A stretch of DNA of 64,000 nucleotides from Nitrospira sp. (GTDB taxonomy: Bacteria > Nitrospirota > Nitrospiria > Nitrospirales > Nitrospiraceae). The translations under genes and the position numbers were made by a program. This document shows positions 1 through 64,000 of the stretch, one piece after another. The DNA lies in contig CP126123.1 in the NCBI GenBank assembly GCA_030123605.1, forward strand, positions 4,183,237-4,247,236, given 5' to 3'. Position 1 is the stretch's first letter. Each line of letters starts with the position of its first letter. The notes beneath the pieces were generated by a model. The model saw nothing but the letters and a program-made list of their open reading frames with translations, made no database searches and was not told where the DNA came from.

Positions 1-174
1 CAGGAGATTCAGGTCGAAATCATGCGGGATGGGCAGCGACTGGAGAAGGCGGTGGTGCTCCGCGAACGGCCGTTGTACCAGCGTCGAGTGAAGCCTCACC
101 CTCAACAGCAGGTGTCGGATACCATGCCTCGAGGATTCAGACGGTCGATCGGTGCACAGGAGTCGTCGTTCTGA
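1..174 (+). CDS. C-terminal end of a PDZ-domain protein, possibly an HtrA/Deg-type protease (partial)
   Basis: The reading frame is open from the left edge to a TGA at 172-174 and gives 57 residues. The first 25 or so (QEIQVEIMRDGQRLEKAV, then VLRERP) look like the last strands of a PDZ domain, where HtrA/Deg proteases and S41 peptidases read '.vevlRdGq...v.l.erP'. The rest is a short polar tail without recognisable features. The catalytic part, if there is one, lies outside the window, so protease identity is inference. The downstream neighbour is a small lipoprotein on the same strand. Confidence 0.5.
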   Translation, partial: QEIQVEIMRDGQRLEKAVVLRERPLYQRRVKPHPQQQVSDTMPRGFRRSIGAQESSF

Positions 175-227
175 TCGGATTGGCTCCTGTTATGACACAG
201 ACACAATGAAAGAAACGGACGACGGTC

Positions 228-581
228 ATGAACCGGTATCGGATGTTCATCGGAGCTCTCCTCGCGTGGACATCCTTGGCGGCCTGCGCAGGAACGCTTC
301 AAGACAGTGCCAAGGCGGTCTCGTCCGTTCAGCCGATATCTCCTCCTCGCGAGTTCGCCGATGCGGCGTTCCGATGGCGTCAGGAGGCGAGAGAGTTGCG
401 GAGGCTGGCCGATCGACATGATGCCGAGATCCGGGTGTTGTCGCAGAGCCGGGCGTTGCTGGATCAAAAGCTCGTAGAGCGGAGGCGAGTCCTCGTCCAA
501 CAGTTGCGGGCGGCTGCAGAGCAGGCTGAGCAACGGGCGGAGGAGGCCCAGGAGCAAGTACCCCATGGGATGGTTCAATGA
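228..581 (+). CDS. Small lipoprotein with helical charged domain (paralogue 1)
   Basis: This 117-residue protein starts with a short positively charged stretch, a hydrophobic segment (residues 6-19) and a lipobox-like LAACAG, so it is probably exported and lipidated at Cys20. The mature part is Arg/Glu/Gln/Ala-rich and predicted helical, with the block FRWRQEARELRRLADRHD. The protein at 943-1293 has the matching block SQWRQEAEELRMYADRHE and the same ending (SGIVQ versus HGMVQ), so the two are tandem paralogues about 360 bp apart. The family is not recognised and no enzymatic motif is visible. A helical periplasmic scaffold or stress lipoprotein is possible but unproven. Confidence 0.65.
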   Translation: MNRYRMFIGALLAWTSLAACAGTLQDSAKAVSSVQPISPPREFADAAFRWRQEARELRRLADRHDAEIRVLSQSRALLDQKLVERRRVLVQQLRAAAEQAEQRAEEAQEQVPHGMVQ

Positions 582-680
582 AACACATGGGACAAGACCA
601 GAGAGATGGACGCTTGAGTATGCTTGTTCTTCGCTCCGAGAGCCTCCTCGTCATCCGCGGAACCCTCTGTCGTAATACGT

Positions 681-893
681 ATGGACACAACGAGCGGTCG
701 ATGGGCGATTCTGCACAGGCCGCACTGTGCGAAACACCGCCATGTGATGGTCGTTTTCGCAGTGTCCTCCAGTCCGCCTGCCCTCAAGGCCGACTGTGGT
801 TGCGGGGAATACGTGCCGCGCGCAAGATTTCTGGGTACACCATGGCGGGACCGCATATTGCTTAGTACGATGGATGAAGGAGATGTGCGATAG
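681..893 (+). CDS. Doubtful small ORF in the gap between the lipoprotein paralogues
   Basis: The 361-bp gap between the two lipoprotein genes holds an open frame from ATG 681 encoding about 70 residues with clustered Cys and His (HRPHCAKHRH and CGCG). This could be a small metal-binding protein, but no family is recognised. There is no convincing ribosome binding site before the ATG, and several other frames are open here too because of the base composition. It is listed mainly so the gap is accounted for. Confidence 0.2.
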   Translation: MDTTSGRWAILHRPHCAKHRHVMVVFAVSSSPPALKADCGCGEYVPRARFLGTPWRDRILLSTMDEGDVR

Positions 894-942
894 GTTGCCA
901 TCCATCGTCTCTCAATTCTCGCAGACAGAAAGGAGCCTGATC

Positions 943-1293
943 ATGAATCGCTCCGTCGTGCACACGGGAATCGTCCTCGCGTTGTCATTGACCGGCTGTA
1001 CGGGATTGTCGCACAACAGGTCCCTGTCGGAGTCGGCTCTCATGCAACAGTCCTCGTCGGTTGAAGAGTCGGCCGAACGCGCTTCTCAGTGGCGTCAAGA
1101 AGCGGAGGAGCTGCGGATGTATGCGGATCGCCATGAAATCGAGGCCGAAATCCTGCTGCAACACCGGTCGCCGGATGTGGGATTGATCCGCCAGCGACGA
1201 GCCCTTGCCCGGCAACTGCGGGTCGCCGCTGCGCAGATCGAGCGGCAGGCTGACGAGGGAGAGAGCCAACCGGTTTCTGGAATCGTTCAGTGA
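943..1293 (+). CDS. Small lipoprotein with helical charged domain (paralogue 2)
   Basis: The start at ATG 943 is supported by an AGGAG at 931-935. The 116-residue product has a hydrophobic N-terminus ending in a lipobox (LTGC, Cys at about residue 20), then a helical Glu/Arg/Gln-rich domain. It shares with the protein at 228-581 the WRQEAxELRxxADRHxxE block, the RxxLxRQLRxAAxQxExxA segment and the C-terminal VQ. It is predicted to be an outer- or inner-membrane-anchored periplasmic lipoprotein. The function is unknown. hpnR follows 19 bp downstream, so the two may be co-transcribed. Confidence 0.65.
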   Translation: MNRSVVHTGIVLALSLTGCTGLSHNRSLSESALMQQSSSVEESAERASQWRQEAEELRMYADRHEIEAEILLQHRSPDVGLIRQRRALARQLRVAAAQIERQADEGESQPVSGIVQ

Positions 1294-1312
1294 AGATTCA
1301 CATGGTGATCCG

Positions 1313-2863
1313 ATGAGAGTACTGCTCGTTCATCCCGGTCCGTTGATGTATACCAAGATTTACCTGCGCCTGGAGCCCTTGGGGCTCGAATTGGTCGCGG
1401 AGGCTGCTAGGCGCGACGGTCATGAGGTGCAGCTCATCGACCTGCAAGTCGATACGCAGCGGACCTATGTCGGACTGCTTGAAAGCTGGAAGCCCGAGGT
1501 CGTCGCGTTCTCGTGTAATTACTTGGCGAATGTCCCGGAGGTCGTCGACCTTGCGAAACTGACGAAGGCACGCCTTCCGCAGAGCTTTGTACTCGTCGGC
1601 GGACATAGTGCCTCGTTTATCGCGAAGGAACTGCTTCGACACGGAGCGGGCAGCATCGATTGCGTACTCAAAGGCGAAGGCGAAGCCGCGGTCCCGTTGT
1701 TGCTGCAAGCGGTCGAATATGATCGTCATGCTCTTTCTCTGGTGCCTGGTTGTGTGACGCTGGATGGAGAAGGGCCGGCCCCGGCGTTCGTGGAGGACCT
1801 TGACGACCTGCGACCGGCCCGCGATCTCGTTCGCCATCGACACAAATATTTCATCGGGGTGTTGGACCCCTGCGCGTCGATCGAATTCACGCGCGGTTGC
1901 CCTTGGGACTGCTCCTTCTGCAGCGCTTGGACGTTCTACGGGAGGAGTTACCGCGCGGTCAGCAGCGACAAGATCGTGGACGATCTGGCGCGAATCCAAG
2001 AGCCCGGTGTCTTCATCGTCGATGACGTGGCCTTCATTCAAGAAAAACACGCCTTCGACATCGGAGAAGCCATTGCCAGAAAGGACATCCGGAAACAGTA
2101 TTATTTGGAGACCAGAGGCGATGTTTTGTTGCGTCACAAGGAGGTCTTCAAATTCTGGACGACACTCGGGTTGAAATACATGTTCCTCGGCATCGAGGCC
2201 ATCGACGAAGAGGGTTTGGCCAAACACCGCAAACGTGTGTCGTTGGGGAAAAACTTCGAAGCGTTGGAATTCGCCCGTACGCTGGGCGTCACGGTTGCCA
2301 TCAATCTGATCGCCGATCCCTCCTGGGATCGGAAGCGATTCGAGGTCATCCGCCAGTGGTGCCTGGAGATTCCTGAGATCGTCAATATCAGCGTGAATAC
2401 TCCCTATCCTGGGACGGAAAGCTGGGTGACCGAATCCCGCCCGATCCAGTCGCGGGATTATCGTCTCTTCGATATTCAACATGCCGTTTTGCCGACTACG
2501 CTGCCGCTTCCGGATTTCTATGACGAATTGGTGAAGACGCAGCAGGTGTTGAACAAAAAACACCTGGGTTGGACGGCGCTCAAATCCACGGCGACGATCG
2601 CTGCGCGACACCTGCTGCATGGGCAGACGAATTTCGTCAAGATGCTGTGGAAGTTCAACAGCGTCTACGATCCGAACCTGCAGCTGGCCGATCATGCCAG
2701 GCCGGTGACGTACGAGATGGACCTGCCTCCTGTCGCTCCGGCACGGGTGAGCCAACAGTTGCTCTATATCCATGCGGCGAAGGGGCGGCGTGGGCGCGCC
2801 CTCGATGACGCCACGGAGCGGTTCGTGGACGAGACGCGAGAGGCTGCGGTCGGGGGAGAATGA
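1313..2863 (+). CDS. hpnR: B12-binding radical SAM protein, probable hopanoid C-3 methylase HpnR
   Basis: The 516-residue protein has an N-terminal cobalamin-binding-like Rossmann domain (about 1-150, starting MRVLLVHPGPLMYTKI) and a radical SAM core with the CxxxCxxC cluster motif at Cys196, Cys200 and Cys203 (GCPWDCSFCSAWTFYGRSYR). This two-domain layout is that of class B radical SAM methylases. The motif and the N-terminal LMYTK...LRLEPLGLELVAEAAR block resemble my recollection of HpnR, which methylates hopanoids at C-3 using SAM and methylcobalamin at the membrane. ATG 1313 was chosen because the Rossmann strand begins there; an upstream in-frame extension overlaps the preceding lipoprotein gene. 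No other hopanoid gene is adjacent, so the substrate rests on family resemblance only. Another B12-radical SAM methylase remains possible. Confidence 0.7.
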   Translation: MRVLLVHPGPLMYTKIYLRLEPLGLELVAEAARRDGHEVQLIDLQVDTQRTYVGLLESWKPEVVAFSCNYLANVPEVVDLAKLTKARLPQSFVLVGGHSASFIAKELLRHGAGSIDCVLKGEGEAAVPLLLQAVEYDRHALSLVPGCVTLDGEGPAPAFVEDLDDLRPARDLVRHRHKYFIGVLDPCASIEFTRGCPWDCSFCSAWTFYGRSYRAVSSDKIVDDLARIQEPGVFIVDDVAFIQEKHAFDIGEAIARKDIRKQYYLETRGDVLLRHKEVFKFWTTLGLKYMFLGIEAIDEEGLAKHRKRVSLGKNFEALEFARTLGVTVAINLIADPSWDRKRFEVIRQWCLEIPEIVNISVNTPYPGTESWVTESRPIQSRDYRLFDIQHAVLPTTLPLPDFYDELVKTQQVLNKKHLGWTALKSTATIAARHLLHGQTNFVKMLWKFNSVYDPNLQLADHARPVTYEMDLPPVAPARVSQQLLYIHAAKGRRGRALDDATERFVDETREAAVGGE

Positions 2864-3123
2864 ACGGTGAGCACTGTGCGGGGGCGGTGAATGTGCGAGA
2901 AACCGAGACTTCGTATCGGTTCGAGGATGCTGGGCTGGCCAGGGGCGAGATCAAGGGCATCTATGTCGCTTTGGCGGTCGTCGGATCCGCCGGCTTGGCA
3001 CTTTCGGTAATGTCGGACGCACGAGGGTACGCTCGTTTCCCAAGCAAGGGAGGCCGGCGGTTTACCGTACATGACGGGTCGGCGAGGGAGGGCCGGCAGT
3101 CGATGTTTCTGAAGGAGGTCGGT

Positions 3124-3381
3124 ATGGATTGCGACAAGGAAGTTGAAACGGCGGTCTTGCGATATATGCAGCAGCATCTGATTTGTCCGATGGAAGAACT
3201 GTTCCGCAACCTGCCGGATTGCACCGTGAATCAGAAGTTCTTGACGGTGGATCGCTTGAGTCGGGAAGGCAAGGTCATGCTGCGATACCAGAATCGTTCC
3301 GAATATGTTATCGTGCAATCACGAGGCGCGCGCGAATGGCTCCCCGAAGTGTCGGGAACCGCGGCCGGAGGCAGGATGTGA
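3124..3381 (+). CDS. Small winged-helix-like protein of unknown function
   Basis: The 85-residue product from ATG 3124 is preceded by a strong AAGGAGG at 3112-3118. The sequence reads like a compact helix-turn-helix with a wing: VLRYMQQHLICPMEELF, then FLTVDRLSREGKVMLRY, then a beta strand EYVIVQ. It could bind nucleic acid. The frame stays open upstream to an ATG at 2860 that overlaps the hpnR stop (ATGA) and would add a hydrophobic segment (IYVALAVVGSAGLALSV). That longer start is possible, but it lacks the strong ribosome site and its extra residues look non-conserved. The DUF2934 gene follows after 10 bp. Confidence 0.5.
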   Translation: MDCDKEVETAVLRYMQQHLICPMEELFRNLPDCTVNQKFLTVDRLSREGKVMLRYQNRSEYVIVQSRGAREWLPEVSGTAAGGRM

Positions 3382-3391
3382 GGGAGCAGGC

Positions 3392-3637
3392 ATGAAGAAA
3401 AAGACGACGTCGACGAAGGTCGCTTCGCGTCCGGCGAAACGAGTAGTGCAACCGTCTGTGCAAAGCAACGGGCTCGGTTCGGTCCAGGACGTTCGGATTC
3501 GAATTGCAGCTCGCGCCTATGAGCTGTATGAGCAGCGTGGTTGTTTGGACGGCTACCATCTGCACGACTGGTTGACGGCGGAGCGAGAAATTCTGGGACA
3601 CGTCGCCGATTCGGGCAAGTCTTCCACTCGGATCTGA
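3392..3637 (+). CDS. DUF2934 family small protein
   Basis: This 81-residue protein starts at ATG 3392 after GGGAGCAGG. It has a basic, disordered N-terminus (MKKKTTSTKVASRPAKRVV) and then the signature of DUF2934: IRIAARAYELYEQRGCLDGYHLHDWLTAEREIL. In that family, 'iAxrAYElye.RG...G...dDWl.AErEi' is the conserved core. The biochemical role is unknown. It forms a pair with the preceding small gene (10 bp gap) and converges on pepF. Confidence 0.75.
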   Translation: MKKKTTSTKVASRPAKRVVQPSVQSNGLGSVQDVRIRIAARAYELYEQRGCLDGYHLHDWLTAEREILGHVADSGKSSTRI

Positions 3638-3730
3638 CAAGGGCGAGAAGATTCCACGGCAACATCGAGATCTGTCGATCCGTCGAGTGTCCGGTCATCG
3701 ACAAATCGACGGATTCCAGCCGTTCGTTCG

Positions 3731-5545
3731 TCACATCGCCCGTTCAAGTTGATCGACCATCCCTGAAATCGCATCGAATCCCGATTGCCAGAAGGCTTCG
3801 GCATTCATGTCGACACCCACCTCCGACAGAATCGCCTGCGGAGCCTTCGAACCGCCGGCCGCCAGTAGCTCCAGATATTTCGGAACAAATGCGCGGCCCT
3901 GTTCCTGGTACATACGGTAGAGCGCCAACACGAGCAGGTTGCCGAAACTATAGGCGTAACAATAAAACGGGCTCGCATAGATGTGCGGGATGGTGAGCCA
4001 TTCCCATCGGAACTCTTGCGGGACTCGCAACGATTTGCCGAATTGTCGGCGCAACAACGCCAGATAGGTCTCGGCCAAGTCCGTCGTCGTCGCGCCCTGC
4101 GCCACCATGTCGTGGGCGGTCCGTTCGAAGGCGACAAAATAAGCCTGCCGCATGACGGTGGCATAGATGTCGTCCAACTGGTTGACGAGCAGGCTCTGCT
4201 TCACCGTCTTGCCGGTTTCGGAGGCCATCAGGGCGTCCGAGAGGATCCGTTCGCCGAAGACCGAGGCCGTTTCCGCCAACGGCAGGGTCGAGTGGAAGGT
4301 GAACACGCTGTGTCGCTCGGCCATCATCCCGTGGACGGCATGGCCCAATTCATGGGCCATGGTGGCGATGTCACGGGCCTCGCCGGTGAAATTCAGCAAC
4401 ACATAGGGCGTCAGACCGGGGGTCGCACTGTAGCAGTAGGCGCCGCCCATCTTGCCGGGTTTGGTCCGGGCGTCGATGTGACGGTCGACGAACACGCGTT
4501 GTGCCAATTCCGCGAGGCGCGGCGAGAAGCCGTGGTACGCATCCAACACCATCCGGACCGCATCCCCGTACCGGTAGGTCTTCTGTTCAGCCCGATGCGG
4601 CGCATAGATATGGTAGCGGTTCATCGTCTTGATATGGCACAGACGGGCCTTCAAGCCGAAATAGCGCTGAAAGATCGGGGCGTTTTTCATGCATACCGAC
4701 AGAAGGGCGTCCACGGCTCGATCAGGAATGTCGTTGCTGAGGTTTCGGGAGGCCAGGGGCGTGGCGAAATGTCGCAGTTGGAGGTTCTCGACCTTCCAGT
4801 CGCCGACCAAGGTTTTGTAGAGTTCGCCGAGTAGATCCTGTTGAGCTTCGTAGACTCGATACATTTCCCGATAGGCGGCCTCGCGTATCGTGCCGTTCGG
4901 GTTACGGAGATAGGTCGTCAAGGTCTCGCGATTCATCGTCTTGTTCTTCCCGCCGACGCGCAGCGTGAAGGTGAAGCCGTTGGTGACGACGTCATAGAGC
5001 TGATGCACGGCGCTCCGGCCGGTGATGTTCTTGACGTTGATGATCTTCTCTTCCGGCTCCGAGAGGGTATGTGGTTTGAATCGCCGGATCGTTTCCAGGT
5101 GATAGCGGAAGTCTCCGCTCTGCGCCATCAACCGTTCGGCATTCGGCTCATCCACACTCTGCCACCATAGGTCGAAGAACAGCAGCCGGTTCTGGAGAGC
5201 GGTGAGCTGTTCCTCCACTTTGTTTTTGAACGACCGGGCTTGCAGCTGTTTCGTATCTTCGGAGAACCACAGGTAGGCATATGCCTCGAGCCGTGCGGAA
5301 TCCCCCGTGATCTGTTCCGTCAGGGTCAAGAGATCCAGGAAGGTCTGTTCCGGCATCGTGGCGGCCAGGTCCTTGCGGGCCGCTTCGAATCGAGAGACCT
5401 TCTCCTCGAGGTCCTTCAGGTAACGATCGAATTGTTTGACCGGATCGACGACCAAGTCGGAGAGTTCCCAATGGTCGGCAAACTTGCGGATGCCGGCCGG
5501 ACGACCTGTTCGGGCGGAAGGGACGGTCTTGTGTGAAACGGCCAT
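3731..5545 (-). CDS. pepF: Oligoendopeptidase F, M3 family zinc metallopeptidase
   Basis: The 604-residue size and architecture are normal for PepF. The N-terminal helical domain (WELSDL... through about residue 200) precedes the M3 catalytic domain with the zinc motif HELGH at residues 398-402 (MAHELGHAVHGM), and a family block GKMGGAYCYS lies upstream of it. There is no signal peptide, so it should act in the cytoplasm, cutting short peptides. The gene is monocistronic on the minus strand and converges with the DUF2934 gene. The start is the first ATG in the frame, with the next gene beginning divergently about 150 bp away. Confidence 0.93.
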   Translation of the reverse strand: MAVSHKTVPSARTGRPAGIRKFADHWELSDLVVDPVKQFDRYLKDLEEKVSRFEAARKDLAATMPEQTFLDLLTLTEQITGDSARLEAYAYLWFSEDTKQLQARSFKNKVEEQLTALQNRLLFFDLWWQSVDEPNAERLMAQSGDFRYHLETIRRFKPHTLSEPEEKIINVKNITGRSAVHQLYDVVTNGFTFTLRVGGKNKTMNRETLTTYLRNPNGTIREAAYREMYRVYEAQQDLLGELYKTLVGDWKVENLQLRHFATPLASRNLSNDIPDRAVDALLSVCMKNAPIFQRYFGLKARLCHIKTMNRYHIYAPHRAEQKTYRYGDAVRMVLDAYHGFSPRLAELAQRVFVDRHIDARTKPGKMGGAYCYSATPGLTPYVLLNFTGEARDIATMAHELGHAVHGMMAERHSVFTFHSTLPLAETASVFGERILSDALMASETGKTVKQSLLVNQLDDIYATVMRQAYFVAFERTAHDMVAQGATTTDLAETYLALLRRQFGKSLRVPQEFRWEWLTIPHIYASPFYCYAYSFGNLLVLALYRMYQEQGRAFVPKYLELLAAGGSKAPQAILSEVGVDMNAEAFWQSGFDAISGMVDQLERAM

Positions 5546-5699
5546 TCTCGAGGCTCCGAAAATAAAGGTGGATGATACCGAGGATCATACCATCGTCGGA
5601 GGCGAGAGGTTCAAGTGATTCTTCGACGATCGGTGGAAAGCCCATGACGCACCTTTGACGGCCTAACCATGAATGTTACAATTCGCGCAGGATGTGGTC

Positions 5700-6026
5700 A
5701 TGACCGAACAGGAAATCAACCGCGCGATTCAATATGTGACGGCCGCCACGTCCTATGGACGGGACACCGTGGCGGAGATCCTTCGGACCGGCCTGTCCGA
5801 ATTGTCGCTGCTCTCGACGCAATCCACCCGTCGGTTCGAGCGGGAAGACCTGCTGGGCTACCTTTGCCAGTGGACGATGAAACGCACCGGCCATCCCGAA
5901 CCGCTGGTGCGCGAAGTGCTCGATGGAGCCGGTCGTTGGCTGGATGAAGTGGCGGCGACCCTGGCGCAGCGTGAAGAACAGATGAAGACGGGCGACGACG
6001 ACGAGGCCGGCGCAGCACCGGCGTAA
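5700..6026 (+). CDS. Small hypothetical protein
   Basis: This 108-residue acidic, helical protein is of an unrecognised family. ATG 5700 was preferred over an in-frame ATG at 5673 because the sequence MTEQEINRAIQYVTAATSYGRD starts cleanly there with a GCAGGAT just upstream. No signal peptide, membrane segment or catalytic motif is visible. The next gene starts 28 bp downstream in the same direction, so the pair is likely one transcript. Confidence 0.55.
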   Translation: MTEQEINRAIQYVTAATSYGRDTVAEILRTGLSELSLLSTQSTRRFEREDLLGYLCQWTMKRTGHPEPLVREVLDGAGRWLDEVAATLAQREEQMKTGDDDEAGAAPA

Positions 6027-6054
6027 GGGGTGGTCGGAGCGACGGGAGAAGGCC

Positions 6055-6903
6055 ATGCCTCGGTTCAAACGGTATAAAAAAGTCGCGTCGCGTCGGGCGG
6101 CCTGGGCGTTCGGGAAGAGGACGTTTCAACAGGCCGCAAGGGTCCGCCGGCCGTCCGAGGTTCTCGAACGCAGTTGGATCCTACTCGAACGCCATTGCGA
6201 CGATCAGGCCAGTCGGTTGAGGTTGGAACGGCTGTTGGCGCGGGTGGAGAGCCTCGACCGCGGCGGGCAGGAGGCGGCCCTCGCCGAGCTTGAATTGGCG
6301 ATGCTCTTGATCCGAGCCGGGAGCAGGGTCGGGTTCCTGCCGGAATCGCAGGCTCGATCGGCGGATTTGGAGTGCCATCTCAAGGGTGAGCGGTTCTTCG
6401 TGGAAGTGACGGCGATGGTCGGGACCGTCGAACGGTCCTTGCGGTTGGGGGAGGAGGCTGCCGCCGAAGGTGACGATGTCGATGAAGGACCGGCCACCGC
6501 CGAACAGATGTTCATGGACGCGGTACTCGCCAGGATCGCGCAGAAAGCCAAGCAACTGATCAACTATTGCGCGCCGGTCGTGCTGTCGATTTCGGTGCCT
6601 CGTTTGGACGAGAAGGCCGTTCCTTCACGACGGAGTCCCGCCATCCGTCTGGATGTGAAGTATTTCTCCGGTGCCATTAGCCTGTTGTTGCCCAAACTCC
6701 GACACCTCAGCGGCGTGTTGGTTGCACTTTGGGATGTGGAGCCGTTGCTTTCGACCTCCGCCGTGCGGCTGAGTAATGTGACGATCGTCGAGCGGTCACG
6801 GCAACAGTCTGGCTATCCTCGTCTTCGCATGCTCATCCAAAATCCCGCCGCTGCTTGCCCGCTCACGGTCCGGCAACAAGAGGCGTTTCGAGGGATGCTC
6901 TGA
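6055..6903 (+). CDS. Hypothetical protein with a PD-(D/E)XK-like nuclease core
   Basis: The 282-residue protein has a very basic N-terminus (MPRFKRYKKVASRRAAW). A central segment AELELAMLLIRAGSRVGF...SADLECHLKGERFFVEVTAM has the spacing of a PD-(D/E)XK core: Glu on a first helix, then Asp, then hydrophobic-Glu-Val-Thr. The family lysine is replaced by Thr in 'EVT', as in some divergent members. This assignment is motif inspection only and is weak. No genes of a restriction or phage system lie beside it. A DNA- or RNA-associated role would fit the basic N-terminus. Confidence 0.5.
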   Translation: MPRFKRYKKVASRRAAWAFGKRTFQQAARVRRPSEVLERSWILLERHCDDQASRLRLERLLARVESLDRGGQEAALAELELAMLLIRAGSRVGFLPESQARSADLECHLKGERFFVEVTAMVGTVERSLRLGEEAAAEGDDVDEGPATAEQMFMDAVLARIAQKAKQLINYCAPVVLSISVPRLDEKAVPSRRSPAIRLDVKYFSGAISLLLPKLRHLSGVLVALWDVEPLLSTSAVRLSNVTIVERSRQQSGYPRLRMLIQNPAAACPLTVRQQEAFRGML

Positions 6904-6969
6904 CGTCGACGTTTCGGCCGCGCATGTGGGAGAAAGGTGAACCAGCGGCCGAAGAGGATCGCGTACGAA

Positions 6970-7287
6970 TCAGGCGGGGAGCATGCTCTTCAACGCTTCC
7001 AGATTCTTCGTCACCATCGCGTCGCCGTTTTTGGTGGAGACGTCGATGCCTTGATCGGAGACCTGCCGGCATTCGTCGAAGCGACCGAGCTTCTGCAGTG
7101 ATTGCGCCAGTGCATAATAGGCCGCCGAGTAGGTGGGCTTGACCGTGATGCAGCTCCGGAGCGCCGTCACCGCGTCCTGCCAGGCGGCATCTTCCATGAA
7201 GGCCTTTCCCAGCCCGAACCAGGCCACATCGTCGTTCGGGTCGATCGCCAGCACTTTTTTCAGCGGTTCGATTCGAGGATTCGGCAT
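6970..7287 (-). CDS. Tetratricopeptide repeat protein
   Basis: The 105-residue product contains two TPR-like units: PNDDVAWFGLGKAFMEDAAWQDAVTALRSCI and PTYSAAYYALAQSLQKLGRFDECRQV, which show the W/L/G/Y, A/F and A positions of the repeat. The start at 7287 (MPNPRIEPLKK) was chosen because upstream in-frame residues look random. It is cytoplasmic, with no signal. It probably mediates protein-protein contacts; the partner is unknown. It is transcribed divergently from the deacetylase-like gene. Confidence 0.75.
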   Translation of the reverse strand: MPNPRIEPLKKVLAIDPNDDVAWFGLGKAFMEDAAWQDAVTALRSCITVKPTYSAAYYALAQSLQKLGRFDECRQVSDQGIDVSTKNGDAMVTKNLEALKSMLPA

Positions 7288-7460
7288 CGCTGTCTCCGGA
7301 GTCGAGGGTGATGCGAACTGCGACCGTAACACGCGTTTCCGCTCATTGTCTATGGTCTTTCCTGCATGATAGGCTGGCAATCCAGATTGCACCTCGTGAA
7401 GCGGATCTCTTGATGGTCGCTCCGAAATCGAGATGCGAACGACGTTTCACGGACTTTATC

Positions 7461-8405
7461 ATGGGAAAAACCGGTCTTGTTTACGATCCCCGCTACCTCG
7501 AACACGACATGGGCGCCGGACATCCGGAGTCGCCCAACCGGTTGCGTGCGATCATGCAGCGGCTCGAACAGAGCGGTTTGGCCGCCAAGCTGACCAGGGT
7601 CGAGCCACGAAAGGCCGAAGACGAGTGGGTGACGCTTGTCCATCGGCCCTCCTATGTGGCGACACTCAATCAGCAGGCACCGGCCAGCGGCCGAATCTCG
7701 CTCGATGCGGATACCTCCATGTCGCCCGGCTCTCTGCCTGCCGCCTATCTGGCTGCAGGCGGGGCCTTGACCGGGGTGGATGCGATTATGGCAGGTCAGG
7801 TCGAGCATGTGTTCTGCGCCGTTCGGCCGCCGGGCCACCATGCGGAGGCGGGGCGGGCGATGGGTTTCTGCCTGTTCAACAATGTGGCGATCGCGGCTCG
7901 TTATGTTCAGAAGCGTCATGACCTGCAGCGGGTCTTGATCGTCGATTGGGACGTGCACCACGGCAACGGCACGCAGCACAGCTTTGAATCAGATCCGTCG
8001 GTCCTGTTCTTCAGCACGCACCAGTACCCACATTACCCAGGGACCGGGCGCGCCACGGAGCGGGGGAACGGCCCTGCGGAAGGATTTACGATCAATGTAC
8101 CGATGGAGGCCGGCCAAGGCGACGACGAGTATCGATCGATGTTTCAGAAGGTACTGGTGCCGGCTGCCGATGATTTCAAGCCGGACTTCGTCATCATCTC
8201 CGCCGGCTTCGATGCCCATCGAGACGATCCATTGGCGAGTATGGCACTGACGGAGGAGGGCTACGCGGACTTGACGGCGATCGTGGTCGGGATTGCCAAG
8301 CGCCATTGCCGGGGACGGTTGCTGTCTTCGCTTGAAGGGGGCTACAACCTCACGGCGTTGGCCGCATCGGTCGAACGGCATATTCAGACGTTGGTGGAGG
8401 CATGA
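7461..8405 (+). CDS. Histone deacetylase superfamily / acetoin-utilisation-like hydrolase
   Basis: From ATG 7461 the protein is 314 residues. It carries the class II HDAC-like pattern: RPPGHHAEAGRAMGFCLFNNVA with the catalytic His126-His127 pair, VDWDVHHGNGTQ with zinc-binding Asp164 and His166, the later ISAGFDAHRDDPLAS with the third ligand Asp, and the C-terminal LEGGYNL. Family members remove acyl groups from lysine, polyamines or small amides; the substrate here cannot be read from sequence. The stop overlaps the start of the multihaem cytochrome gene (ATGA at 8402-8405), so the two are translationally coupled. An in-frame upstream ATG near 7413 is an alternative start. Confidence 0.85.
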   Translation: MGKTGLVYDPRYLEHDMGAGHPESPNRLRAIMQRLEQSGLAAKLTRVEPRKAEDEWVTLVHRPSYVATLNQQAPASGRISLDADTSMSPGSLPAAYLAAGGALTGVDAIMAGQVEHVFCAVRPPGHHAEAGRAMGFCLFNNVAIAARYVQKRHDLQRVLIVDWDVHHGNGTQHSFESDPSVLFFSTHQYPHYPGTGRATERGNGPAEGFTINVPMEAGQGDDEYRSMFQKVLVPAADDFKPDFVIISAGFDAHRDDPLASMALTEEGYADLTAIVVGIAKRHCRGRLLSSLEGGYNLTALAASVERHIQTLVEA

Positions 8406-9676
8406 ATATCTGGGTAAAAACCCTCCTCGGTGTCGCGGCGGTCGCCGGGATCGTCTATCTCTACTATACGGAGGTGAAGCCGGTCGTGATCTTCGGGCTG
8501 CGGTCGGACTACGCCCATGCGATACCCTTTCAAAAGGTCCCGGAAGGGTTGACCAGTTTGAAGGCCGAGTCCTGCGGGCAGTGCCATCGTGAGATTTATG
8601 AGGAATGGAAAACCAGCATCCACTCCCGTGCCTATGAAGATCCGTTCTTCCAGGCCTACTGGAAAAAAGACAAACACATCTGGGTCTGTTTGAATTGCCA
8701 CACGCCGTTGGAGAATCAGCAGCCGACCTTGATCAAGGACATTCCACGCGGTCGGGTGGAGAAGGCCGTGCAGGAACTCAATCCTCACTACGATCCGGAC
8801 TACCAAAAGGAAGCCATTACCTGTGCCGCCTGTCATGTCCGTGACGGGACCATTCTCGGTCCCTTCGACGATTCGGCCGCGCCGCACCCGACGAAATTCG
8901 ATCCGAGCTTCCGCACGGCGCAGTTGTGTTTCCGCTGCCACAACGTGGTGTCGGGGCCGGCACAGTTTTACAATGTCGGGCCTTGCGGGACCTACGCCGA
9001 ATATGAAGGTAAGTACTTCATGCAGGAACGGGGTTTCATCTGCCAAAGTTGTCACATGCCGGAAGTGGATCGGCCGGTGGCCGAGAATGGGCCGATCAGG
9101 CGGGGGCGGCGGCATTTGTGGCGCGGGGGACACGATCCCGACATGGTGAAGCGTGCCGTGGCGATTCAGGTGAAGGCCGACCCTCCTGCTCCGAAACCGG
9201 GCGAGCAGGTCACAGTGACCTTGACGCTCATGAACGCCGGGGCCGGCCATAAAATTCCGACCGGCGATCCCGACCGGCATTTCACGGTCGAGTTCACGGT
9301 GCAGGACGGGGACAAGCAAGTGCTGGCCGAGAAGCGCCACACTATGGGGCGCTGGATTATGTGGCAACCCGCCATCGTGGAGCTGTACGATAACCGTTTG
9401 CTCCCGCTGGCCGGCCGGGACTATCCCTTCACCTACCGGATGCCGGAGGGCTCGAAGGGCTTGACGCTGACGGCACGCGTCCGGTACCACATCCTGACCG
9501 ACGGGCAGCACGAGATGTTGAAGACCAAATACGGCCTCATGGCGGACGAACCTTACGCCTTTACGGTGTACGAGCGGGAGGTGCCGCTGAATGAAAAATT
9601 GGCGGCAGCCTTGACCGATCCGTTGCCCGAGCCGCCGCCGATGGCCTGTCTGAGTCCAACCGCCTCCAAGGGGTAA
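8402..9676 (+). CDS. Membrane-anchored pentahaem cytochrome c-like protein
   Basis: The 424-residue protein begins with an uncleaved hydrophobic segment (residues 5-22), placing the rest in the periplasm. Five CxxCH haem motifs are present, with first Cys at 58, 96, 141, 176 and 214. The last is CQSCHMPE, a form common in cytochrome c554/NrfA-type multihaem folds. The C-terminal 190 residues form a probable beta-sandwich (VTVTLTLMNAGAGHKIPTG...) without haem motifs. It is therefore an electron carrier or redox enzyme of a c554-like type. The partner is not evident; the adjacent rhodanese suggests sulfur or metal stress chemistry but does not prove it. Confidence 0.8.
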   Translation: MNIWVKTLLGVAAVAGIVYLYYTEVKPVVIFGLRSDYAHAIPFQKVPEGLTSLKAESCGQCHREIYEEWKTSIHSRAYEDPFFQAYWKKDKHIWVCLNCHTPLENQQPTLIKDIPRGRVEKAVQELNPHYDPDYQKEAITCAACHVRDGTILGPFDDSAAPHPTKFDPSFRTAQLCFRCHNVVSGPAQFYNVGPCGTYAEYEGKYFMQERGFICQSCHMPEVDRPVAENGPIRRGRRHLWRGGHDPDMVKRAVAIQVKADPPAPKPGEQVTVTLTLMNAGAGHKIPTGDPDRHFTVEFTVQDGDKQVLAEKRHTMGRWIMWQPAIVELYDNRLLPLAGRDYPFTYRMPEGSKGLTLTARVRYHILTDGQHEMLKTKYGLMADEPYAFTVYEREVPLNEKLAAALTDPLPEPPPMACLSPTASKG

Positions 9677-9704
9677 GTATCCACCGAGCGAAATCGAGGA
9701 ACCC

Positions 9705-10598
9705 ATGCATCATCCATTATTGATCGACAGCGACCAGCTTCAGCGACGATTGGGGCAACCGGGGCTTGTGATTATCGATGTGCGGGGGAGGGCGACCTAT
9801 GAATTCGGCGGCCACATTCCCGGCGCCGTACATTCCACGTGGCATGAGTACAGCGACCCCGATGCCGTGGCCAAGGGCCTGTTGGATCCGGACTTGAAAC
9901 GGATCGAGAAGCGCGTGCAGGCGCTCGGCGTCGACCGGGACAGCGACGTCGTCATCTATTCGAACCCCTTCGACAACTGGGGCGACGAGGGCCGCATGTT
10001 CTGGATGTTGGAATACTTAGGCCACAAGAAACTCAAAGTCTTGGACGGCGGCTGGGTGAAGTGGATCAACGAACGCCGACCGTTCGAACATGGGGCAGTG
10101 CATCCTGCCCCCGGCAATTTCACGGTGACGCCAGTGGAATCCGCGATCGTCATGAAGGAGGAGTTGAAGGGGATCGTGCGCAAGTCGCATCCTACGACCA
10201 CGATCGTGGACGCCCGCAGTCTCGAAGAGTATCTGGGGAAAGAAGTGTCCGGCATCCCGCGTCCCGGCCATATTCCCGGCGCCGTGCATGTGGCCTGGAG
10301 CGGGTTTCTCAATCCCGATGCGACAGTGAGGGATCTGGCGGCGATCAAGACGCAGTTGGATCTCAAGGGGCTCGATCCGACACACGAGACGGTCTGTTAT
10401 TGTACCGGCGGTGTCCGTTCCGGATGGCTGTACTTTATTTTGCGATTGGCCGGCTACGAACATTTGCGCAACTACCCCGGATCTTGGTGGGAGTGGAGCC
10501 GTGATTTCGCCTGCCCGGTGGAAAAAGATTTGTCGGCCTTGCAGAAGTTGCTGGGTCTGTCGGAACAGGCGGCTCCGCCCGGCATGCGCCCGTCTTGA
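9705..10598 (+). CDS. Two-domain sulfurtransferase (rhodanese)
   Basis: The 297-residue protein has tandem rhodanese domains. The inactive N-terminal one (about 5-125) shows VIIDVRGRATYEFGGHIPGAVH. The C-terminal one (about 150-285) shows TIVDARSLEEYLG, RPGHIPGAVHVAW and the active loop CTGGVRS with Cys233 as the persulfide-carrying nucleophile. This is the thiosulfate/3-mercaptopyruvate sulfurtransferase layout. No signal peptide is seen, so it is probably cytoplasmic. It lies 28 bp after the cytochrome gene on the same strand. Confidence 0.88.
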   Translation: MHHPLLIDSDQLQRRLGQPGLVIIDVRGRATYEFGGHIPGAVHSTWHEYSDPDAVAKGLLDPDLKRIEKRVQALGVDRDSDVVIYSNPFDNWGDEGRMFWMLEYLGHKKLKVLDGGWVKWINERRPFEHGAVHPAPGNFTVTPVESAIVMKEELKGIVRKSHPTTTIVDARSLEEYLGKEVSGIPRPGHIPGAVHVAWSGFLNPDATVRDLAAIKTQLDLKGLDPTHETVCYCTGGVRSGWLYFILRLAGYEHLRNYPGSWWEWSRDFACPVEKDLSALQKLLGLSEQAAPPGMRPS

Positions 10599-10623
10599 CA
10601 GGGTGCAGAACCGTCTTTATGCT
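10595..10623 (+). promoter_or_regulatory. Sigma-70-type promoter for smbP
   Basis: A consensus -35 TTGACA (10595-10600) and a -10 TATGCT (10618-10623) are separated by exactly 17 bp. The -35 overlaps the stop codon of the rhodanese gene. Transcription would start near 10630 and give a leader of about 50 nt ending in the AGAGGAGGGG ribosome site before ATG 10680. Confidence 0.7.
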
Positions 10624-10679
10624 GAAAGTAAGTGATCCGTGTACTCATGCTGTGCACCTATTTACAGAGGAGGGGTTCC

Positions 10680-11036
10680 ATGCAGACTGCTATGTGGCGG
10701 GGAGTCGTGGTGGCCGGTGTCATGATGGCGCTCGTCGGGGCACCGATGGTGGCCGGCGTGGCGTTCGCGGCAGCCAATAAACATCAGGCGGAAGCGGTGG
10801 AGCACGCCAAGGAAGCGGCGGCCCACGGAAAGCAAGGCCATGCGGATGCGCTGGTGAAGCATGCGGAAGCCGCGCTCAAGCATGCGGAGGGCGCGATGGC
10901 CGAAACCAAGAACCCCCATGTCGCCGAAGGGATCAAGGGGTTGAAGGACGGGATCGAACACGGCAAGGCCGGCCATGCCGATGTGGCGACCAAATCGGTC
11001 GAGAACGCCATCCCCCACCTGTCGGAGGGCATGTAA
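10680..11036 (+). CDS. smbP: Small periplasmic metal-binding protein, SmbP-like
   Basis: The 118-residue protein has a signal peptide (residues 1-31, ending VAFAAA). The mature domain is built from His/Ala/Lys/Glu-rich helical repeats: HQAEAVEHAKEAAAHGKQGH, ADALVKHAEAALKHAEGAM, then a second half GIKGLKDGIEHGKAGHADVATK. This is the four-helix, histidine-rich pattern of SmbP described from the ammonia oxidiser Nitrosomonas europaea, which binds copper and other divalent metals in the periplasm. ATG 10680 has a strong AGAGGAGGGG site. The gene has its own promoter and terminator, so it is a single highly expressible unit. Confidence 0.85.
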   Translation: MQTAMWRGVVVAGVMMALVGAPMVAGVAFAAANKHQAEAVEHAKEAAAHGKQGHADALVKHAEAALKHAEGAMAETKNPHVAEGIKGLKDGIEHGKAGHADVATKSVENAIPHLSEGM

Positions 11037-11069
11037 GTATTTCTTGCAGATGAACGGCGTGTGAAAACG

Positions 11070-11100
11070 AAACGGGCAGGGAACTCCCTGCCCGTTTTTG
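11070..11100 (+). terminator. Rho-independent terminator after smbP
   Basis: A perfect 10-bp stem, ACGGGCAGGG (11072-11081) with CCCTGCCCGT (11086-11095), has a 4-nt loop (AACT) and is followed by five T. An A-rich stretch precedes it. It lies 35 bp after the smbP stop and just before the nitrilase-family gene. Confidence 0.9.
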
Positions 11101-11121
11101 TTTGGGCAGAAAGGCTGCGTG

Positions 11122-11913
11122 ATGCGAGTCGGGTATTTCCAATTCGATCCGTCGTTCGGTGAGGTCGTTCGCAACCTCGACCTTGTGACCGCTCGGCTTG
11201 AGCGGGTGGAGGCGGACCTCATCGTCCTGCCGGAGTTGTTCGCGACCGGCTACCAGTTCGTGTCGCAGGAGGAGGTATTACGGCTTGCGGAGCCGGTTCC
11301 GGACGGAATCACCACGAAACGGCTGGCGGATCTTGCCGGACGGCGTGGGATGACGATCGTCGCGGGGTTGCCGGAACGGGCCGGCACCGCCTGTTTCAAT
11401 TCGGCGGTGGTAGTCGGGCCTGAGGGCTTCGTCGGCTGCTACAGGAAGACGCATCTCTTTTTTGAAGAGACGCTCTTTTTTACTCCGGGCGACAGCGGCT
11501 TTCACGTCTGGGACATCGGTCTCGCTAAGGTGGGGGTCATGATCTGCTTCGACTGGTTTTATCCCGAAGCGGCCCGCACGTTGGCGTTACAGGGGGCGGA
11601 GATCATCGCGCATCCGTCCAACCTGGTCCTGCCGCACTGCCCGGATTCGATGGTGACGCGCTGTTTGGAAAATCGGACCTTCAGCGTGACGGCCAATCGG
11701 ATCGGCAGCGAGGCACGGGGTGGAAAGGATCGACTGACCTTTATCGGCATGAGCGAGATCGTCGACCCGCGCGGGCGCATTCTGCACCGCGCTCCTCGGG
11801 AGGGCGAAGACCTCACCATCGTCGACATCGATCCGGTCGAAGCCAGGACGAAGGCACTCAATTCCTATAACGACCTCCTGCGCGATCGTCGCCCGACCCT
11901 GTATGGAGCCTGA
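11122..11913 (+). CDS. Carbon-nitrogen hydrolase (nitrilase superfamily amidase)
   Basis: The 263-residue protein has the full catalytic set of the family: Glu38 in LPELFATGY, Lys109 in CYRKTHLFFEE and Cys142 in GVMICFDWFYPEAAR. Such enzymes hydrolyse C-N bonds of small amides, for example omega-amidases or N-carbamoyl hydrolases; the exact substrate is not readable. No signal peptide is present. ATG 11122 was chosen because the first beta strand (MRVGYFQFDP) starts there; an earlier in-frame TTG falls inside the smbP terminator. Confidence 0.88.
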   Translation: MRVGYFQFDPSFGEVVRNLDLVTARLERVEADLIVLPELFATGYQFVSQEEVLRLAEPVPDGITTKRLADLAGRRGMTIVAGLPERAGTACFNSAVVVGPEGFVGCYRKTHLFFEETLFFTPGDSGFHVWDIGLAKVGVMICFDWFYPEAARTLALQGAEIIAHPSNLVLPHCPDSMVTRCLENRTFSVTANRIGSEARGGKDRLTFIGMSEIVDPRGRILHRAPREGEDLTIVDIDPVEARTKALNSYNDLLRDRRPTLYGA

Positions 11914-11978
11914 TGCCGACATATAGGCTGTACTGTGACTCACCTTGCGCCCTCTCTTGGCTCAGGGTAGGATGAGCC

Positions 11979-12539
11979 ATGACGACTCCGCTTGGTAAAG
12001 GGATTTTTCTGGTGGCCGCGCCGGCGTTGAAGGATCCGAACTTTCGGCAGGCGGTGGTGCTGTTGTGTGAGCATGGACCGGAAGGCGCTCTGGGGGTGAT
12101 CGTCAACCGCCCGACCGCCATGTCCATCTCCGAGGCACTTCCTCAAGTTCCGATTCTGGAAGGCCAACTGCACGTGCTGTATTCCGGGGGGCCGGTTCAG
12201 ACCAACCAGGTGATGTTGCTCTATCGCATCAATCAGGTCCCTGAAAATTCACACCCGGTGTTCGACGGCGTGTGCCTCGGGGGTGACTTGGATATCATGG
12301 AGCGCATCCTTACGAAGCGAGAGGGGAAAGAATCGTTTCGCGCCTATCTTGGGTATTCAGGATGGGGGCCTGGCCAGCTGGAATCGGAGATGCAGATCGG
12401 TTCATGGATCACGCTGCCCGCCGATCCCTCGATCGTTTTCGACAAGGAACCGACGCGTATCTGGTCGGATGTCTTCCTCTCGCTCGACGACGACACGCGG
12501 CACTATGCCGACATGCCCTTCGATCCCACCTTCAATTGA
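11979..12539 (+). CDS. yqgE: YqgE/AlgH family protein (UPF0301)
   Basis: The 186-residue size and the family signatures are clear: GKGIFLVAAPALKDPNFRQAVVLLCEH, GALGVIVNRPT, and the later GYSGWGPGQLESEM. YqgE/AlgH proteins are cytoplasmic and of uncertain function; AlgH has been linked to alginate regulation in Pseudomonas. The 3' end overlaps the end of uvrA by 8 bp in convergent orientation. Confidence 0.9.
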   Translation: MTTPLGKGIFLVAAPALKDPNFRQAVVLLCEHGPEGALGVIVNRPTAMSISEALPQVPILEGQLHVLYSGGPVQTNQVMLLYRINQVPENSHPVFDGVCLGGDLDIMERILTKREGKESFRAYLGYSGWGPGQLESEMQIGSWITLPADPSIVFDKEPTRIWSDVFLSLDDDTRHYADMPFDPTFN

Positions 12540-15390
12540 TCATCTCTCGGATCTCGTCGTTCGAATTTCGTATGGCGGAAAGGCTTTCTGTCCTGCGAGA
12601 TGCGGGGGCTTCCAGCACCTTCGCTAAGAATCGCCCTGTGTGAGACTGGGCGACCTTCACGATCTGTTCGGGGCGTCCCTCCGCGACGATGTGCCCACCC
12701 GCCTCGCCTCCTTCAGGTCCCAGGTCGATCACCCAGTCGGCGGTCTTGATCACATCCAGGTTGTGTTCCACGACGACGAGCGTGTTGCCGGTGTCCACCA
12801 ATTTGTGCAGCACCGCCAGCAGTTTCTTGATGTCGTCGAGATGCAGGCCCGTCGTCGGCTCATCCAGAATGTAGAGCAGATTGTGCGCCGAGGGATCTTT
12901 CAATTCGGCGGCGATCTTCAGCCGCTGGGCTTCTCCGCCCGACAACGTGTTCGCCGCCTGGCCGAGCCGAAGATATCCCAGCCCGATTGAAGCGAGCAAG
13001 TGGAGCTTCTCCGTCAGCTTGGGCGTCCCTGAGAAAAAAGCTTGCGCTTCCGCCACCGTCAGGTGCAGCACATCGTGGATGGTCTTGCCACGATAGCGGA
13101 TGTTCAGCACATTCGGTTTGAAGCGTTTGCCGTCGCATTGCTCGCAGGTGGCATAGATGTCTTCGAAGAAATACATCTCCAGCTTTTCATACCCGTTCCC
13201 TTCGCAGCGCTCGCAGCGACCGTCGGCGGAATTGAAGGAGAAGTGCCCTGGCGTCAAACCGCGGCGCAGGGCTTCCCGCTCGGAGGCGAACAGGGTGCGG
13301 ATCTCGTCGAAGGCCTTCAGGTAGGTGATGGGGTTGGAGCGCGGCGTCCGGCCGATCGGCTGTTGGTCGATGAGCCGTACGCCCTTCACATGTTCGAGTC
13401 CCTTGATGGCCTGGAACTTTCCCATCGGGAGCGACTCGATACGAAAGGCGCGGGCGGCGGCCCGGTACAGCGTCTTTTCGATGAGCGTGCTTTTGCCCGA
13501 TCCCGAGACGCCGGTGACGCAGACCAGCATGTGGAGCGGAATGCGGACTACGAGATTCTTGAGATTGTGCTCGGCCGCGCCGGCGATGCTCAGGACTTTG
13601 CCGTTGCCCGAGCGCCGGGTCTTCGGCAGGGGAATGCGGGTCTCTCCGCGCAGGTACCGGGCGGTGAGCGAGGCCGGGTCGGCGAGGAATTGTTCGCGTG
13701 GCGCCGCGCAGACGATGTGCCCGCCCTGCTCGCCCGAACCGGGTCCCATTTCGACGATGTGGTCTGCGGCCTGAATCATCGATGGATCGTGCTCCACCAC
13801 GACGACGGTGTTGCCATGATTGGCGAGATCGCGAAGGATCCCGGCCAGGGTGTCCGTGTCGCGGGCATGCAGGCCGATCGTCGGTTCATCCAATACGTAG
13901 AGTGTACCCACCAAACGGGAGCCCAGCTGGTTGGCCAGTGCAATTCGTTGTGCTTCTCCACCGGACAAGGTTTTCGTCTGCCGCGACAGCGTGAGGTAGC
14001 TCAATCCTACACGCAGTAGAAAGTTCAGCTTCGCATGCAGTTGGCGCAGAATATCCTTGGCGACCTCCGCGTCGAAGGCGGGCATGGCCAGGCGCTCGAA
14101 CCAGGCGGCGGCCGCTTCAATGGTGAGTTCACCGATCTCCACGATATCCTGCCCCGCCAATTTGACGAACCGGGCGGACGGTTTCAGACGGCTGCCGTGG
14201 CAGGTCGGGCAGGTGGCCGGACTGCGGTAGCGGCTGAGCAGCACGCGCACATGGAGCTTGTAGCGTTTGGTTTCCAGATAGTCGAAGTACTGCCGGACTC
14301 CTTCGACTTGATCGCTCCCTTCCCAGATCAGCTGTTGCACCTCTTCGGGAAGCTCTTGAAACGGAGCCGTCAGATCCACGCCCTGTTTCTTCATCGCCAG
14401 CAATATTTGCTTCTGCCACCAGTCCGATCCCGGCTTGCTCCAAGGCTCGATCGCGCCGTCGGCCAACGACTTGCTGCGATCGGGGATGACGAGGTCCCGG
14501 TCATAACGAAGGATGTTGCCGAAGCCCTTGCAGTCGGGGCAGGCGCCGAGAGGATGGTTGAACGAAAACAACAGCGGGCGCAGGGGCTCGAACATGCGTC
14601 CGCACCCCTGGCAGCGAAAATGGGTGCTGTAGGTCCGAAGTCCCTGGCCGATGACCTCGATATGGCAGATCCCCTCGGCCTCCTGAAACGCGACCTCGAT
14701 GGCCTCGATGAGGCGATGGCGGTTGTCCGGTCGGAGCACCAGGCGATCCACAATGACTTGAATCCCCGATGTGCGTGTGTCAGGCAGGGCCGGCTGGTCG
14801 TGGAGATCTACCGTCTCGTCGCCGCAACGCAACCGCGTGAAGCCGCGTTTCATGAGCGCGTCCATCAACGATCGGTCGTGGCCGGGGCCCAAGTCGTTGA
14901 CCGGGAACAGCACCATGGCCCGCGCCTCGGGAAATTGTGCGAGGACTTCCTCGGCCAAGGAGCCGGGATGGTAGCCACGGGCTTCCTGGCGGCAGTCGGG
15001 ACAGATAAGCTTCCCGATTTTGGCGAAGAGAAGCCGCAAGAGATCGGCGACCTCGGTGGCCGTGCCGACGGTCGCGCGGGCCGTGCGGACCGGATTCTTC
15101 TGTTCGATAGCAATTGCCGGACGGATGTTGATCAGCCGGTCGACGTCGGGGCGGTTCACCTTATCGAGAAACATGCGCGCGTAGGTCGAGAGCGATTCGA
15201 CATAGCGCCACTGTCCTTCGGCGAAGAGCGTGTCGAACGCGAGTGAGGATTTGCCCGATCCCGACAGGCCGGTGATCGCCGTGACCTTGTCATGCGGAAT
15301 CCGCAAGGAGATGTTCTTGAGATTGTTTTGGCGCGCGCCTTCGACGATCAAGTCGTTCGTGGTGTGATCTGGGGGAATACGGTTGGCCAC
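12532..15390 (-). CDS. uvrA: Excinuclease ABC subunit A
   Basis: The protein (about 952 residues) recognises damaged DNA as the UvrA dimer in nucleotide excision repair. Both ABC modules are complete. The first has Walker A GLSGSGKSSL and signature LSGGEAQRI with Walker B LYVLDEPTIGLH. The second has GVSGSGKSTL, LSGGEAQRLK and LLYILDEPTTGLH. Zinc-finger cysteine pairs are present (CPDC, CQGC, CPDCKGFG, CPTCHG, CERCEGNG, CEQCDGK). GTG 15390 is preferred because a GAGGA sits 7 nt upstream and the family sequence starts at ANRIPPDH. An ATG at 15423 is an alternative. The partner uvrB lies at 52.2 kb, not adjacent. Confidence 0.95.
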   Translation of the reverse strand: MANRIPPDHTTNDLIVEGARQNNLKNISLRIPHDKVTAITGLSGSGKSSLAFDTLFAEGQWRYVESLSTYARMFLDKVNRPDVDRLINIRPAIAIEQKNPVRTARATVGTATEVADLLRLLFAKIGKLICPDCRQEARGYHPGSLAEEVLAQFPEARAMVLFPVNDLGPGHDRSLMDALMKRGFTRLRCGDETVDLHDQPALPDTRTSGIQVIVDRLVLRPDNRHRLIEAIEVAFQEAEGICHIEVIGQGLRTYSTHFRCQGCGRMFEPLRPLLFSFNHPLGACPDCKGFGNILRYDRDLVIPDRSKSLADGAIEPWSKPGSDWWQKQILLAMKKQGVDLTAPFQELPEEVQQLIWEGSDQVEGVRQYFDYLETKRYKLHVRVLLSRYRSPATCPTCHGSRLKPSARFVKLAGQDIVEIGELTIEAAAAWFERLAMPAFDAEVAKDILRQLHAKLNFLLRVGLSYLTLSRQTKTLSGGEAQRIALANQLGSRLVGTLYVLDEPTIGLHARDTDTLAGILRDLANHGNTVVVVEHDPSMIQAADHIVEMGPGSGEQGGHIVCAAPREQFLADPASLTARYLRGETRIPLPKTRRSGNGKVLSIAGAAEHNLKNLVVRIPLHMLVCVTGVSGSGKSTLIEKTLYRAAARAFRIESLPMGKFQAIKGLEHVKGVRLIDQQPIGRTPRSNPITYLKAFDEIRTLFASEREALRRGLTPGHFSFNSADGRCERCEGNGYEKLEMYFFEDIYATCEQCDGKRFKPNVLNIRYRGKTIHDVLHLTVAEAQAFFSGTPKLTEKLHLLASIGLGYLRLGQAANTLSGGEAQRLKIAAELKDPSAHNLLYILDEPTTGLHLDDIKKLLAVLHKLVDTGNTLVVVEHNLDVIKTADWVIDLGPEGGEAGGHIVAEGRPEQIVKVAQSHTGRFLAKVLEAPASRRTESLSAIRNSNDEIREMIN

Positions 15391-15503
15391 CCTGGAGTCC
15401 TCTGTCGGAAAAAGACCGACCATCGTAGCAAGCGCCGCAGGCGTCTGCAATGTCACCGGCCGGCGTCGGTGCTGAGACCTGTGTGATCCGTTGAGGCAGA
15501 TTC

Positions 15504-15509
15504 GTATAA
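15504..15509 (+). promoter_or_regulatory. Probable -10 element of the N-acetyltransferase gene
   Basis: A perfect TATAAT lies 25 bp before the ATG at 15534, with a GGGAGG ribosome site between them. The -35 at the expected 17-bp spacing is poor (TGTGAT), so strength or activator need is uncertain. It sits in the divergent region between uvrA and the acetyltransferase gene. Confidence 0.45.
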
Positions 15510-15533
15510 TGACCCACTCATCGGGAGGACTCC

Positions 15534-16325
15534 ATGGTTGATCGATCGGCCTATCTCGCGCGCATCGGCTATCGCGGCTCGTTGGTTCCGTCGATGGAGA
15601 CATTGCGTGGTTTGCATCTCTCCCATGTCCTGACCGTGCCGTTCGAGAATCTGGACATCCATCTTGGACGCCCCATTTCCTTGGAGCCCTCTGCCCTTTT
15701 TGAGAAGATCGTGACGAGTCGTCGAGGCGGGTACTGCTTCGAGTTGAACGGGTTGTTTGCGCTGTTGCTAGAAGACCTTGGATTCGCCATCACCAGATTG
15801 GCGGCCCGGGTGTTGTATGGGGCGGAAGGCGTAAGGCCGCGGAGTCACCAGGTGTTACTCGTTCATCTGGACGGGAAGCGCTGGATTGTGGATGTCGGAT
15901 TCGGAGGGCAGGGATTGCGTGAGCCGTTGCCCTGTGTGGCTGGTCTGGAACATCGGCAAGGGCCGGATCAATTTAGGCTCACGACGGACGAACGGGGAGA
16001 GCATGTGCTGCAATGTAGTCTCGATGAGGCCTGGACGAATCTCTATTCCTTTACTCTCGAGCCCTGGCTGCCGGTGGACTACCAGTTTGCCAACTACTAC
16101 CACTCGCATGCGCCGGAGTCGCTGTTCGTTCAGCGACTGATATGCACGATACCCACCCTGGATGGGCGGAAAACATTCATCGGTAACCTGCTCAAAGTTC
16201 GAGGAATTGATGGATTGCAGGAACTTCATGTAACAAATGAATGGGAGTGCAAGCAGCTGCTCCGGGAGCACTTCGGATTGAGCATTAACGATCACTTGAG
16301 GTTTCTTGGTGTGGGCGAGGAGTAA
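15534..16325 (+). CDS. nat: Arylamine N-acetyltransferase
   Basis: The 263-residue length matches bacterial NATs. The Cys-His-Asp triad is visible as Cys68 in RRGGYCFELN, His105 in RPRSHQVLLV and Asp120 in WIVDVGFGGQG. The enzyme transfers acetyl from acetyl-CoA to arylamines or hydrazines in the cytoplasm. The N-terminal VPFENLDIHLG block is also typical. The gene is divergent from uvrA and followed 37 bp later by a WYL regulator. Confidence 0.93.
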   Translation: MVDRSAYLARIGYRGSLVPSMETLRGLHLSHVLTVPFENLDIHLGRPISLEPSALFEKIVTSRRGGYCFELNGLFALLLEDLGFAITRLAARVLYGAEGVRPRSHQVLLVHLDGKRWIVDVGFGGQGLREPLPCVAGLEHRQGPDQFRLTTDERGEHVLQCSLDEAWTNLYSFTLEPWLPVDYQFANYYHSHAPESLFVQRLICTIPTLDGRKTFIGNLLKVRGIDGLQELHVTNEWECKQLLREHFGLSINDHLRFLGVGEE

Positions 16326-16362
16326 CCGTTCGTTGAGGGGCGGGAGGGGCAAGGGAGGGAGC

Positions 16363-17358
16363 ATGAAGGCACGAGTAGGTCGTCGGCCCAAAGCCTATAG
16401 TCAGGCAGAGCGGCTTGCCAGAATGGTACGGGCGCTTTCGAGCCGGTCGATGTCCATTAACGAGTTGTCCGACGAGTTCGGGGTCTCCAGGAGGCAGATC
16501 TATCGTGACATGGATCGAATTCAAGAAGAAGGCCATCCGCTGGAGCAATCGGACGGTGATGGCGAAAAGACCTGGCGCCTGCCGCTGGGCTATAAGGGGC
16601 TTCCGCCGATTATGGTGTCTCCCTATGAACTCATGGCGCTGCATTTTGCCAAGCGCCATCTCGACTATTTGGCGGGCACACCCTTTGTCGATGATCTCGA
16701 CAGTCTCATAAAGAAAGTCGAGGGCGGCTTATCACACAAGGTGTTTAATCACCTGGCGCGCATCAATCAAGTGTTTCTGCCTCGCTCCGGGCCGGTTCGG
16801 GACTATGCCGGGCAGAAGGTCATTCTCAAGCAGCTTCAGAAGGCATTGCTCCTGCAGTGCACCGTCGTCCTCCGGCATCGCAGGCCTGACTACGACGAAC
16901 CGACGGAACATCGTGTCGACCCCTATGTGCTGCTGCTGTATCAGTTTGGATTGTATCTGGTCGGCTATTCGCACCGTGCCGAGGCCTTGCGCATGTTCGC
17001 GGTGGAGCGGGTAGTCTCGGTTGAAGTTCTTGATGAGCGGTTCAGTCTGTCCGAAGAATTACAGGTGGGGCGGGTCTATGACAACCTGTTTGGCTTGGTC
17101 GATGAACCGGCTCAAACCGTCCGCATCCAGTTCGCCCCCGATGTCGCCTATCTGGTGAAGGAGCGCCGCTGGCACCCGAGTCAGCAGAACGAGATTCAAA
17201 AAGACGGCTCCGTGATCGCCACCTTTACCGCTGGCGGAATGGAGGAGCTTGCCTCCTGGATTCTCTCCTGGGGGTCGGCAGCGAGAGTACTGGAACCTCA
17301 AGTTCTTGTTGAAGCTGTCACGTCTCATCTGGCTCGCGCCGTAGAGCGCTATCGCTAA
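16363..17358 (+). CDS. WYL-domain transcriptional regulator
   Basis: The 331-residue protein has a basic N-terminus, a DeoR-like helix-turn-helix (about residues 12-65: RLARMVRALSSRSMSINELSDEFGVSRRQIYRDMDRIQEEG), and a WYL domain (about 140-230) with the strand GLYLVGYSHRAEALRMFAVERV. A C-terminal WCX-like extension follows. WYL regulators bind inverted repeats and sense nucleic acids or nucleotides; several control defence loci. It sits directly upstream of the DnaG-like gene at 17570, whose promoter overlaps an inverted repeat, so it is the obvious candidate for that operator. That link is inference. ATG 16363 follows a GGGAGGGAGC site. Confidence 0.85.
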   Translation: MKARVGRRPKAYSQAERLARMVRALSSRSMSINELSDEFGVSRRQIYRDMDRIQEEGHPLEQSDGDGEKTWRLPLGYKGLPPIMVSPYELMALHFAKRHLDYLAGTPFVDDLDSLIKKVEGGLSHKVFNHLARINQVFLPRSGPVRDYAGQKVILKQLQKALLLQCTVVLRHRRPDYDEPTEHRVDPYVLLLYQFGLYLVGYSHRAEALRMFAVERVVSVEVLDERFSLSEELQVGRVYDNLFGLVDEPAQTVRIQFAPDVAYLVKERRWHPSQQNEIQKDGSVIATFTAGGMEELASWILSWGSAARVLEPQVLVEAVTSHLARAVERYR

Positions 17359-17370
17359 GACCATTAAAAA

Positions 17371-17404
17371 AGAAGGCGGACGGGGCGCAGTCCGACCGTC
17401 CTTC
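17371..17404 (+). terminator. Probable terminator after the WYL regulator
   Basis: A GC-rich imperfect hairpin pairs GAAGGCGGACGG with CCGACCGTCCTTC, starting 13 bp after the stop and preceded by six A. The T-run is weak (TTCTTGC), so efficiency is uncertain. The A-run upstream and partial T-run may let it work in both directions. Confidence 0.5.
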
Positions 17405-17504
17405 TTGCTCGCAGACCGCGCACGATGAAACTGTGCTCGTCCGATGCGCGCAGTGAAGGACGGCCCGACTACGCCTTTGCATGGAAAGTATAAGCAATGG
17501 GAGT

Positions 17505-17532
17505 GTGACATTCTCTGTCACGCTTACATGGT
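17505..17532 (+). promoter_or_regulatory. Promoter with inverted-repeat operator of DnaG-like gene A
   Basis: An exact inverted repeat GTGACA-TTCTC-TGTCAC occupies 17505-17521. Its left arm is also a plausible -35 (GTGACA), and a -10-like CATGGT follows at 17527-17532 after 16 bp. The same arrangement, GTGACC-TTCTC-TGTCAC with TATAGT, occurs at 22726-22753 before the paralogue. Conservation of arms, spacer and distance to the start codon in two otherwise divergent upstream regions argues for a real operator that occludes the -35. Confidence 0.7.
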
Positions 17533-17569
17533 AGCGTCCTCTCGTCCATTTTATGGAGGAGGGGTGGTC

Positions 17570-18841
17570 ATGCTGACGAGACGGAATCTCTTCAAGTCTG
17601 CCGTGACATTTGGTTTAAGTGCCCTCGCGCCCTGGCTGGATAGGCCAGCTCTCAGCGCGGTTGAGAAGGTGAGGCAGGGTTGTGAGTCGGCTGGAGATGA
17701 TCCGCCCCCGGAACTCCGGAGTCATCTCCTGGAGATGGAATACTTGGAGAACCTCAAGGATGACTTGGACTGTGCCGAGGTAGTCGCTTTCTTCAGTCCG
17801 TCCTTGAAGAGGGGGTCTTGGACGGACACCGATTCTCTGAGGATGACACGGCATTGCCCCTTTTGCGGCGAAGTGGGTTTGCACGTGGGACCGGAATCCT
17901 TCCGCTGCAAGTGGTGCGAGGCAGAAGGTTCGGCGATCGAGTTCCATGCAAGGGTTCATGGAATATCTCATGGCGAGGCGTCGGCGCGGCTCGATGGTCT
18001 GTTGAATGACGGGATCCTCAGAGGTCGTCGTTGTGAGAACGAACATGCGTCCAGGATGCTGGTGGAAGCACAAGGCTTCTACCAGGAACTGCTCCGTGAG
18101 AAGCCGGAAGGTGCGATCGCTCGACAATGTCTGGCTGAACAAGGGCTCACGCAATCCACGATCAAGCGGTTTCGGATTGGTTATGCGCCGCCTGAACCGG
18201 AAAATCTCTTGAGCAACCATCTGGTTGCCGCCGGATATGTCATCCCCAAACTCCTGCAAAGGCTTCATGTGAACGAAGCGGGCGAACAGAAGTTGATCGA
18301 TCGATTTGGCGGCGGCAACCTGCTCATTCCGATCTGCGACTCGGCAGGGCATAGCTGGGGTTTCATGAAACACAAGCTCACCTCTTGGCGGGATTCACTG
18401 CAGACGGGGTGGACTCAGGACACATTGTCCGTCTCTGAACGGCGACTGCGTAGGCTGATCTTTTCCCATCCCGCCTGGCCGGAGGATTTCAACCGGCACA
18501 AGATGCTGTTGGTCGCAGAGACGCCTTGGGAGGTTGTGACGCTGCACAATGCCGGCATTGAGAATGTTGTCTACTTGTTCGACTGCGCGACAGATCCCGT
18601 TCGGCTACGGACGCTCCTGTCGTTCGGCCAGGATTTCGTGTGTGCCTTTGATCCCAAAGGCTACAGACCGGTGACCGCGTTTCGCTTCGTTGAAAGACTG
18701 GAACGTGAGGCGCGGCAACTCAGCGTGATGACCGTGCCGCCCAAGGGCGGGGTGTTAAACCTGCTGCAGTCCAGCGGCGGCCAAGCAGTGCGCGAGGCCA
18801 TGAGTCAGGCGATCCCGTTTCATAATTGGATGGGGGCATGA
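17570..18841 (+). CDS. DnaG-like protein A: CHC2 zinc finger, primase core, degenerate Toprim, Tat-like N-terminus
   Basis: The 423-residue protein starts MLTRRNLFKSAVTFGLSALA, a twin-arginine-like signal with a hydrophobic core and a possible cleavage after ALSA (about residue 30). A DnaG-type zinc finger follows (Cys96, Cys99, Cys113, Cys116; CPFC...FRCKWCEAEGSAIEF). Next is a DnaG N-terminal-like segment (AIARQCLAEQGLTQSTIKRFRIGYAPP, NLLIPICDSAGHSWGF). A Toprim-like domain comes last, with Glu317 in LLVAETPWEVVTLHNAGIENVV and Asp361 in AFDPKGYRP, but the second acidic residue of DxD is missing. A GGAGGAGGGG site fixes ATG 17570. DnaG-like proteins make RNA primers in the cytoplasm, so a signal peptide and a damaged catalytic site are unexpected. 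The function is unknown. The paralogue is at 22792. Confidence 0.75.
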   Translation: MLTRRNLFKSAVTFGLSALAPWLDRPALSAVEKVRQGCESAGDDPPPELRSHLLEMEYLENLKDDLDCAEVVAFFSPSLKRGSWTDTDSLRMTRHCPFCGEVGLHVGPESFRCKWCEAEGSAIEFHARVHGISHGEASARLDGLLNDGILRGRRCENEHASRMLVEAQGFYQELLREKPEGAIARQCLAEQGLTQSTIKRFRIGYAPPEPENLLSNHLVAAGYVIPKLLQRLHVNEAGEQKLIDRFGGGNLLIPICDSAGHSWGFMKHKLTSWRDSLQTGWTQDTLSVSERRLRRLIFSHPAWPEDFNRHKMLLVAETPWEVVTLHNAGIENVVYLFDCATDPVRLRTLLSFGQDFVCAFDPKGYRPVTAFRFVERLEREARQLSVMTVPPKGGVLNLLQSSGGQAVREAMSQAIPFHNWMGA

Positions 18842-18862
18842 CTTCCGAGAAGGAGGCTCTTC

Positions 18863-19102
18863 ATGGAATGGCTGGTCTTGTTCATGCTGCAGGTTCTGGT
18901 TCCGGTAGATTCTCCGATGCAGCTCACGCTGAACAAATCTCTGGCGCAGGTCATTCAAGAGCAGATCAGTTGCCGGAAGGAGTTCGATGAGGCGAGGCCG
19001 GAATTCGAACTGGCGAATCAGATCGACGACCCATTTCAGCGCCTAAACGCCGTCGACAGGTTACGGAGGACTGTGTTACTACGCTGCGGCGTGAGGGGGT
19101 GA
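18863..19102 (+). CDS. Small protein with hydrophobic N-terminus between DnaG-like A and the DUF262 gene
   Basis: The 79-residue product begins MEWLVLFMLQVLVPV, a possible membrane segment, followed by a charged helical tail (VIQEQISCRKEFDEARPEFELANQIDD). An AAGGAGG lies 7 nt before the ATG. It starts 21 bp after DnaG-like A, and its TGA at 19100-19102 overlaps a possible GTG start of the next gene, so the three appear to form one operon. The family is not recognised. Confidence 0.55.
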   Translation: MEWLVLFMLQVLVPVDSPMQLTLNKSLAQVIQEQISCRKEFDEARPEFELANQIDDPFQRLNAVDRLRRTVLLRCGVRG

Positions 19103-20100
19103 GTGCAGTGCGCGCTAATTTTGAGGAGTTCATGATGAGTGATAAGCCGTTCACTGATGGGAAGACGATCATTGGGTTTAACTTGCTTAAAATGATCTAC
19201 TGGTTTGCCGAATCAGAGGGTATCCAAGGGCCTCAGAAAGCGCATAAGGATTCTCTCTCGTTTCATGGATGGCCTAAGATCATGCTTCCTCCCGTTCAAC
19301 GCAGCGCTGTATGGCGTCCCAAGCAGGTGGTGGACTTGTGGGACTCTGTGATGCGGGGCTTACCCATCGGAATGTTCTACCTGACGCGGCAGGAGGCGGG
19401 GCAGCACTTTGGTACCACATTGACGGGCAATACAAGAGAGGAAGTCTTGCCAGATGTTAGCTACGCTTTGCTGGATGGTCAACAACGTATACGCGCGTTG
19501 CTGCTCGGCATTGTTGGCTTTTCAGAAGAAAAGCGTTGTCTCTGGGTCGATCTTGGCAATGAGGAAGCATCTCGACATCCCGTGCTGCGCATCACTTCAA
19601 AAGGGCAACCATTCGGGTATGACACCAACACCGGGAATAAGTTTAGTTTGGAGGAAAGGAAAGCGGCTCGTCGTAAGTTAGAGAAGGATGGCGAAATTTT
19701 GTATAAGGATGGGACGCGGTCGGCCTACGATCAAGAACTTTTCGATGACAAAGATATCACTCAGAACGGCAGGCCAATCCAGCCACGACCACCGCTACCC
19801 TACAGGGCTTCCGAGTATACATTTAAGCTCTTTGAGCTACTCCATGCTTGGCAAGAAGGAGAGGCTCACAGTGTAGATGAGGGAGTCGCTGGACTTCGGG
19901 CCTTTACCAAAAGCGGACCAAGCGAGGACACATTGGTCTGCCTGCACAAGGCATTCGAAAAAATCGAAAAGGCTGAAGTGGCATTGTTACGAGTGGATCC
20001 TAAGAACTTTCTCAATGAAAGGGAGGATCTCCTTGAATGATCTTCCCCCGATTTCACAGACACTTCCATAAGTGGGAGAATGAGGAAATCGGAGGACAGC

Positions 20101-20397
20101 ATGAGCACGAAGACACGACGGTCGTATACGGCGGTGTTCAAAGAAGAAGCGGTGCGTTTGGTACGGGAGTCTGGGCATCCCGTTACACAGGTGGCGCGGG
20201 ATCTGGGGATTGCCGATCATCTCCTCTACCGCTGGCGAGCGGAGCAGCAGCAGGCAGAGGAGCGTGGACAGCCCCGGCAATCTCTACAGGCCGAGCAGAC
20301 GGAACTGGCCCAGCTGCGGCGTGAAAATGCCGTCTTGAAGCAGGAGCGGGATTTTTTAAAACGTGCGGCGGCGTTCTTCGCGAGGGAGTCCCAATGA
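20101..20397 (+). CDS. IS3-family transposase OrfA
   Basis: The 98-residue protein contains the OrfA helix-turn-helix (TAVFKEEAVRLVRESGHPVTQVARDLGIADHLLYRWRAE) and a C-terminal leucine-zipper-like helix (LAQLRRENAVLKQERDFLKRA). It binds the terminal inverted repeats. ATG 20101 follows a GGAGG. A heptamer TTTTTTA at 20352-20358, read T TTT TTA in this frame, is a good programmed -1 frameshift site. The -1 frame from it is open into OrfB, so an OrfAB fusion transposase can be made. The stop codon overlaps the OrfB start (ATGA at 20394). Confidence 0.95.
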   Translation: MSTKTRRSYTAVFKEEAVRLVRESGHPVTQVARDLGIADHLLYRWRAEQQQAEERGQPRQSLQAEQTELAQLRRENAVLKQERDFLKRAAAFFARESQ

Positions 20398-21257
20398 GAT
20401 ACCGCGCGATCCAGGAGCACGACCGTCGCTATCCGATCCGCCTGATGTGCCGAGCGCTGGCGGTCTCCCCCGCGGGGTATTACGCGTGGCGAGGACGTCC
20501 AGAAAGTCGGCGGGCGGCCGCCAATCGTACGCTGCTCGTCACAATTCGAGTGCTCCATCAGGACAGTCGTCAGACCTATGGCAGTCCGAGCATCTGGCGG
20601 GCTCTCCGCAAACAGGGCCACCGGGTTGGGGAGCATCGCGTGGCCCGGCTGATGCGCCACGATGGCCTCCGGGCCAAGACCGTGAAGAAATGGCGGGCCA
20701 CGACGCACTCGTCGCACCGCTTGCCCGTGGCAGCGAACACGCTTGACCGCCAGTTCACGGTGTCGCAGCCCAACCGGGTCTGGGCAGGCGATATCACCTA
20801 CGTCTGGACCCTGGAGGGGTGGCTGTATCTGGCCGTGCTGCTGGATCTGTACTCGCGTGCAGTCATCGGCTGGGCGATGGGCCCACGATTGACAGGAGAT
20901 TTAACCGAACAGGCCCTCCGCATGGCGCTCACCACTCGGCTGCCCGAAGCTGGACGCCTGCATCACTCCGATCGCGGGAGTCAGTATGCCGCAGGGCCGT
21001 ACCAGCAGCTGCTCACCACGCACGGTATCACGGCCAGCATGAGCCGCAAAGGCAATTGCTGGGACAACGCCTGCGTGGAGAGCTTCTTCGGGACACTGAA
21101 GCGCGAGCTCGTGTACCATCGGCACTATGCCACACGAGCCGAAGCCAAGCAGGACATCTTCGAATACATTGAGGTGTTCTACAATCGGACGCGTCGGCAC
21201 TCGACCCTCGGCTATCACTCCCCGGTCGAGTATGAATCGAGGACGGCAGTCGCGTAA
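20394..21257 (+). CDS. IS3-family transposase OrfB (DDE integrase domain)
   Basis: The 287-residue protein has an HTH_21-like N-terminus (YPIRLMCRALAVSPAGYYAWRGR) and an rve integrase core with the three catalytic acids in AGDITYV, HHSDRGSQYA and ACVESFFGTLKRE. The C-terminal YNRTRRHSTLGYHSPVEYE is typical of the family. It is full length and apparently functional. It catalyses strand cleavage and joining of the element, most likely as the OrfAB fusion. Confidence 0.96.
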   Translation: MRYRAIQEHDRRYPIRLMCRALAVSPAGYYAWRGRPESRRAAANRTLLVTIRVLHQDSRQTYGSPSIWRALRKQGHRVGEHRVARLMRHDGLRAKTVKKWRATTHSSHRLPVAANTLDRQFTVSQPNRVWAGDITYVWTLEGWLYLAVLLDLYSRAVIGWAMGPRLTGDLTEQALRMALTTRLPEAGRLHHSDRGSQYAAGPYQQLLTTHGITASMSRKGNCWDNACVESFFGTLKRELVYHRHYATRAEAKQDIFEYIEVFYNRTRRHSTLGYHSPVEYESRTAVA

Positions 21258-22725
21258 CCAGGTGTCCACGAAACTGGGGGAAGGTCAGAATTATTTGATC
21301 GAATTGGAGCCGGCGGGACAGCTCTCAGTGTCGAGGAACGGCTTTATTCGATTTATAAATACCACTGGCCATATATACGAGATGCCGTAAAGAATATCTA
21401 TGAGGAGGTTGGTAGGGTTCTGCCTCCCACGAAAATCGCGGCGACTGCAATCCGTATCGCCTATGCTCAAACGGATAAAGATCGAAACAATATGCCGGAT
21501 GTCGCAGCCTTTTCGAAAATGATGGTCGATGAGCAAGGGAAGACGTTCCGGAGTTGCCTCCAGCAATTAATTCCTAAAAGTGAACCTGAAATGGATCAGC
21601 GCCGTACTCTGTTGGGTAGCTTTCAAACCATCAAGAGTCTCTTGTCGTACAACGACGCGGCAGGAAATTTCTGGATACCCGATGTTCTGCTCGCATCTCT
21701 TCCGCCTGAACTGTGGCAGGTGCTCACTTTCTGGGCCGTGACTCATCTTGCACCGAAGAATTTAGGGCAAACACGGGAAGAAGTAGTACGCTTCGCCCTT
21801 TTCTGGCATCTATGCGTATTCAACAATGAAAAAGCGGCACGATGGGCGTTCGCCGCGATTGAGGGGTCTAAAGGAGGCTCAGACTTTCCTGGAGAGGCTC
21901 TCTATCGGCGGTTCACCGGAAATGAGGGGGAGTACTGTGCGCACAAGCTGATTTCACCTAAAGACTTCAGTGAAAAGGTGTGTAAGGAAGAAAGCTCCAG
22001 TTGGAGGTCCTACGCTGATCGATTTGTTGTGGGTGGCATAAGGAATCACCTCTTGTCTGACTGGTGGAATGGTGGAAGAAAGATGCTGCCGTGGTTGCAA
22101 CGCACATATATTCAGAGGGCCTTCCCACAGTATGAACCTTTGTCAGAACATGAAGATGATCTTCCGTATGACCTTGACCATTTGTGTCCAAGCAAAGATT
22201 GGGGCGACAACTGGAGGAACTTGCAAAAGCGTCTTGTTGGACTTGATCAGAACCAAACAGACACAGTTTATCGCTGCAAGGAGGTGGTGGGGGGTGGGAT
22301 CGGAAATCTTCGTGTTTTAGATGCGTCTAAAAATCGGGGCAAGCAAGATCGCGATGTTGCTGACGAAATGTCTTTCATTTTACGCGACGATCAGCCACCG
22401 CAGGCAGCTGACGCAGAGGAGATGGCGAACTTCGCATTTGCACCAGAGCACCGAGGAGTATGGAAAAAAATAGCTTATCCTGGCTCAAAGGTACCGGACA
22501 GAAAGTGGGACGAAGACCGGCTCAAAGCGTTTCAGGAAGCCGTGGAGCGGCGATCGGCTTGGCTCTATGAGCGCTTTTACCAAGACTTAGGCTATGAGCA
22601 ATGGATGAGCGGCAAGCAAGATAGTTAGGTCCGTGGGACTTTTGTCGGATCCGACGAGTCTGAACCGTTAGTCAGCAAGGTGTTATTCGCAGAATACAAG
22701 GCATTGTGGCCGCACTAGCTTCCCC

Positions 22726-22753
22726 GTGACCTTCTCTGTCACACCTCTATAGT
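22726..22753 (+). promoter_or_regulatory. Promoter with inverted-repeat operator of DnaG-like gene B
   Basis: GTGACC-TTCTC-TGTCAC (22726-22742) forms the same inverted repeat as that upstream of gene A, with one arm mismatch. A better -10, TATAGT (22748-22753), follows at the same 16-bp spacing. The distance to the GGAGGGG ribosome site and ATG 22792 is also alike, so the two genes are probably co-regulated. Confidence 0.7.
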
Positions 22754-22791
22754 ACGCTCCCCTCGTTCATCCACCATGAAGGAGGGGAATC

Positions 22792-24078
22792 ATGTTCACA
22801 AGACGCACCTTGTTCAAACTCTTGGTGGCAGTTGGCGCTCGCTCGGTGTGGCCGAATCAGGCGTGGGCTCAAAAGCTCCGCCTAACCACCTCAAACCCTC
22901 ATTCATCAGTTCTGGTTCCTCAAACTTCTTCGGACATTCGGTCCACAACTAACGACTCTCCGCCGGTTCTTTCTGCCGTCGAGCAGTGGGAAAACCTGCT
23001 GGATGACCTGGATGGCATCGAATTGATCGGACGTTACAGTCGGCTCACGCTGGTTGGTGATGGATCGCGCGACTATCGGGGATCGTGCCCGTTCTGTCGT
23101 CAGGGGCCGGATTCGCTCATGGTCAGTAGCCGTGATGATTCCTATTTCTGTACCGGCTGTCTTGTAAGCGGTCACGCGTTGGATTGCTACACGAGTATGG
23201 AGAGGCTGACTTCGACAGAAGGGATATATCGGCTGGCCGGATTGCTGGCCTCCGGGGCTTTGACGGGGAAGCGCCTGAGGCTGGAGCGAATGGGTGTTGT
23301 GCTTGAGGAAACGCGACGATTGGCCTGCGAAGCGCTGCAGCATGGCTGCGCTGGACGTGATACTCGTGACTGGTTGAAGCGGGAAGGCGTCACTCAGGAG
23401 ACGAGCGAACAGTTTTCACTCGGCCTTCTGTCGAAGGACGTTCGACAAGCACTCATCCCGCACCTTCTCGCCAAGGGGTTTGAACAAGCCGAGTTGGAGG
23501 ACATCGGTATCACCGGATGGCTTGCCCGCCATGCTGATGAATCAGGTGTGAGCGTGCTGATCCCGATTAGGGATGCGGATGGGAGGTGCCATGGGTTCTA
23601 TGAGCAAGCCACGTACGAGGATGCTGAGGTCATGTGGACCTCCTATTCCTTGCCGTATGGGTTTACACTGCTTTCGCCCCATCGCGCCGATCGGTTGGTT
23701 TTATCTGCAGAGACCGGGCGAACGTCATCTGCATCGGTAATCCTGGCTGAACGGCCTTGGGATGTCGTGCTGCTGGCTGAAGCCGGAATCAAAGACGCAG
23801 GGTATGTGGCGCCACTTGATCCAGCAGAATACCGCAGGCGCCTCAACCTGTATGTGCAGCGCGGGCACACTGCGATCTGGCCCATCCGCCAGACCGACAT
23901 CACGGTGGAGTTTCTGCGTGGTCTGACGGAGGGGTTTGGCCGGTCTGTCGGGCAGCTACGCTTCGCGATCTTGCCTCCCGGGCTGAGGCTGCCTGAGGTG
24001 ATCCGGCGGGAAGGGCTCGACTCCGTGCGCGCGCGGCTGGCCGAGGCAAAACCATTGAGGGAATTGCTGGGGTTCTGA
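22792..24078 (+). CDS. DnaG-like protein B: paralogue of the protein at 17570
   Basis: The 428-residue protein begins MFTRRTLFKLLVAVGARSVW, followed by AWA-QKL, a good signal-peptidase site after residue 26. The TRRxLFK block matches protein A. The zinc finger is Cys99, Cys102, Cys120, Cys123 (SCPFCRQG...YFCTGCLVSGHALD). The DnaG-like region has TRDWLKREGVTQETSEQFSLGLL and VSVLIPIRDADGRCHGFYE. The Toprim-like part keeps Glu320 in ILAERPWDVVLLAEAGIKDAGYV, but the DxD position reads IWPIRQTD, so it is more eroded than in A. Overall identity to A is low, but the order and spacing of all blocks agree. No DNA synthesis seems possible from the Toprim as seen. An exported or membrane-tethered nucleic-acid-binding role is a guess. 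Confidence 0.75.
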   Translation: MFTRRTLFKLLVAVGARSVWPNQAWAQKLRLTTSNPHSSVLVPQTSSDIRSTTNDSPPVLSAVEQWENLLDDLDGIELIGRYSRLTLVGDGSRDYRGSCPFCRQGPDSLMVSSRDDSYFCTGCLVSGHALDCYTSMERLTSTEGIYRLAGLLASGALTGKRLRLERMGVVLEETRRLACEALQHGCAGRDTRDWLKREGVTQETSEQFSLGLLSKDVRQALIPHLLAKGFEQAELEDIGITGWLARHADESGVSVLIPIRDADGRCHGFYEQATYEDAEVMWTSYSLPYGFTLLSPHRADRLVLSAETGRTSSASVILAERPWDVVLLAEAGIKDAGYVAPLDPAEYRRRLNLYVQRGHTAIWPIRQTDITVEFLRGLTEGFGRSVGQLRFAILPPGLRLPEVIRREGLDSVRARLAEAKPLRELLGF

Positions 24079-24107
24079 TTGTCGGACAACAGGGGATGTC
24101 CGGAATC

Positions 24108-24268
24108 GCATCTCGTCTCGTACACACCCTCCGACCTTGTTTGATAGGTTGAGCGCCGACGGCCGTTCTCATCCGACGAATGTCCGATCGCGTCCTCATC
24201 GGTGTAGACAGGAGAGAGCATCCACTTGCCGATGCGAGCAGTACGAGTAGCATGACGGCATGGATCAT
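24108..24268 (-). pseudogene. Frameshifted copy of a small lipoprotein gene
   Basis: Read on the minus strand from ATG 24268, the product starts with a signal and lipobox (MIHAVMLLVLLASASGC, then SLLSTPMRT). The frame then breaks near 24190, where one base present in the copy at 25363-25524 is missing. In the shifted frame the homology resumes (IGHSSDENGRRRSTYQTRS, then GVYETRCD). The two copies match closely at the DNA level over about 160 bp, so this is a decayed duplicate lying just after DnaG-like B in convergent orientation. Confidence 0.7.
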
Positions 24269-24360
24269 CACGGTTTTCGTTTGCCGATTCTTCAAGAATT
24301 CACTCTTGGAGGCAATGCGTCAGCTATGCCAGCCTACCAGTTCGCAACGACGAAGCGCAC

Positions 24361-24402
24361 ATTCATTTTCATGAATGCATCGGAGAATCTGGTAACATGT
24401 TA
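24361..24402 (+). promoter_or_regulatory. Two palindromes upstream of mazE, possible autoregulatory sites
   Basis: ATTCAT-TTTC-ATGAAT (24361-24376) and TAACATGTTA (24393-24402) are perfect inverted repeats within the 90 bp before the mazE ATG at 24453. MazEF operons are usually repressed by the MazE-MazF complex at such palindromes. No confident -35/-10 pair was identified around them, so the role is inference. Confidence 0.35.
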
Positions 24403-24452
24403 GGACAATATGTGGTACCTGCGATTAGCAGGCCACGAAAAGGGGAATTCCT

Positions 24453-24716
24453 ATGCCCTCTGAGACCCACCTGACCCCGAAGGAGAAGCAAAGACAGTAC
24501 CGGAGCCGGTTGCGCCGTAAGGGTTTGCGACCGGTGCAGATATGGGTTCCGGACACCGGAGCCGCAGGATTTGCGGCTGAATGCCGCCGCCAGGCGCGCC
24601 TCGCGGCACGGTCTGTACAGGAGAAGCCCGTTCTTGACTTCATCTCAGAGATCGCCGACTGGGGTAAGGATGAAACGCGGCGATCTTGTCGCCGTCGTAG
24701 CCAAAGGCCATTATAG
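24453..24716 (+). CDS. mazE: MazE-like antitoxin (DUF3018 type)
   Basis: The 87-residue protein contains the antitoxin signature KQRQYRSRLRRKGLRPVQIWVPDTGAAGFAAECRRQARLAA and a toxin-binding tail (VLDFISEIADWG). Family members usually end near that DWG, whereas here the frame runs about 15 residues further into the toxin gene before stopping, so the C-terminus may be slightly extended. A GGGG-rich ribosome site precedes ATG 24453. It overlaps the mazF start at 24670, as expected for a coupled toxin-antitoxin pair. Confidence 0.75.
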   Translation: MPSETHLTPKEKQRQYRSRLRRKGLRPVQIWVPDTGAAGFAAECRRQARLAARSVQEKPVLDFISEIADWGKDETRRSCRRRSQRPL

Positions 24717-24995
24717 TGGAAAGCCGCGGCCTGCCCTTGTTCTGCAATACGACCTGTTCTCTGCGCTAGGCAGTGTCACGATTTGCCTCCATACGACCGA
24801 TCGTCTTGATGCTCCCCTTTTCCGCCTTTCCGTTGAGCCCTCTCCTGAAAATGGTCTCAAGCAGCCCGCGCAAATCATGATCGATAAAATCGTGACCGTT
24901 CCTCATGAGCAATTGGTACCAGCATCGGCTTACTCGATCACGAGATGATGGTCCGCGTCGACCGCTCCCTGGCCGTCTTTCTCGGAATCGTCTGA
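24670..24995 (+). pseudogene. mazF: MazF/PemK-type endoribonuclease toxin gene with a frameshift
   Basis: From ATG 24670 the protein reads MKRGDLVAVVAKGHYSGKPR, then PALVLQYDLF, and later QPAQIMIDKIVTVPHEQL, matching MazF/PemK toxins (mRNA endoribonucleases). At about 24913-24915 one base appears to be missing. The current frame ends early at 24948, while the neighbouring frame continues with the expected C-terminal helix GTSIGLLDHEMMVRVDRSLA and stops at 24995. The last helix is therefore lost in the translated product. The toxin is probably inactive or altered, unless a sequencing error caused the shift. Confidence 0.75.
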
Positions 24996-25332
24996 TCTTC
25001 TCAGCGACCCATTTGCGGCCGGTGTGATTTCCCACGCCAATAAGTGTCGGCGTAGCAGGATGCGGAAATAGTCCGCCAGCGGCGTTCTCGCATCACTCAG
25101 CGGCTCACCGTACGGCACGAGTACGATTCGCCTCTTCGCTCGCTGCGGCCTTGCTGGACGGCCTGTTTGCGTATCCTGCAAGACTGTTCAGTGTCGTTTC
25201 GCACTGCGACATCTGTGGTGGCTACAGGGCTCACAATGAGTTTTTCGCAGCTAGGTCTTTGGCAGAGGGGCCATGGCGAAAATGTCATACGGCTTTACGG
25301 AATGCTCCGATTCTCCTTTCGCCTGCCTGGAA
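24996..25332. other. Gene-free stretch containing a repeat-like element
   Basis: No convincing gene was found between the broken mazF and the small lipoprotein gene. Minus-strand frames are open here and include the phrase LVPYGEPLSDARTPLADYFR, but this looks like translation of the interspersed repeat described at 25055-25179 rather than a gene. The remainder shows nothing recognisable. Confidence 0.4.
25055..25179 (-). repeat. Short interspersed repeat-like element with terminal inverted repeats
   Basis: The 125-bp segment is bounded by GCAGGATGCG (25055-25064) and CGTATCCTGC (25170-25179), inverted at 9 of 10 positions. Inside are further short complementary blocks such as GTACGGCACGAGTACG. 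From memory, similar sequence (translating as LSDARTxLADFF) recurs between genes in some environmental bacterial genomes, but I cannot verify this here and only one copy is present in the window. It may be a small non-autonomous element or a structured intergenic repeat. Confidence 0.4.
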
Positions 25333-25524
25333 CTACGAAGCCTGGGCAGGGCCGCCGTTGTCGCATCGCGTTTCGTACACACCCGCCGACCTCGTTTGAT
25401 AGGTCGAACAACGCCGGCCGTTCTCATCCGAGGAATGTCCGATCGGCGTCCTCATCGGTGTAAAGAAGGGCGCGCATCCACTGGCCGAGCTGGCCAGCAC
25501 CAACACTACGATCACACGGGTCAT
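25333..25524 (-). CDS. Small lipoprotein, intact copy
   Basis: The 63-residue product from ATG 25524 has a hydrophobic signal and a lipobox-like SASGC (Cys17). A short mature part follows (FFTPMRTPIGHSSDENGRR, then CSTYQTRSAGVYETRCD). The copy at 24108-24268 is nearly the same but frameshifted, so the gene was duplicated around the mazEF module. No family or function is recognised. The two mature cysteines (in RRCSTY and ETRCD) could form a disulfide in the periplasm. Confidence 0.55.
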   Translation of the reverse strand: MTRVIVVLVLASSASGCAPFFTPMRTPIGHSSDENGRRCSTYQTRSAGVYETRCDNGGPAQAS

Positions 25525-25615
25525 CAGATTGCTTCTGCCTACACTTCGGAATGCCTGTTCGGTTCGCATGAGAAGGGCTCTCCCGAGCGCCAAGGCAACT
25601 GTCTTTCGGGTCGTC

Positions 25616-25954
25616 CTATCGCGCCAGCAGTTTCACCAGCCCCACGCAGCCCATGTAGAGGACCAGTGAGCCCACCATCGAGAACCAGAACCCGATGCGT
25701 CCCACGCCGTAGATCATGCAGCCGACATAGACCAGCCAAGGCGGCACAAACCAGAGCAGATTTTTGGCGTAGGTGACGAGGTGCTCGCTGCCGCCGTTGA
25801 GATAAATGAGGATAAACGTCGCGCCGGTCATCGCAGGGAAGGTGCTGGCGAATGCGGCGAGGAAGGAACGGCCTTGCGAGCCCAGATAAGTCGAGACGCT
25901 GACGATGGTGCCGCCTAAGAGAAAGTACAGCACGAATTTCACCCAGTCGCCCAT
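25616..25954 (-). CDS. DUF3147-like integral membrane protein
   Basis: The 112-residue protein has four predicted membrane segments: FVLYFLLGGTIVSVSTYLG, SFLAAFASTFPAMTGATFILIYL, LLWFVPPWLVYVGCMIYGV and WFSMVGSLVLYMGCVGLV. This resembles the small DUF3147 membrane family, whose function is unknown. It lies 12 bp downstream of the RNase Z-like gene on the same strand and is probably co-transcribed with it. Confidence 0.65.
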   Translation of the reverse strand: MGDWVKFVLYFLLGGTIVSVSTYLGSQGRSFLAAFASTFPAMTGATFILIYLNGGSEHLVTYAKNLLWFVPPWLVYVGCMIYGVGRIGFWFSMVGSLVLYMGCVGLVKLLAR

Positions 25955-25966
25955 CCTCAGCCTCCT

Positions 25967-26986
25967 TCATCCCTCTCGAAATGCCCGTTGTGCTTCTGCC
26001 ATGATTTGATGTCCGAGGCCCGTGTAGCGCGGCGAGAAATGGAAGACGACCAGTTCTCGCACGCCGGCCTTTCTGGCCATCAGCCCCGCTTGCCTAGCCG
26101 TCAGGTGATAGCGCTCCCTGGCCTTCTCCGCATCTTGATCCAGATAGGGAGCCTCACAGTAAAAGATGTCGGCGCCGCGAGCAAGCTCGACGACTTTGGT
26201 TTCGTTTTCCTCATCATAGCGAGCATCTACCACATAGGCGAGCTTCTGGCCGCGGCTGATGGTGATGAATCGCTCGCGGACCTCGCCCAGGACAAACTCG
26301 CGCTCCTCCTTGTGGTGTTCATGGTAGAGCGTGGCCTGGAATCGAAAGTCGTCCGACTTGCCCTGCCAGAGGTAGTGCTTCACTTCCTTCAGCCAGTAGC
26401 CGACGGGGAATCCTGCTTCATGCAGCCGTTCCTTGTTGACGTTCACATGAAACTGCTCCTGCAGCGCATAGGCGAAGGAGGGTATGCGGTGATTCAACAC
26501 GACCGCCTGCACGGTGAACATGGGGTCTTCGAGAACGAAAAATTGGTTGTTGGTTTCCCGGCTGATGAGCGCGTGCTCCTGGGCATCATGACGGCGAAAT
26601 CCATCGGTTGCTGGGAAGGTCGCGCTCCGAACTGTTCGGTCATGAAACTCCTGCACGATGATCGTGAGTGGATAGCCGTCCACGAGATTCCACGTGTAGC
26701 CGCGCAGTTTCCCTTCGACGTTGGCGATCAGGCCCGGTGGTCCATAGAGCCGGAGCGTTTTTCCGCGCCCCAGGGCGACGCGCAGCACCGCATCGAACCC
26801 GATGAAGTGGTCCATGTGGGTGTGGGAGATGAAGATGTCGCCGGCGCGTAGCAAGCGGGTCGGGCCCAGGGCATCGTTGTGGCCCAGATCGAACAGCAAT
26901 GCGCGCTTCGACCAACGCACTTCAACGAACAGGCCGGGATCGCCGAAGACATCGTTGACGAGGTGGCTGGAGAAGGAAGGATTCAT
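25967..26986 (-). CDS. RNase Z-like metallo-beta-lactamase-fold hydrolase
   Basis: The 339-residue protein carries the metal-binding motif HTHMDHFIGFDAVLR, the later Asp in VVDARYDEEN and the C-terminal His in VVFHFSPRYTG, in the order found in RNase Z/ElaC-type enzymes. RNase Z trims tRNA 3' ends in the cytoplasm. This protein is longer than standard bacterial RNase Z and has an insertion in the middle (about 110-220), so a different phosphodiesterase activity is possible. The gene is followed closely by the DUF3147 gene and preceded by the CPBP-like gene. Confidence 0.75.
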   Translation of the reverse strand: MNPSFSSHLVNDVFGDPGLFVEVRWSKRALLFDLGHNDALGPTRLLRAGDIFISHTHMDHFIGFDAVLRVALGRGKTLRLYGPPGLIANVEGKLRGYTWNLVDGYPLTIIVQEFHDRTVRSATFPATDGFRRHDAQEHALISRETNNQFFVLEDPMFTVQAVVLNHRIPSFAYALQEQFHVNVNKERLHEAGFPVGYWLKEVKHYLWQGKSDDFRFQATLYHEHHKEEREFVLGEVRERFITISRGQKLAYVVDARYDEENETKVVELARGADIFYCEAPYLDQDAEKARERYHLTARQAGLMARKAGVRELVVFHFSPRYTGLGHQIMAEAQRAFREG

Positions 26987-26989
26987 CGA

Positions 26990-27673
26990 CTACATCAGTA
27001 CCGTTCGCATGACAACATACAACACGATCACCTCCACCGCATGGGCCAGAATGGGTACGTAGAGATTACGAAACCTGATCCACAGCGTACCCCATACCAG
27101 GCCGTCCCAGACGGCTATCCAGTGGAGATGCTGAAAGGTTGCCACCAGAAAGGGATCGAACGCAAACAGGAGGGCGCTGGTCAGGACGGCCGCCGGAGCC
27201 GGAAATCCCAAGGCCAAGAGTCGTCCCAGGAGAAAACCGCGAAAGTTCGATTCGACCATCACGGCGATGAACAGAATGAACCAGGGGACCATGAGCCACA
27301 GGGGAATCTTCGCATGCGGCGTCTCGGCAAGAAATTCGTAGTTTCCTCCCAGGAGAGGCGAGAGATGGAGAATGAACAGCACATTGATGGTTCCGAGCGC
27401 CAGTCCCGTGACCACTCCCCAGCGAAGGCCTTGCGGCAGGAGAGAAGCGGTCAGGCCGAGGCGCTGAACGATCGGGGCATTGAACCGTCCCCAGGCGATG
27501 AAGGCCGCATAGGCGCAAAGTTGAGGGAAAAACTGATAGAGGCTCTGTTGTCGGAGGGCGACGGGGGAAGCATAAAAGAGAATCGTCGCGGCAACGGGAA
27601 GTAGTCCGAGAGCTGCTCCTCGCTCGATCGCCTGAGTCGCATGGGGCAATCGCGCTTCCTCAGACCGGATCAT
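26990..27673 (-). CDS. CPBP-family-like membrane protein with degenerate motif
   Basis: The 227-residue protein has about six hydrophobic segments. A CPBP (CAAX protease/bacteriocin-processing) motif 1 is present in altered form, ESNFRGFLLGRL instead of EExxFRG. The later motifs appear as FQHLHWIAVWDGLVWG and YVPILAHAVEV, which retains the His of the PxxxH motif. One of the paired glutamates is replaced by Ser, so protease activity is uncertain. It ends 3 bp before the RNase Z-like gene starts, indicating an operon. Confidence 0.6.
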   Translation of the reverse strand: MIRSEEARLPHATQAIERGAALGLLPVAATILFYASPVALRQQSLYQFFPQLCAYAAFIAWGRFNAPIVQRLGLTASLLPQGLRWGVVTGLALGTINVLFILHLSPLLGGNYEFLAETPHAKIPLWLMVPWFILFIAVMVESNFRGFLLGRLLALGFPAPAAVLTSALLFAFDPFLVATFQHLHWIAVWDGLVWGTLWIRFRNLYVPILAHAVEVIVLYVVMRTVLM

Positions 27674-27679
27674 GGACGA

Positions 27680-29230
27680 CTATTCGAGTTTCAGGTCGTA
27701 CCGTTCGAGGGTGGTGGCCTTGTTGCGTGCGAGATTCGAGAGAGATTTATTGTAGTCCACGATGGCCCGAAGTTCGTTGCCCTGAGCCGTGGCGAGGTCG
27801 CGCTGAAAGTCGAGCACGAACCGTGTCGTGCTGAGGCCGACCTTCAAACGTTCCTGTTCGGCCTGCAATTGCTTTTCGGCCATGATGCGGGCGGATTTGG
27901 TGGTTTCGATTCGTTTGAAATCGGTGTGGACGCGACGGACCGCTTCGCGGACACCGACGATCACCTGCTGGCGGACGCTTTGCAACGACGACTGGGCATT
28001 GCGCGATTCCAACTGCCGTTTGTTGTACGTGCTGTAGGCCGAACGGTTGCCGAGCGGGTAGCTGAGGACCAGACCGGCGCCGTAGTTGTAAAAGTCTCCG
28101 CCGAGATTCCGCCTGGTGGCGTCACCGTAGTCCGCGCCGAGCCCCGAGAGCCCCATCGTGCCCTGAAACGAAAGGGTCGGCAAGAGTTGATTCTTGGCAA
28201 ACTTCACATTGAGATCGCTGCTTTCCACATTTTTACCGGCCTGCAGAATTTCCGGACGGCGCTCCATGGCGATGTCGATGGCCTCTTGCAGGCTGATCGC
28301 TTCCAGGACCGTCGTCGGCGGATCGATCGGAGTCAACCGGAGGTCCTGCCGTAATTCCTCTTCGGCGGGATTCAGCAGGCGGCGCAATTGGTCTTCCTGG
28401 TCGCGAATGGATTTTTCGGCCACGAGGATCTGCTCGACCCGCGAGGCGACGGCGGCTTCTGCTTGCAAGACATCGACGATCGACATGACGCCCGCCTTGG
28501 CCTTGGCGCGATTGCTGGCCAACAGTTCTTCGGCCGCCTTGAGCGCCGCCTGCGCGACCTTGAGGTTTTCATTCGAAAACACCACTTCCCAGAAGGTTTG
28601 TTCGACGCTGGCGATGACGGTCAACACGCGGTCGAGGAAGACGTGCTGTTCGACCGTCGCATTGTTCTGGGCGATGGAGATAAAGGTCCTGTTCACTTCC
28701 ATGCCGAAGTTTTTCAGGAGCGGTTGGGTGACCGTCAAGGCGAGGCCGCCTGTCCAGGCCGGGTTGAACAGGAAGGTGTTGGGGCCGCCCACGAAACTGC
28801 GCTGGGGGCTGTAGTTCAAGTCGTAGTTGGCGCCGGTGGGGAGATTCTGGGTGATGTCGGCGGTGACGGTGGAGGTGTTCTGGTCGAACTTCGTAATCTC
28901 ATTCAGATTGGCTCCGGTGAAACCGAGAACCGGCCGATTCAGCGGGGTGACCTGGCGGTTGTACTGTCCGTTCAGGCTGACGGTGGGATCGAACTTGGCC
29001 TGCTCGATCACGATGTCGGCCAGGCGGCTCTCTTTGGTATGCCGGCCGATGCTGATATCGAGATTGTTCTGCAGCGCCTTGACGACTGCGTCTGCGAGCG
29101 AGACGGCTTCGCGCCGTTCAGTCGGGATCGGCCTGGTCACTTCCAGCCCGAAAGCGGGCGGGACCGTCCAGGTGGTGAGCGTTGTCGCAGTCCCTAGGAG
29201 AAGGAGTCCGCGGAGAATTCGAATCGTCAT
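27680..29230 (-). CDS. TolC-family outer membrane efflux protein
   Basis: The 516-residue protein starts MTIRILRGLLLLGTATTLTTW with a signal peptide ending near AFGLE. It contains the TolC/OEP layout of two homologous halves: VSLADAVVKALQNNLDISIGR and ISLQEAIDIAMERRPEILQAGKN. Long coiled-coil helices are rich in Ala, Glu and Gln. It should form the trimeric outer-membrane duct of a type I secretion or efflux system. No inner-membrane pump or adaptor lies beside it, so the partner is elsewhere. ATG 29230 was chosen because the signal peptide begins there. Confidence 0.88.
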   Translation of the reverse strand: MTIRILRGLLLLGTATTLTTWTVPPAFGLEVTRPIPTERREAVSLADAVVKALQNNLDISIGRHTKESRLADIVIEQAKFDPTVSLNGQYNRQVTPLNRPVLGFTGANLNEITKFDQNTSTVTADITQNLPTGANYDLNYSPQRSFVGGPNTFLFNPAWTGGLALTVTQPLLKNFGMEVNRTFISIAQNNATVEQHVFLDRVLTVIASVEQTFWEVVFSNENLKVAQAALKAAEELLASNRAKAKAGVMSIVDVLQAEAAVASRVEQILVAEKSIRDQEDQLRRLLNPAEEELRQDLRLTPIDPPTTVLEAISLQEAIDIAMERRPEILQAGKNVESSDLNVKFAKNQLLPTLSFQGTMGLSGLGADYGDATRRNLGGDFYNYGAGLVLSYPLGNRSAYSTYNKRQLESRNAQSSLQSVRQQVIVGVREAVRRVHTDFKRIETTKSARIMAEKQLQAEQERLKVGLSTTRFVLDFQRDLATAQGNELRAIVDYNKSLSNLARNKATTLERYDLKLE

Positions 29231-29316
29231 AACAAACTCCTTGATGCCGGATCGAGGTTGGCCCATACTGACCGAGTGATCGTCTGGCGTGGTACCATAA
29301 ACGGAGCGTGCTGTCC

Positions 29317-29736
29317 ATGCCGAGTGGAAAGGCGGTGGCCGTGATGTCCAGGATGCGATGGATAACTGGTATGGGCCTGGTGATGCTGATGTCCGTCTCC
29401 CCGGCGGGTGCACAATCCGTCTCCAGCGTACGCGGGCTCGGCGGGGGAGTCGCACCGCTCTTCGGCCTCGTCGGTCCCGGCAATCTGTATGTGGATAATC
29501 AAGGGACCCAAGGCTACATCTATAATTTCGGGGACAACTTTGAATCGTTCAACTTCCGCAATCCCTCGACCGGGCAGGCTTGGAGCGGAGCCTTGATGAC
29601 GCTGGGCCCGCAGCTGTCGGTCGGATTGATCCAGGGAGCCAATCAAGTGGGCTCGCCGATGGTATTTCCTCCTGCGCCCCGCGAGGCCGGACCTCTCCCT
29701 CCTATTCAATCCACTATCCTCGACGATATCCCCTGA
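29317..29736 (+). CDS. Small exported protein of unknown function
   Basis: The product (139 residues from ATG 29317; a start at 29344 is also possible) has a signal peptide ending in SPAGAQS. The mature part is Gly/Asn/Pro-rich without Cys: LGGGVAPLFGLVGPGNLYVD, then GTQGYIYNFGDNFESFNF. It is likely periplasmic or surface located. No family is recognised. It is divergent from the TolC-family gene, with only 86 bp between them. Confidence 0.55.
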   Translation: MPSGKAVAVMSRMRWITGMGLVMLMSVSPAGAQSVSSVRGLGGGVAPLFGLVGPGNLYVDNQGTQGYIYNFGDNFESFNFRNPSTGQAWSGALMTLGPQLSVGLIQGANQVGSPMVFPPAPREAGPLPPIQSTILDDIP

Positions 29737-30139
29737 TGTTGTTCCTGTCCGGATGTTGTTCTCTCTGTGGCGGGTTTGCGAGTTGCCGCAAGCCTGTCAC
29801 AGCGTTCTTCTCTTGTCCGCCCGAATTATCAACAGAATCCACAGCCTTGAGACGCCTGCTCCATTTCGGAGCTTGCCGGAATTTTTCTGTAAGTAATTGG
29901 TTTACATGAAATTATAAGCCAAGACGAGAGAACCATGTCTGTGGGTTGTGAAACGGTATGACGCTTGCTTAGCCGTCTGATCCTTAAAAGGTGTCTTCGA
30001 CCGTGTGAGGAGACGACAAAAAGAGTGTGCCTGTCTCAAAGATGTCAATTGAATCGAACAGGCAGAATGGAAAGAATGCCGTGCGACGGCTGGGTGCTCT
30101 GACTCAGGTGGCTGTCCAGGATTAAAGGAGCGTGTTGAT
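29737..30139. other. Intergenic region with no recognised feature
   Basis: This 403-bp stretch is less GC-rich than its surroundings and holds no coding frame with codon-like composition. There is no clear terminator or promoter. An AT-rich patch near 29895-29925 could contain the promoter of the downstream glycosyltransferase, but I could not assign -35 and -10 boxes. A ribosome site (AAAGGAG at 30124-30130) precedes the next gene. Confidence 0.3.
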
Positions 30140-31213
30140 ATGAGGATTGCCCAGGTTTCACCGCTGTGGGAAAGCGTTCCTCCGAAATTGTATGGAGGGA
30201 CGGAACGGATCGTTTCGTACCTGACGGAAGAACTGATCCGGCAAGGGCACGAAGTGACGTTGTTTGCCAGTGGTGATTCGGTCACGAGGGCAAAGTTAGA
30301 AGCGCCTTGCCAGCAGGCGTTGCGTTTGAACACCGGGATTTTCAACCGTGAGGCGCCCCTCATCCAGATGATGGAACAGGTCTTCAGCGTCGCCGACCAG
30401 TTCGATATCATCCATTCTCATCTCGACTTTCTGGCCTTTTCCCTGTCCCGCCGATGCCGAGTGCCGGTGGTGACAACGCTCCATGGCCGGTTGGACCTGC
30501 CTGAACTCGTGCCGGTTTTCCGCGATTTTGCGGAACTGCCGCTGGTGTCGATCTCGAATTCTCAGCGAAAGCCATTGCCTTGGTGTAACTGGCAAAACAC
30601 CGTCTATCACGGGTTACCGCAGAATCTCTATACTTTCAATGCAGAGCCGGGCAAATACCTGGCTTTCCTGGGCCGGGTGTCTCCGGAAAAGTGTCCGGAC
30701 CAGGCGATCGAACTGGCCATCCGCGTCGGGTTGCCCCTCAAGATGGCGGCAAAGGTCGATCCGGCCGACCGAGCCTATTTCGAACGGGTCGTGGAGCCGC
30801 TCCTCGACCACCCCTTGATCGAATTTGTGGGGGAAATCACCGATGCGCAGAAGAGTGAGTTTATCGGGAATGCCATCGGACTGGTCTGCCCCTATGACTG
30901 GCCTGAGCCCTTTGGCCTTGTCTTGATCGAAAGTCTCGCTTGTGGTACACCCGTCCTCGCCTACCGACGGGGATCCATCCCGGAAATCATCGACCATGGT
31001 GTGACGGGTTTTATCAGCGAACATCTCGACGAAATGGTGAGTCAAGTCGAACGGCTCACGACGATCGATCGCCGCCGCTGCCGGCAAGTGTTCGATGAGC
31101 GGTTTACCGCGCAGCGCATGACGAACGACTACGTGAAGATCTATCAGCAGTTGATCGCTGATGCCGCTGCGCTCCCGGGTCAGACGGGACAGCAACTCGC
31201 TTCGAACCTTTAG
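30140..31213 (+). CDS. Glycosyltransferase family 4 protein
   Basis: The 357-residue protein has the GT-B fold pattern. The N-terminal domain starts MRIAQVSPLWESVPPKLYGG with GGTER as a donor-side glycine loop. The C-terminal domain begins near KYLAFLGRVSPEKCPDQAIELA and has the GT4 EPFGLVLIESLACGTPVLAYRRGSIPEII motif, with the E-x7-E pair. It is cytoplasmic and transfers a sugar from an NDP-sugar. The acceptor is unknown. The next gene (MFS exporter) starts 34 bp downstream. Confidence 0.88.
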   Translation: MRIAQVSPLWESVPPKLYGGTERIVSYLTEELIRQGHEVTLFASGDSVTRAKLEAPCQQALRLNTGIFNREAPLIQMMEQVFSVADQFDIIHSHLDFLAFSLSRRCRVPVVTTLHGRLDLPELVPVFRDFAELPLVSISNSQRKPLPWCNWQNTVYHGLPQNLYTFNAEPGKYLAFLGRVSPEKCPDQAIELAIRVGLPLKMAAKVDPADRAYFERVVEPLLDHPLIEFVGEITDAQKSEFIGNAIGLVCPYDWPEPFGLVLIESLACGTPVLAYRRGSIPEIIDHGVTGFISEHLDEMVSQVERLTTIDRRRCRQVFDERFTAQRMTNDYVKIYQQLIADAAALPGQTGQQLASNL

Positions 31214-31247
31214 TCAGTGCGACCTCACCCTCGCAGAAGGACAGAGC

Positions 31248-32528
31248 ATGGCAGACGAGCCTCAATCTATTCCTGAGTCGAACGTATCCGGTTGGCGGTT
31301 GTTGGGAACAAGGGACTTCGGCTGTCTCTGGGCCGGCCAAGTCATCTCCCAGATCGGCGACGGGTTGAACAAGGTCGCGCTGTTGTGGTTCGTCTATGAG
31401 TTGACCGGGTCGGCGCTCAAGATGACCGCGATCGGACTGCTGCAGACGATTCCTCCGCTGGTGTTCGGGCCGCTCATCGGTGTCTATCTCGATTGTCTTC
31501 CCAAGAAAACGGTCATGATCGTGGTGGACCTCTTACGGACGCTGATGATCTTGCTGATCCCGCTGTTCTATACGTTCGACATGCTGACGCTCGAGCGATT
31601 GTACGTCCTGGTCTTTCTGATCTCGATCGTGTCCACCGTGTTCGGTCCGGCCCTGGCGTCTGCGGTACCCTCGATCGTCCAACGGTCGCAACTCACGACG
31701 GCGAACGCCTTCCTGCAGAGCACCACCAACATCGGGGTCCTGCTGGGTCCGGCCATGAGCGGTCTCGGCATCGCTTTGATCGGCGCGCAGAATGTACTCT
31801 ATGTGGATGCCGCGACCTTTTTGGTGTCCGCGCTGTTCCTCTTGCCGATTCGCGTGCGGGATACCCGTGCGGTCAAGGGGCTCAATGCCTTGTCCACTCC
31901 GGTTATTCAAGACATGATGGTCGGATTTCGCTTCGTATTCCTGCAGCACCGGGTGGTGTTCGCGCTGATGATTACCGCAGTCCTGTACAATCTCGCGATC
32001 AGCGCCTTCGTGTTTCTTCTCCCGGTGGTCGCGAAAGAGCTGTTGCAAGTCGGTCCTATGGAACTCGGTTGGCTGTGGTCGGCGTTGGGTATCGGGATGT
32101 TGGCGGCTTCCCTGTGGCTCGCCAGGACTCCGCAGGGCACGTTCCAGGATCGAGTGGGGAAAATCGGCCGATCCTTGGCTGTCGGCGGGGTAGCCGTCTG
32201 CGCATTGGGGTTGATTCAAACGCCGGTCCTCTTCAGCACGTTTTTGTTGATCATCATCATCGGAGGGACCACCTCCCTCTTCTACCCGGTCGTGTGGGCG
32301 ATGCTCCAGGAGGTCACGCCGGAGCATCTGTTGGGGCGTGTCTTCACCACGTTCAGCACCGGTGGGATGGCCTCGGCAATGGTCGGCATGGCCGGATTTG
32401 GATGGGCTGCTGATGCGGTCGGTCCTGCTGCGAGTCTGATCGGGATCGGGCTGCTCCTGTTGCTCACCGCCGTGGTCACGGTGCAAGTCAGCCGCCGTGA
32501 CCTGGGCGCGAGACCGGTTGCGGCATAA
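31248..32528 (+). CDS. MFS transporter (EntS/MFS_3-like), paralogue 1
   Basis: The 426-residue integral membrane protein has about 12 predicted helices. It opens with FGCLWAGQVISQIGDGLNKVALLWFVYELTGSALKM, a hallmark of the MFS_3 group that includes enterobactin exporter EntS and macrolide exporters. The loop YLDCLPKKTVMIVVDLLRT matches the MFS motif A region. It probably exports a small hydrophobic compound by proton antiport. Its paralogue is at 33772. ATG 31248 follows a GAAGGACAGAGC stretch. Confidence 0.85.
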   Translation: MADEPQSIPESNVSGWRLLGTRDFGCLWAGQVISQIGDGLNKVALLWFVYELTGSALKMTAIGLLQTIPPLVFGPLIGVYLDCLPKKTVMIVVDLLRTLMILLIPLFYTFDMLTLERLYVLVFLISIVSTVFGPALASAVPSIVQRSQLTTANAFLQSTTNIGVLLGPAMSGLGIALIGAQNVLYVDAATFLVSALFLLPIRVRDTRAVKGLNALSTPVIQDMMVGFRFVFLQHRVVFALMITAVLYNLAISAFVFLLPVVAKELLQVGPMELGWLWSALGIGMLAASLWLARTPQGTFQDRVGKIGRSLAVGGVAVCALGLIQTPVLFSTFLLIIIIGGTTSLFYPVVWAMLQEVTPEHLLGRVFTTFSTGGMASAMVGMAGFGWAADAVGPAASLIGIGLLLLLTAVVTVQVSRRDLGARPVAA

Positions 32529-32556
32529 CTTTCTCCCCTCATCGTTCTTCCTCGAT

Positions 32557-32590
32557 CGGCGCGGCGGCTACATGCTGTTCGCGCCGTCGT
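32557..32590 (+). terminator. Possible terminator after the first MFS gene
   Basis: A 7-bp stem CGGCGCG (32557-32563) with CGCGCCG (32580-32586) has a 16-nt loop and is followed by TCGTTTT. The stem is short, the loop large and the T-run brief, so this is only a candidate. The rest of the 227-bp gap up to the BON gene shows nothing else. Confidence 0.3.
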
Positions 32591-32755
32591 TTTCGGTTCA
32601 GCTTCATCGTTCGATTCCTGCAGGAGTTGCTTTCTCTCCCTGCCTCGCGTATGTCTTTTCTTCCGGACTGCGCTCGTTTCTTGAAACGACGCTGCACAAC
32701 GGGTGCTCGATGATCGGCCTCGCAGTCTCTGATCAACTCAACTCATGAGGGGCAT

Positions 32756-33721
32756 ATGCCTATGCGGATGACGCAGACTGTTTGTTTGATAGGGGCCGTG
32801 GTACTCACAGGCCTGTCTGGAATGTGGAGTGCAAGTCCGGTCGTTTGGGCGGAGTCGATGCCGGAAGGAAAATCTGAAGTGCCGCCGACACAGCGAGCCA
32901 AAGATCCCGATGTAAAAGCCAAGGAGCCGGACTCCAAGCCGAAAGACTCAGATTCCAAACCGAAAGACCCGGAATCAAAGCCGGTTGAACAAAAATCGAA
33001 AGAGGCCGACGCGAAGCTCAAAGAAGGGGAGACGAAGGCCAAGGATGCCGAGAGTAAGCCGAAGGACCAAGACCTCAAACAGAAGGACCCGGCGGCGAAG
33101 GCCAAAGAACCGGAGACGAAATCCAAAGAAGTCGACGCGGTTCCCGAACATCCCTGCCCTTCAGTCCCCCATGCGGCGGAGGCGAAGCCGGCGGTAGAGG
33201 CACTACCACCTTCCAGTGAGGGCGCAGCGGGAGATCGTCCCAAGGCTCCAGAGCCCGAAGTCAAAAAGCCGATGAAGTCCTCGATGGTGACGGCTAAATT
33301 GGCGTTTATGGCCGATCCGCGACTGTTTCCCTACGATATCGAGGTGGACGTCAAGGAAAAGGACCTTGTCTTGCTCGGAAAAGTGTCGCAAGAATCGGAT
33401 AAGAAGGTGGCGACCGACATCGTGCGATGTCTTGAAGGAGTGCATGCGGTAGAGAACCGTCTAAAGGTCGAACCAGACGCGACCCGCGGACTCGTCGCCG
33501 AACGCGACAAAGTGCTCACACAGCTGGTCAAGGAACGGTTCGAGAAAAGTAAAACCTTGCAATCGGTGAAGTTCGATGTAAAAACCGAGGATGGCGTCGT
33601 CACCTTGAACGGGACGACGCGGTTTCAAGTCATCGTGCTGGAAGCGGCCCAAGCGGCACGGCAAGTTCCTGGCGTGCGGGCGGTCAACACCGAGAGTGTA
33701 CGATTGGTGGCCGGAGAATAG
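32756..33721 (+). CDS. Exported BON-domain protein with Lys/Glu/Pro repeat linker
   Basis: The 321-residue protein has a signal peptide (residues 1-32, ending VVWAES). A low-complexity linker follows (about 35-125) made of repeats such as KEPDSKPKDSDSKPKDPESK. Two BON domains come next (about 178-240 and 247-318), each with the 'V.nG.V' type turn: KDLVLLGKVSQESDKKVATDI and GVVTLNGTTRFQVIVLEAAQ. BON domains bind phospholipid or peptidoglycan-associated partners in the periplasm. It lies between two MFS exporters, which may suggest a shared envelope function. Confidence 0.8.
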   Translation: MPMRMTQTVCLIGAVVLTGLSGMWSASPVVWAESMPEGKSEVPPTQRAKDPDVKAKEPDSKPKDSDSKPKDPESKPVEQKSKEADAKLKEGETKAKDAESKPKDQDLKQKDPAAKAKEPETKSKEVDAVPEHPCPSVPHAAEAKPAVEALPPSSEGAAGDRPKAPEPEVKKPMKSSMVTAKLAFMADPRLFPYDIEVDVKEKDLVLLGKVSQESDKKVATDIVRCLEGVHAVENRLKVEPDATRGLVAERDKVLTQLVKERFEKSKTLQSVKFDVKTEDGVVTLNGTTRFQVIVLEAAQAARQVPGVRAVNTESVRLVAGE

Positions 33722-33771
33722 GGTATCACATGAATTCACAGTCACAGGGTGTCTGACATCGGTTCGCCGAC

Positions 33772-35118
33772 ATGATGGAGCCACGGCACGGGAGCGGAGG
33801 AGAGTCGGAACGCCCGAACGTGAAGTGGTCGCCGCATCTGTTGACGCGCGACTTCACGCTCGTCTGGTGGGGCCAAATGGTCTCGCAAGTCGCCGATGGT
33901 GTGTCGAAGCTTGCGTTGCTCTGGTTTGTGTACGCCGTCACCGGTTCTCCCCTCAAGACAACCATGATCGGGCTGCTGCAGACCTTGCCGCCCATCCTGT
34001 TCGGTCCCTTCATCGGCGTGATCGTCGATCGCGTTCCCAAAAAACTTTTGCTGATCAGCAGCGACCTGATTCGCGCGGTGGTCCTGGGTGTGATTCCCTG
34101 TCTGATCCCGGTGGAATCGTTCAGCATCGAGCGGCTCTATCTGATGGTGTTCGTCCATGCCGTCGCCTCGGCGGTATTCGGTCCCGCGCTGACTGCGGCG
34201 ATTCCGTCGTTGGTCTCTCGCCACGAATTCACCGCCGCCAACGCGTTGTTGCAGACGACGACCAGCATCGGCATCATCGTCGGGCCGGTACTCAGCGGAG
34301 TCGGCATCGCGACGATGAGTTCGCAGGAAGTGCTCTGTGTGAATGCGGTCAGTTATGTCGTTTCGGCCGGCTGTTTTCTCTTCGTGCGATTTTCGCAGGA
34401 TAGGTCGATACCTGCCGGCGACGCCTCCCTGGCCGGAACCTTCCGCGACGTCATGGACGGGTTCCACTATGTGCTCAGGCGGCAACGGATCATTCTGATG
34501 TTGATCGGAGCGGCGTCGATGTATACCTTTGCGACAAGCGCCTTCAGCACACTCTTTCCTGTGTTCGGCAAGAAATTATTGGATCTCGGCCCCATTGAGG
34601 TGGGGTATCTCTGGTCTGCTTTCGGTGTCGGATTGTTGCTGGTGTCGTTGGGGTTGGTATCGTTGTCCTCTTGGACGCTCCCTCGACGGATTCAGTTGAT
34701 GTCGCTCTCCAGTTGCGTCAGTGGCCTGGCGCTGATCGGTTTGATCTGGACGTCGAATCGGCTGGTGGCGGCGGCGCTCATGGTGATTATCGGGATGGGG
34801 GCCGGTACCTTGACGCCGGTGGCTTGGGGAGTGTTGCAGGAGATCGCGCCGGCTTCGCTTTTAGGGCGGGTGCTGGCGATTTATAATCTCGGCGCGATGA
34901 CCTCAGCCATCGCCGGCATGACGATCTTCGGCTGGACGACGCAGGAATTCGGTGAGCGCCTCAGCGTGTTCGGGATCGGTGTCGGGCTCTTCCTTTCGGC
35001 ACTCGTTGCGGCGCGGGTCGTGCGTTGGATACGCACCAATTGGACGGAGTCGAACCTCCGTCCCATGGAAGAAGGCCCGAGGCCGGTGGTGATGGCGACG
35101 CAGCCGACGAGTCGATGA
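33772..35118 (+). CDS. MFS transporter (EntS/MFS_3-like), paralogue 2
   Basis: The 448-residue protein parallels the one at 31248: FTLVWWGQMVSQVADGVSKLALLWFVYAVTGSPLKTTMIGLLQTLPPILFGPFIGV is nearly superimposable on FGCLWAGQ...TAIGLLQTIPPLVFGPLIGV. Twelve membrane segments and the motif-A-like loop VDRVPKKLLLIS are present. The duplication flanks the BON gene and is clearly old. The substrate is unknown. The ATG is preceded by TTCGCCGACATG without a strong ribosome site; a slightly later start is possible. Confidence 0.85.
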   Translation: MMEPRHGSGGESERPNVKWSPHLLTRDFTLVWWGQMVSQVADGVSKLALLWFVYAVTGSPLKTTMIGLLQTLPPILFGPFIGVIVDRVPKKLLLISSDLIRAVVLGVIPCLIPVESFSIERLYLMVFVHAVASAVFGPALTAAIPSLVSRHEFTAANALLQTTTSIGIIVGPVLSGVGIATMSSQEVLCVNAVSYVVSAGCFLFVRFSQDRSIPAGDASLAGTFRDVMDGFHYVLRRQRIILMLIGAASMYTFATSAFSTLFPVFGKKLLDLGPIEVGYLWSAFGVGLLLVSLGLVSLSSWTLPRRIQLMSLSSCVSGLALIGLIWTSNRLVAAALMVIIGMGAGTLTPVAWGVLQEIAPASLLGRVLAIYNLGAMTSAIAGMTIFGWTTQEFGERLSVFGIGVGLFLSALVAARVVRWIRTNWTESNLRPMEEGPRPVVMATQPTSR

Positions 35119-35240
35119 GTCTGTTGGCGATGGGAAATGACCTCCTTCCGGTCCGCCCGATAGGATAGCGTAGAGATGAGGATGGGCAGGTCTGTTCGTG
35201 CTTGAGCCTCTGTTTGATCTCCTGGTTATTGGAGGGACAC

Positions 35241-37406
35241 GTGGAAGAAATCATCAGCGTCAATGATCAGTTCTATATCCTGGCCAGTTCGTCGATGGCG
35301 GATAACCGTACACGTGTGCTCAAGCACGGAGAGACGTTCGGCGTGTTCGACCGTTATGGCGACATTCAGCCGGTGGGCCGCGGTACGCAGGGGTTGTTTC
35401 ACGAAGGGACCAGATTCCTGTCGCGACAGGAATTGTTTCTGAACAACGATCGTCCGATGCTCCTCAGTTCGACGGTCAAGGAGGACAACGCTTTGCTGGC
35501 CGTGGACCTCACGAATCCGGACTTGTATCGCGACGACCGTATCGCGATTCCACGCGGCAGTGTCCACGTGTTTCGATCTCGTTTTCTCTGGAATGGAGTG
35601 AGCTATGAGCGATTCCGGCTCTCGAACTACAGTCTGACGACGGTGAAGATGACCCTGTCGATCCGATTTGAAGCGGATTTCGCCGACATTTTCGAGGTAC
35701 GCGGCAAGAAACGCGCACGGAAGGGCACGCAGCTGCCGAACGTGTTGCGGAACGATCAGTTGGTGTTGAGCTACGAAGGGCTCGATGGGGTGGTCCGAGA
35801 GGCGCGGATTCAATTCGCTCCGATCCCCCGTGAGGTGACGGCCTCGCAAGCGACTTTCGACATTGAACTCGAGCCGAAGGGGGAGGCGATGGTGGCGGTG
35901 ATGGTGGCCTGTGATCTGGCTGAGAATCGCCGGCCCCTCTTGGCCTACGATGCGGCGATGGCCGAAGCGGGGTTCGCGATCGGGGCGGAGCGTACGCAGG
36001 ATTGTATCATTCAGACTTCCAATGCCCAATTCAACGAATGGTGGAATCGTTCGCTGTTGGATGTGCGCATGATGGTGACCGATACGAAGGAAGGCCCCTA
36101 TCCCTATGCGGGCGTGCCGTGGTTCAGTACGCCGTTCGGGCGGGACGGTATCATCACCGCGTTGGAGTGTCTCTGGATCAGGCCGGAATTAGGGCGTGGC
36201 GTCTTGTCCTATCTGGCATCCATGCAGGCCACGGAAGTGAATCCGGCTCAGGATGCCGAGCCCGGAAAGATTCTCCACGAAACCCGCAAGGGTGAGATGG
36301 CCGCGTTGGGAGAGATTCCCTTCGGTCTCTATTACGGCAGCGTCGATTCCACCCCCCTGTTCGTAATGTTGGCCGGAGCCTATTATGAGCGGACCGGGGA
36401 TCTGGCATTCATGCATTCGATTTGGCCCAATCTCGAACTGGCACTGACTTGGATGGATACGTTCGGCGATCCCGATCGGGACGGATTCGTGGAGTATGTG
36501 AGGAAATCGCCCACCGGGTTGGATAATCAGGGGTGGAAGGACTCGCACGATTCCATTTCGCACGCCGATGGTTCTTTGGCGGAGGGCCCGATCGCGTTGT
36601 GCGAAGTACAGGGGTACGTCTATGATGCGAAAGTGCAGGCTTCCAAGCTGGCGGATGCACTCGGATATGCCGATCGCGCCAGTCAATTACGGCGGCAGGC
36701 GAGGTCGCTCAAGGAGCGGTTCGAGGAGGTGTTTTGGTGTGATGACCTCTCCACCTATGCCCTTGCCCTGGACGGCCGGAAACAGCCATGTCGGGTGAAG
36801 ACATCCAACGCAGGACATTGCCTCTATACGGGAATTGCGAGCGACGAACATGCCACACGCTTGGCGGAGACGCTCATGTCCGATGAATTGTTCAGTGGCT
36901 GGGGGATTCGAACCTTGGCCGATTCCGAACGCCGGTACAATCCGATGTCATACCACAACGGCTCGGTCTGGCCCCATGACAATGCCATGATTGCCGCCGG
37001 GCTGGCGCGGTACGGCCTCAAGACCGGTGTGGAAAAAGTCATGACCAGCCTGTTCGAAGTCAGTCTCGTTCTCGATTTTCATCGGTTGCCGGAACTCTTC
37101 TGCGGGTTTGTGCGTCGGCCCGGTCAAGGGCTGACGCGATATCCCGTGGCCTGTAATCCGCAAGCTTGGGCGGCCGGTTCGGCAGTCATGGCGCTTCAAG
37201 CCTGCCTCGGCTTGTCGATCATCGCATCGGAGCGCAAGGTGATCTTCAATCGTCCCATCCTGCCGGAATTCGTCGGCGAGATGCAGATCAAGAATTTGAA
37301 GGTGGGCACAGCTTCGGTGGACCTCCTGTTGCGACGCCATGACCTCGATGTGGGCATCACCGTGATCCGCCGGGCCGGCCAAGTCGAGGTGGTTGACGTC
37401 AAATAA
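35241..37406 (+). CDS. Glycogen-debranching-type amylo-alpha-1,6-glucosidase
   Basis: The 721-residue protein has an N-terminal glycogen-debranching-like beta domain (about 20-215: RVLKHGETFGVFDRYGDIQPVG, GLFHEGTRFLSRQEL) and a C-terminal (alpha/alpha)6 glucosidase domain. That domain contains WFSTPFGRDGIITALECLWI and MSYHNGSVWPHDNAMIAAGLARYG. Such proteins hydrolyse alpha-1,6 branch glucose in glycogen or related glucans in the cytoplasm. GTG 35241 was chosen for its GGAGGG site 7 nt upstream. It follows the exporter genes and precedes a sugar-nucleotide gene. Confidence 0.85.
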   Translation: MEEIISVNDQFYILASSSMADNRTRVLKHGETFGVFDRYGDIQPVGRGTQGLFHEGTRFLSRQELFLNNDRPMLLSSTVKEDNALLAVDLTNPDLYRDDRIAIPRGSVHVFRSRFLWNGVSYERFRLSNYSLTTVKMTLSIRFEADFADIFEVRGKKRARKGTQLPNVLRNDQLVLSYEGLDGVVREARIQFAPIPREVTASQATFDIELEPKGEAMVAVMVACDLAENRRPLLAYDAAMAEAGFAIGAERTQDCIIQTSNAQFNEWWNRSLLDVRMMVTDTKEGPYPYAGVPWFSTPFGRDGIITALECLWIRPELGRGVLSYLASMQATEVNPAQDAEPGKILHETRKGEMAALGEIPFGLYYGSVDSTPLFVMLAGAYYERTGDLAFMHSIWPNLELALTWMDTFGDPDRDGFVEYVRKSPTGLDNQGWKDSHDSISHADGSLAEGPIALCEVQGYVYDAKVQASKLADALGYADRASQLRRQARSLKERFEEVFWCDDLSTYALALDGRKQPCRVKTSNAGHCLYTGIASDEHATRLAETLMSDELFSGWGIRTLADSERRYNPMSYHNGSVWPHDNAMIAAGLARYGLKTGVEKVMTSLFEVSLVLDFHRLPELFCGFVRRPGQGLTRYPVACNPQAWAAGSAVMALQACLGLSIIASERKVIFNRPILPEFVGEMQIKNLKVGTASVDLLLRRHDLDVGITVIRRAGQVEVVDVK

Positions 37407-37775
37407 CGACCGGTTCTAGGATCCCGAGAATCGTCTGGTTTCGGCCTTGGCTGATCCGGTCAAGGTGTGCCCGCGTGTCTCTGTGCTCCCGTTCCTCTTG
37501 CTGACGGTGTTTCGTACCGTCTCCTATCGATCTTTCCGATTGTGTCCCTTCCACTGGATGGTTTGTTCTGTCTGCTACACTTGCCTAATGGGGGTGGTGC
37601 TGCGCAGACGGTCTCGCCCTAGTGCGCCATCTGTGGAAGACGGAAGTCCGGGGACGCGCTGTACGGAGGAGGATTCGGTACAAGAATTGTCTGGCTGATC
37701 CACGGTCCGGATCGTTGCGATTGTCATGGCCATGGGTGATCGGCGAAGTTGGGTTCTTCGTGAGGGGAGGATGCG
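37407..37775. other. Intergenic region with no recognised feature
   Basis: The 369 bp between the debranching enzyme and the nucleotidyltransferase genes contain no plausible coding frame on either strand and no clear hairpin with T-run. A GAGGGGAGG ribosome site stands just before the next ATG (37776). A promoter is expected but could not be assigned. Confidence 0.3.
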
Positions 37776-38621
37776 ATGAAGGTTGTCTTGTTTTGTGGGG
37801 GCCTTGGCCTGCGTCTGCGGGATTACTCCGACAAGATTCCCAAACCGATGGTGCCGATCGGGTATCGGCCGATCATCTGGCACCTCATGAAGTACTACGC
37901 GCATTTCGGCCATACGGAATTCATTCTCTGTTTGGGGCACGGCGGCGATACGATCAAAGAATATTTCCTCAATTACAACGAATGTATTTCGAATGACTTC
38001 GTGCTGAGCGAAGGGGGGAAGGCCATCCGGTTGTTGAATGCCGACATTCAAGGTTGGCGGATTACGTTCGTAGATACCGGAATCGGTACCACGATCGGTC
38101 AGCGGCTCAAGTTCGTGGAGCATCATATCGGCGACGACAACATGTTTCTCGCCAACTATTCGGACGGCCTTACGGATTTGCCGCTTCCGGAACAGGTTGC
38201 CCATTTTATGATGCACGACAAGGTTGCGAGTTTCCTCTGCGTGACGCCTCGACTGAGTTGCCACTTGGTGGAATTGACGAGGGATGGGAGGGTGTCCGGC
38301 ATCGAGGAGTTCACCCATTCACAGGTCCGTATCAACGGCGGCTTCTTCATGTTCAAGCGGGAAATTTTTCAATACTTGAAAGACGGGGAGGAATTGGTCC
38401 AGGAGCCTTTCCGGAGACTCATCGAACAGAACCAACTGGTCGGCTATGAATATGACGGGTTTTGGGCCTCGATGGACACGTTCAAAGACAAGATGTTGTT
38501 GGACGATCTATATGTCCGAGACAAGGCGCCTTGGGCTCTGTGGAAACAGCGCGCGAATCTCGATCCGGGCGACGCTTACCTCGGTAGGCAGGGGTATCTC
38601 AAGAAGGCGAAGGGATTTTAG
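37776..38621 (+). CDS. rfbF: Sugar nucleotidyltransferase, glucose-1-phosphate cytidylyltransferase-like
   Basis: The 281-residue protein begins MKVVLFCGGLGLRLRDYSDKIPKPMVPIGYRP, the nucleotide-binding loop of sugar-1-phosphate nucleotidyltransferases. The pattern with FCGG(L/M)G(T/L)RL and later FLANYSDGLTDLPL and VRINGGFFMFKREIFQYL is closest to glucose-1-phosphate cytidylyltransferase (RfbF), which makes CDP-glucose. The typical G-T in GGxGTRL is G-L here. The gene is followed 6 bp later by a PIG-L deacetylase gene, which suggests a surface polysaccharide or glycolipid pathway. Confidence 0.75.
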   Translation: MKVVLFCGGLGLRLRDYSDKIPKPMVPIGYRPIIWHLMKYYAHFGHTEFILCLGHGGDTIKEYFLNYNECISNDFVLSEGGKAIRLLNADIQGWRITFVDTGIGTTIGQRLKFVEHHIGDDNMFLANYSDGLTDLPLPEQVAHFMMHDKVASFLCVTPRLSCHLVELTRDGRVSGIEEFTHSQVRINGGFFMFKREIFQYLKDGEELVQEPFRRLIEQNQLVGYEYDGFWASMDTFKDKMLLDDLYVRDKAPWALWKQRANLDPGDAYLGRQGYLKKAKGF

Positions 38622-38627
38622 CGCGAC

Positions 38628-39293
38628 ATGATCTTCGACGGACGTGCCAGGCATGACGGCAACGGGAAGGGACCCTATTCGGTACTCTGTCTCGGGGCAC
38701 ATGCCGACGACATCGAAATCGGATGCGGCGGCACCATCCTGCGCCTGATTCAGACGTTCGGTCGGAACGTCGAATTCCATTGGGTCGTCTTCAGCGCTCA
38801 GGCGGCCAGAAAGCGGGAAGCGGCGGCAGGGGCCGGGCGGTTTCTCAGCCGAGCCCATCAAAAGACCGTCATCGTAAAAAAATTTCGCGACAGTGTCTTC
38901 CCCTATTCCGGCCCGCGCATCAAGTCTTGTTTCGAACAACTCAAACAGATCTGCTGTCCCGACCTGATTTTGACGCATTATCGGGACGATCTCCATCAAG
39001 ATCACCGCATGATCTCAGACCTCACCTGGAACACCTTTCGTGATCACCTGATTCTCGAATACGAAATTCCCAAGTACGACGGGGATCTGGGTTCGCCTAA
39101 TTTCTTCGTCCCGCTCGATCGTACCACGTGCAGGAAAAAAATCGACGCCATCATCGATTGTTTTGGAACGCAACGCCGCAAACAGTGGTTCTCGGAAGAT
39201 ACGTTTTTGTCGTTGATGCGGCTCCGGGGCATCGAATCGAACGCCCCCGATAAATATGCCGAAGCGTTCTATTGTCGGAAACTCGTGGTGTAG
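38628..39293 (+). CDS. PIG-L/LmbE family deacetylase
   Basis: The 221-residue protein has the zinc-binding motif AHADDIEIGCGGTI near residues 21-35, a variant of the usual AHPDD, and the later HxxH-type ILTHYRDDLHQDHRM. This family removes N-acetyl groups from amino-sugar conjugates. The proline of AHPDD is Ala here, which is tolerated in some members. It is placed directly after the nucleotidyltransferase, consistent with modifying a sugar or glycolipid. Confidence 0.83.
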   Translation: MIFDGRARHDGNGKGPYSVLCLGAHADDIEIGCGGTILRLIQTFGRNVEFHWVVFSAQAARKREAAAGAGRFLSRAHQKTVIVKKFRDSVFPYSGPRIKSCFEQLKQICCPDLILTHYRDDLHQDHRMISDLTWNTFRDHLILEYEIPKYDGDLGSPNFFVPLDRTTCRKKIDAIIDCFGTQRRKQWFSEDTFLSLMRLRGIESNAPDKYAEAFYCRKLVV

Positions 39294-39559
39294 GCGACCG
39301 GCTCCACGACGCGCTGGGAATGAGCTGAGAGGCGCGAAGACGGTCGCCCTTCCCCTCAGACCTCCCGATACAACGGCTCGCTGACCGCACATCGCGATGT
39401 CCGGAGCCCCGCTCGATTCATTTTGGTGGGCAAGAGGTCAGGCGGGTCGCCTTAAGAAATGCCTCGAAGCCGAGTGTCACCGCCACGATCGTCCTCAGCG
39501 AAGCATGGTTGTCCGGGGAACTGATTCGAATCTGAACCTGACACATCGAGGGATACTGC

Positions 39560-40993
39560 ATGCCTGCACTGACCCGATTTGCGAACATGGTCATCGTGAC
39601 GGTGGGATGCCTTGCGGCATGCTTCGCCCTGTACCTGCTGCATCGTCATGGATGGTCCCGTACGTATGTCGTCTTACTGGGGTCGGCCGGATTGCTGTTC
39701 GCAGGTCTACGTCTCGCGTCGACGGTGAAAATCTCTCTGAGCCTGCTGATCGCCACAATGTTCATTTCGCTCTATGGTGTGGAAGCTCTTCTTCGCACGC
39801 TCCTGTCTCCGGGACTTACCTGGGAGGACATTCACGATCAGACTCGCGGCCTGGCTTGGTCTCGCGACCAGATCGATGATCGTGCTCAACGCGCGATCCA
39901 AGGCGGCCAATCGTTTGATGCGCGCGATCGGTTGCAAGTCATTAAGGACATCGAGGCGCACGGCCTGACTGCCTATCCCCCCATCGCCGGAAACGCCTAC
40001 ATCGAGTATGAAGGGACACAGATCTTGCCGCTGGCCGGCATTTCTCAGACGACGACCGTCTACTGTAACGAACTCGGCCAGTACACGATTTATCAGAGCG
40101 ATGAGCACGGCTTTCACAACCCTCCGGAATTGTGGTCGCACCAGCCCGTCGAGATTGCGGTCATCGGTGATTCATTTGTGCATGGAGCCTGCGTTCCCTC
40201 GGAAAAAAATTTCGCGGCGCTGATCCGCTCGCACGTGCCGCGCACGCTGAATCTTGGAATGGGCGGGATCGGCCCGCTACACGAATTGGCCATCCTCAAG
40301 GAATATGGCAGCGTGATGCGGCCCAACGTCGTCCTCTGGGTGTATTACGAAGGCAATGATCTCGCCGATCTCTCGCATGAAAAGAACGGGTTTTTTCGCG
40401 CCTACCTCACGCGAGGTCCGTTTCAAGGCCTCATTTCAAAGCAGGCAGGCATTGATGCAGGGTTGATCGGCACCATTCGGCAGGTCCGACAGGAGGTCGA
40501 ACAGGCCAAGGTCCAGGAGAATTTCCCGGACCAGATCGAACAATTTATGAAAGTGGATGCGCTTCGTAAGCGATTCGGCCTGCTCTTCGCGCGAGTAACC
40601 TCGTCGGAACTGGATGACACGTTGGACGTCTTGACGTCCGTCCTGCAAGAAGCGGTTGCGCTCACTGGGACGTGGGGGGGAAGGGTGGTGTTTGTCTATC
40701 TTCCTCACTATGGACGGTATACCAATACGTGGCTCGCGGACATGGATCGTGAACAAGTGCTCGTCCGAGTGCACCGGTTGAACCTGGATGTCATCGACCT
40801 CAGTCCTGTCTTTGCTGCACAGTCCGATCCCTTGAAGCTCTTTCCGTTTCGCAGCCCAGGACATTATACGGTCGAAGGGAATCAGCTTGTCGCCGAGCAC
40901 ATTTTGTCGGGACTTTCTAAACTTTCGCAGGCTAGGGCTGTACCTGTCTCTTCATCCGACCCTGCGCGACTTGGGCGGCGGAGTGACCCATGA
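39560..40993 (+). CDS. Membrane-anchored SGNH/GDSL-like hydrolase
   Basis: The 477-residue protein has three hydrophobic segments in the first 85 residues (MVIVTVGCLAACFALYLL, YVVLLGSAGLLFAGL, ISLSLLIATMFISLYGV). An SGNH-type domain follows, with nucleophile block I VIGDSFVHGACV, block II-like GMGGIGP and block III VLWVYYEGNDLADL. A C-terminal SPGHYTVEGNQLVAEHI carries the His. Such proteins are often O-acyl transferases or esterases of surface polysaccharides. The preceding nucleotidyltransferase and PIG-L genes fit that role, although a 266-bp gap separates them. Confidence 0.78.
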   Translation: MPALTRFANMVIVTVGCLAACFALYLLHRHGWSRTYVVLLGSAGLLFAGLRLASTVKISLSLLIATMFISLYGVEALLRTLLSPGLTWEDIHDQTRGLAWSRDQIDDRAQRAIQGGQSFDARDRLQVIKDIEAHGLTAYPPIAGNAYIEYEGTQILPLAGISQTTTVYCNELGQYTIYQSDEHGFHNPPELWSHQPVEIAVIGDSFVHGACVPSEKNFAALIRSHVPRTLNLGMGGIGPLHELAILKEYGSVMRPNVVLWVYYEGNDLADLSHEKNGFFRAYLTRGPFQGLISKQAGIDAGLIGTIRQVRQEVEQAKVQENFPDQIEQFMKVDALRKRFGLLFARVTSSELDDTLDVLTSVLQEAVALTGTWGGRVVFVYLPHYGRYTNTWLADMDREQVLVRVHRLNLDVIDLSPVFAAQSDPLKLFPFRSPGHYTVEGNQLVAEHILSGLSKLSQARAVPVSSSDPARLGRRSDP

Positions 40994-41081
40994 ACATGTC
41001 ATGAGGTCCGATTCACGGCCACCGTTGCTGAGTCTCGCCCTGTCGATCTGTATCGAGCGTATGACCGAGGATGTGCCAGAT

Positions 41082-41297
41082 TAGCCCACATTATTCACGA
41101 CGGTTCGTGACGAAACCGCCAAAACGCCAGGCGAGGCGGGCACGTGGAGCCGTGAGGAAGGGAGGCATACTTGATACAGTCTGTCGACCGACCGAGCGAC
41201 GAGCCTGCCCGCTTGGATGTCGGAAACTGGCATCCAAACTTGTCGTAGCGGTGGATCGGCGATTTGCAGTAGAAGCGGCCATGAATAATGTGGGCTA
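41082..41297. mobile_element. 216-bp MITE-like element with terminal inverted repeats
   Basis: The segment begins TAGCCCACATTATTCACGAC and ends GCCATGAATAATGTGGGCTA. The ends are inverted repeats, with the outer 16 positions exact and 18 of 20 overall. Between them is 176 bp with no real gene, although several frames are open. This is the form of a miniature inverted-repeat transposable element. I did not identify a parent transposase or a clear target duplication. The right end supplies the TAG stop codon of the M28 peptidase gene, so insertion may have trimmed or changed that C-terminus. Confidence 0.65.
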
Positions 41298-42851
41298 GGG
41301 GGCATCGGCGAGTTGCCAAGCCAACGCGAGTACGTAACGGGCCGCGGCAGAGAGGATGTCGGGATCGACGGTGTCCGCAGTATCGGTGGGTTGATGAAAG
41401 TGCGGATGAACCCCGCCGCTCACGACCGTCACCGTGGGGACTCCCGCATCCTTGAACGGCACGTGGTCTCCACCGGGGAAGAAGCCGAACAGGTCGATGA
41501 TGTCTGCGAGTCCTGCCTGTTGTCCCGCCTGCTGTGCGACGGTTTTTTCCAGGCCGGTCACGCCGACGGTGAGACGCCCGTTTCCGACCGCCGCGTGATC
41601 CACATTGATCATCGCGAGGGTGGAGCGCAGCGGCACGGCCGGTTGAGTCACGTATAGGGTGGAGCCCAACAACCCCTGTTCTTCGCCGCTGAAGGATACA
41701 AAGACAATCGAACGTTTGGGGCCGTTCGGAACCGACGCCAACACCCGCGCCACTTCAAGGAGTACGGCGGTGCCCGACGCATTGTCGTCGGCACCTGGAA
41801 AGAGCAGTCCCCCCTGTTGTCCAAAGTGATCGCGATGTGCGCCGATCACAATCGTTTCGTCCCGGCGTATCGGATCCTGCCCGCTGATGATCGAGACGAC
41901 ATTGTGAAGCATACTATCCTGCTGCAGACTGCGCCACAACATCTTGACGGACAGGTCGGTAGCCAACGAGCGCGGCGTCATGGTTTCGTTGAGTTGCTGT
42001 TGTATGGTGCGCAACCGGCCGGCGCCGTCCGGTCCTGGTGTATTGAGAATGGAGGAGGCAAGTTCGGTACTGATCCAGGCACCGGGAATCGCTTGCCCAG
42101 GGGCGGGCAAGCCGTAGAAGGCGCTCGGTCGCCCGGTCACACCGCGACGAGTTTCATAGGCATTCAAGATCGGACCGACGGCTGTGAGGTAACCGATAGC
42201 CCCTCGCTCGCGCGCCGTGCGTTCCTTGTTCGCGTGGGGAACCGGTTTGCCGTAGCGTTCCGGTTTGCCTCGGAGGAACAGGACCACCTTGTTCCGGACG
42301 TCGAGTTCGGCATATTCATCGAATCCGCCGGTGGGGTCGGAGATGCCGTAGCCTACGAACACAAGAGGGGCCTGCAGATCGGCCGACGGCGAATCGAGGA
42401 TGGGGAGGTAATCGGTGCCGATTGAAGCTGGCTGATGGTCGGCTAGGGGTGAGATCTGCAGGAGAGGATCATGGCCGATCGTCGTGACGCGGACTGGGGC
42501 GGATTGGATCACGTCTCGGTTTAGGAGTCCCTCTGCCTCGGTCGGGGAACCGGAGGCCGCCGTGCGCTGCCGGTTCAGGTCGATAAACCGAAGCTGAGCG
42601 AATTCGGCGGACGACAGGTCGTCGGGGGTACCGGTTTGACGACCGTTGAACTCCGGTCCGCTCAGCCTGCGGATGTCCGCCACCATGCGGTCGCCGGAAA
42701 CCATGCGCAACAGTTGCGTGAGATGGGTGCGTTCGTCGGGCATGTCGTCTGCGAGACTTACTGTGGCAAACAGGGCGAGTCCGAGGCCGAATATGAGCCC
42801 GACGGTTGTACGTTGGAGATTCCCAACCGATATGAGGAGGCGACATCGCAT
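41295..42851 (-). CDS. Exported M28-family zinc peptidase
   Basis: The 518-residue protein has a signal peptide (residues 1-35, ending VSLADD). A protease-associated-like insert follows (about 150-240: LVFVGYGISDPTGGFDEY...). The M28 domain has its co-catalytic zinc ligands in GAHRDHFG, GADDNASGTAVLLEVAR, SFSGEEQGLLGS, INVDHAAVGNG and GVHPHFHQPTDTADTV. It should act as an aminopeptidase in the periplasm. The stop codon lies in the terminal repeat of the adjacent MITE-like element. The start overlaps the end of the DUF5069-like gene by one base. Confidence 0.88.
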   Translation of the reverse strand: MRCRLLISVGNLQRTTVGLIFGLGLALFATVSLADDMPDERTHLTQLLRMVSGDRMVADIRRLSGPEFNGRQTGTPDDLSSAEFAQLRFIDLNRQRTAASGSPTEAEGLLNRDVIQSAPVRVTTIGHDPLLQISPLADHQPASIGTDYLPILDSPSADLQAPLVFVGYGISDPTGGFDEYAELDVRNKVVLFLRGKPERYGKPVPHANKERTARERGAIGYLTAVGPILNAYETRRGVTGRPSAFYGLPAPGQAIPGAWISTELASSILNTPGPDGAGRLRTIQQQLNETMTPRSLATDLSVKMLWRSLQQDSMLHNVVSIISGQDPIRRDETIVIGAHRDHFGQQGGLLFPGADDNASGTAVLLEVARVLASVPNGPKRSIVFVSFSGEEQGLLGSTLYVTQPAVPLRSTLAMINVDHAAVGNGRLTVGVTGLEKTVAQQAGQQAGLADIIDLFGFFPGGDHVPFKDAGVPTVTVVSGGVHPHFHQPTDTADTVDPDILSAAARYVLALAWQLADAP

Positions 42852-43315
42852 CAGAGGGAGGTGGCGGAAGCCTTTTGTGCCGACCAGCGTTGATACCACC
42901 GCCAGATCGGGGGTTGCAAAAATCGTGGAATGGGGTACCCCAGTCCGCGGACATACCCGTCATCTCGGTCCAGGACCACAAACGCCAGCCGGTATTTCTC
43001 GCGGAACAGGGCACAGCGCGCCTCGACCTCTTCATCGGTGAGGTGTAGGTGTCGTCTGATCGCTGCACCGATAGCATCGTCCGTTACCGTCTCACGAACA
43101 AGCTGTTCGAGAAAGGCAGGAGTGATTTGGAATCGGCGCATGAAAGATTGATCCAACGCCGAGGGGTAGGCATAGGTTCCCAGCGTGTCGGCCTGGAAGG
43201 CGCGTACCTTGTCGAGCAATCTGGGCAACCAGATCAGGCCAGCGAGGGACTCGCTCCATCGGCGGGGGGGATGCTCACGAAGATTCATCGACGGGGTTTC
43301 TTCCTCACCTGTCAT
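42851..43315 (-). CDS. DUF5069-like protein
   Basis: The 154-residue cytoplasmic protein includes LIWLPRLLDKVRAFQADTLGTYAYPSALDQSFMRRF and a helical second half (FLEQLVRETVTDDAIGAAIRRHL). The 'LpRliDKaRa' opening resembles DUF5069 proteins, whose function is unknown. It is followed by the M28 peptidase gene with a one-base overlap, so the pair is co-transcribed. An internal Met at residue 10 (MNLREHPPRR) is a possible shorter start. Confidence 0.6.
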   Translation of the reverse strand: MTGEEETPSMNLREHPPRRWSESLAGLIWLPRLLDKVRAFQADTLGTYAYPSALDQSFMRRFQITPAFLEQLVRETVTDDAIGAAIRRHLHLTDEEVEARCALFREKYRLAFVVLDRDDGYVRGLGYPIPRFLQPPIWRWYQRWSAQKASATSL

Positions 43316-43481
43316 GGTCGGGTCGCGGGTGCACTATACCACAGGGAAATGGTCCCATTGCAGAGAGCGGGAGGGTCCATGTACTATCGGCCTTCAGGCA
43401 AGTCCGATGAGCCTCGGTGCTGTGACCGAGTCTTGTGTGAAGCTTACGAGAGTAGAACGAGGGTTAGGTAAGGTAGGGACT

Positions 43482-43727
43482 ATGGCAGAGCAGGGAAAAG
43501 GCCTGTACGACTATCAGTACGGACGATTTCGCGAGAATCAGGGCACACATCAGGGGTATGAATTTCAACACGGACCTGCAGGGAGTACGCCTCCTCCTGT
43601 GGTTACGTTCGCGGATAAATTGAAATGGTGGACCCTGCGTGCGTGGCGACGAAAAAAGATTCTCGCCGAACGAGATCGGTTTCAACAGGAAATCATTCAG
43701 ATCAAGACGGCTCATCCGAAGCCATAA
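43482..43727 (+). CDS. Small hypothetical protein
   Basis: The 81-residue product starts at ATG 43482 and contains a Tyr/Gln/Gly-rich N-terminus (LYDYQYGRFRENQGTHQGYEF) and a basic helical C-terminus (LKWWTLRAWRRKKILAERDRF). No family is recognised and no signal peptide is present. It is followed 26 bp later by the next gene on the same strand. The start choice rests on composition; upstream in-frame sequence looks random. Confidence 0.5.
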   Translation: MAEQGKGLYDYQYGRFRENQGTHQGYEFQHGPAGSTPPPVVTFADKLKWWTLRAWRRKKILAERDRFQQEIIQIKTAHPKP

Positions 43728-43753
43728 GATCTACCTCGAGGAGGAGTGCTCCC

Positions 43754-44584
43754 GTGTCATCGATCAATAAGTTGGTCGGGAAGATACAGGTATTCATTGA
43801 TAGACATCGGTCTGTTCTGCTGCATGGTGCGAAGGGGGTGGGCTGTGCCGGCATCATCACGGTCGTAGGTTTGTTGTCCGGTGTTGCGGGAGAGACCTGG
43901 GCTGTGCCGAAAGAAACCTCTGCTGAGAAGGCGGAGCACCTGCGCCAGCAGGCCAATCCCGAACTTTTCAATGCCTGGACCTTCGATAAGGATCAGGTCG
44001 GGGAGCTTCCCAAGGGATTTACTGTCATGGCGCTCGGGGTGCAGCCGAGCGGGACATGGAAAATCGAGATGCAATCGGCGGCGCCGTCTTCTCCCAATGT
44101 CCTCCTCGGTGCTTCGTCCTGCGCCACCTGTGTCGAATTGCTCGTGGCGCAGGGATTTCAATACGAATATCCGGAGCTGGCCGTCCGTATCCATCAAGGA
44201 ACCGGCGTGCCGTCTGGGCAGGTAGGGGTCCTGTTCGGGATGAAAGATCACAAGAATTTTTACGCGACCGTGGTGGATTTGGCTCAGAAGTCTATCGAAG
44301 TGGTGCGTGTAATCGATGGGAATGAGTCGGTCATCGGCCGGGCTGAATTGAAGGTCAAGCCGGTGGAGTGGCATACTCTCAGGGTGCAACGAAACACCAT
44401 CATCAGCAAAGATTTCATCGAAGCCTTCTTTGACGGGAAGCTGACTCTCTCGACACGGGATCAAGCCCTTGGTGTGGGGGAAGTGGGACTGCTGATTCGA
44501 GGAGAAGCGTCGGCGCATTTCGATAATTTCAACGCCTCGCCGCAATATTCAAGCCGGCCCTTGTCGGCGCCAGCGGCCTATTAA
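43754..44584 (+). CDS. Exported protein with a concanavalin/DUF1080-like beta domain
   Basis: The 276-residue protein from GTG 43754 has a membrane segment (residues 28-50: VGCAGIITVVGLLSGVAGETWA), possibly a signal peptide. A beta-rich domain follows with NPELFNAWTFDKDQVGELPKGF, VGVLFGMKDHKNFYATVVDL, EWHTLRVQRNTI and a closing GVGEVGLLIRGEASAHFDNFN. That pattern is seen in LamG/DUF1080-like laminarin-binding folds. A CATC motif (SCATCVEL) is present; a redox or metal role is conceivable. The function is unknown. A GAGGAGGAG site precedes the GTG. Confidence 0.6.
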   Translation: MSSINKLVGKIQVFIDRHRSVLLHGAKGVGCAGIITVVGLLSGVAGETWAVPKETSAEKAEHLRQQANPELFNAWTFDKDQVGELPKGFTVMALGVQPSGTWKIEMQSAAPSSPNVLLGASSCATCVELLVAQGFQYEYPELAVRIHQGTGVPSGQVGVLFGMKDHKNFYATVVDLAQKSIEVVRVIDGNESVIGRAELKVKPVEWHTLRVQRNTIISKDFIEAFFDGKLTLSTRDQALGVGEVGLLIRGEASAHFDNFNASPQYSSRPLSAPAAY

Positions 44585-44858
44585 GCGAGTGATCGCGAGA
44601 CCGATGGTTGTGCGAGCAATTTCACGCTTGCCTTTCGTATTTCGGTACGATACAGTGAAGGTGCTTCATTGCGAAGGGCCTTGGCGGTGAAGTAGAAAAA
44701 GAATTGCAGGGCCCGAATCGATGTTGTTTTGGGTTCTTCCCGGGAATTTCGGAAGCCAGAGCTAAGATTGCCGCTGTGTTTGCATCTTCGCCCCATTCCT
44801 TCCTCGTTTCTTTCTCGAGTCCCAGACAACACCATATTATTCTCAAAGGAGGAACCCA
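44585..44858 (+). promoter_or_regulatory. Long untranslated leader of the RNA-binding protein gene
   Basis: This 274-bp region has no coding frame in keeping with its surroundings and leads to a near-perfect ribosome site (AAAGGAGG, about 44846-44852) before ATG 44859. RRM and cold-shock protein genes often have long leaders whose folding changes with temperature. No promoter could be assigned within it. The regulatory role is inference. Confidence 0.3.
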
Positions 44859-45155
44859 ATGGGTTCGAAGATCTACGTTGGCGGCTTGCCATATTCTACC
44901 ACCGAGCAGCAATTGAGCGACCTGTTCGCGGTGCATGGGGCCGTGACGTCGGCGCGCATCATCACGGACAAGTTTACCGGACAGTCACGGGGTTTCGGCT
45001 TCGTGGAAATGTCGGGGGATTCCGAAGCGCAGGCTGCGATCAACGCATTGAACGGAACGCAATTCGGGGGCCGCACGTTGACCGTGAATGAAGCCCGCCC
45101 GCAGGAGCCACGCTCCGGTGGCGGAGGCCGTGGAATGGGCGGAGGGCGGCACTAA
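44859..45155 (+). CDS. Single-RRM RNA-binding protein
   Basis: The 98-residue protein is one RRM (residues 3-80) with RNP2 KIYVGGL and RNP1 RGFGFVEM, and a Gly-rich tail (SGGGGRGMGGGRH). Bacterial RRM proteins of this type bind single-stranded RNA in the cytoplasm and are often cold- or stress-induced. It has a strong ribosome site and its own terminator. A DEAD-box helicase gene follows, which suits a shared RNA-remodelling role. Confidence 0.93.
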   Translation: MGSKIYVGGLPYSTTEQQLSDLFAVHGAVTSARIITDKFTGQSRGFGFVEMSGDSEAQAAINALNGTQFGGRTLTVNEARPQEPRSGGGGRGMGGGRH

Positions 45156-45182
45156 ACCGCGCTCGTTTCTCTACCCTATGCT

Positions 45183-45216
45183 CAGGGGCTGCCGACAGGG
45201 TAGCCCCTGCGTTTTT
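45183..45216 (+). terminator. Rho-independent terminator after the RRM gene
   Basis: An 8-bp stem, CAGGGGCT (45183-45190) with AGCCCCTG (45202-45209), has an 11-nt loop and is followed by CGTTTTT. It lies 27 bp after the stop of the RRM gene and before the helicase gene. Confidence 0.8.
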
Positions 45217-45303
45217 CTTACCGTTCTGTCCTCTCTCTGGTCCGCAGGGCCATCAGGTTGCCTGCCCCTGTTTCCCACGATAGAGATTTAGGAGTGAAGT
45301 TGC

Positions 45304-46659
45304 ATGGTTTCGTTTGCCGAATTGTCTCTCACCTCGTTTCTTGCCGACCGTCTCAGACAGGCCGGCTTTACCGCACCGACCCCTATCCAGAAGGCCGCCA
45401 TTCCACTGGCCTTGGAAGGACGCGATCTGCTGGCCCAGGCCAAGACCGGCAGCGGGAAAACGCTGGCGTTTCTCATTCCATTGATTGAACGGGCCGTCCG
45501 AGAAGGATGGAACGCCTCCGGTCGGGCGTCGGCTGCCGCACCCCATGCCGGGTCGGCCAGGTTGCCGCGGGCGCTCGTACTGGCGCCGACCCGCGAATTA
45601 GCCCTTCAAATCGATATGGAGCTCCGAAAATATGCGCCGCCTGCTGTGACTTCTTTGGCCCTGTATGGCGGTGTCCCCATCGAGCGACATTACCGAGCGC
45701 TTCGGCAGCCGCCGTTGATCGTGATCGGAACACCGGGCCGCCTGTTGGATGTGGCGGGCTCCCGCCACCTGGATTTGCGCGGTGTCGAGTATGTGGTCAT
45801 GGATGAAGCCGATCAAATGTTGGATCGGGGCTTCCTGCGCGACATCCAGCGCATTCTGCAGGTGTTGCCCGCGCAGAGGCAGACGCTGCTCTTTTCGGCC
45901 ACCTTCTCGCCGGAGATCCAGACGCTGGCGGAATCGATGCTGAAGAACCCGGCTCGAACCGCAGTGGATCAAGGGGTGAATACGCCGACCACGATTACCC
46001 ACGCCTATTACGTGGTGCCGAGTGAGTCCTCGAGGGTGCAACTGATTCATACGTTGCTTCAGCAGACGGCGACCGACGAACAGTCGATGGTCTTTTGTGA
46101 TCAAAAATATAAAGTGAAACGATTAGCTGCCCGCTTGGGCGGTGAACCGGCTTCGGTGGGGGCGATTACCGGCAACCATTCACAGGCTCAACGGGAGCGT
46201 ACCCTCACCGCATTCAGGTCCGGGCGTCTGCGGTCGTTGGTGGCGACCGATGTGGCGGCGAGAGGATTGGATGTGCCGTCCGTATCGCAGGTCATTCATT
46301 ACGAGCTGCCCGGCAATCCCACGTCGTACGTCCATCGCACCGGCCGGACGGGCCGTGCCGAACGATCCGGCGCGACCCTCTTGATTCTCTCTCCGCAAGA
46401 GGAGCATGAATACTTGGCTATGGTTCGCCGGTTGCGAATCCATACGAAACGGTTGACGTTGCCCGTATTGGCGGTGTTGCCGACTCCCGCAAGCGAGCCT
46501 CAGCACAACGGTCATCAGCGGCACGATGGACGAGGCCGCGAGTTCCGGTCTCATCGTGAGGGAGAGCGTCGAGATCCGATGTCCCAGGATTCGCGGGATC
46601 GGCAGGGGCGTCGAGGCTGGCGCATCGACCGCCCGACGGCTCCGCGTCGCGGCCAATAG
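45304..46659 (+). CDS. DEAD-box ATP-dependent RNA helicase
   Basis: The 451-residue protein shows all core motifs: Q motif GFTAPTPIQKAAIP, motif I AKTGSGKT, Ia APTRELAL, Ib GTPGRLLD, II DEAD, III FSATF, V ATDVAARGLDV and VI HRTGRTGRAERS. The basic C-terminal tail (RDRQGRRGWRIDRPTAPRRG) would add RNA binding. It unwinds RNA in the cytoplasm; the RhlE group is closest in size. It follows the RRM gene, separated by that gene's terminator. The 5' start ATG 45304 is preceded by GGAG at some distance. Confidence 0.92.
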   Translation: MVSFAELSLTSFLADRLRQAGFTAPTPIQKAAIPLALEGRDLLAQAKTGSGKTLAFLIPLIERAVREGWNASGRASAAAPHAGSARLPRALVLAPTRELALQIDMELRKYAPPAVTSLALYGGVPIERHYRALRQPPLIVIGTPGRLLDVAGSRHLDLRGVEYVVMDEADQMLDRGFLRDIQRILQVLPAQRQTLLFSATFSPEIQTLAESMLKNPARTAVDQGVNTPTTITHAYYVVPSESSRVQLIHTLLQQTATDEQSMVFCDQKYKVKRLAARLGGEPASVGAITGNHSQAQRERTLTAFRSGRLRSLVATDVAARGLDVPSVSQVIHYELPGNPTSYVHRTGRTGRAERSGATLLILSPQEEHEYLAMVRRLRIHTKRLTLPVLAVLPTPASEPQHNGHQRHDGRGREFRSHREGERRDPMSQDSRDRQGRRGWRIDRPTAPRRGQ

Positions 46660-46720
46660 TTGCAGGACCGCAGCACCCGGCGGGGCAGCCGGGATCGGTC
46701 AGATCGAGGAGGACATGTCA

Positions 46721-47254
46721 ATGAGCTATGGACGGAGTCTATTGCTGTGCTTGGCGGTGGTCTTGGCTTGCCAATCATTCGGCGAGGAGGCCTACGCGCA
46801 AAGTGAGCTGGCGATCGCCGACGGTATGAAGGTGTCGTTGGAATATACCTTGACGCTTCCGGACAAATCCGTGGCCGACTCGAATGTCGGCCAGGCACCG
46901 ATCACATTCGTGCAGGGGGCGCATGAGATTGTCCCCGGTCTTGAAAAGGCCCTCGACGGCATGAAGGCGGGGCAGAAGCGACGCATCGATGTGGCGGCGC
47001 AAGACGCCTATGGACCGTACAACAATAAGTTGCGGCAAACCGTCGAGAAAGACAAGCTCCCCAAGGATGTGAAGGTGGGGGATATCCTGCAGGCCGCGGA
47101 CGGCCGGTTGGTCAAAGTCCTGGAAGTGAACGACAAGAAGGTCGTCATCGATCTCAATCATCCGCTGGCTGGAAAGGCGCTCACCTTCGATGTGAATATC
47201 CTCAAGGTCGAGAGAGGCGACGCGTCGGGCACTTCGGAAAGCAAGACGCCGTAA
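46721..47254 (+). CDS. Exported FKBP-type peptidyl-prolyl isomerase (SlyD-like)
   Basis: The 177-residue protein has a signal peptide (MSYGRSLLLCLAVVLACQSF... ending AYAQS). The FKBP domain follows, with the SlyD-like order VSLEYTLTLPDKSVADSN, PITFVQGAHEIVPGLEKALDGM and an inserted flap domain (DAYGPYNNKLRQTVEKDKLPKD). The C-terminal HPLAGKALTFDVNILKVE completes the family pattern. It should act as a periplasmic folding helper. ATG 46721 is preferred over 46715 because the GAGGAGG site is better spaced. Confidence 0.88.
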   Translation: MSYGRSLLLCLAVVLACQSFGEEAYAQSELAIADGMKVSLEYTLTLPDKSVADSNVGQAPITFVQGAHEIVPGLEKALDGMKAGQKRRIDVAAQDAYGPYNNKLRQTVEKDKLPKDVKVGDILQAADGRLVKVLEVNDKKVVIDLNHPLAGKALTFDVNILKVERGDASGTSESKTP

Positions 47255-47270
47255 CCTTCTGCGGTTCACC

Positions 47271-50200
47271 CTATCGGCCTGCCGGCGGAGACGCCGGCAG
47301 GGTTTCCTGCCTGTGCGGCGCTCTCCTGATCGCCATGACGGTCAGCGTCACGGCGGAAAAGTTCGCTTCGACGACCCCTTCAATGACATAGGCCCGGTTC
47401 GTGGCGAGCAGGTGGCATGTCCGTCGATAGACATCCGGAAAGATGGTGGCATCGTACAGCCCGGTCACGTCTTCGAAACTGACGAATTCCATCGGATCGC
47501 CGTGTTTCGTATGGACGACCTTCTCCGTAATCAAGACGCCCAGCATGGTGATCGACCGACCGACGTGGTGCGCCATGTCGGAGGCCGAAATCATAGGGGG
47601 TTGATATTGCGTGGCGGGAATCAGGTCGAGCGGATGGCAGCGGAGTGGAAAGCCGAATACCTCGACCTCTTCCGCGATCAGCCGTGACAGGGAATAGTCC
47701 GGCGGGATGGGCAGGTAGCCGGGCGACGATTGCCGTTGCCAGGCCAACAGACGCCAGAGTAGAGCCGGCCTGGTCAGTTCTCCGGCAAGACCGTCGAAGC
47801 AGCCGGCCTTGATGAGAAGCCGGGCTTGTGAAGGATCCGGCTGGATCTGGTTCAGAAAGTCCTGTAAGGAGCGAAACGGACCTTGCTCTGTTCGTCGCGC
47901 GATCAGGCGCGCGACGAGATCTTCCCGCAGGCCTTTGATCTGCATCAGCCCGACGCGGATGCTCCGTGCCCGACCCTGATAAGCCCATTCGCTGTCATTG
48001 ATATCCGGCGGCAGAATCGCCAGCCCCATCCGCCGCGCTTCGGACAGATAGGCAAAGGTCGAGTAGAACCCTCCCTGGTTGCTGATGACCGATGCCATGA
48101 ACTCGGCTGGGTAGTGGGCGCGGAGAAAGGCGGACTTGAACGACACCTGCGCGTAGCTGGCCGAATGCGGTTTACAAAAACTATAGCCGGCGAAACTCAT
48201 GATCATGGCCCACATCTGTTCGATGACGGCCGTTCCGGCTCCCCGCGCCAGGGCGCCTGCGTAAAACTGCCGTTGATAGTCCCGCAGTTGCCGTTGTTTG
48301 TGTTTTTTGCTGAGAATCTTCCGTAACTGATCGCCGTCTTCGATCGAGAATCCGCCGAGCGCCACTGCGACTTTCATCACATCTTCCTGATAGACCATGA
48401 TGCCGAAGGTTTCGTCCAGCACGCCTTGCAGAGCCGGATGAAGGGCACGGTAGGAGTGCCCATGCGCACGGCGGATGAAGTCGTCGGCAAACAGGTGCGC
48501 GGCGGGCCGGATGATGGAGGAGACGATCGTCAGGTACTCGAAGTCGTCGGCCTGCTCCTGTTGCGCGGCCGGCATGGTGGTCCAGAGTTTCTTGAGCAGC
48601 AGTCTCGTCGCGGGGGATTCCACATAGAAGCAGCCCATCGTGTCGCCTTGTCGGATCAAATTTTTGGTCCGGTCATCCGCGAGAGGGTCCCACGTCGCCT
48701 CGTCGATCTGTCGGCCCGTATGCGCGGCGACGGCGGCCATCGCGTCACGGATGACGGCCAGCGAACGATTGCCCAAGATGTCGATCTTGACGAGGCCGGC
48801 CTCTTCCGCCTGATCTTTCTCCCATTGGATGACCGGAAGGCCCTTGGCCGAGACTTCAACCGGTACGTAGCGGCGAATCTCATCCGGCACGAGCACGATG
48901 CCGCCGCAATGGAGACTCAGATTGCGGAAGTGTCCCTCCAGTCGGACGGCCCATCGAATAATGTCCGGCCAGGGATCCTGGAGATGCAGGCTCCGGCAGA
49001 GCCGCGCCGTCCCGGCTTGCGGTGTCCTGTCGGAGTCTCTGGCGAAGTACGGCGCATGGCGTAAGATCAGCGGCAACACGCGGCCGATTTCGGTTGCCGG
49101 CAGACCGTAGACTTTGGCCGTCTCGCGGATTGCGGCACGGAGTGCGAGCGTATTCTGGTTGGCGACCATCGCCGCCGACCGGTTCCCATACCGGGTCAAG
49201 ATCCAACCGAGAATCTTGTCGCGTTCGTCCCAGGGAAAATCGATGTCGATGTCGGGCGGATCGTGTCGTCCCGGGTTGAGAAAGCGTTCGAAAAACAGAT
49301 GATGGCGGATCGGGTCGACGTGGGTGATGTTCAGGCAATAGGAGACGATCGAGGCGGCGGCAGAGCCGCGTCCGCAGGTGCGGGGGGCCTGCCGGACGAT
49401 TTCTTCGACGACCAGGAAATACTGCGCGTACCCCTTGTCGCGGATGACGGCGAGCTCGTGTTCGATGCGCGCTCTGACGCCGGCCGATACTGTGCCGTAG
49501 CGCTTCAGCGCACCCTCGTAGGTCTTTGTGCGAAGGGTCTCGAAGGCCTCTTCCGCGGCACATTGTCGGAAAGTGGGAAAGAGGGTGTCGTTGAAACGCC
49601 AATCGGTGAAACAGGTATCGGCGATGTGCCGGCTGTTGGTGAGGGCCGCGGGCACGTGGGGGTAGTGCCGTTCGAGCTGTGAGGGTGACATCAACCACTG
49701 CGTGGGCCGGCAACAGGCGTTATCCGGCAGACGAGACAGGGTGCTGTTCAGTGCGATGGCGCGCAGGAGCCGGTGAAGTTGGTAGTCAGAGGGAGTCAGA
49801 AATTGAGCACGTGTCGTCGCGACCGGCGGCAATCCGGATCGACGGCTGAAGGCCAGGGCGTCGGCCATGTCCGGTCCCGGCGTCAGTTCGACGAACAGGT
49901 CGTCCGGTGAATCCCGATGCCAGGCCGCGACGGCCGTTTGATCATCGGAAAGGATGACCAAGCCGGTCCTGTGTCGAGCGACGGTGGCGGTGAAGTCGAA
50001 GGACCCGTCGCTATGGCGGGCCGACAGGATGTGACAGAGATTGCCGTAGCCGTTTGGGGTTTTGGCCAACAAGATCGCCCGGTGAGCGGGGGTGGTGAGT
50101 TCGGCGCCGAGGATGGGGTTGATGCCGGATAGCCGAGCGACCTCGAGAAAGCGGATGGCGCCGTAGAGCCCGTTCGTGTCGGTGAGCGCGAGGGTCTCAC

Positions 50201-50303
50201 AACCCTGCGCCTGCGCTGCCCGGCACAGGGTTTCCAGCGACGGGACTCCCTGCATCGGCGAATAGGAGGAATGGACATGCAAATGAACGAACGGAGAAGA
50301 CAT
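47271..50303 (-). CDS. dnaE2: Error-prone DNA polymerase III alpha subunit (DnaE2/ImuC)
   Basis: The 1010-residue protein has an N-terminal PHP domain (VHLHVHSSYSPMQGVPSLE) and the PolIIIalpha palm with GRGSAAASIVSYCLNIT and PPDIDIDFPWDERDKI carrying catalytic aspartates. An HhH region and a C-terminal OB-type segment follow (ITMLGVLITEKVVHTKHGDPMEFVSFED). It is shorter than replicative DnaE (about 1150) and matches ImuC/DnaE2, the translesion polymerase of the imu mutasome. It lies 15 bp after imuB and in one operon with lexA, so it should be SOS-induced. Confidence 0.92.
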   Translation of the reverse strand: MSSPFVHLHVHSSYSPMQGVPSLETLCRAAQAQGCETLALTDTNGLYGAIRFLEVARLSGINPILGAELTTPAHRAILLAKTPNGYGNLCHILSARHSDGSFDFTATVARHRTGLVILSDDQTAVAAWHRDSPDDLFVELTPGPDMADALAFSRRSGLPPVATTRAQFLTPSDYQLHRLLRAIALNSTLSRLPDNACCRPTQWLMSPSQLERHYPHVPAALTNSRHIADTCFTDWRFNDTLFPTFRQCAAEEAFETLRTKTYEGALKRYGTVSAGVRARIEHELAVIRDKGYAQYFLVVEEIVRQAPRTCGRGSAAASIVSYCLNITHVDPIRHHLFFERFLNPGRHDPPDIDIDFPWDERDKILGWILTRYGNRSAAMVANQNTLALRAAIRETAKVYGLPATEIGRVLPLILRHAPYFARDSDRTPQAGTARLCRSLHLQDPWPDIIRWAVRLEGHFRNLSLHCGGIVLVPDEIRRYVPVEVSAKGLPVIQWEKDQAEEAGLVKIDILGNRSLAVIRDAMAAVAAHTGRQIDEATWDPLADDRTKNLIRQGDTMGCFYVESPATRLLLKKLWTTMPAAQQEQADDFEYLTIVSSIIRPAAHLFADDFIRRAHGHSYRALHPALQGVLDETFGIMVYQEDVMKVAVALGGFSIEDGDQLRKILSKKHKQRQLRDYQRQFYAGALARGAGTAVIEQMWAMIMSFAGYSFCKPHSASYAQVSFKSAFLRAHYPAEFMASVISNQGGFYSTFAYLSEARRMGLAILPPDINDSEWAYQGRARSIRVGLMQIKGLREDLVARLIARRTEQGPFRSLQDFLNQIQPDPSQARLLIKAGCFDGLAGELTRPALLWRLLAWQRQSSPGYLPIPPDYSLSRLIAEEVEVFGFPLRCHPLDLIPATQYQPPMISASDMAHHVGRSITMLGVLITEKVVHTKHGDPMEFVSFEDVTGLYDATIFPDVYRRTCHLLATNRAYVIEGVVEANFSAVTLTVMAIRRAPHRQETLPASPPAGR

Positions 50304-50318
50304 GGGTGTCCGTCGGCC

Positions 50319-51509
50319 TCACGCACCGTTTCCGTACTGAATGATTCGGTTTCCGAAGCGCGCTCTGAGTCGATCAAGGGTGAGCGCGAGTCGCTGCGCA
50401 CGGGCTCGCCTGGTGCAAGCGATCTCCGTCGGATCATCAAAGAGTCGGCCCTGTTCGAAAGGAGCCGCCAGTTCTGTGGCGATGAGCGTCAAGGTGCGGA
50501 GACGTATGCGACGGCGGAAGCAGCGGTGCAGTAACGTTCGGAGCGGCGGAGCGAGATCATATTCCCAATAGCTGGCCGGTGCGATCGGCTGCTGTCCGGT
50601 GACATCGGTCCGGTCGCTGTAGCGGATCGTCAGGGTCAACCGCTTGCACGTACGCTGGTGCAGGCGCAAGGCGCGGCAGAGTTCTTCAAGCAGGCCGGCC
50701 AAACGGCGCCATACGGCATGGTCATCGATGTCGTCCGGCCGTAATGGACATGACACTTCGAGTCGAGGCTGGATCTGCGACGGCATGACCGGCGTGGAGT
50801 CGATACCTTGGGCCCAGCGTTGCAACGGGGCTGCCCACCGACCGACGGCGATGTCGAGGGCAGGGAGGGGAATGTCGGCCACATCCCCGAACGTGCGGAG
50901 ATTCAGGTCTGCCAAACATCGGCGAATCGATTTCATCTGCGGTCGGTGGAGCAGGGGCAAGGTCTCGATCCGCAAGGGAGCCATGAAGGCCCGCTCCGAA
51001 CCGTGACGGACCTCGTAGATCTGTGTCGGTTGAATCAAGCCGGCGGCGGTCTGCGCGATCAACTTGTTGCTGCCGATGCCCAACATGCCGTCGAGATGAA
51101 CTTGCATGGCGATATCCCGTTGCAGACGCCCGGCGGTATCGCAGGTGAGGCCGAAGAGCCTCGTGGTGCCCGTCAGATCCAGCACGAAGGAGCCGGGGCT
51201 GGTCGATTCCCAGACCGGCGTGTAACGGGTGATGATGTGGGACAACATGGTGTGCGCCTGAGCGGTGCGGATGGAATCGGGCGTCAGGACATGAAGCGCT
51301 GGACAGAGTTGTCTGGCCTGCTGGACGACCATGCCGGGGTACAGGCCGTCGGCGGCGGCTTCCGGTGAGACATCGTGCAATAGGGTGCGCGGGTGCGCGA
51401 CCGGTGCGAGACCGATGGGCCTGTCGCGCAGACGAGGTTCATTCAGGCGGGCAAGCGTGAGTTCGAACGACGGCACCGCAAGACACACGATTTGACGATC
51501 CATGGGCAA
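50319..51509 (-). CDS. imuB: Catalytically dead Y-family polymerase homologue ImuB
   Basis: The 396-residue protein has the Y-family fold order but lacks the catalytic acids. The first motif, HVDMDAFFASVE in Pol IV, reads CLAVPSFELTLARL here, and the second, SIDExxLD, reads SPGSFVLDLTGT. Fingers, HhH (IPLPALDIAVGRW) and little-finger-like parts are recognisable. ImuB acts as a hub linking DnaE2 to the beta clamp in damage-induced mutagenesis. It is located between lexA (24-bp gap) and dnaE2. No separate imuA gene is seen here. Confidence 0.85.
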   Translation of the reverse strand: MPMDRQIVCLAVPSFELTLARLNEPRLRDRPIGLAPVAHPRTLLHDVSPEAAADGLYPGMVVQQARQLCPALHVLTPDSIRTAQAHTMLSHIITRYTPVWESTSPGSFVLDLTGTTRLFGLTCDTAGRLQRDIAMQVHLDGMLGIGSNKLIAQTAAGLIQPTQIYEVRHGSERAFMAPLRIETLPLLHRPQMKSIRRCLADLNLRTFGDVADIPLPALDIAVGRWAAPLQRWAQGIDSTPVMPSQIQPRLEVSCPLRPDDIDDHAVWRRLAGLLEELCRALRLHQRTCKRLTLTIRYSDRTDVTGQQPIAPASYWEYDLAPPLRTLLHRCFRRRIRLRTLTLIATELAAPFEQGRLFDDPTEIACTRRARAQRLALTLDRLRARFGNRIIQYGNGA

Positions 51510-51533
51510 AGAATTGAAGGATCCGTCCCGCTC

Positions 51534-52079
51534 TTATTTTGTGCAGTAACGAATGACGCCGATGACCAGACCCTCGATGTGCAGCGAATCCGTCGATTTG
51601 ACCGTAATCGGCTTCATGGTGTCGTTCGCCGGACGCAATTCGACCGTGGAACCTTTGCGATGATAGGTTTTGATCGTGGCGTCGTTGTTGAGGATCGCGA
51701 TCACCGTCTGACCGTTTCTGGCCGTGTGCTGTTTTTGGACGATGACGAGGTCGCCCGGCAGAATGCCTTCGTCCCGCATGGACTCCCCCTTCACCCGCAA
51801 CGCGAACGTTTCGCCGCGGCCCACCATGCCGGGAGGGACCTCGACCACTTCGGTTTGGGGAATCGGTTCGATCGGATCACCGGCCGCCACCAGACCGGCC
51901 AGGGGAATGTGTGCTGCGGTGGTGAGGTGATCGATCGCTAGTCGAACGGCAAACGGAATCTTGTGGGTGCCGAGTTCATACCGCGCGATGGTCTGGCGGG
52001 TCGTTCTCAGCCGGCCGGCGAGTTGTTCCTGGGTCAAACCCAGCGCCTGACGCACTTTCTTGAGGTCGGTGGAGTGCAT
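51534..52079 (-). CDS. lexA: LexA-type repressor with XRE DNA-binding domain
   Basis: The 181-residue protein combines an N-terminal HTH_3/XRE domain ([30 protein letters not shown]) with a C-terminal S24 peptidase domain. The self-cleavage site is Ala66-Gly67 (LVAAGDPI), with Ser100 (GESM) and Lys137. The Ala-to-Ser and Ser-to-Lys distances (34 and 37) equal those of E. coli LexA. Classical LexA has a winged helix, so this is an XRE-type variant. It probably represses its own operon with imuB and dnaE2 and perhaps the divergent uvrB. The promoter and operator lie directly upstream. Confidence 0.85.
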
Positions 52080-52116
52080 GTAACGAATCGTTACATTATC
52101 GGGAACCGCCTGTCAA
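52079..52116 (-). promoter_or_regulatory. lexA promoter with a 17-bp palindromic operator
   Basis: On the minus strand, TTGACA (52116-52111) is followed after 17 bp by TAACGA (52093-52088). The -10 lies inside a perfect palindrome TGTAACGATTCGTTACA (52079-52095), whose last base is the A of the lexA ATG. Transcription would start at or within a base or two of the ATG, giving a leaderless mRNA. Bound LexA would block the -10 and the start. This motif differs from the E. coli (CTGT-N8-ACAG) and Bacillus (CGAAC-N4-GTTCG) boxes. Confidence 0.7.
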
Positions 52117-52160
52117 GGCAGGAAGCGAGCGAGCCGATATCCGTGCTAAGATGCGAGGCG

Positions 52161-54158
52161 ATGCCTCCGTTCAAACTGGAAGCTCCCTTCAAACCTTGCG
52201 GTGATCAGGGGCAAGCCATTGAGAAGCTGACGGCCGGGATGCTGGCCGGGAAGCCGCATCAGGTCTTGCTCGGCGTCACCGGCTCCGGCAAGACCTTCAC
52301 GATGGCCAATGTGGTCGAACGGGTGCAGAAGCCGACGCTCGTGCTTGTGCACAACAAGACCCTGGCCGGCCAGCTCTACCAGGAGTTCAAGCAATTCTTC
52401 CCTCACAATGCCGTTGAATACTTCATCAGTTATTACGACTATTACCAGCCGGAAGCCTACATCCCGCAGAGCGACACCTACATTGCGAAGGATGCCTCGA
52501 TCAACGACGCGATCGACCAGATGCGCCATGCGGCGACCACGTCGCTGCTGCAGCGCAATGATGTGCTGATCGTGTCGTCGGTTTCCTGCATCTACGGCCT
52601 CGGCTCGCCGGAGGTGTACCATGACATGTTGGTGTATCTGGAAGAGGGGATGGAGACCAGGCGCGAAAAGATCCTGGCGAAGTTGGTGGATATTCAGTAT
52701 GCCCGCAACGATGTGGATTTTCATCGTGGGACCTTTCGCGCGCGTGGCGATGTCATCGAGATTTTTCCGGCTTCGTCGGAAGCGAAGTCCGTGCGCATCG
52801 AACTGTTCGGCGATGTGGTGGACGCCATCCATGAGATCGATCCGCTCACCGGGAAATCGCTGGGCCGGCTGCCGAAGATCGCCGTCTATCCGAATACGCA
52901 CTATCTCATTGCGCCGGATCGCTACGAACGGGCGATCACGGGAATCGAGGAGGAGTTGGAGGCGCGGGTGGCTGCGTTCAGAAAAACCGGACAACTGCTG
53001 GAGGCGCAACGGATCGAACAACGCACCAAGTTCGATCTCGAAATGATCCGCGCCATGGGGTATTGCCACGGGATCGAGAATTATTCGCGCCATCTGAGCG
53101 GGCGCGCGCCGGGTGAGCCACCGCCGACGCTGTTGGATTATTTCCCCAAGGACTTTCTGTTGATCGTCGATGAATCACACGCGACCGTGCCGCAAGTCGG
53201 CGGGATGTACGAGGGCGATTTTTCGCGGAAGCGTACCCTCGTGGAGTATGGATTCAGGTTGCCGTCCGCCGTCGACAATCGCCCGCTGAAGTTCGCCGAA
53301 TTTGAGCGGATGCTGAAGCAGGTGATCTACGTGTCGGCCACGCCCGGGCCGTATGAGTTGGACCATGCCAAGGGAGAGGTCGTCGAACAGATCATCCGGC
53401 CGACCGGCCTGATGGATCCGCTCATCGACGTGCGTTCGGCCAAGGGGCAGGTGGACAATCTGCTGGCTGAAGTCCGGGCGGAAGCGGCGAAGGGGAACCG
53501 TGTGCTGGTCACGACCCTGACCAAGCGGATGGCCGAAGACCTCACGGAGTATTATTACGACCTCGGCGTGAAGGTGCGGTATCTGCATTCGGACATCAAG
53601 ACGCTGGAACGGGCGGAGATCATTCGCGACCTCCGACGCGGCGTTTTCGATGTGCTGGTCGGGATCAATCTGTTGCGGGAGGGGTTGGATCTTCCTGAGG
53701 TCGGCTTGGTCGCGATTCTGGACGCGGACAAGGAGGGCTATCTCCGCTCACACCGGTCGTTGATTCAAACTGCGGGACGCGCAGCGCGGAATGTGGACGG
53801 GCGGGTCATTTTTTACGGCGATACGGTCACCGATTCGATGCAATTGGCCATGGAGGAGACCGCGCGCCGGCGCCATATCCAGGAGGCTTACAATAGGGCC
53901 CATGGAATTACGCCGGAGAGCATCAAGAAAAGCATCCCGACGCTCGACTATGCGGCGGCCGAGTTGGATTACGTCCAGCTGGACCTGGCCGCTGAAGCGC
54001 CGGCAGTCTACAAGACCGACGAGGATGTGACGCAGTTGGTGCAGCGGCTGGAGGTGGAGATGAAAGCGGCGGCGAAGAAGCTGGAGTTCGAGCGGGCGGC
54101 GGAGCTACGGAATCGCATTCGTGCGTTGAAGATGAAGGATCTTGAACTCAAGTCGTGA
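52161..54158 (+). CDS. uvrB: Excinuclease ABC subunit B
   Basis: The 665-residue protein has the helicase-like motifs [16 protein letters not shown], the beta-hairpin segment [39 protein letters not shown] and [14 protein letters not shown]-terminal UVR motif ([21 protein letters not shown]) binds UvrC. It loads at damage marked by UvrA. The gene is divergent from lexA across 81 bp that contain the LexA palindrome, so SOS control is likely. ATG 52161 starts the family sequence [15 protein letters not shown]. Confidence 0.96.
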
Positions 54159-54195
54159 TGGGCTGTCCATGAAGGACTTCGTGCCGACACGGCAG

Positions 54196-54456
54196 CTACA
54201 TTTGCTTGTAGAGATAGGCTCCGAGAAACATCCCCAAAATGCTGAGCAGATTCACCTTGATGCTGAAGCCGAACGTCAGTTTGAGGAGGATAAGATCGAT
54301 CGTGAGGGGCGGGTTGATGCCGGGTGAGAAATTGCCGGCGAAGATGTTTTGAATCGCGCCGTTCGGGGCCATCACGCGAAGAATTTCGCCGAAAATCCCG
54401 CCCAGCATGCCGCCGATCAGGATAAAGATCAGCAGGACGCCGATCGATTTTTTCAT
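54196..54456 (-). CDS. DUF4321 small membrane protein
   Basis: The 86-residue protein has two membrane segments (IGVLLIFILIGGMLGGIFGEIL and FSIKVNLLSILGMFLGAYLY) joined by a loop that ends in NFSPGINPPLTIDLILLKLTFGF. This is the pattern of DUF4321, a family of unknown function. ATG 54456 starts at MKKSIG; upstream in-frame sequence is not protein-like. It converges with uvrB. Confidence 0.75.
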   Translation of the reverse strand: MKKSIGVLLIFILIGGMLGGIFGEILRVMAPNGAIQNIFAGNFSPGINPPLTIDLILLKLTFGFSIKVNLLSILGMFLGAYLYKQM

Positions 54457-54637
54457 CCGAAGTCTCTCCCGGTTCCCAACAGTGGACCTACGTATACCGA
54501 CTGTCGGCACCATATCGGAAGCGCAAAATGATGTCAACACAATGCATGTCAGCCGTCGTTGCCGCCACAGTCCGCCGACGGCGCAGGGCCTCAAGACCGT
54601 CTTTCTCGCGCGCCGGTTCTTCCGGCACTCGAATATC

Positions 54638-54665
54638 TTGACTTCACTCCCATCCGTTTTATACA
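54638..54665 (+). promoter_or_regulatory. Sigma-70-type promoter upstream of ffh
   Basis: TTGACT (54638-54643), a 16-bp spacer and TATACA (54660-54665) form a good promoter 88 bp before the ffh start. It is in the 296-bp gap between the DUF4321 gene and ffh. The rest of that gap shows no gene or clear terminator. Confidence 0.55.
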
Positions 54666-54752
54666 CTGCCCGATGCTAATTTTTTAGACTTTTCGAGGCG
54701 ATCGGAGATCCGGCTCGAAACCGGCTTCGATGGCCTTTTTCTTTGGTGACCG

Positions 54753-56099
54753 GTGCTCGACGCATTGAGCGAAAAGTTCGAACGGATTCTGAAGAAACTT
54801 CGCGGGCAGGGTGTGCTCACGGAGGAAAATATCGCCGAGGCGCTGAAAGAAGTGCGTCTGGCGCTGCTTGAAGCCGACGTCAACTTCAAAGTCGTCAAGG
54901 AGTTTCTCGACCGCGTGCGTGAAAAGGCGGTCGGTCAGGAAGTCTTGAAGAGCCTGACTCCCGGCCATCAGGTCGTCAAGGTCGTCTGGGACGAACTCCG
55001 CGGCATGATGGGCGGTGAACGGAGCGGCATCAGCCTCGCCTCTCGGCCGCCGACCGTCGTCATGATGGTGGGATTACAGGGGGCAGGGAAAACGACGACC
55101 TCCGGCAAGCTGGCCCGGCTGTTCAAGGGCCAGGGAAAACGGGTGTTGCTCGTGGCGGCCGATCCGCGCCGACCTGCGGCCGGCGATCAGCTTGCCAGCC
55201 TGGGGGGTGATCTCGGTATCGATGTCCAGCGGTTCGATCAAGTCGATGCCTCGCGCGCCGATGTGGTCCGTATTTGCGAGCGAGGAGTGCAGCGCGGGCA
55301 GGAACAGGGGTATGACCTCATCGTGCTGGATACCGGTGGTCGCTTGCACGTCGATGATGAATTGATGGCCGAACTTGTGGCGGTCAAGCAAGCGGTGAAC
55401 CCTCACGAGGTGCTGTTGGTGGCCGATGCCATGACCGGGCAAGATGCCGTCAACATGGCGAGCCGGTTCGATCAGCAGGTGGGGCTGACCGGCGTCATCC
55501 TGACGAAGGTCGAGGGCGACGCCCGCGGCGGTGCCGTGCTTTCCATCCGAGCCGTCACCGGTAAGCCGATCAAGTTCCTCGGCATGGGAGAAAAGCTCGA
55601 TGCCTTGGAGCCCTTCCATCCGGATCGGATGGCCTCGCGGATTCTCGGGATGGGCGATGTCCTCTCGTTGATCGAAAAAGCCCAGGATACGTTTTCACGG
55701 GAAGAGGCCGAAGCCGCTCAAAAGAAACTGACCAGCAACACCTTCACGTTAGAAGATTTTCGCTCTCAACTCGGCCAGATGAATCGGCTGGGCTCGTTCG
55801 AGCAGATCCTGGGAATGCTGCCGGGCGGGCAGAAGCTGAAAGACCTCGCGAACAGCGGGTTGCCCGAAAAAGAGATGAAGCGGGTCGCGGCCATGATCGA
55901 TTCCATGACCATGCGTGAGCGACGCGACCATACCGTGATCAACGGCAGCCGAAAGAAGCGGATTGCGCGCGGCAGCGGGACGAGCGTGCAGGAGGTCAAC
56001 CGGTTGATCAAGCAGTTTTTGCAGGCGCGGAAGATCGCCAAGGTCATGTCGGGCGCCGGTGGACGGCGTCAATTGGCTCAAATGTTTCGTGGCATGTGA
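54753..56099 (+). CDS. ffh: Signal recognition particle protein Ffh
   Basis: The 448-residue protein has the N domain (LSEKFERILKKLRGQGVLTEENIAEALKEVRLALLEADVNF) and G domain motifs GLQGAGKTTTSGKLA, DPRRPAAGDQL, DTGGRLHVDDELM and TKVEGDARGG. The Met-rich M domain ends MRERRDHTVINGSRKKRIARGSGTSVQEVNRLIKQF, which holds SRP RNA and signal peptides. It targets nascent membrane proteins with FtsY. The start is a GTG. rpsP follows after 112 bp. Confidence 0.97.
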   Translation: MLDALSEKFERILKKLRGQGVLTEENIAEALKEVRLALLEADVNFKVVKEFLDRVREKAVGQEVLKSLTPGHQVVKVVWDELRGMMGGERSGISLASRPPTVVMMVGLQGAGKTTTSGKLARLFKGQGKRVLLVAADPRRPAAGDQLASLGGDLGIDVQRFDQVDASRADVVRICERGVQRGQEQGYDLIVLDTGGRLHVDDELMAELVAVKQAVNPHEVLLVADAMTGQDAVNMASRFDQQVGLTGVILTKVEGDARGGAVLSIRAVTGKPIKFLGMGEKLDALEPFHPDRMASRILGMGDVLSLIEKAQDTFSREEAEAAQKKLTSNTFTLEDFRSQLGQMNRLGSFEQILGMLPGGQKLKDLANSGLPEKEMKRVAAMIDSMTMRERRDHTVINGSRKKRIARGSGTSVQEVNRLIKQFLQARKIAKVMSGAGGRRQLAQMFRGM

Positions 56100-56210
56100 A
56101 CGAGGAGCATTCAGTGGTCGGTTATCAGCTTGAGGTGCAATCACTTGGTTGAATACATAACGGAGGGCTAACAGCTGATCGCTGAAAGCTCATTACGCAA
56201 GGAGGACACA

Positions 56211-56492
56211 GTGGCGGTTCATTTACGGTTGACCAGGACGGGACGACATAAGCGACCGATGTATCGGGTCATTGCGGCGGATTCCCGAAAGCCGCGCGAC
56301 GGGCGGTTTCTGGAGATCCTCGGCATTTTCGACCCGCTGAAGAATCCGGCGGTGCCGGAGTTGAAATCGGAGCGTGTGCTGACATGGCTGCGGCATGGGG
56401 CTCAGCCCACCACGACCGTGCGGACCCTCCTCAAGCGGCATGGGGTGTGGAAGCAGTTCGAGGCCGAGAAGGCCGAGAAAAGTAAAAAGTAA
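56211..56492 (+). CDS. rpsP: 30S ribosomal protein S16
   Basis: The 93-residue protein has the S16 signature (VHLRLTRTGRHKRPMYRVIAADSRKPRDGRFLEILGIFDPLKNP) and the usual GAQPTTTVRTLLKR stretch, with a Lys/Glu tail. It starts at GTG 56211 after AAGGAGG. It heads the rpsP-rimM-trmD-rplS order conserved across bacteria. Confidence 0.97.
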   Translation: MAVHLRLTRTGRHKRPMYRVIAADSRKPRDGRFLEILGIFDPLKNPAVPELKSERVLTWLRHGAQPTTTVRTLLKRHGVWKQFEAEKAEKSKK

Positions 56493-56528
56493 CAGAGGGA
56501 AAGTATACCTTTTCACTTTGACTTCGCC

Positions 56529-57050
56529 ATGCCCGGCCAGTCAGAACTCGTTACCATCGGGAGGATCGAGCGATCGTTCGGGGTCCGAGGAGAGGCGCGT
56601 GTTCGCTCCCTCAGTGACGTGCCGGGACGGTTCGATGTGCTTCGGGAAGTGACGATTGTCGCGCCTGGGGGGAAGACCCTTGAGACCCTGGTGACCCATG
56701 TACGGTCCGGGGGGCCGACGTTGATCATGGGCTTCGAAGCTTTCACGACACCGGAACAGATCGCCGAGTTCCGTGGCGGACTGATACAGGTTCCACGCGG
56801 AAATTCGCCGGCTTTGCCGGCCGATCAGTACTATGAATGTGATCTGATCGGCATGGTCGTGCAGGATGAAGCAGGTGTAGTGCTCGGCCGGTTGGAACAG
56901 GTCTGGAACCTATCCCATAATCGGATCTTTGCGGTCAGGCAAGAGGAAAAAGAGCTGTTGATTCCTGCAGCAAAACAGGTTGTGGTGGCGGTAGACGTAG
57001 CCGGGCGAGCGATGACGGTTAGACTGCCGGAAGGGTTCGGAGACCTGTAA
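56529..57050 (+). CDS. rimM: Ribosome maturation factor RimM
   Basis: The 173-residue protein shows the RimM beta-barrel start LVTIGRIERSFGVRGEARVRSLSD and the PRC-barrel second half (YYECDLIGMVVQDEAGVVLGRLEQVWNL...LIPAAKQVVVAVDV). It helps 16S rRNA 3' domain processing and binds S19. It sits between rpsP and trmD, with trmD starting 1 bp after its stop. Confidence 0.95.
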   Translation: MPGQSELVTIGRIERSFGVRGEARVRSLSDVPGRFDVLREVTIVAPGGKTLETLVTHVRSGGPTLIMGFEAFTTPEQIAEFRGGLIQVPRGNSPALPADQYYECDLIGMVVQDEAGVVLGRLEQVWNLSHNRIFAVRQEEKELLIPAAKQVVVAVDVAGRAMTVRLPEGFGDL

Positions 57051-57051
57051 G

Positions 57052-57825
57052 ATGCGATGCGCGGTCCTGACATTGTTCCCGGAGATGGTGTCCCCGGTTC
57101 TGGGGCAGAGTATCCTCAAGCGAGCCCAAGAGAAGGGGTTGCTGGAAGTGTCCGTTCAGAACCTGCGCGACCATACCTACGATCGACACAAGACGGCCGA
57201 TGATGTGCCTTACGGCGGCGGGGCCGGGATGGTCATGAAGGCCGAGCCGATTCTGCTGGCCGTCGAGGCCTTGAACGCCGCCTACGGGGCGCCTGATCCC
57301 GGTACGACGATGCGGGTGATCGTGCCGTCTCCGCAAGGGCGGCAGTTTACTCAGGAATTGGCGCAAGGGTTGGCGCAGGAAACGCGGCCGATCCTGTTTC
57401 TTTGCGGGCACTACGAAGGGATTGATGAGCGGGTGCGGCTGGCATTGCAGCCGGAGGAAATTTCGGTTGGTGATTATGTGCTCACCGGCGGAGAGTTGCC
57501 GGCCTTGGTCATGATCGATGCGGCGGCCCGGTTGATTCCCGGCGTGTTGGGTGATGCGGCGTCGACGGCGGAGGAATCCTTTACCGACGGATTACTGGAG
57601 TATCCGCATTACACCAGACCGGCCGAGGTGCGGGGGATGGCGGTTCCGGAAGTGCTGGTGTCGGGCCATCATGAGGCAATTCGATTGTGGCGACGCAAGG
57701 AGGCGCTGCGGAATACCTATCTGAAGCGGCCGGATCTGCTGCGGGATCGTGAACTCGGATCGGAAGATCGGCGATTGTTGAGCGAAGTGATGCAAGAGAG
57801 TCTGGTACAGGTACCAGGTCGTTGA
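57052..57825 (+). CDS. trmD: tRNA (guanine-N1)-methyltransferase TrmD
   Basis: The 257-residue protein has the trefoil-knot SPOUT features: [42 protein letters not shown], and the SAM loop [16 protein letters not shown] with [23 protein letters not shown]. It methylates G37 of tRNAs to prevent frameshifting. It is translationally close-coupled to rimM and precedes rplS by 19 bp. Confidence 0.97.
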
Positions 57826-57844
57826 GAGAAGGAAGGAGAAGACC

Positions 57845-58258
57845 ATGAATCGGCTAGAACGGATCCAGCGATCCTTAACCAAGAAGACGGTGCCCAAGTT
57901 CGAGATCGGGGATACCGTTCGTGTGCATGTGAAGGTGGTCGAGGGAGAGAAAGAACGTATTCAGGTGTACGAAGGGGCGGTCATCGCCAGAAAAGGGACG
58001 CTCAACAGCGAAACCTTTACGGTGCGCAAACTATCGTACGGCGTCGGGGTGGAGCGGACGTTCCCGATCCATTCGCCCAATGTGGCCAAGGTCGATGTGG
58101 TACGTCAGGGCCGCGTCCGTCGCGCCAAGCTGTATTACCTGCGCACGAAGAAGGGTAAGTTCGCCAAGGTGGAAGACCGCGAGTTTACGGCCGAAAGCAA
58201 AGCTCAGGCTGCCGCCAAGGCTGAGGCGGCGGAAGCCGTCGCTGCCACCAAGGCATAG
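57845..58258 (+). CDS. rplS: 50S ribosomal protein L19
   Basis: The 137-residue protein matches L19: [84 protein letters not shown] roughly 20-residue Ala/Glu-rich tail ([16 protein letters not shown]) extends beyond the typical length of about 115. L19 sits at the 30S-50S interface. A GAAGGAGAAG ribosome site precedes ATG 57845. Confidence 0.97.
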
Positions 58259-58308
58259 CCGACTTTTCGGGTTGTGTGCCCGATTGATGTCAGGACAGAG
58301 GCCCACGT

Positions 58309-58983
58309 TTGGTTGGTACTCCGAACCCGACGACAGGAGGTCCCACCGAAGAGTTTGAGGTGGAGGCCCGACATTGTGGATACCGCCGTATCGCCGGTCT
58401 CGATGAGACCGGACGGGGCCCTTTGGCCGGTCCCGTCGTCGCAGCGGCCGTGCTGTTGCCGCGGCGCTGTCGCTTGCTCGGGTTGAATGATTCCAAACTG
58501 GTCGGTGAATCGGAGCGCGTCCGGTTGTTCGACGAAATCGTGCGGCGGGCGACGGCCGTCGGTATCGGCGCTGCGACTGAGGGAGAGATCGACCGCCTGA
58601 ATATCCTCCACGCGACCCGGCTGGCGATGCGACGTGCGCTCCAGGCACTTCATCTGCAGCCGGATTTCCTCTTGTTGGATGCCGTGACCCTTCCCGGACT
58701 CTCCATTCCCCAACGGCCGATTATCAAGGGCGATGGGTTGTCCTGTTCCATTGCGGCGGCATCGATCGTCGCCAAGGTGGTGCGTGATCGACTGATGATC
58801 GAGTATCACCGCTGGTATCCTCAATACAATTTTGCCGAACACAAGGGGTACGGGACTCCGGACCATCTTCGCCTGCTCCGACAACACGGGCCCTGTGCGA
58901 TTCACCGCTGCAGTTTCGCTCCCGTCCACCGACTCGTACCGAGCAGGCCGGCGGCGTTCCGCTTGTCCGCCGATCATGCCTGA
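58309..58983 (+). CDS. rnhB: Ribonuclease HII
   Basis: The protein (up to 224 residues) has the RNase HII motif IAGLDETGRGPLAGPVVAAAVLLP with the catalytic Asp-Glu, later LLLDAVTLPGL and the C-terminal HKGYGTPDHLRLLRQHGPCAIHRCSFAPV. It cleaves RNA in RNA/DNA hybrids and at single ribonucleotides. The start is unsure: TTG 58309 or a GTG about 50 bp later, just before EARHCGYRRIAGLDE. It overlaps yraN by 8 bp. Confidence 0.92.
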   Translation: MVGTPNPTTGGPTEEFEVEARHCGYRRIAGLDETGRGPLAGPVVAAAVLLPRRCRLLGLNDSKLVGESERVRLFDEIVRRATAVGIGAATEGEIDRLNILHATRLAMRRALQALHLQPDFLLLDAVTLPGLSIPQRPIIKGDGLSCSIAAASIVAKVVRDRLMIEYHRWYPQYNFAEHKGYGTPDHLRLLRQHGPCAIHRCSFAPVHRLVPSRPAAFRLSADHA

Positions 58984-59386
58984 CGGCCTGCGACAACCGA
59001 TGCGCGACCGACGCCGTACGGTAGGAGACGAAGGGGAGGGCCGAGCCGAAGCCTACCTGCGTCGGCAGGGATTTCGGATTCTTGGCAGGAATGTGCGGTC
59101 GGCGCTGGGTGAGCTGGATTTGGTCGCCGATGATCAGGGGGTGTTGGTGTTCGTCGAAGTGAAGCGGCGGCAGACCGGGACCTTCGGCGGCGCCATCGAG
59201 GCGGTTGATGCGCGCAAACGTGCCAAGTTGATTCAACTGGCGGCCCAATACCTCGCGCAACATCGGATCAGGGATCGTGCCTGTCGCTTCGACGTTGTGC
59301 TGATTCAAGACGGCGCGGTGACGGGCGAGGTGGTGCAGCATATTGCGAATGCATTCGACGTCGCAGGGGATGATCTGCGATGGTAG
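58976..59386 (+). CDS. yraN: YraN family (UPF0102) endonuclease-like protein
   Basis: The 136-residue protein has the UPF0102 pattern GEGRAEAYLRRQGFRILGRNVRSALGELDLVADDQGVLVFVEVKRRQ, in which the Glu-Asp-ExK residues form a PD-(D/E)XK nuclease core. The biological role is unsettled; a DNA or RNA processing role is usual speculation. It overlaps the end of rnhB, as commonly seen. Confidence 0.9.
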   Translation: MPDGLRQPMRDRRRTVGDEGEGRAEAYLRRQGFRILGRNVRSALGELDLVADDQGVLVFVEVKRRQTGTFGGAIEAVDARKRAKLIQLAAQYLAQHRIRDRACRFDVVLIQDGAVTGEVVQHIANAFDVAGDDLRW

Positions 59387-59490
59387 GATAAGAAACGGCC
59401 TCCTGACCCGCCCACTCGATTCGGGCGGTATCGAACGAAGGAGACTTTGAACCGCAATCCCCGGCCCGGTCGTGGTCGTTGCCGCCATCC

Positions 59491-60159
59491 ATGATTCAAC
59501 TCTTTCACGTCTCAAAATATTACGACCGCCGGCCGGCGCTCTCCGACATCACCCTTGAAATCGAGAAGGGGGAGTTTATTCTCTTGATGGGGCCGAGTGG
59601 GGCCGGCAAGACGACGTTGCTCAAGTTATTGATCGGGGCGGAACGGCCCGATGAGGGGCAGATTTTCGTGCAGGGCCGTAGCCTGTCGAAGTTGCGATTG
59701 TCTGAAATTCCGACCCTGCGCCGGAAGATCGGTGTCGTGTTGCAAGACTTCCGCCTCTTGCCCAAAAAAACCGTCTTCGACAACGTGTCGTTGCCCCTCC
59801 TGGTCCAAGGCGTCTCGACCGGCGAAATCAAGCGCAAGGTGACGGAAACGTTGCGGGCGGTCGGATTGGACCACAAAAAAGATCTGTTTCCCACCGGCCT
59901 TTCCACCGGCGAGCAACAGCGGGTGTGCATCGCCCGCGCGATCGTCAACGGGCCGATCGTCCTGTTGGCCGACGAGCCGACGGGGAATTTAGACCCCGAG
60001 TTGACGAGCGAAATCATCGACCTGTTCAAGTCGATCAACGCCCGGGGCACCACCGTCATGGTGGCGACGCACGATCCCAATGTGCTGGCCCAGGTCAATC
60101 GTCGGGTGATCACCCTGGAGCAGGGCAAGGTGGTGTCGTACGAACGGGTGGGTGCATGA
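59491..60159 (+). CDS. ftsE: Cell division ATP-binding protein FtsE
   Basis: The 222-residue ABC ATPase has Walker A GPSGAGKTT, the Q-loop near GVVLQDFRLLP, the signature STGEQQR (a serine-threonine variant of SGGEQQR) and Walker B IVLLADEPTGNLD. With FtsX it signals across the inner membrane to a murein hydrolase activator at the septum. Its stop overlaps the ftsX start (ATGA 60156-60159). ATG 59491 was chosen as the canonical MIQLFHVSKYY start. Confidence 0.95.
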   Translation: MIQLFHVSKYYDRRPALSDITLEIEKGEFILLMGPSGAGKTTLLKLLIGAERPDEGQIFVQGRSLSKLRLSEIPTLRRKIGVVLQDFRLLPKKTVFDNVSLPLLVQGVSTGEIKRKVTETLRAVGLDHKKDLFPTGLSTGEQQRVCIARAIVNGPIVLLADEPTGNLDPELTSEIIDLFKSINARGTTVMVATHDPNVLAQVNRRVITLEQGKVVSYERVGA

Positions 60160-61055
60160 GACGCCTCCGGTACCTGTTCCAGGAGGCGTTGGCCAATGTG
60201 TTGACGAATCGGACGACCACGATGGTCGCGGTGGCGACGACCGCCTTCACGTTCGCCTGCGTCGGGGTCTTCCTGCTGCTCTATGTGAATCTGCGGGCCA
60301 TGGCCCTGTCCCTCGAACAGGACATCCAGGTCATGGTGTACTTGCATGACGACGTGACCGGTCAGGCGACGACCGAGATCGAACAGCAGCTGAAGGCTGA
60401 TCGAGCGATTGCGTCGCTGGCCTTCGTCTCCAAAGAACAGGCGCTGACGGATTTTCAGGCGCAGTTCCCGGGCGAGTCGCATCTTCTGCAGGGCCTCGGC
60501 CGAAACCCCTTGCCGGCTTCGTTTGTGGTGACCCTGACCGCGGAATCCCGCTCGTCCGATGCGATGCGGCGTTGGGCTGACCGCGCGCAGTTGATCCCCG
60601 GTGTCGGACAGGTTCAATATAACCAAGAATGGGTCGAGGTCCTGGCCGGCATGGTGCGATACATCGAAGCCGCCGCCATTATCGTCGGGATCATTCTATC
60701 TGCAGCCTCGGTCACGATCATTGCGAACACCATCCGCCTGGCGCTCTATTCGCGCCGAGAAGAAATCGACATTTTGAACCTGATCGGCGCGAGTCGGACC
60801 TTTATCCGTGTTCCCTATCTGCTTGAAGGGGCGGCTTTGGGCTTGCTCGGCAGCGCCCTCTCGCTGGTGATCTTGAAAGCCGGCTTCGAGCTGTTCCGTC
60901 ATGAAATCCGCTCCGCCAGCCGATTTCTGGGAGTGGAGACATTGCTCACTTTTTTTCCGTTGGAGATGTGTGTCGTGTTGGTATTTGTGGGGTTGTTTCT
61001 GGGCTGTGCCGGCAGCTTCCTCTCGCTGTTGCGCTTCGGAGAGGGGCGCGCATGA
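60156..61055 (+). CDS. ftsX: Cell division permease-like protein FtsX
   Basis: The 299-residue protein has four membrane segments. The first (TMVAVATTAFTFACVGVFLLLYV) is followed by a periplasmic loop of about 130 residues (IQVMVYLHDDVTGQATTEIEQQL...), and then three C-terminal helices. The ABC coupling region SRREEIDILNLIGASRTFIRVPYLLEG is typical. The periplasmic loop recruits the EnvC-like protein encoded next; the stop overlaps its start (ATGA 61052-61055). Confidence 0.95.
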   Translation: MRRLRYLFQEALANVLTNRTTTMVAVATTAFTFACVGVFLLLYVNLRAMALSLEQDIQVMVYLHDDVTGQATTEIEQQLKADRAIASLAFVSKEQALTDFQAQFPGESHLLQGLGRNPLPASFVVTLTAESRSSDAMRRWADRAQLIPGVGQVQYNQEWVEVLAGMVRYIEAAAIIVGIILSAASVTIIANTIRLALYSRREEIDILNLIGASRTFIRVPYLLEGAALGLLGSALSLVILKAGFELFRHEIRSASRFLGVETLLTFFPLEMCVVLVFVGLFLGCAGSFLSLLRFGEGRA

Positions 61056-62245
61056 CAGGGATGGTCTGGGGATTCATCCTGCTGGGCATCCATGCGGCCT
61101 TGTGGACCGTTCCGGCTTCGGGATTTGCGGAACGCAAGGATTCCTATGCGGATAAGATCGAACAGGAAAAGAAGACGCTGGAAAAGCTGCGAGGCACGAT
61201 CGTCGAAAAACGCAAGATGTCGGACGAAGCGGAGAAAAAACGCGAGTCGATCCTTCAGGGCCTGCAGTCGCTGGACGAGAGGTTGGTTCGCTATCGGCAA
61301 GAACATCAGGAGATCCGGAAGAAGCTCAAGAAAAAGGACCGGGAAATCGAGCAGATGAGCGTACAGTTGAGTCGGCTTTCGGAGCATATCGATGAACGAC
61401 AGGATGCCATTGCCGCCCGGTTGCGCGTCCAGTACATCGAAGGGCGGTTCTGGCATCTGAAAACGCTGCTCGCGGCCGGATCTTCCGGGGATTTCCAACG
61501 ACGACTTCGGTATCTGTCCGCGGTGTCCCAGCGTGAATACGACATTGTGGAGCACTACCGGAAAGACGCCGAACGGATCGCCGAGGTCGAGCGGACCCGT
61601 GAGGAGGCCCGGCAGGGCATGTTGGCCTATAAGGCCAGTACGGAACAGAAACTAGCGCAGATTCAGGGGCTCAAGAAGGAAAAACGAGTCTATCTGGCGA
61701 AGATTACGCAGGAAAAAGAATCTCACGATCGGGCGGTTGAGGAACTGGAACGTTCCGCTGTCCGGGTGGACAGTTTGTTGAAGGAACTGGAGACTCGTCG
61801 ACGGGCGATGGCGACCCGTCCTCCTTCCGCGGCCGGAGGGCTCAGGGCCTTGCGAGGGACACTCCTCTGGCCGACCGACGGGCAAGTCGTGTCGCACTTC
61901 GGTCGGCAGAAACACCCGACCTTCAATACCTATATTCAGCGAAAGGGGATTGAGATTCGTGCGGCAGAAGGGAGTAATATACGGTCGGTCTTGGCGGGCC
62001 AGGTTGTCTACGCGGACTGGTTGAAAGGCTACGGACTCGTTATAATCATAGATCATGCCAATGGAGTCTTTTCGCTCTACGCCCACGCATCGAAAATTCT
62101 GACGTCCGTCGGGGCTCGGATCGAAGCAGGGGAAGCGATCGGTGAAACGGGAGACACTGGTATGACGGGTGAGAATACGCTCTATTTTGAGTTGCGCGAG
62201 GGAGCCGAACCGGTGGATCCCCTGGCGTGGCTTTCGAAACGGTAG
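61052..62245 (+). CDS. envC: EnvC-like murein hydrolase activator
   Basis: The 397-residue protein has a signal peptide (residues 1-27, ending SGFAE). A long coiled coil (about 30-250, IEQEKKTLEKLRGTIVEKRKMSDEAEKKRE and on) precedes a C-terminal M23/LytM-like domain (GTLLWPTDGQVVSHFGR...KGIEIRAAEGSNIRSVLAGQVVYADWLKGYGLVIIIDHANGVFSLYAHA). The zinc site is degenerate (KGIEI in place of HxGxD), so it should activate amidases rather than cut peptidoglycan, as EnvC does. The FtsX gene upstream supports this. Confidence 0.9.
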   Translation: MTGMVWGFILLGIHAALWTVPASGFAERKDSYADKIEQEKKTLEKLRGTIVEKRKMSDEAEKKRESILQGLQSLDERLVRYRQEHQEIRKKLKKKDREIEQMSVQLSRLSEHIDERQDAIAARLRVQYIEGRFWHLKTLLAAGSSGDFQRRLRYLSAVSQREYDIVEHYRKDAERIAEVERTREEARQGMLAYKASTEQKLAQIQGLKKEKRVYLAKITQEKESHDRAVEELERSAVRVDSLLKELETRRRAMATRPPSAAGGLRALRGTLLWPTDGQVVSHFGRQKHPTFNTYIQRKGIEIRAAEGSNIRSVLAGQVVYADWLKGYGLVIIIDHANGVFSLYAHASKILTSVGARIEAGEAIGETGDTGMTGENTLYFELREGAEPVDPLAWLSKR

Positions 62246-62271
62246 GCCTAGGGAAGGAAGGAACCCACGTT

Positions 62272-63618
62272 ATGGAACAGCGGCGGAGCCGACGGTGGTT
62301 ATATCTCTTGCTGATGGTGACGATGGCCCTGGGGATCGGCCTTGTGGTGGAAAAGGGCTTGGAGCGGACCGGTCACGCCTCCGAGACCTACGAAGAGCTC
62401 CGGACCTTCTCCGAGGTCTTGACGCAGGTGCAGAAACACTACGTTGATGAGACGAAGGTGAAGGATTTGGTTCAGGGTGCGATCCGCGGAATGCTGTCGA
62501 CCCTGGACCCGCACTCGGCCTACATGACACCGGATATGTATAAAGAAATGCAGGTCGAGACCAAAGGCGAGTTCGGCGGGGTGGGAATTCAGATCGGCGT
62601 GAAGGAGAACCGGTTGGCCGTCATCGCTCCCATCGAAGGAACACCGGCCCACCGAGCCGGAATCAAGGCCGGTGATTACATCACCAAGGTGAACGATGAA
62701 CCTACCAAAGACCTGACGTTGATGGATGCGGTGCAGAAAATGCGCGGTCCGAAAGGCACCAAGGTCAACCTCACCATTCAACGGGATGGGACGACGGACC
62801 CCCTGGCATTCTCCCTGGTGCGGGATACCATCAAGATTGAAAGCGTCAAGTTCAAGGTCCTCGACAACACGATCGGGTATGTGAGATTGACGCAGTTCCA
62901 GGAGGCGACGGGGAGGGACTTGAGTCGGGCGCTGAAGCAATTCAAGGAGCAGAAGGTCCAAGGCACGATCCTCGACCTGCGGAACAACCCCGGTGGATTG
63001 CTGACGGCGGCGGTGGATGTCTCCGAACAGTTCGTCGGCAACGGAAAGCTCATCGTCTACACCAAGGGCCGCGAGGGGAAAAAAGATGAATGGTTCTCCA
63101 AGACCAAGGAGACCTTGGAAGATTCCCCGATGATCATTCTGGTAAACGAAGGGTCTGCCAGTGCGTCGGAGATCGTGGCCGGAGCCTTACAGGATTGGGG
63201 ACGAGCCGTCATTGTCGGGACCACCTCGTTCGGCAAGGGGTCCGTGCAGACGATCCTGCCGTTGGGCGACGGATCAGGACTCCGGCTGACGACCGCCAAG
63301 TACTATACGCCGAAGGGCCGTTCGATCCAGTCGACCGGGATCACCCCGGACATCGTGGTGAAACTGCAGGCGCAGACGGTGGCGAAGACGGGGGAGAAAG
63401 ACGGCAAAGAGGCGGACCCGAAGACGGCGAAAATTCCCGCGGCGGGAAAGGACCAGCCGGCTCCTCCAAAGTCGGGTGAAGATCCCGGTCACAAGAACGG
63501 CGCCGCACCGGCAGCCGAGATCGGCGGGGACATCTCGCTCGATGACGATGTCCAACTTCAAAAGGCGGTCGAGTTGCTGAAGACCTGGAAGATCTTCAAG
63601 GAGCTTCGTCCGTCTTGA
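62272..63618 (+). CDS. ctpA: S41 family C-terminal processing peptidase
   Basis: The 448-residue protein has an N-terminal signal anchor (residues 9-25), a PDZ domain (about 100-190: VGIQIGVKENRLAVIAPIEGTPAHRAGIKAGDYITKVND) and an S41 catalytic domain. That domain has the Ser in NEGSASASEIVAGAL and Lys in TTSFGKGSVQTIL. A Lys/Ala/Pro-rich stretch (about 380-425) follows. It processes periplasmic proteins. It is 26 bp after the envC-like gene, completing the division operon. A GGAAGGAAGG ribosome site supports ATG 62272. Confidence 0.94.
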   Translation: MEQRRSRRWLYLLLMVTMALGIGLVVEKGLERTGHASETYEELRTFSEVLTQVQKHYVDETKVKDLVQGAIRGMLSTLDPHSAYMTPDMYKEMQVETKGEFGGVGIQIGVKENRLAVIAPIEGTPAHRAGIKAGDYITKVNDEPTKDLTLMDAVQKMRGPKGTKVNLTIQRDGTTDPLAFSLVRDTIKIESVKFKVLDNTIGYVRLTQFQEATGRDLSRALKQFKEQKVQGTILDLRNNPGGLLTAAVDVSEQFVGNGKLIVYTKGREGKKDEWFSKTKETLEDSPMIILVNEGSASASEIVAGALQDWGRAVIVGTTSFGKGSVQTILPLGDGSGLRLTTAKYYTPKGRSIQSTGITPDIVVKLQAQTVAKTGEKDGKEADPKTAKIPAAGKDQPAPPKSGEDPGHKNGAAPAAEIGGDISLDDDVQLQKAVELLKTWKIFKELRPS

Positions 63619-64000
63619 CGGAATCGGTTTTGTGCCGTCGGCGGATGGCTGCAAGCAACGCTTCTTCCGATCCCGTAAATCCTGGTTGTGTCCTCAAGAG
63701 ATGGGACGCAACCAGGGTTTCCAGGTCGGACAGCGTGCGAATGTTCAGCCGGAAGTAGAGATAACTCACCAGCGCGTCGGACAGTCCCGGCAAAGACGTC
63801 CAGCCGGCCACTTCTTCAGGCAACGGGGTCTTGAGTTCGTCGTAGGCGCGAATCGTTCCCGTTGCGAGAAACTCCTCGATTTTTTCAGCCAGGTCGCGTC
63901 CGATTCCAGGAATCTCCTGAAGTTGATGCCGCGCTGCGAGGTCGGCCAGATCTTCCGGTGCGGCCATGATTGAATCGGCCGCCTTCCTGTACGCACGTAC
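63596..64000 (-). CDS. PolX-like helix-hairpin-helix protein without polymerase domain (5' end outside window)
   Basis: The minus-strand frame enters at the right edge as VRAYRKAADSIMAAPEDLADLA and ends at 63596, giving 134 visible residues. RAYRxAA followed by LQEIPGIGRDLAEKIEEFLATG and a second HhH-like block (SLPGLSDALVSYLYFRLN) matches the N-terminal HhH domain of PolX DNA polymerases (about 570 residues). The nucleotidyltransferase and PHP domains are absent. The protein therefore seems to be a stand-alone DNA-binding HhH unit. Its ATG 63965-63967 is in the middle of the conserved block and is not the likely start. It overlaps ctpA by 23 bp in convergent orientation. Confidence 0.75.
   Translation of the reverse strand, partial: VRAYRKAADSIMAAPEDLADLAARHQLQEIPGIGRDLAEKIEEFLATGTIRAYDELKTPLPEEVAGWTSLPGLSDALVSYLYFRLNIRTLSDLETLVASHLLRTQPGFTGSEEALLAAIRRRHKTDSVKTDEAP

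Follow-up and report, generated by a model that had tools for sequence, protein, structure and literature searches.

The window, meaning the whole 64,000-nucleotide stretch of Nitrospira sp. DNA that was analysed, contains a miniature element that is non-autonomous and whose ends match those of IS1380 elements. It is very probable that this element transposed into a CTAG providing the stop codon of an M28 family peptidase gene, and that a 4-bp target duplication kept the stop. The element proper is non-coding and 210 bp long (41085-41294, no strand assigned), reading CCCACATTATTCA...TGAATAATGTGGG, with boundaries placed by the target-duplication analysis and by the empty site of a related genome, G001. 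Its exact terminal inverted repeats are 13 bp (CCCACATTATTCA) and occupy 41085-41097 on the plus strand and 41282-41294 on the minus strand. Window sequence and empty site together place the two copies of the duplicated target outside them, TTAG at 41081-41084 and CTAG at 41295-41298 (both read on the plus strand), the second of which includes the TAG of the peptidase (41295-41297, minus strand). The peptidase frame occupies 41295-42899 on the minus strand (Pfam PF04389, E 1e-38), and its product is 534 aa long from the first possible start and ends in QLADAP, a C-terminus shared with many orthologues.

The earlier note drew the unit as 216 bp with exact 16-bp terminal inverted repeats overlapping the peptidase TAG. 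The repeats and the overlap are present as described: the 16-bp motif TAGCCCACATTATTCA matches at 41082-41097 (plus) and 41282-41297 (minus) with zero mismatches, where shuffled windows give 0.09 matches each even with up to three mismatches allowed. While the repeat positions hold, the length needs correction, as the 216 bp comprise the 210-bp element and three of the four duplicated bases at each end. The longest listed frame on the element is 75 aa and no transposase gene is encoded. The element lies between two gene ends, those of the leftward peptidase and of a convergent 477-aa frame (39560-40993), for which a Pfam search returned no match.

As the peptidase stop overlaps the repeat as first drawn, the note had proposed that the terminal repeat supplies the stop and that the peptidase may have lost its natural C-terminus to the insertion. 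Such an imported stop, truncating or replacing the end of the protein, can practically be dismissed. The peptidase search gave matches in 55 of 61 genomes, and loci were obtained for 30 of these, own genome included, leaving 29 orthologues for examination. Without the element, all but one (28/29) end at the residue where the window's peptidase ends, the outcome that the note itself had named as speaking against an acquired stop; the exception, L135, ends nine residues later. No family end was present within 350 bp downstream of the peptidase in any of the 29 loci. The nearest orthologue, in G001 of the same genus, is 90% identical and has its TAG in the same place. Its empty site is CCCCC-TAG-TCC, within gatgccccc-TAG-TCCGGCGCATC, and the window on the same strand reads gatgccccc-TAG[CCC...GGG]CTAA-TCTGGCACATC, so that the G001 sequence past the TAG runs straight into the window sequence beyond the element. 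Because 28 of the 29 orthologues end alike and the empty site already has the TAG, the claim of a new stop and a new C-terminus is wrong. On this evidence, the C-terminus is not replaced, and the TAG is the ancestral stop of the host gene, present in duplicated target DNA and not derived from the element.

Further copies, which the note had suggested looking for, are numerous. BLAST with the element gives 42 own-genome matches; apart from the element itself, the two top copies are 94% and 93% identical to it. Of the 61 genomes searched, 34 contain matches (own included). On the own chromosome (4.32 Mb), 54 loci with family ends were counted by a separate pairing procedure with up to three mismatches allowed, a tolerance at which some of these loci may be chance or decayed. 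The 16-mer itself has 34 matches there at one mismatch or fewer, with none for the reversed control, and a degenerate 19-mer has 83 at three or fewer, with none for its control. Copies in the own genome are mainly about 194 and 215 bp long, with others from 45 to 295 bp. A stricter-pattern scan across genome contigs found at least 117 stretches; among the 80 matches listed, the titles read Nitrospira, Nitrospiraceae, Nitrospirae or Nitrospirota, except for one 'uncultured Nitrosospira' NOB2. A plasmid collection searched with the element gave no match. Partial BLAST matches covering positions 1-131 were considered as ends of a longer transposon and rejected, as in the 12 loci inspected the family ends pair at MITE length and do not enclose a long element. 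The element is a MITE, being short and without transposase, with terminal inverted repeats, dispersed copies and target duplication, and the description 'MITE-like' is borne out by its many copies in the genome and the genus, by a target-site duplication across the family and by the empty site in a relative.

The extent of the duplication was read from the 4-mers at the two ends of each copy. In the own genome these are identical in 16 of the 24 pairs with TA at both ends (8.5 in shuffles, p = 5e-5). Own genome and relatives pooled give 65 pairs (32 from the own genome), a set that excludes the pattern-scan loci (all from L273 up); leaving out 24 pairs without TA at one or both ends, 28 of the remaining 41 are identical, compared to 16.0 in shuffles, and 1 of 20,000 shuffles reached 28. 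In several copies TTAG or CTAA takes the place of CTAG at both ends together. Across the pooled pairs, the base adjacent to the element is associated with the outer base on the element's far side (odds ratio 21, p = 2e-6), and the control comparison with the outer base at its own end shows no association (odds ratio 0.64, p = 0.75). The covariation between opposite ends and the identical 4-mers therefore indicate that four bases, YTAR, are duplicated and that the element begins at CCC. A pattern-chosen Nitrospira set, which is a biased sample, gives a weaker result, with 27 of 45 pairs identical (20.6 in shuffles, p = 0.007). The 4-mers differ in 13 of the 41 pooled pairs, the window pair included. 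That pair (TTAG/CTAG) differs by one base, and since G001 has CTAG at the empty site, the left TTAG probably reflects one change after insertion.

Duplication of TA only was the first model and was dropped on the 4-bp identity and the cross-element covariation. It would make the family an IS630/Tc1-mariner-type MITE, with the G or A beside the TA belonging to the element, and several features agree with this: TA is conserved at most ends, 13 of the 41 pairs have no 4-bp match, and at CTAG targets taken alone the empty site looks the same for a TA or a CTAG duplication. This assignment is nevertheless very unlikely, as the inner base covaries with the outer base across the element, the matching ends sit on IS1380 elements, and among 30 IS630-type (DDE_3) loci examined, drawn from matches in 22 of the 61 genomes, there is no transposase flanked by such ends on both sides. 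Of these 30 loci, L171 has a single unpaired family end, and L172 has, adjoining its transposase, weak matches paired at 32 bp. The former is on the own chromosome (G000:C1:1649113-1650183; L061, L171), where the DDE_3 transposase frame lies about 230 bp from the lone end at 1648886 and no matching family end is found on the other side of the transposase.

The full-length transposon with these ends that the note had also proposed to seek is represented by four IS1380 elements in two congeners; none was found in the own genome. The IS1380-family transposase model PF13701 has matches in 13 of the 61 genomes, 11 of them over the curated cut-off, and no match in the own genome, in which no IS1380 transposase was found. 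Ends matching the family occur on both sides in 4 of 23 PF13701 loci (L200, L213 and L217 in G028, L201 in G026), forming elements of 1.70-1.71 kb, and a few other loci have one matching end each. Two of the transposases were tested against the NCBIfam IS1380 model and match it at E 5e-110 and 2e-108. The flanks are TTAG/TTAG (L200), CTAG/CTAG (L213), CTAA/TTAG (L217) and CTAG/CTAG (L201), giving the same target duplication as the MITE in three elements and a mismatched pair in L217. The MITE thus shares with this family its outer 20 bp or so and a short target duplication. Beyond these outer bases there is no clear similarity, and the interiors have no demonstrable relation (best end-to-end z-scores of 2.8-3.6, inconsistent over the four copies). 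Derivation of the MITE by deletion from these four IS copies was considered, and the support for it is confined to the ends. For comparison, IS1247 from Paracoccus is listed as an IS1380-family member of 1672 bp with IR 16/13 and DR 5 in the part of the source available (PMC3281130); the MITE differs in having no transposase, an interior not recognisably derived from an IS, and a duplication of 4 bp, not 5.

An IS1380 transposase acting in trans is the likely mover of the MITE, going by the shared ends. Copies in the own genome may now be immobile because no IS1380 transposase was found there. Movement by a Y1 (RAYT) transposase, as a palindrome of the REP/REPIN type, would fit the palindromic character of the element and the existence of very short copies of 32-54 bp, but is exceedingly improbable given the observed target duplication and the match of the ends to an IS1380 element, whose transposase model is of the DDE type. 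The very short members are nearly just two terminal repeats (G000:C1:2752682-2752726, 45 bp; L162:4955-4986, 32 bp; L308:1036-1089, 54 bp).

The position of the peptidase copy is in itself ordinary; about a third of the counted copies in the own genome are similarly placed. Stop codons were counted with a home-made codon-score gene finder, used for both loci and background; it classed 80% of the sample as coding, and some genes are certainly absent from its output. At a threshold of 12, 18 of the 54 own-genome loci fall exactly on the stop of a predicted gene, some of these calls being weak (lowest scores 14, 16 and 17); among the loci with both ends found the count is 13 of 29. The background of 452 kb has 847 YTAR sites, of which 440 are coding, 337 intergenic and 70 in stop codons. 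The enrichment at stop codons has an odds ratio of 5.6 relative to all YTAR sites (p = 7e-7) and of 2.4 relative to non-coding YTAR sites (p = 0.009). The pattern-chosen Nitrospira set covers 80 of the at least 117 scan loci, with a pattern that demands YTAG at one end and genomes that overlap in part with the relatives used for the peptidase and element searches; 58 of its pairs are flanked on either side by about 400 bases, and 18 of these 58 lie exactly in stop codons. Gene stops number 18 at offset 0, and no other offset within 60 bp has more than two.

Eleven of the 18 stop-codon sites of the own genome are readable in G001, which has a stop (TAA, TAG or TGA) at the same codon in 10 of them; at site 692514 G001 has no stop codon at that place. 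At seven of the readable sites both element ends were found; in six of these G001 continues straight into the far flank, and in the seventh, 3597993, the far flank begins after about 40 bases. This last copy (G000:C1:3597993-3598206; L046, L107) has TTAA at both ends, its left TAA ending a predicted 597-aa frame and its right TAA a convergent 122-aa frame, such that one insertion kept two stop codons.

Target choice bears directly on these counts. CTAG makes up 10 of the 16 identical own-genome pairs, compared to 191 of the 847 background YTAR sites (p = 7e-4). In the sampled part of the own genome it occurs at 0.49 of its expected frequency, and 20 of its 191 background occurrences, about a tenth, are stop codons. 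On the simplest reading, a preference for CTAG together with the loss of insertions inside genes accounts for most of the excess at stop codons, and any extra preference or selection for them is modest at most.

The remaining excess over non-coding sites could also be read as retention of the peptidase copy for a 3'-end structure, such as a terminator, an RNase III site or a barrier to convergent transcription, serving the peptidase or its convergent neighbour. The location between convergent frames is in keeping with this, as is the fold of the whole element as a single strand, which is far better than that of shuffles (z = -5.9). The terminal repeats alone produce such a fold, however, and the two halves of the element fold no better than their own shuffles (z = -1.3 and 0.8). 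No terminator-like site was found in the element, an Rfam search of it gave no match, and it is absent at the 29 orthologous loci examined. Retention for this purpose is hence unlikely.

On the preferred reading, insertion with duplication of the target, the MITE inserted at the CTAG that forms the peptidase stop (C-TAG), and a 4-bp staggered cut duplicated CTAG, leaving the gene side with its C-TAG and thus its stop, while the remaining 3' flank was displaced 214 bp from the peptidase gene. YTAR is the same on both strands, and its forms CTAG, CTAA/TTAG and TTAA all contain TAA or TAG; for this reason, an insertion into such a stop leaves a stop whichever strand carries the gene. A broader reading, possible but tentative, is that the MITE family is adapted to a gene-sparing niche, with stop-codon insertion (about a third of loci) as a main survival route and its hairpin serving the host gene as a newly formed 3' untranslated region. 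This is suggested because the rare CTAG is favoured, about a tenth of its occurrences are stops, and the duplication preserves the stop on either strand. Independently of this broader reading, the insertion accounts for genes in these genomes that seem to end inside a repeat, the stop being duplicated target DNA and the protein intact. The family also offers a countable example of the way in which the choice of target allows small transposons to survive in a compact genome, and links a repeat widespread in Nitrospira to IS1380.

Gene-3'-end repeats that bear a stop without truncating the protein are already known. In the portion of the report available on BOX in pneumococcus, 36 of 58 overlaps between BOX and a gene lie at the gene's very 3' end, with the stop codon encoded by the repeat, and strong evidence of truncation is said to be missing (PMC3049150). 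The Nitrospira MITE resembles BOX, on those passages, in involving the stop at a gene's 3' end while leaving the protein untruncated; it differs in that the stop comes from duplicated target DNA and is not encoded by the repeat. RUP, also from pneumococcus, is described in the passages available as a short non-autonomous repeat whose terminal repeats tie it to an IS (PMC2229807), which is likewise the case here; its targets contain TA and its proposed partner is IS630-Spn1, as opposed to 4-bp YTAR and IS1380 for the Nitrospira MITE. For ISPsp10 (IS5 family, Pseudomonas), the text available describes a stop codon supplied by the target site, the TA of TAA being duplicated (PMC4133298). That stop serves the transposase, whereas in Nitrospira the host gene retains its own. 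As far as listings and passages of the open literature go, no paper on this Nitrospira repeat was found, nor was one found there that combines IS1380, CTAG and target site. A word search of the accessible text of a 2024 review of prokaryotic MITEs (PMC10969869) found Nitrospir-, IS1380 and stop codon absent. From the passages available, one Nitrospira inverted-repeat paper has its MITEs on dioxane-gene contigs, and one Nitrospira/IS1380 paper deals mainly with IS1634 and Acidiphilium; one Nitrospira paper on MITE and stop codon is, going by its title, about tRNAs.

Some minor features of the window were also observed. Taken from its first possible GTG (42899), the peptidase frame overlaps the end of a DUF5069 gene (42851-43315) by 49 bp, and the true start may lie downstream of that codon. 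At 37776-39293 is a frame resembling, by eye, a sugar-phosphate nucleotidyltransferase, followed by a PIG-L type deacetylase (PF02585). Two adjacent direct repeats of 85 and 81 nt, 88% and 70% identical, occur at 24106-24270 and again at 25361-25526, about 1255 bp apart, which suggests a local duplication.

Follow-up and report, generated by a model that had tools for sequence, protein, structure and literature searches.

The window, the whole stretch of 64,000 nucleotides of Nitrospira DNA that was analysed here, carries on its minus strand a lexA-like gene followed by imuB and dnaE2 homologues, a gene order that is repeated in many relatives, with uvrB as divergent neighbour:

47271 to 50303, minus strand: dnaE2/imuC-like error-prone DNA polymerase III alpha (PF07733, PF17657, PF02811)
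50319 to 51509, minus strand: imuB-like Y-family polymerase homologue (PF00817 and PF11799), probable start ATG at 51503
51534 to 52079, minus strand: lexA-like repressor of 181 aa, with HTH_3 (residues 6-40) and Peptidase_S24 (59-173) by domain matches
52161 to 54158, plus strand: uvrB (NF003673/TIGR00631)

The operon of the window lacks imuA, for which there is no room between the end of lexA at 51534 and the start of imuB at 51509 or 51503. The imuB and dnaE2 genes are nearly contiguous in the window and are separated by gaps of about 200-500 bp in loci L006, L010, L013, L018, L025 and L026.

A reading of this DNA made from the letters alone, hereafter the sequence-only reading, had described the repressor as an XRE-type rather than a winged-helix LexA, and the domain searches agree with this description. 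HTH_3 (E-value 3.6e-9) and Peptidase_S24 (1.4e-27) are found in the protein, HTH_3/XRE taking the place of the LexA_DNA_bind domain (PF01726), which is absent; a PF01726 search of the whole own genome also gave no match. The LexA equivalog model TIGR00498 scores 124.1 bits against an NCBI cut-off of 110.95, with only its positions 61-201, the C-terminal part, being matched, and the nearest solved relatives are the C-terminal domains of LexA proteins. An Ala-Gly bond (A66-G67) and a Ser-Lys dyad (S100/K137), as known from the S24 SOS regulators LexA, HdiR, UmuDAb and CI, correspond in position to the cleavage bond and catalytic dyad of LexA, and none of these residues varies among 24 homologous sequences. 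In the AlphaFold model (mean pLDDT 86) the N-terminal part folds into four helices, among which the one at about residues 28-36 is predicted to sit at the position of the recognition helix. Strong winged-helix LexA proteins occur in three genomes of the family (G027, G114 and G137), from all of which the XRE-type LexA is absent. The viral and phage relatives of the repressor are distant ones only (at most 44% identity in the C-terminal domain and about 30% over the full length), and none of them points to a phage source.

The start of lexA is preceded by the following elements, all of which lie on the minus strand:

52111 to 52116, minus strand: -35 element TTGACA of the lexA promoter, from sequence and a spacing to the box kept in relatives
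52079 to 52095, minus strand: putative operator TGTAACGATTCGTTACA, a perfect 17-bp palindrome, from sequence, genome scan and family conservation
52088 to 52093, minus strand: probable -10 element TAACGA, with a spacer of 17, within the operator, from sequence and conserved spacing
52095 to 52087, minus strand: alternative extended -10 element TG-T-AACGAT, with a spacer of 18
52079 to 52081, minus strand: predicted transcription start region, from the A at 52081 to the A at 52079, giving a 5' UTR of 0-2 nt, as judged from the position of the -10 element

Read along the minus strand, TTGACA (52116-52111) is followed by 15 nucleotides (52110-52096), by TGTAACGATTCGTTACA (52095-52079), whose symmetry is exact over 17 bases about its central base, and then by TG, so that the palindrome ends on the A that opens the lexA start codon, ATG (52079-52077). 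The earlier claims of a perfect palindrome ending on the first base of the ATG, and of a TTGACA-N17-TAACGA promoter with its -10 inside the palindrome, are thus confirmed on this strand, with the qualification that the extended -10 is an equally possible reading. By consensus the -10 hexamer is poor, and a consensus scan detected no promoter. The box itself is distinctive. TGTAAC-N5-GTTACA has one exact match in the window, where the other four need three mismatches, and a scan with a position weight matrix (PWM) gives the lexA box a score of 22.7 and the next best site 8.8. In the 4.32-Mb genome only two exact sites exist, each at the start of an XRE-S24 lexA paralogue; a further own-genome pattern, TGTAACNATNGTTACA, was one base short of the intended box, and its result carries no meaning.

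The arrangement extends to the family. A further 56 lexA-like loci, taken from 40 genomes of the family and including the own-genome paralogue, were compared, and every one (56/56) has TTGAC, a short spacer, a box of the TGTNNC-N5-GNNAC type and an ATG at the last base of the box or at most 3 nt away; the ATG lies 1-3 nt past the box in roughly half the homologues. The spacer between TTGAC and the box is 14, 15 or 16 nt in 54/54 loci measured, and its sequence is variable. Minor departures exist: the boxes of L099 and L121 end in T instead of A, were missed by the script and are plain by eye, with TTGAC upstream; that of L138 begins with C, and that of L147 has two mismatches in the right arm. 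A separate set of contig loci has the box in 28/28 readable cases, directly at the ATG in 27. In 60 family genomes the family pattern occurs at 42 sites, against none for the reversed-pattern control.

The box varies together with the protein that it precedes. Across the loci, the half-sites are of the types TGTAAC, TGTGAC, TGTATC and TGTTAC. Residue 29, the second position of the recognition helix, is Arg in 10/10 TGTGAC loci and Val, Met, Gln, Thr or Ile in 61/61 loci with the TGTAAC or TGTTAC types, while residues 27-30 are KRLA in 9/9 TGTATC loci. Furthermore, box positions 6-7 are CG or CA with QT helices (7/7) and CC with VS helices (31/31). In a tree that uses the C-terminal domain only, TGTGAC needs at least three changes on the starred branches, and residue 29 switches with TGTGAC in 3/3 independent pairs on that tree (sign test, p 0.25); since no significance can come from three pairs, the strength of the co-variation lies in the pattern and not in the statistics. 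Its presence at every homologue and its co-variation with the recognition helix make it very probable that the palindrome, which overlaps the core promoter, serves the XRE-type LexA as operator. That it is bound instead by some other dimeric regulator, and stands before lexA by history only, is highly improbable, given that, across 60 genomes, nearly all sites are found at lexA-like starts or at imuB and follow the recognition helix of the LexA-like protein.

The second XRE-S24 paralogue of the own genome (1321626-1322156), which is 58% identical to the window protein and whose box ends 2 nt before its ATG, raises the question of which repressor uses which site. N. defluvii has both of these paralogues as well. 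Both own-genome boxes have TGTAAC half-sites and the two recognition helices are close, as would be expected if the window box were equally a target of the paralogue and the two repressors cross-regulated. We regard this as rather unlikely, because paralogues of one genome have differing boxes in each of the 16 genomes that carry two or three of them (in G038, with three paralogues, there are up to three different boxes), and the match between helix type and box positions 6-7 suggests insulation.

As regards the targets of the XRE-type LexA, the sequence-only reading had expected boxes at other damage genes, and this held for imuB-dnaE2, which lies in the operon here and has its own box in five relatives, but neither for recA nor for further convincing sites in the own genome. 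In fact, nine sites of the 60-genome scan lie away from lexA. In genomes G123, G141, G146, G163 and G164 an unlinked imuB has a box just upstream, with the same TTGAC grammar, whereas the sites in L092, L093, L095 and L096 have no known damage gene beside them. The upstream regions of recA in 30 genomes contain no box, their best scores being at the level of shuffled sequence, and sites with one mismatch number 30 in the own genome against 81 in the control, with no further convincing box; uvrA and other repair genes were covered through the genome-wide scan. With the sites away from lexA mostly at imuB, recA without a box and one-mismatch sites below the control, the regulon looks like a tiny one, a mutagenesis unit of few genes instead of a full SOS response, and to call the repressor an SOS master regulator would be an overstatement, since a good box is found at no other SOS gene of its own genome.

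Some single sites were considered individually. The L095 site, within a long ORF, is probably due to chance, and the best degenerate own-genome site by PWM (3283962, score 20.6) was set aside, having neither a TTGAC promoter nor an adjoining damage gene. At position 726 of L093 (G029:C75) a box, TGTATCCATTGGATACA, lies behind TTGACC and abuts the start of an ORF of about 118 aa, whose first 100 residues match no Pfam family.

The nearest candidate for a further target is uvrB, a classical SOS gene, which is divergent from the box and close to it in the window as well as in L003-L005, L097 and L098. An operator controlling both directions would make a bidirectional SOS switch in this clade. However, alignment of the divergent regions gives a single strongly conserved promoter-like element on the uvrB side:

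52144 to 52152, plus strand: conserved TGCTAAGAT, candidate extended -10 element of uvrB

This element suggests a uvrB promoter about 50 nt beyond the box, which would then be 64-80 nt upstream of the uvrB start point, and further in L098; moreover, the box is kept in other Nitrospira without an adjoining uvrB. Direct control of uvrB by the box is doubtful, and we consider the bidirectional switch unlikely. The uvrB gene is by appearance nearly leaderless too, TGCTAAGAT ending 8 nt ahead of its ATG (window 52144-52163).

Under either reading of the -10 element the lexA mRNA would start 0-2 nt from the ATG and is probably leaderless. Pairing with the anti-Shine-Dalgarno (anti-SD) sequence has a median of -2.7 kcal/mol at lexA and -7.95 at recA, and reaches -4.5 kcal/mol or better at 1/56 lexA starts, whereas 30/30 recA starts pair well, a control that leans, the recA starts having been chosen partly by their SD. 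The alternative is an mRNA with a normal leader, made from an upstream promoter, with TTGACA and the -10 unused. The weak -10 would fit such a promoter, as would L028, where the box and TTGAC are followed by an SD-containing leader; against it, the distance between TTGAC and the box hardly changes across all loci although the spacer sequence does, and a good SD is missing at lexA in 55/56 loci. We hold it to be quite unlikely. The leaderless start appears to be a feature of the repressor gene, because leaders are longer at the unlinked imuB genes that carry the same box. The leaderless layout had also been taken to tie repression to the start of translation. This tie is unsupported, since the repressor binds DNA, acting on transcription, and the unlinked imuB promoters have the box without overlap; in addition, the ATG lies beyond the box in the homologues mentioned above.

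On these grounds the palindrome is, with high likelihood, the autoregulatory operator of a CI-type LexA (XRE-HTH and S24 autoprotease) that stands in for the winged-helix LexA in Nitrospira and would repress lexA-imuB-dnaE2 until RecA-triggered cleavage. In the model that we infer, which comprises binding, repression, RecA-triggered cleavage and the start point, a LexA dimer would bind both TGTAAC half-sites, within which the -10 region and the start point lie, and would thereby keep RNA polymerase off the lexA-imuB-dnaE2 promoter. Upon DNA damage, RecA filaments would trigger self-cleavage of LexA at A66-G67 by Ser100/Lys137. The operator would then be vacated, and the error-prone polymerase module would be expressed together with the repressor itself, whose mRNA, beginning 0-2 nt from the ATG, would be translated leaderless.

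The control of SOS genes by CI-type repressors is already known from the Bacteroidetes, from FddR and from HdiR, a CI-type repressor in charge of SOS genes; as judged by comparison of motifs, what appears to be new here is the Nitrospira host and the operator type. The new operator type anticipated by the sequence-only reading is in keeping with this, the box being different from the LexA motifs in the literature compared, and among open-access papers none was found on LexA regulation in Nitrospira. The closest parallel is the non-canonical LexA of Bacteroidetes, a family called exclusive to that phylum, which combines a PF01381-type HTH with an S24 autoprotease and controls the SOS polymerases and itself where canonical LexA is absent; a functional LexA was proposed there as chromosomal repressor of repair, translesion and cell-cycle genes (PMC8565304). 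The two systems are alike in HTH and S24 domains, in autoregulation and control of SOS polymerases, both predicted for Nitrospira, and in palindromic boxes with a fixed spacer and the absence of canonical LexA, and are set apart by motif (GGA-N5-TCC and CTAA-N5-TTAG in Bacteroidetes, TGTNNC-N5-GNNACA in Nitrospira), host and regulon, the latter being larger in Bacteroidetes and limited to the mutagenesis operon in Nitrospira. FddR of Francisella is a co-opted phage repressor with the motif GTG-N11-CAC (PMC13148647), and shares with the Nitrospira LexA the autoregulation and tiny local regulon that are predicted for the latter, coexisting diverged paralogues and a recA outside the regulon; unlike the Nitrospira paralogues, with their different boxes, those of FddR keep one motif. 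In the lexA-imuA-imuB-dnaE2 mutagenesis cassette (Abella 2004; Erill 2006; both as cited in PMC3919608) imuB-dnaE2 likewise lies in an operon behind a LexA box, whereas in Nitrospira the LexA is of XRE-type and imuA is absent.

The layout at the ATG also has counterparts among winged-helix repressors. The LexA of Mycobacterium tuberculosis is a winged-helix protein. Its lexA gene is leaderless, the coincidence of transcription and translation start having been measured (PMC2897130), while in Nitrospira it is predicted. In the sister genus g3 (L211 and L212), a palindrome, GGTGTACTTTTATGCACC, abuts the ATG of a winged-helix lexA, with TTGACA upstream; the layout is alike, and the DNA-binding domain and operator are unrelated. 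The operator-against-ATG layout therefore either survived a replacement of the DNA-binding domain or arose a second time.

If the reading of the palindrome as a CI-type LexA operator is true, the Nitrospira nitrite oxidisers join the groups whose damage control has passed to a phage-type repressor, and bring a new type of operator. The series of paralogues and their matched boxes would be a natural record of repressor-operator co-change, making a specificity code (residue 29 versus half-site position 4) directly testable, and the small regulon suggests that a circuit for induced mutagenesis can stand by itself, with recA outside it. More tentatively, and with slightly less than even confidence, we propose that Nitrospira has two or three parallel, insulated damage switches, each consisting of a phage-type LexA, a separate operator recognised through a small number of helix residues, chiefly 29, and a separate polymerase operon (imuB-dnaE2, or Rad51-like protein and family-B polymerase), and that the leaderless operator-at-ATG layout persisted or re-arose where the sister genus has winged-helix LexA.

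The neighbourhoods of the paralogues are diverse. Behind the second lexA-like gene of the own genome (L142, G000:C1, near 1322168) come two small ORFs, without Rad51-like or polymerase genes, and a family-B polymerase search of this genome gave no match. In L105 and L113 (G036 and G101), as well as in G002, G111, G151, G153 and G158, a lexA-like paralogue heads a different type of operon, with small ORFs (coiled-coil-like, CxxC), a Rad51/RadA-like protein of about 240 aa and a family-B DNA polymerase of about 750 aa; of the 10 genomes with a match to family-B polymerase, 7 have it at a distance of no more than about 3 kb from an XRE-type lexA. L208 (G137:C54) has an operon of similar make-up, with Rad51-like protein and family-B polymerase, near a winged-helix LexA instead, as though one type of repressor had replaced the other at a single operon.
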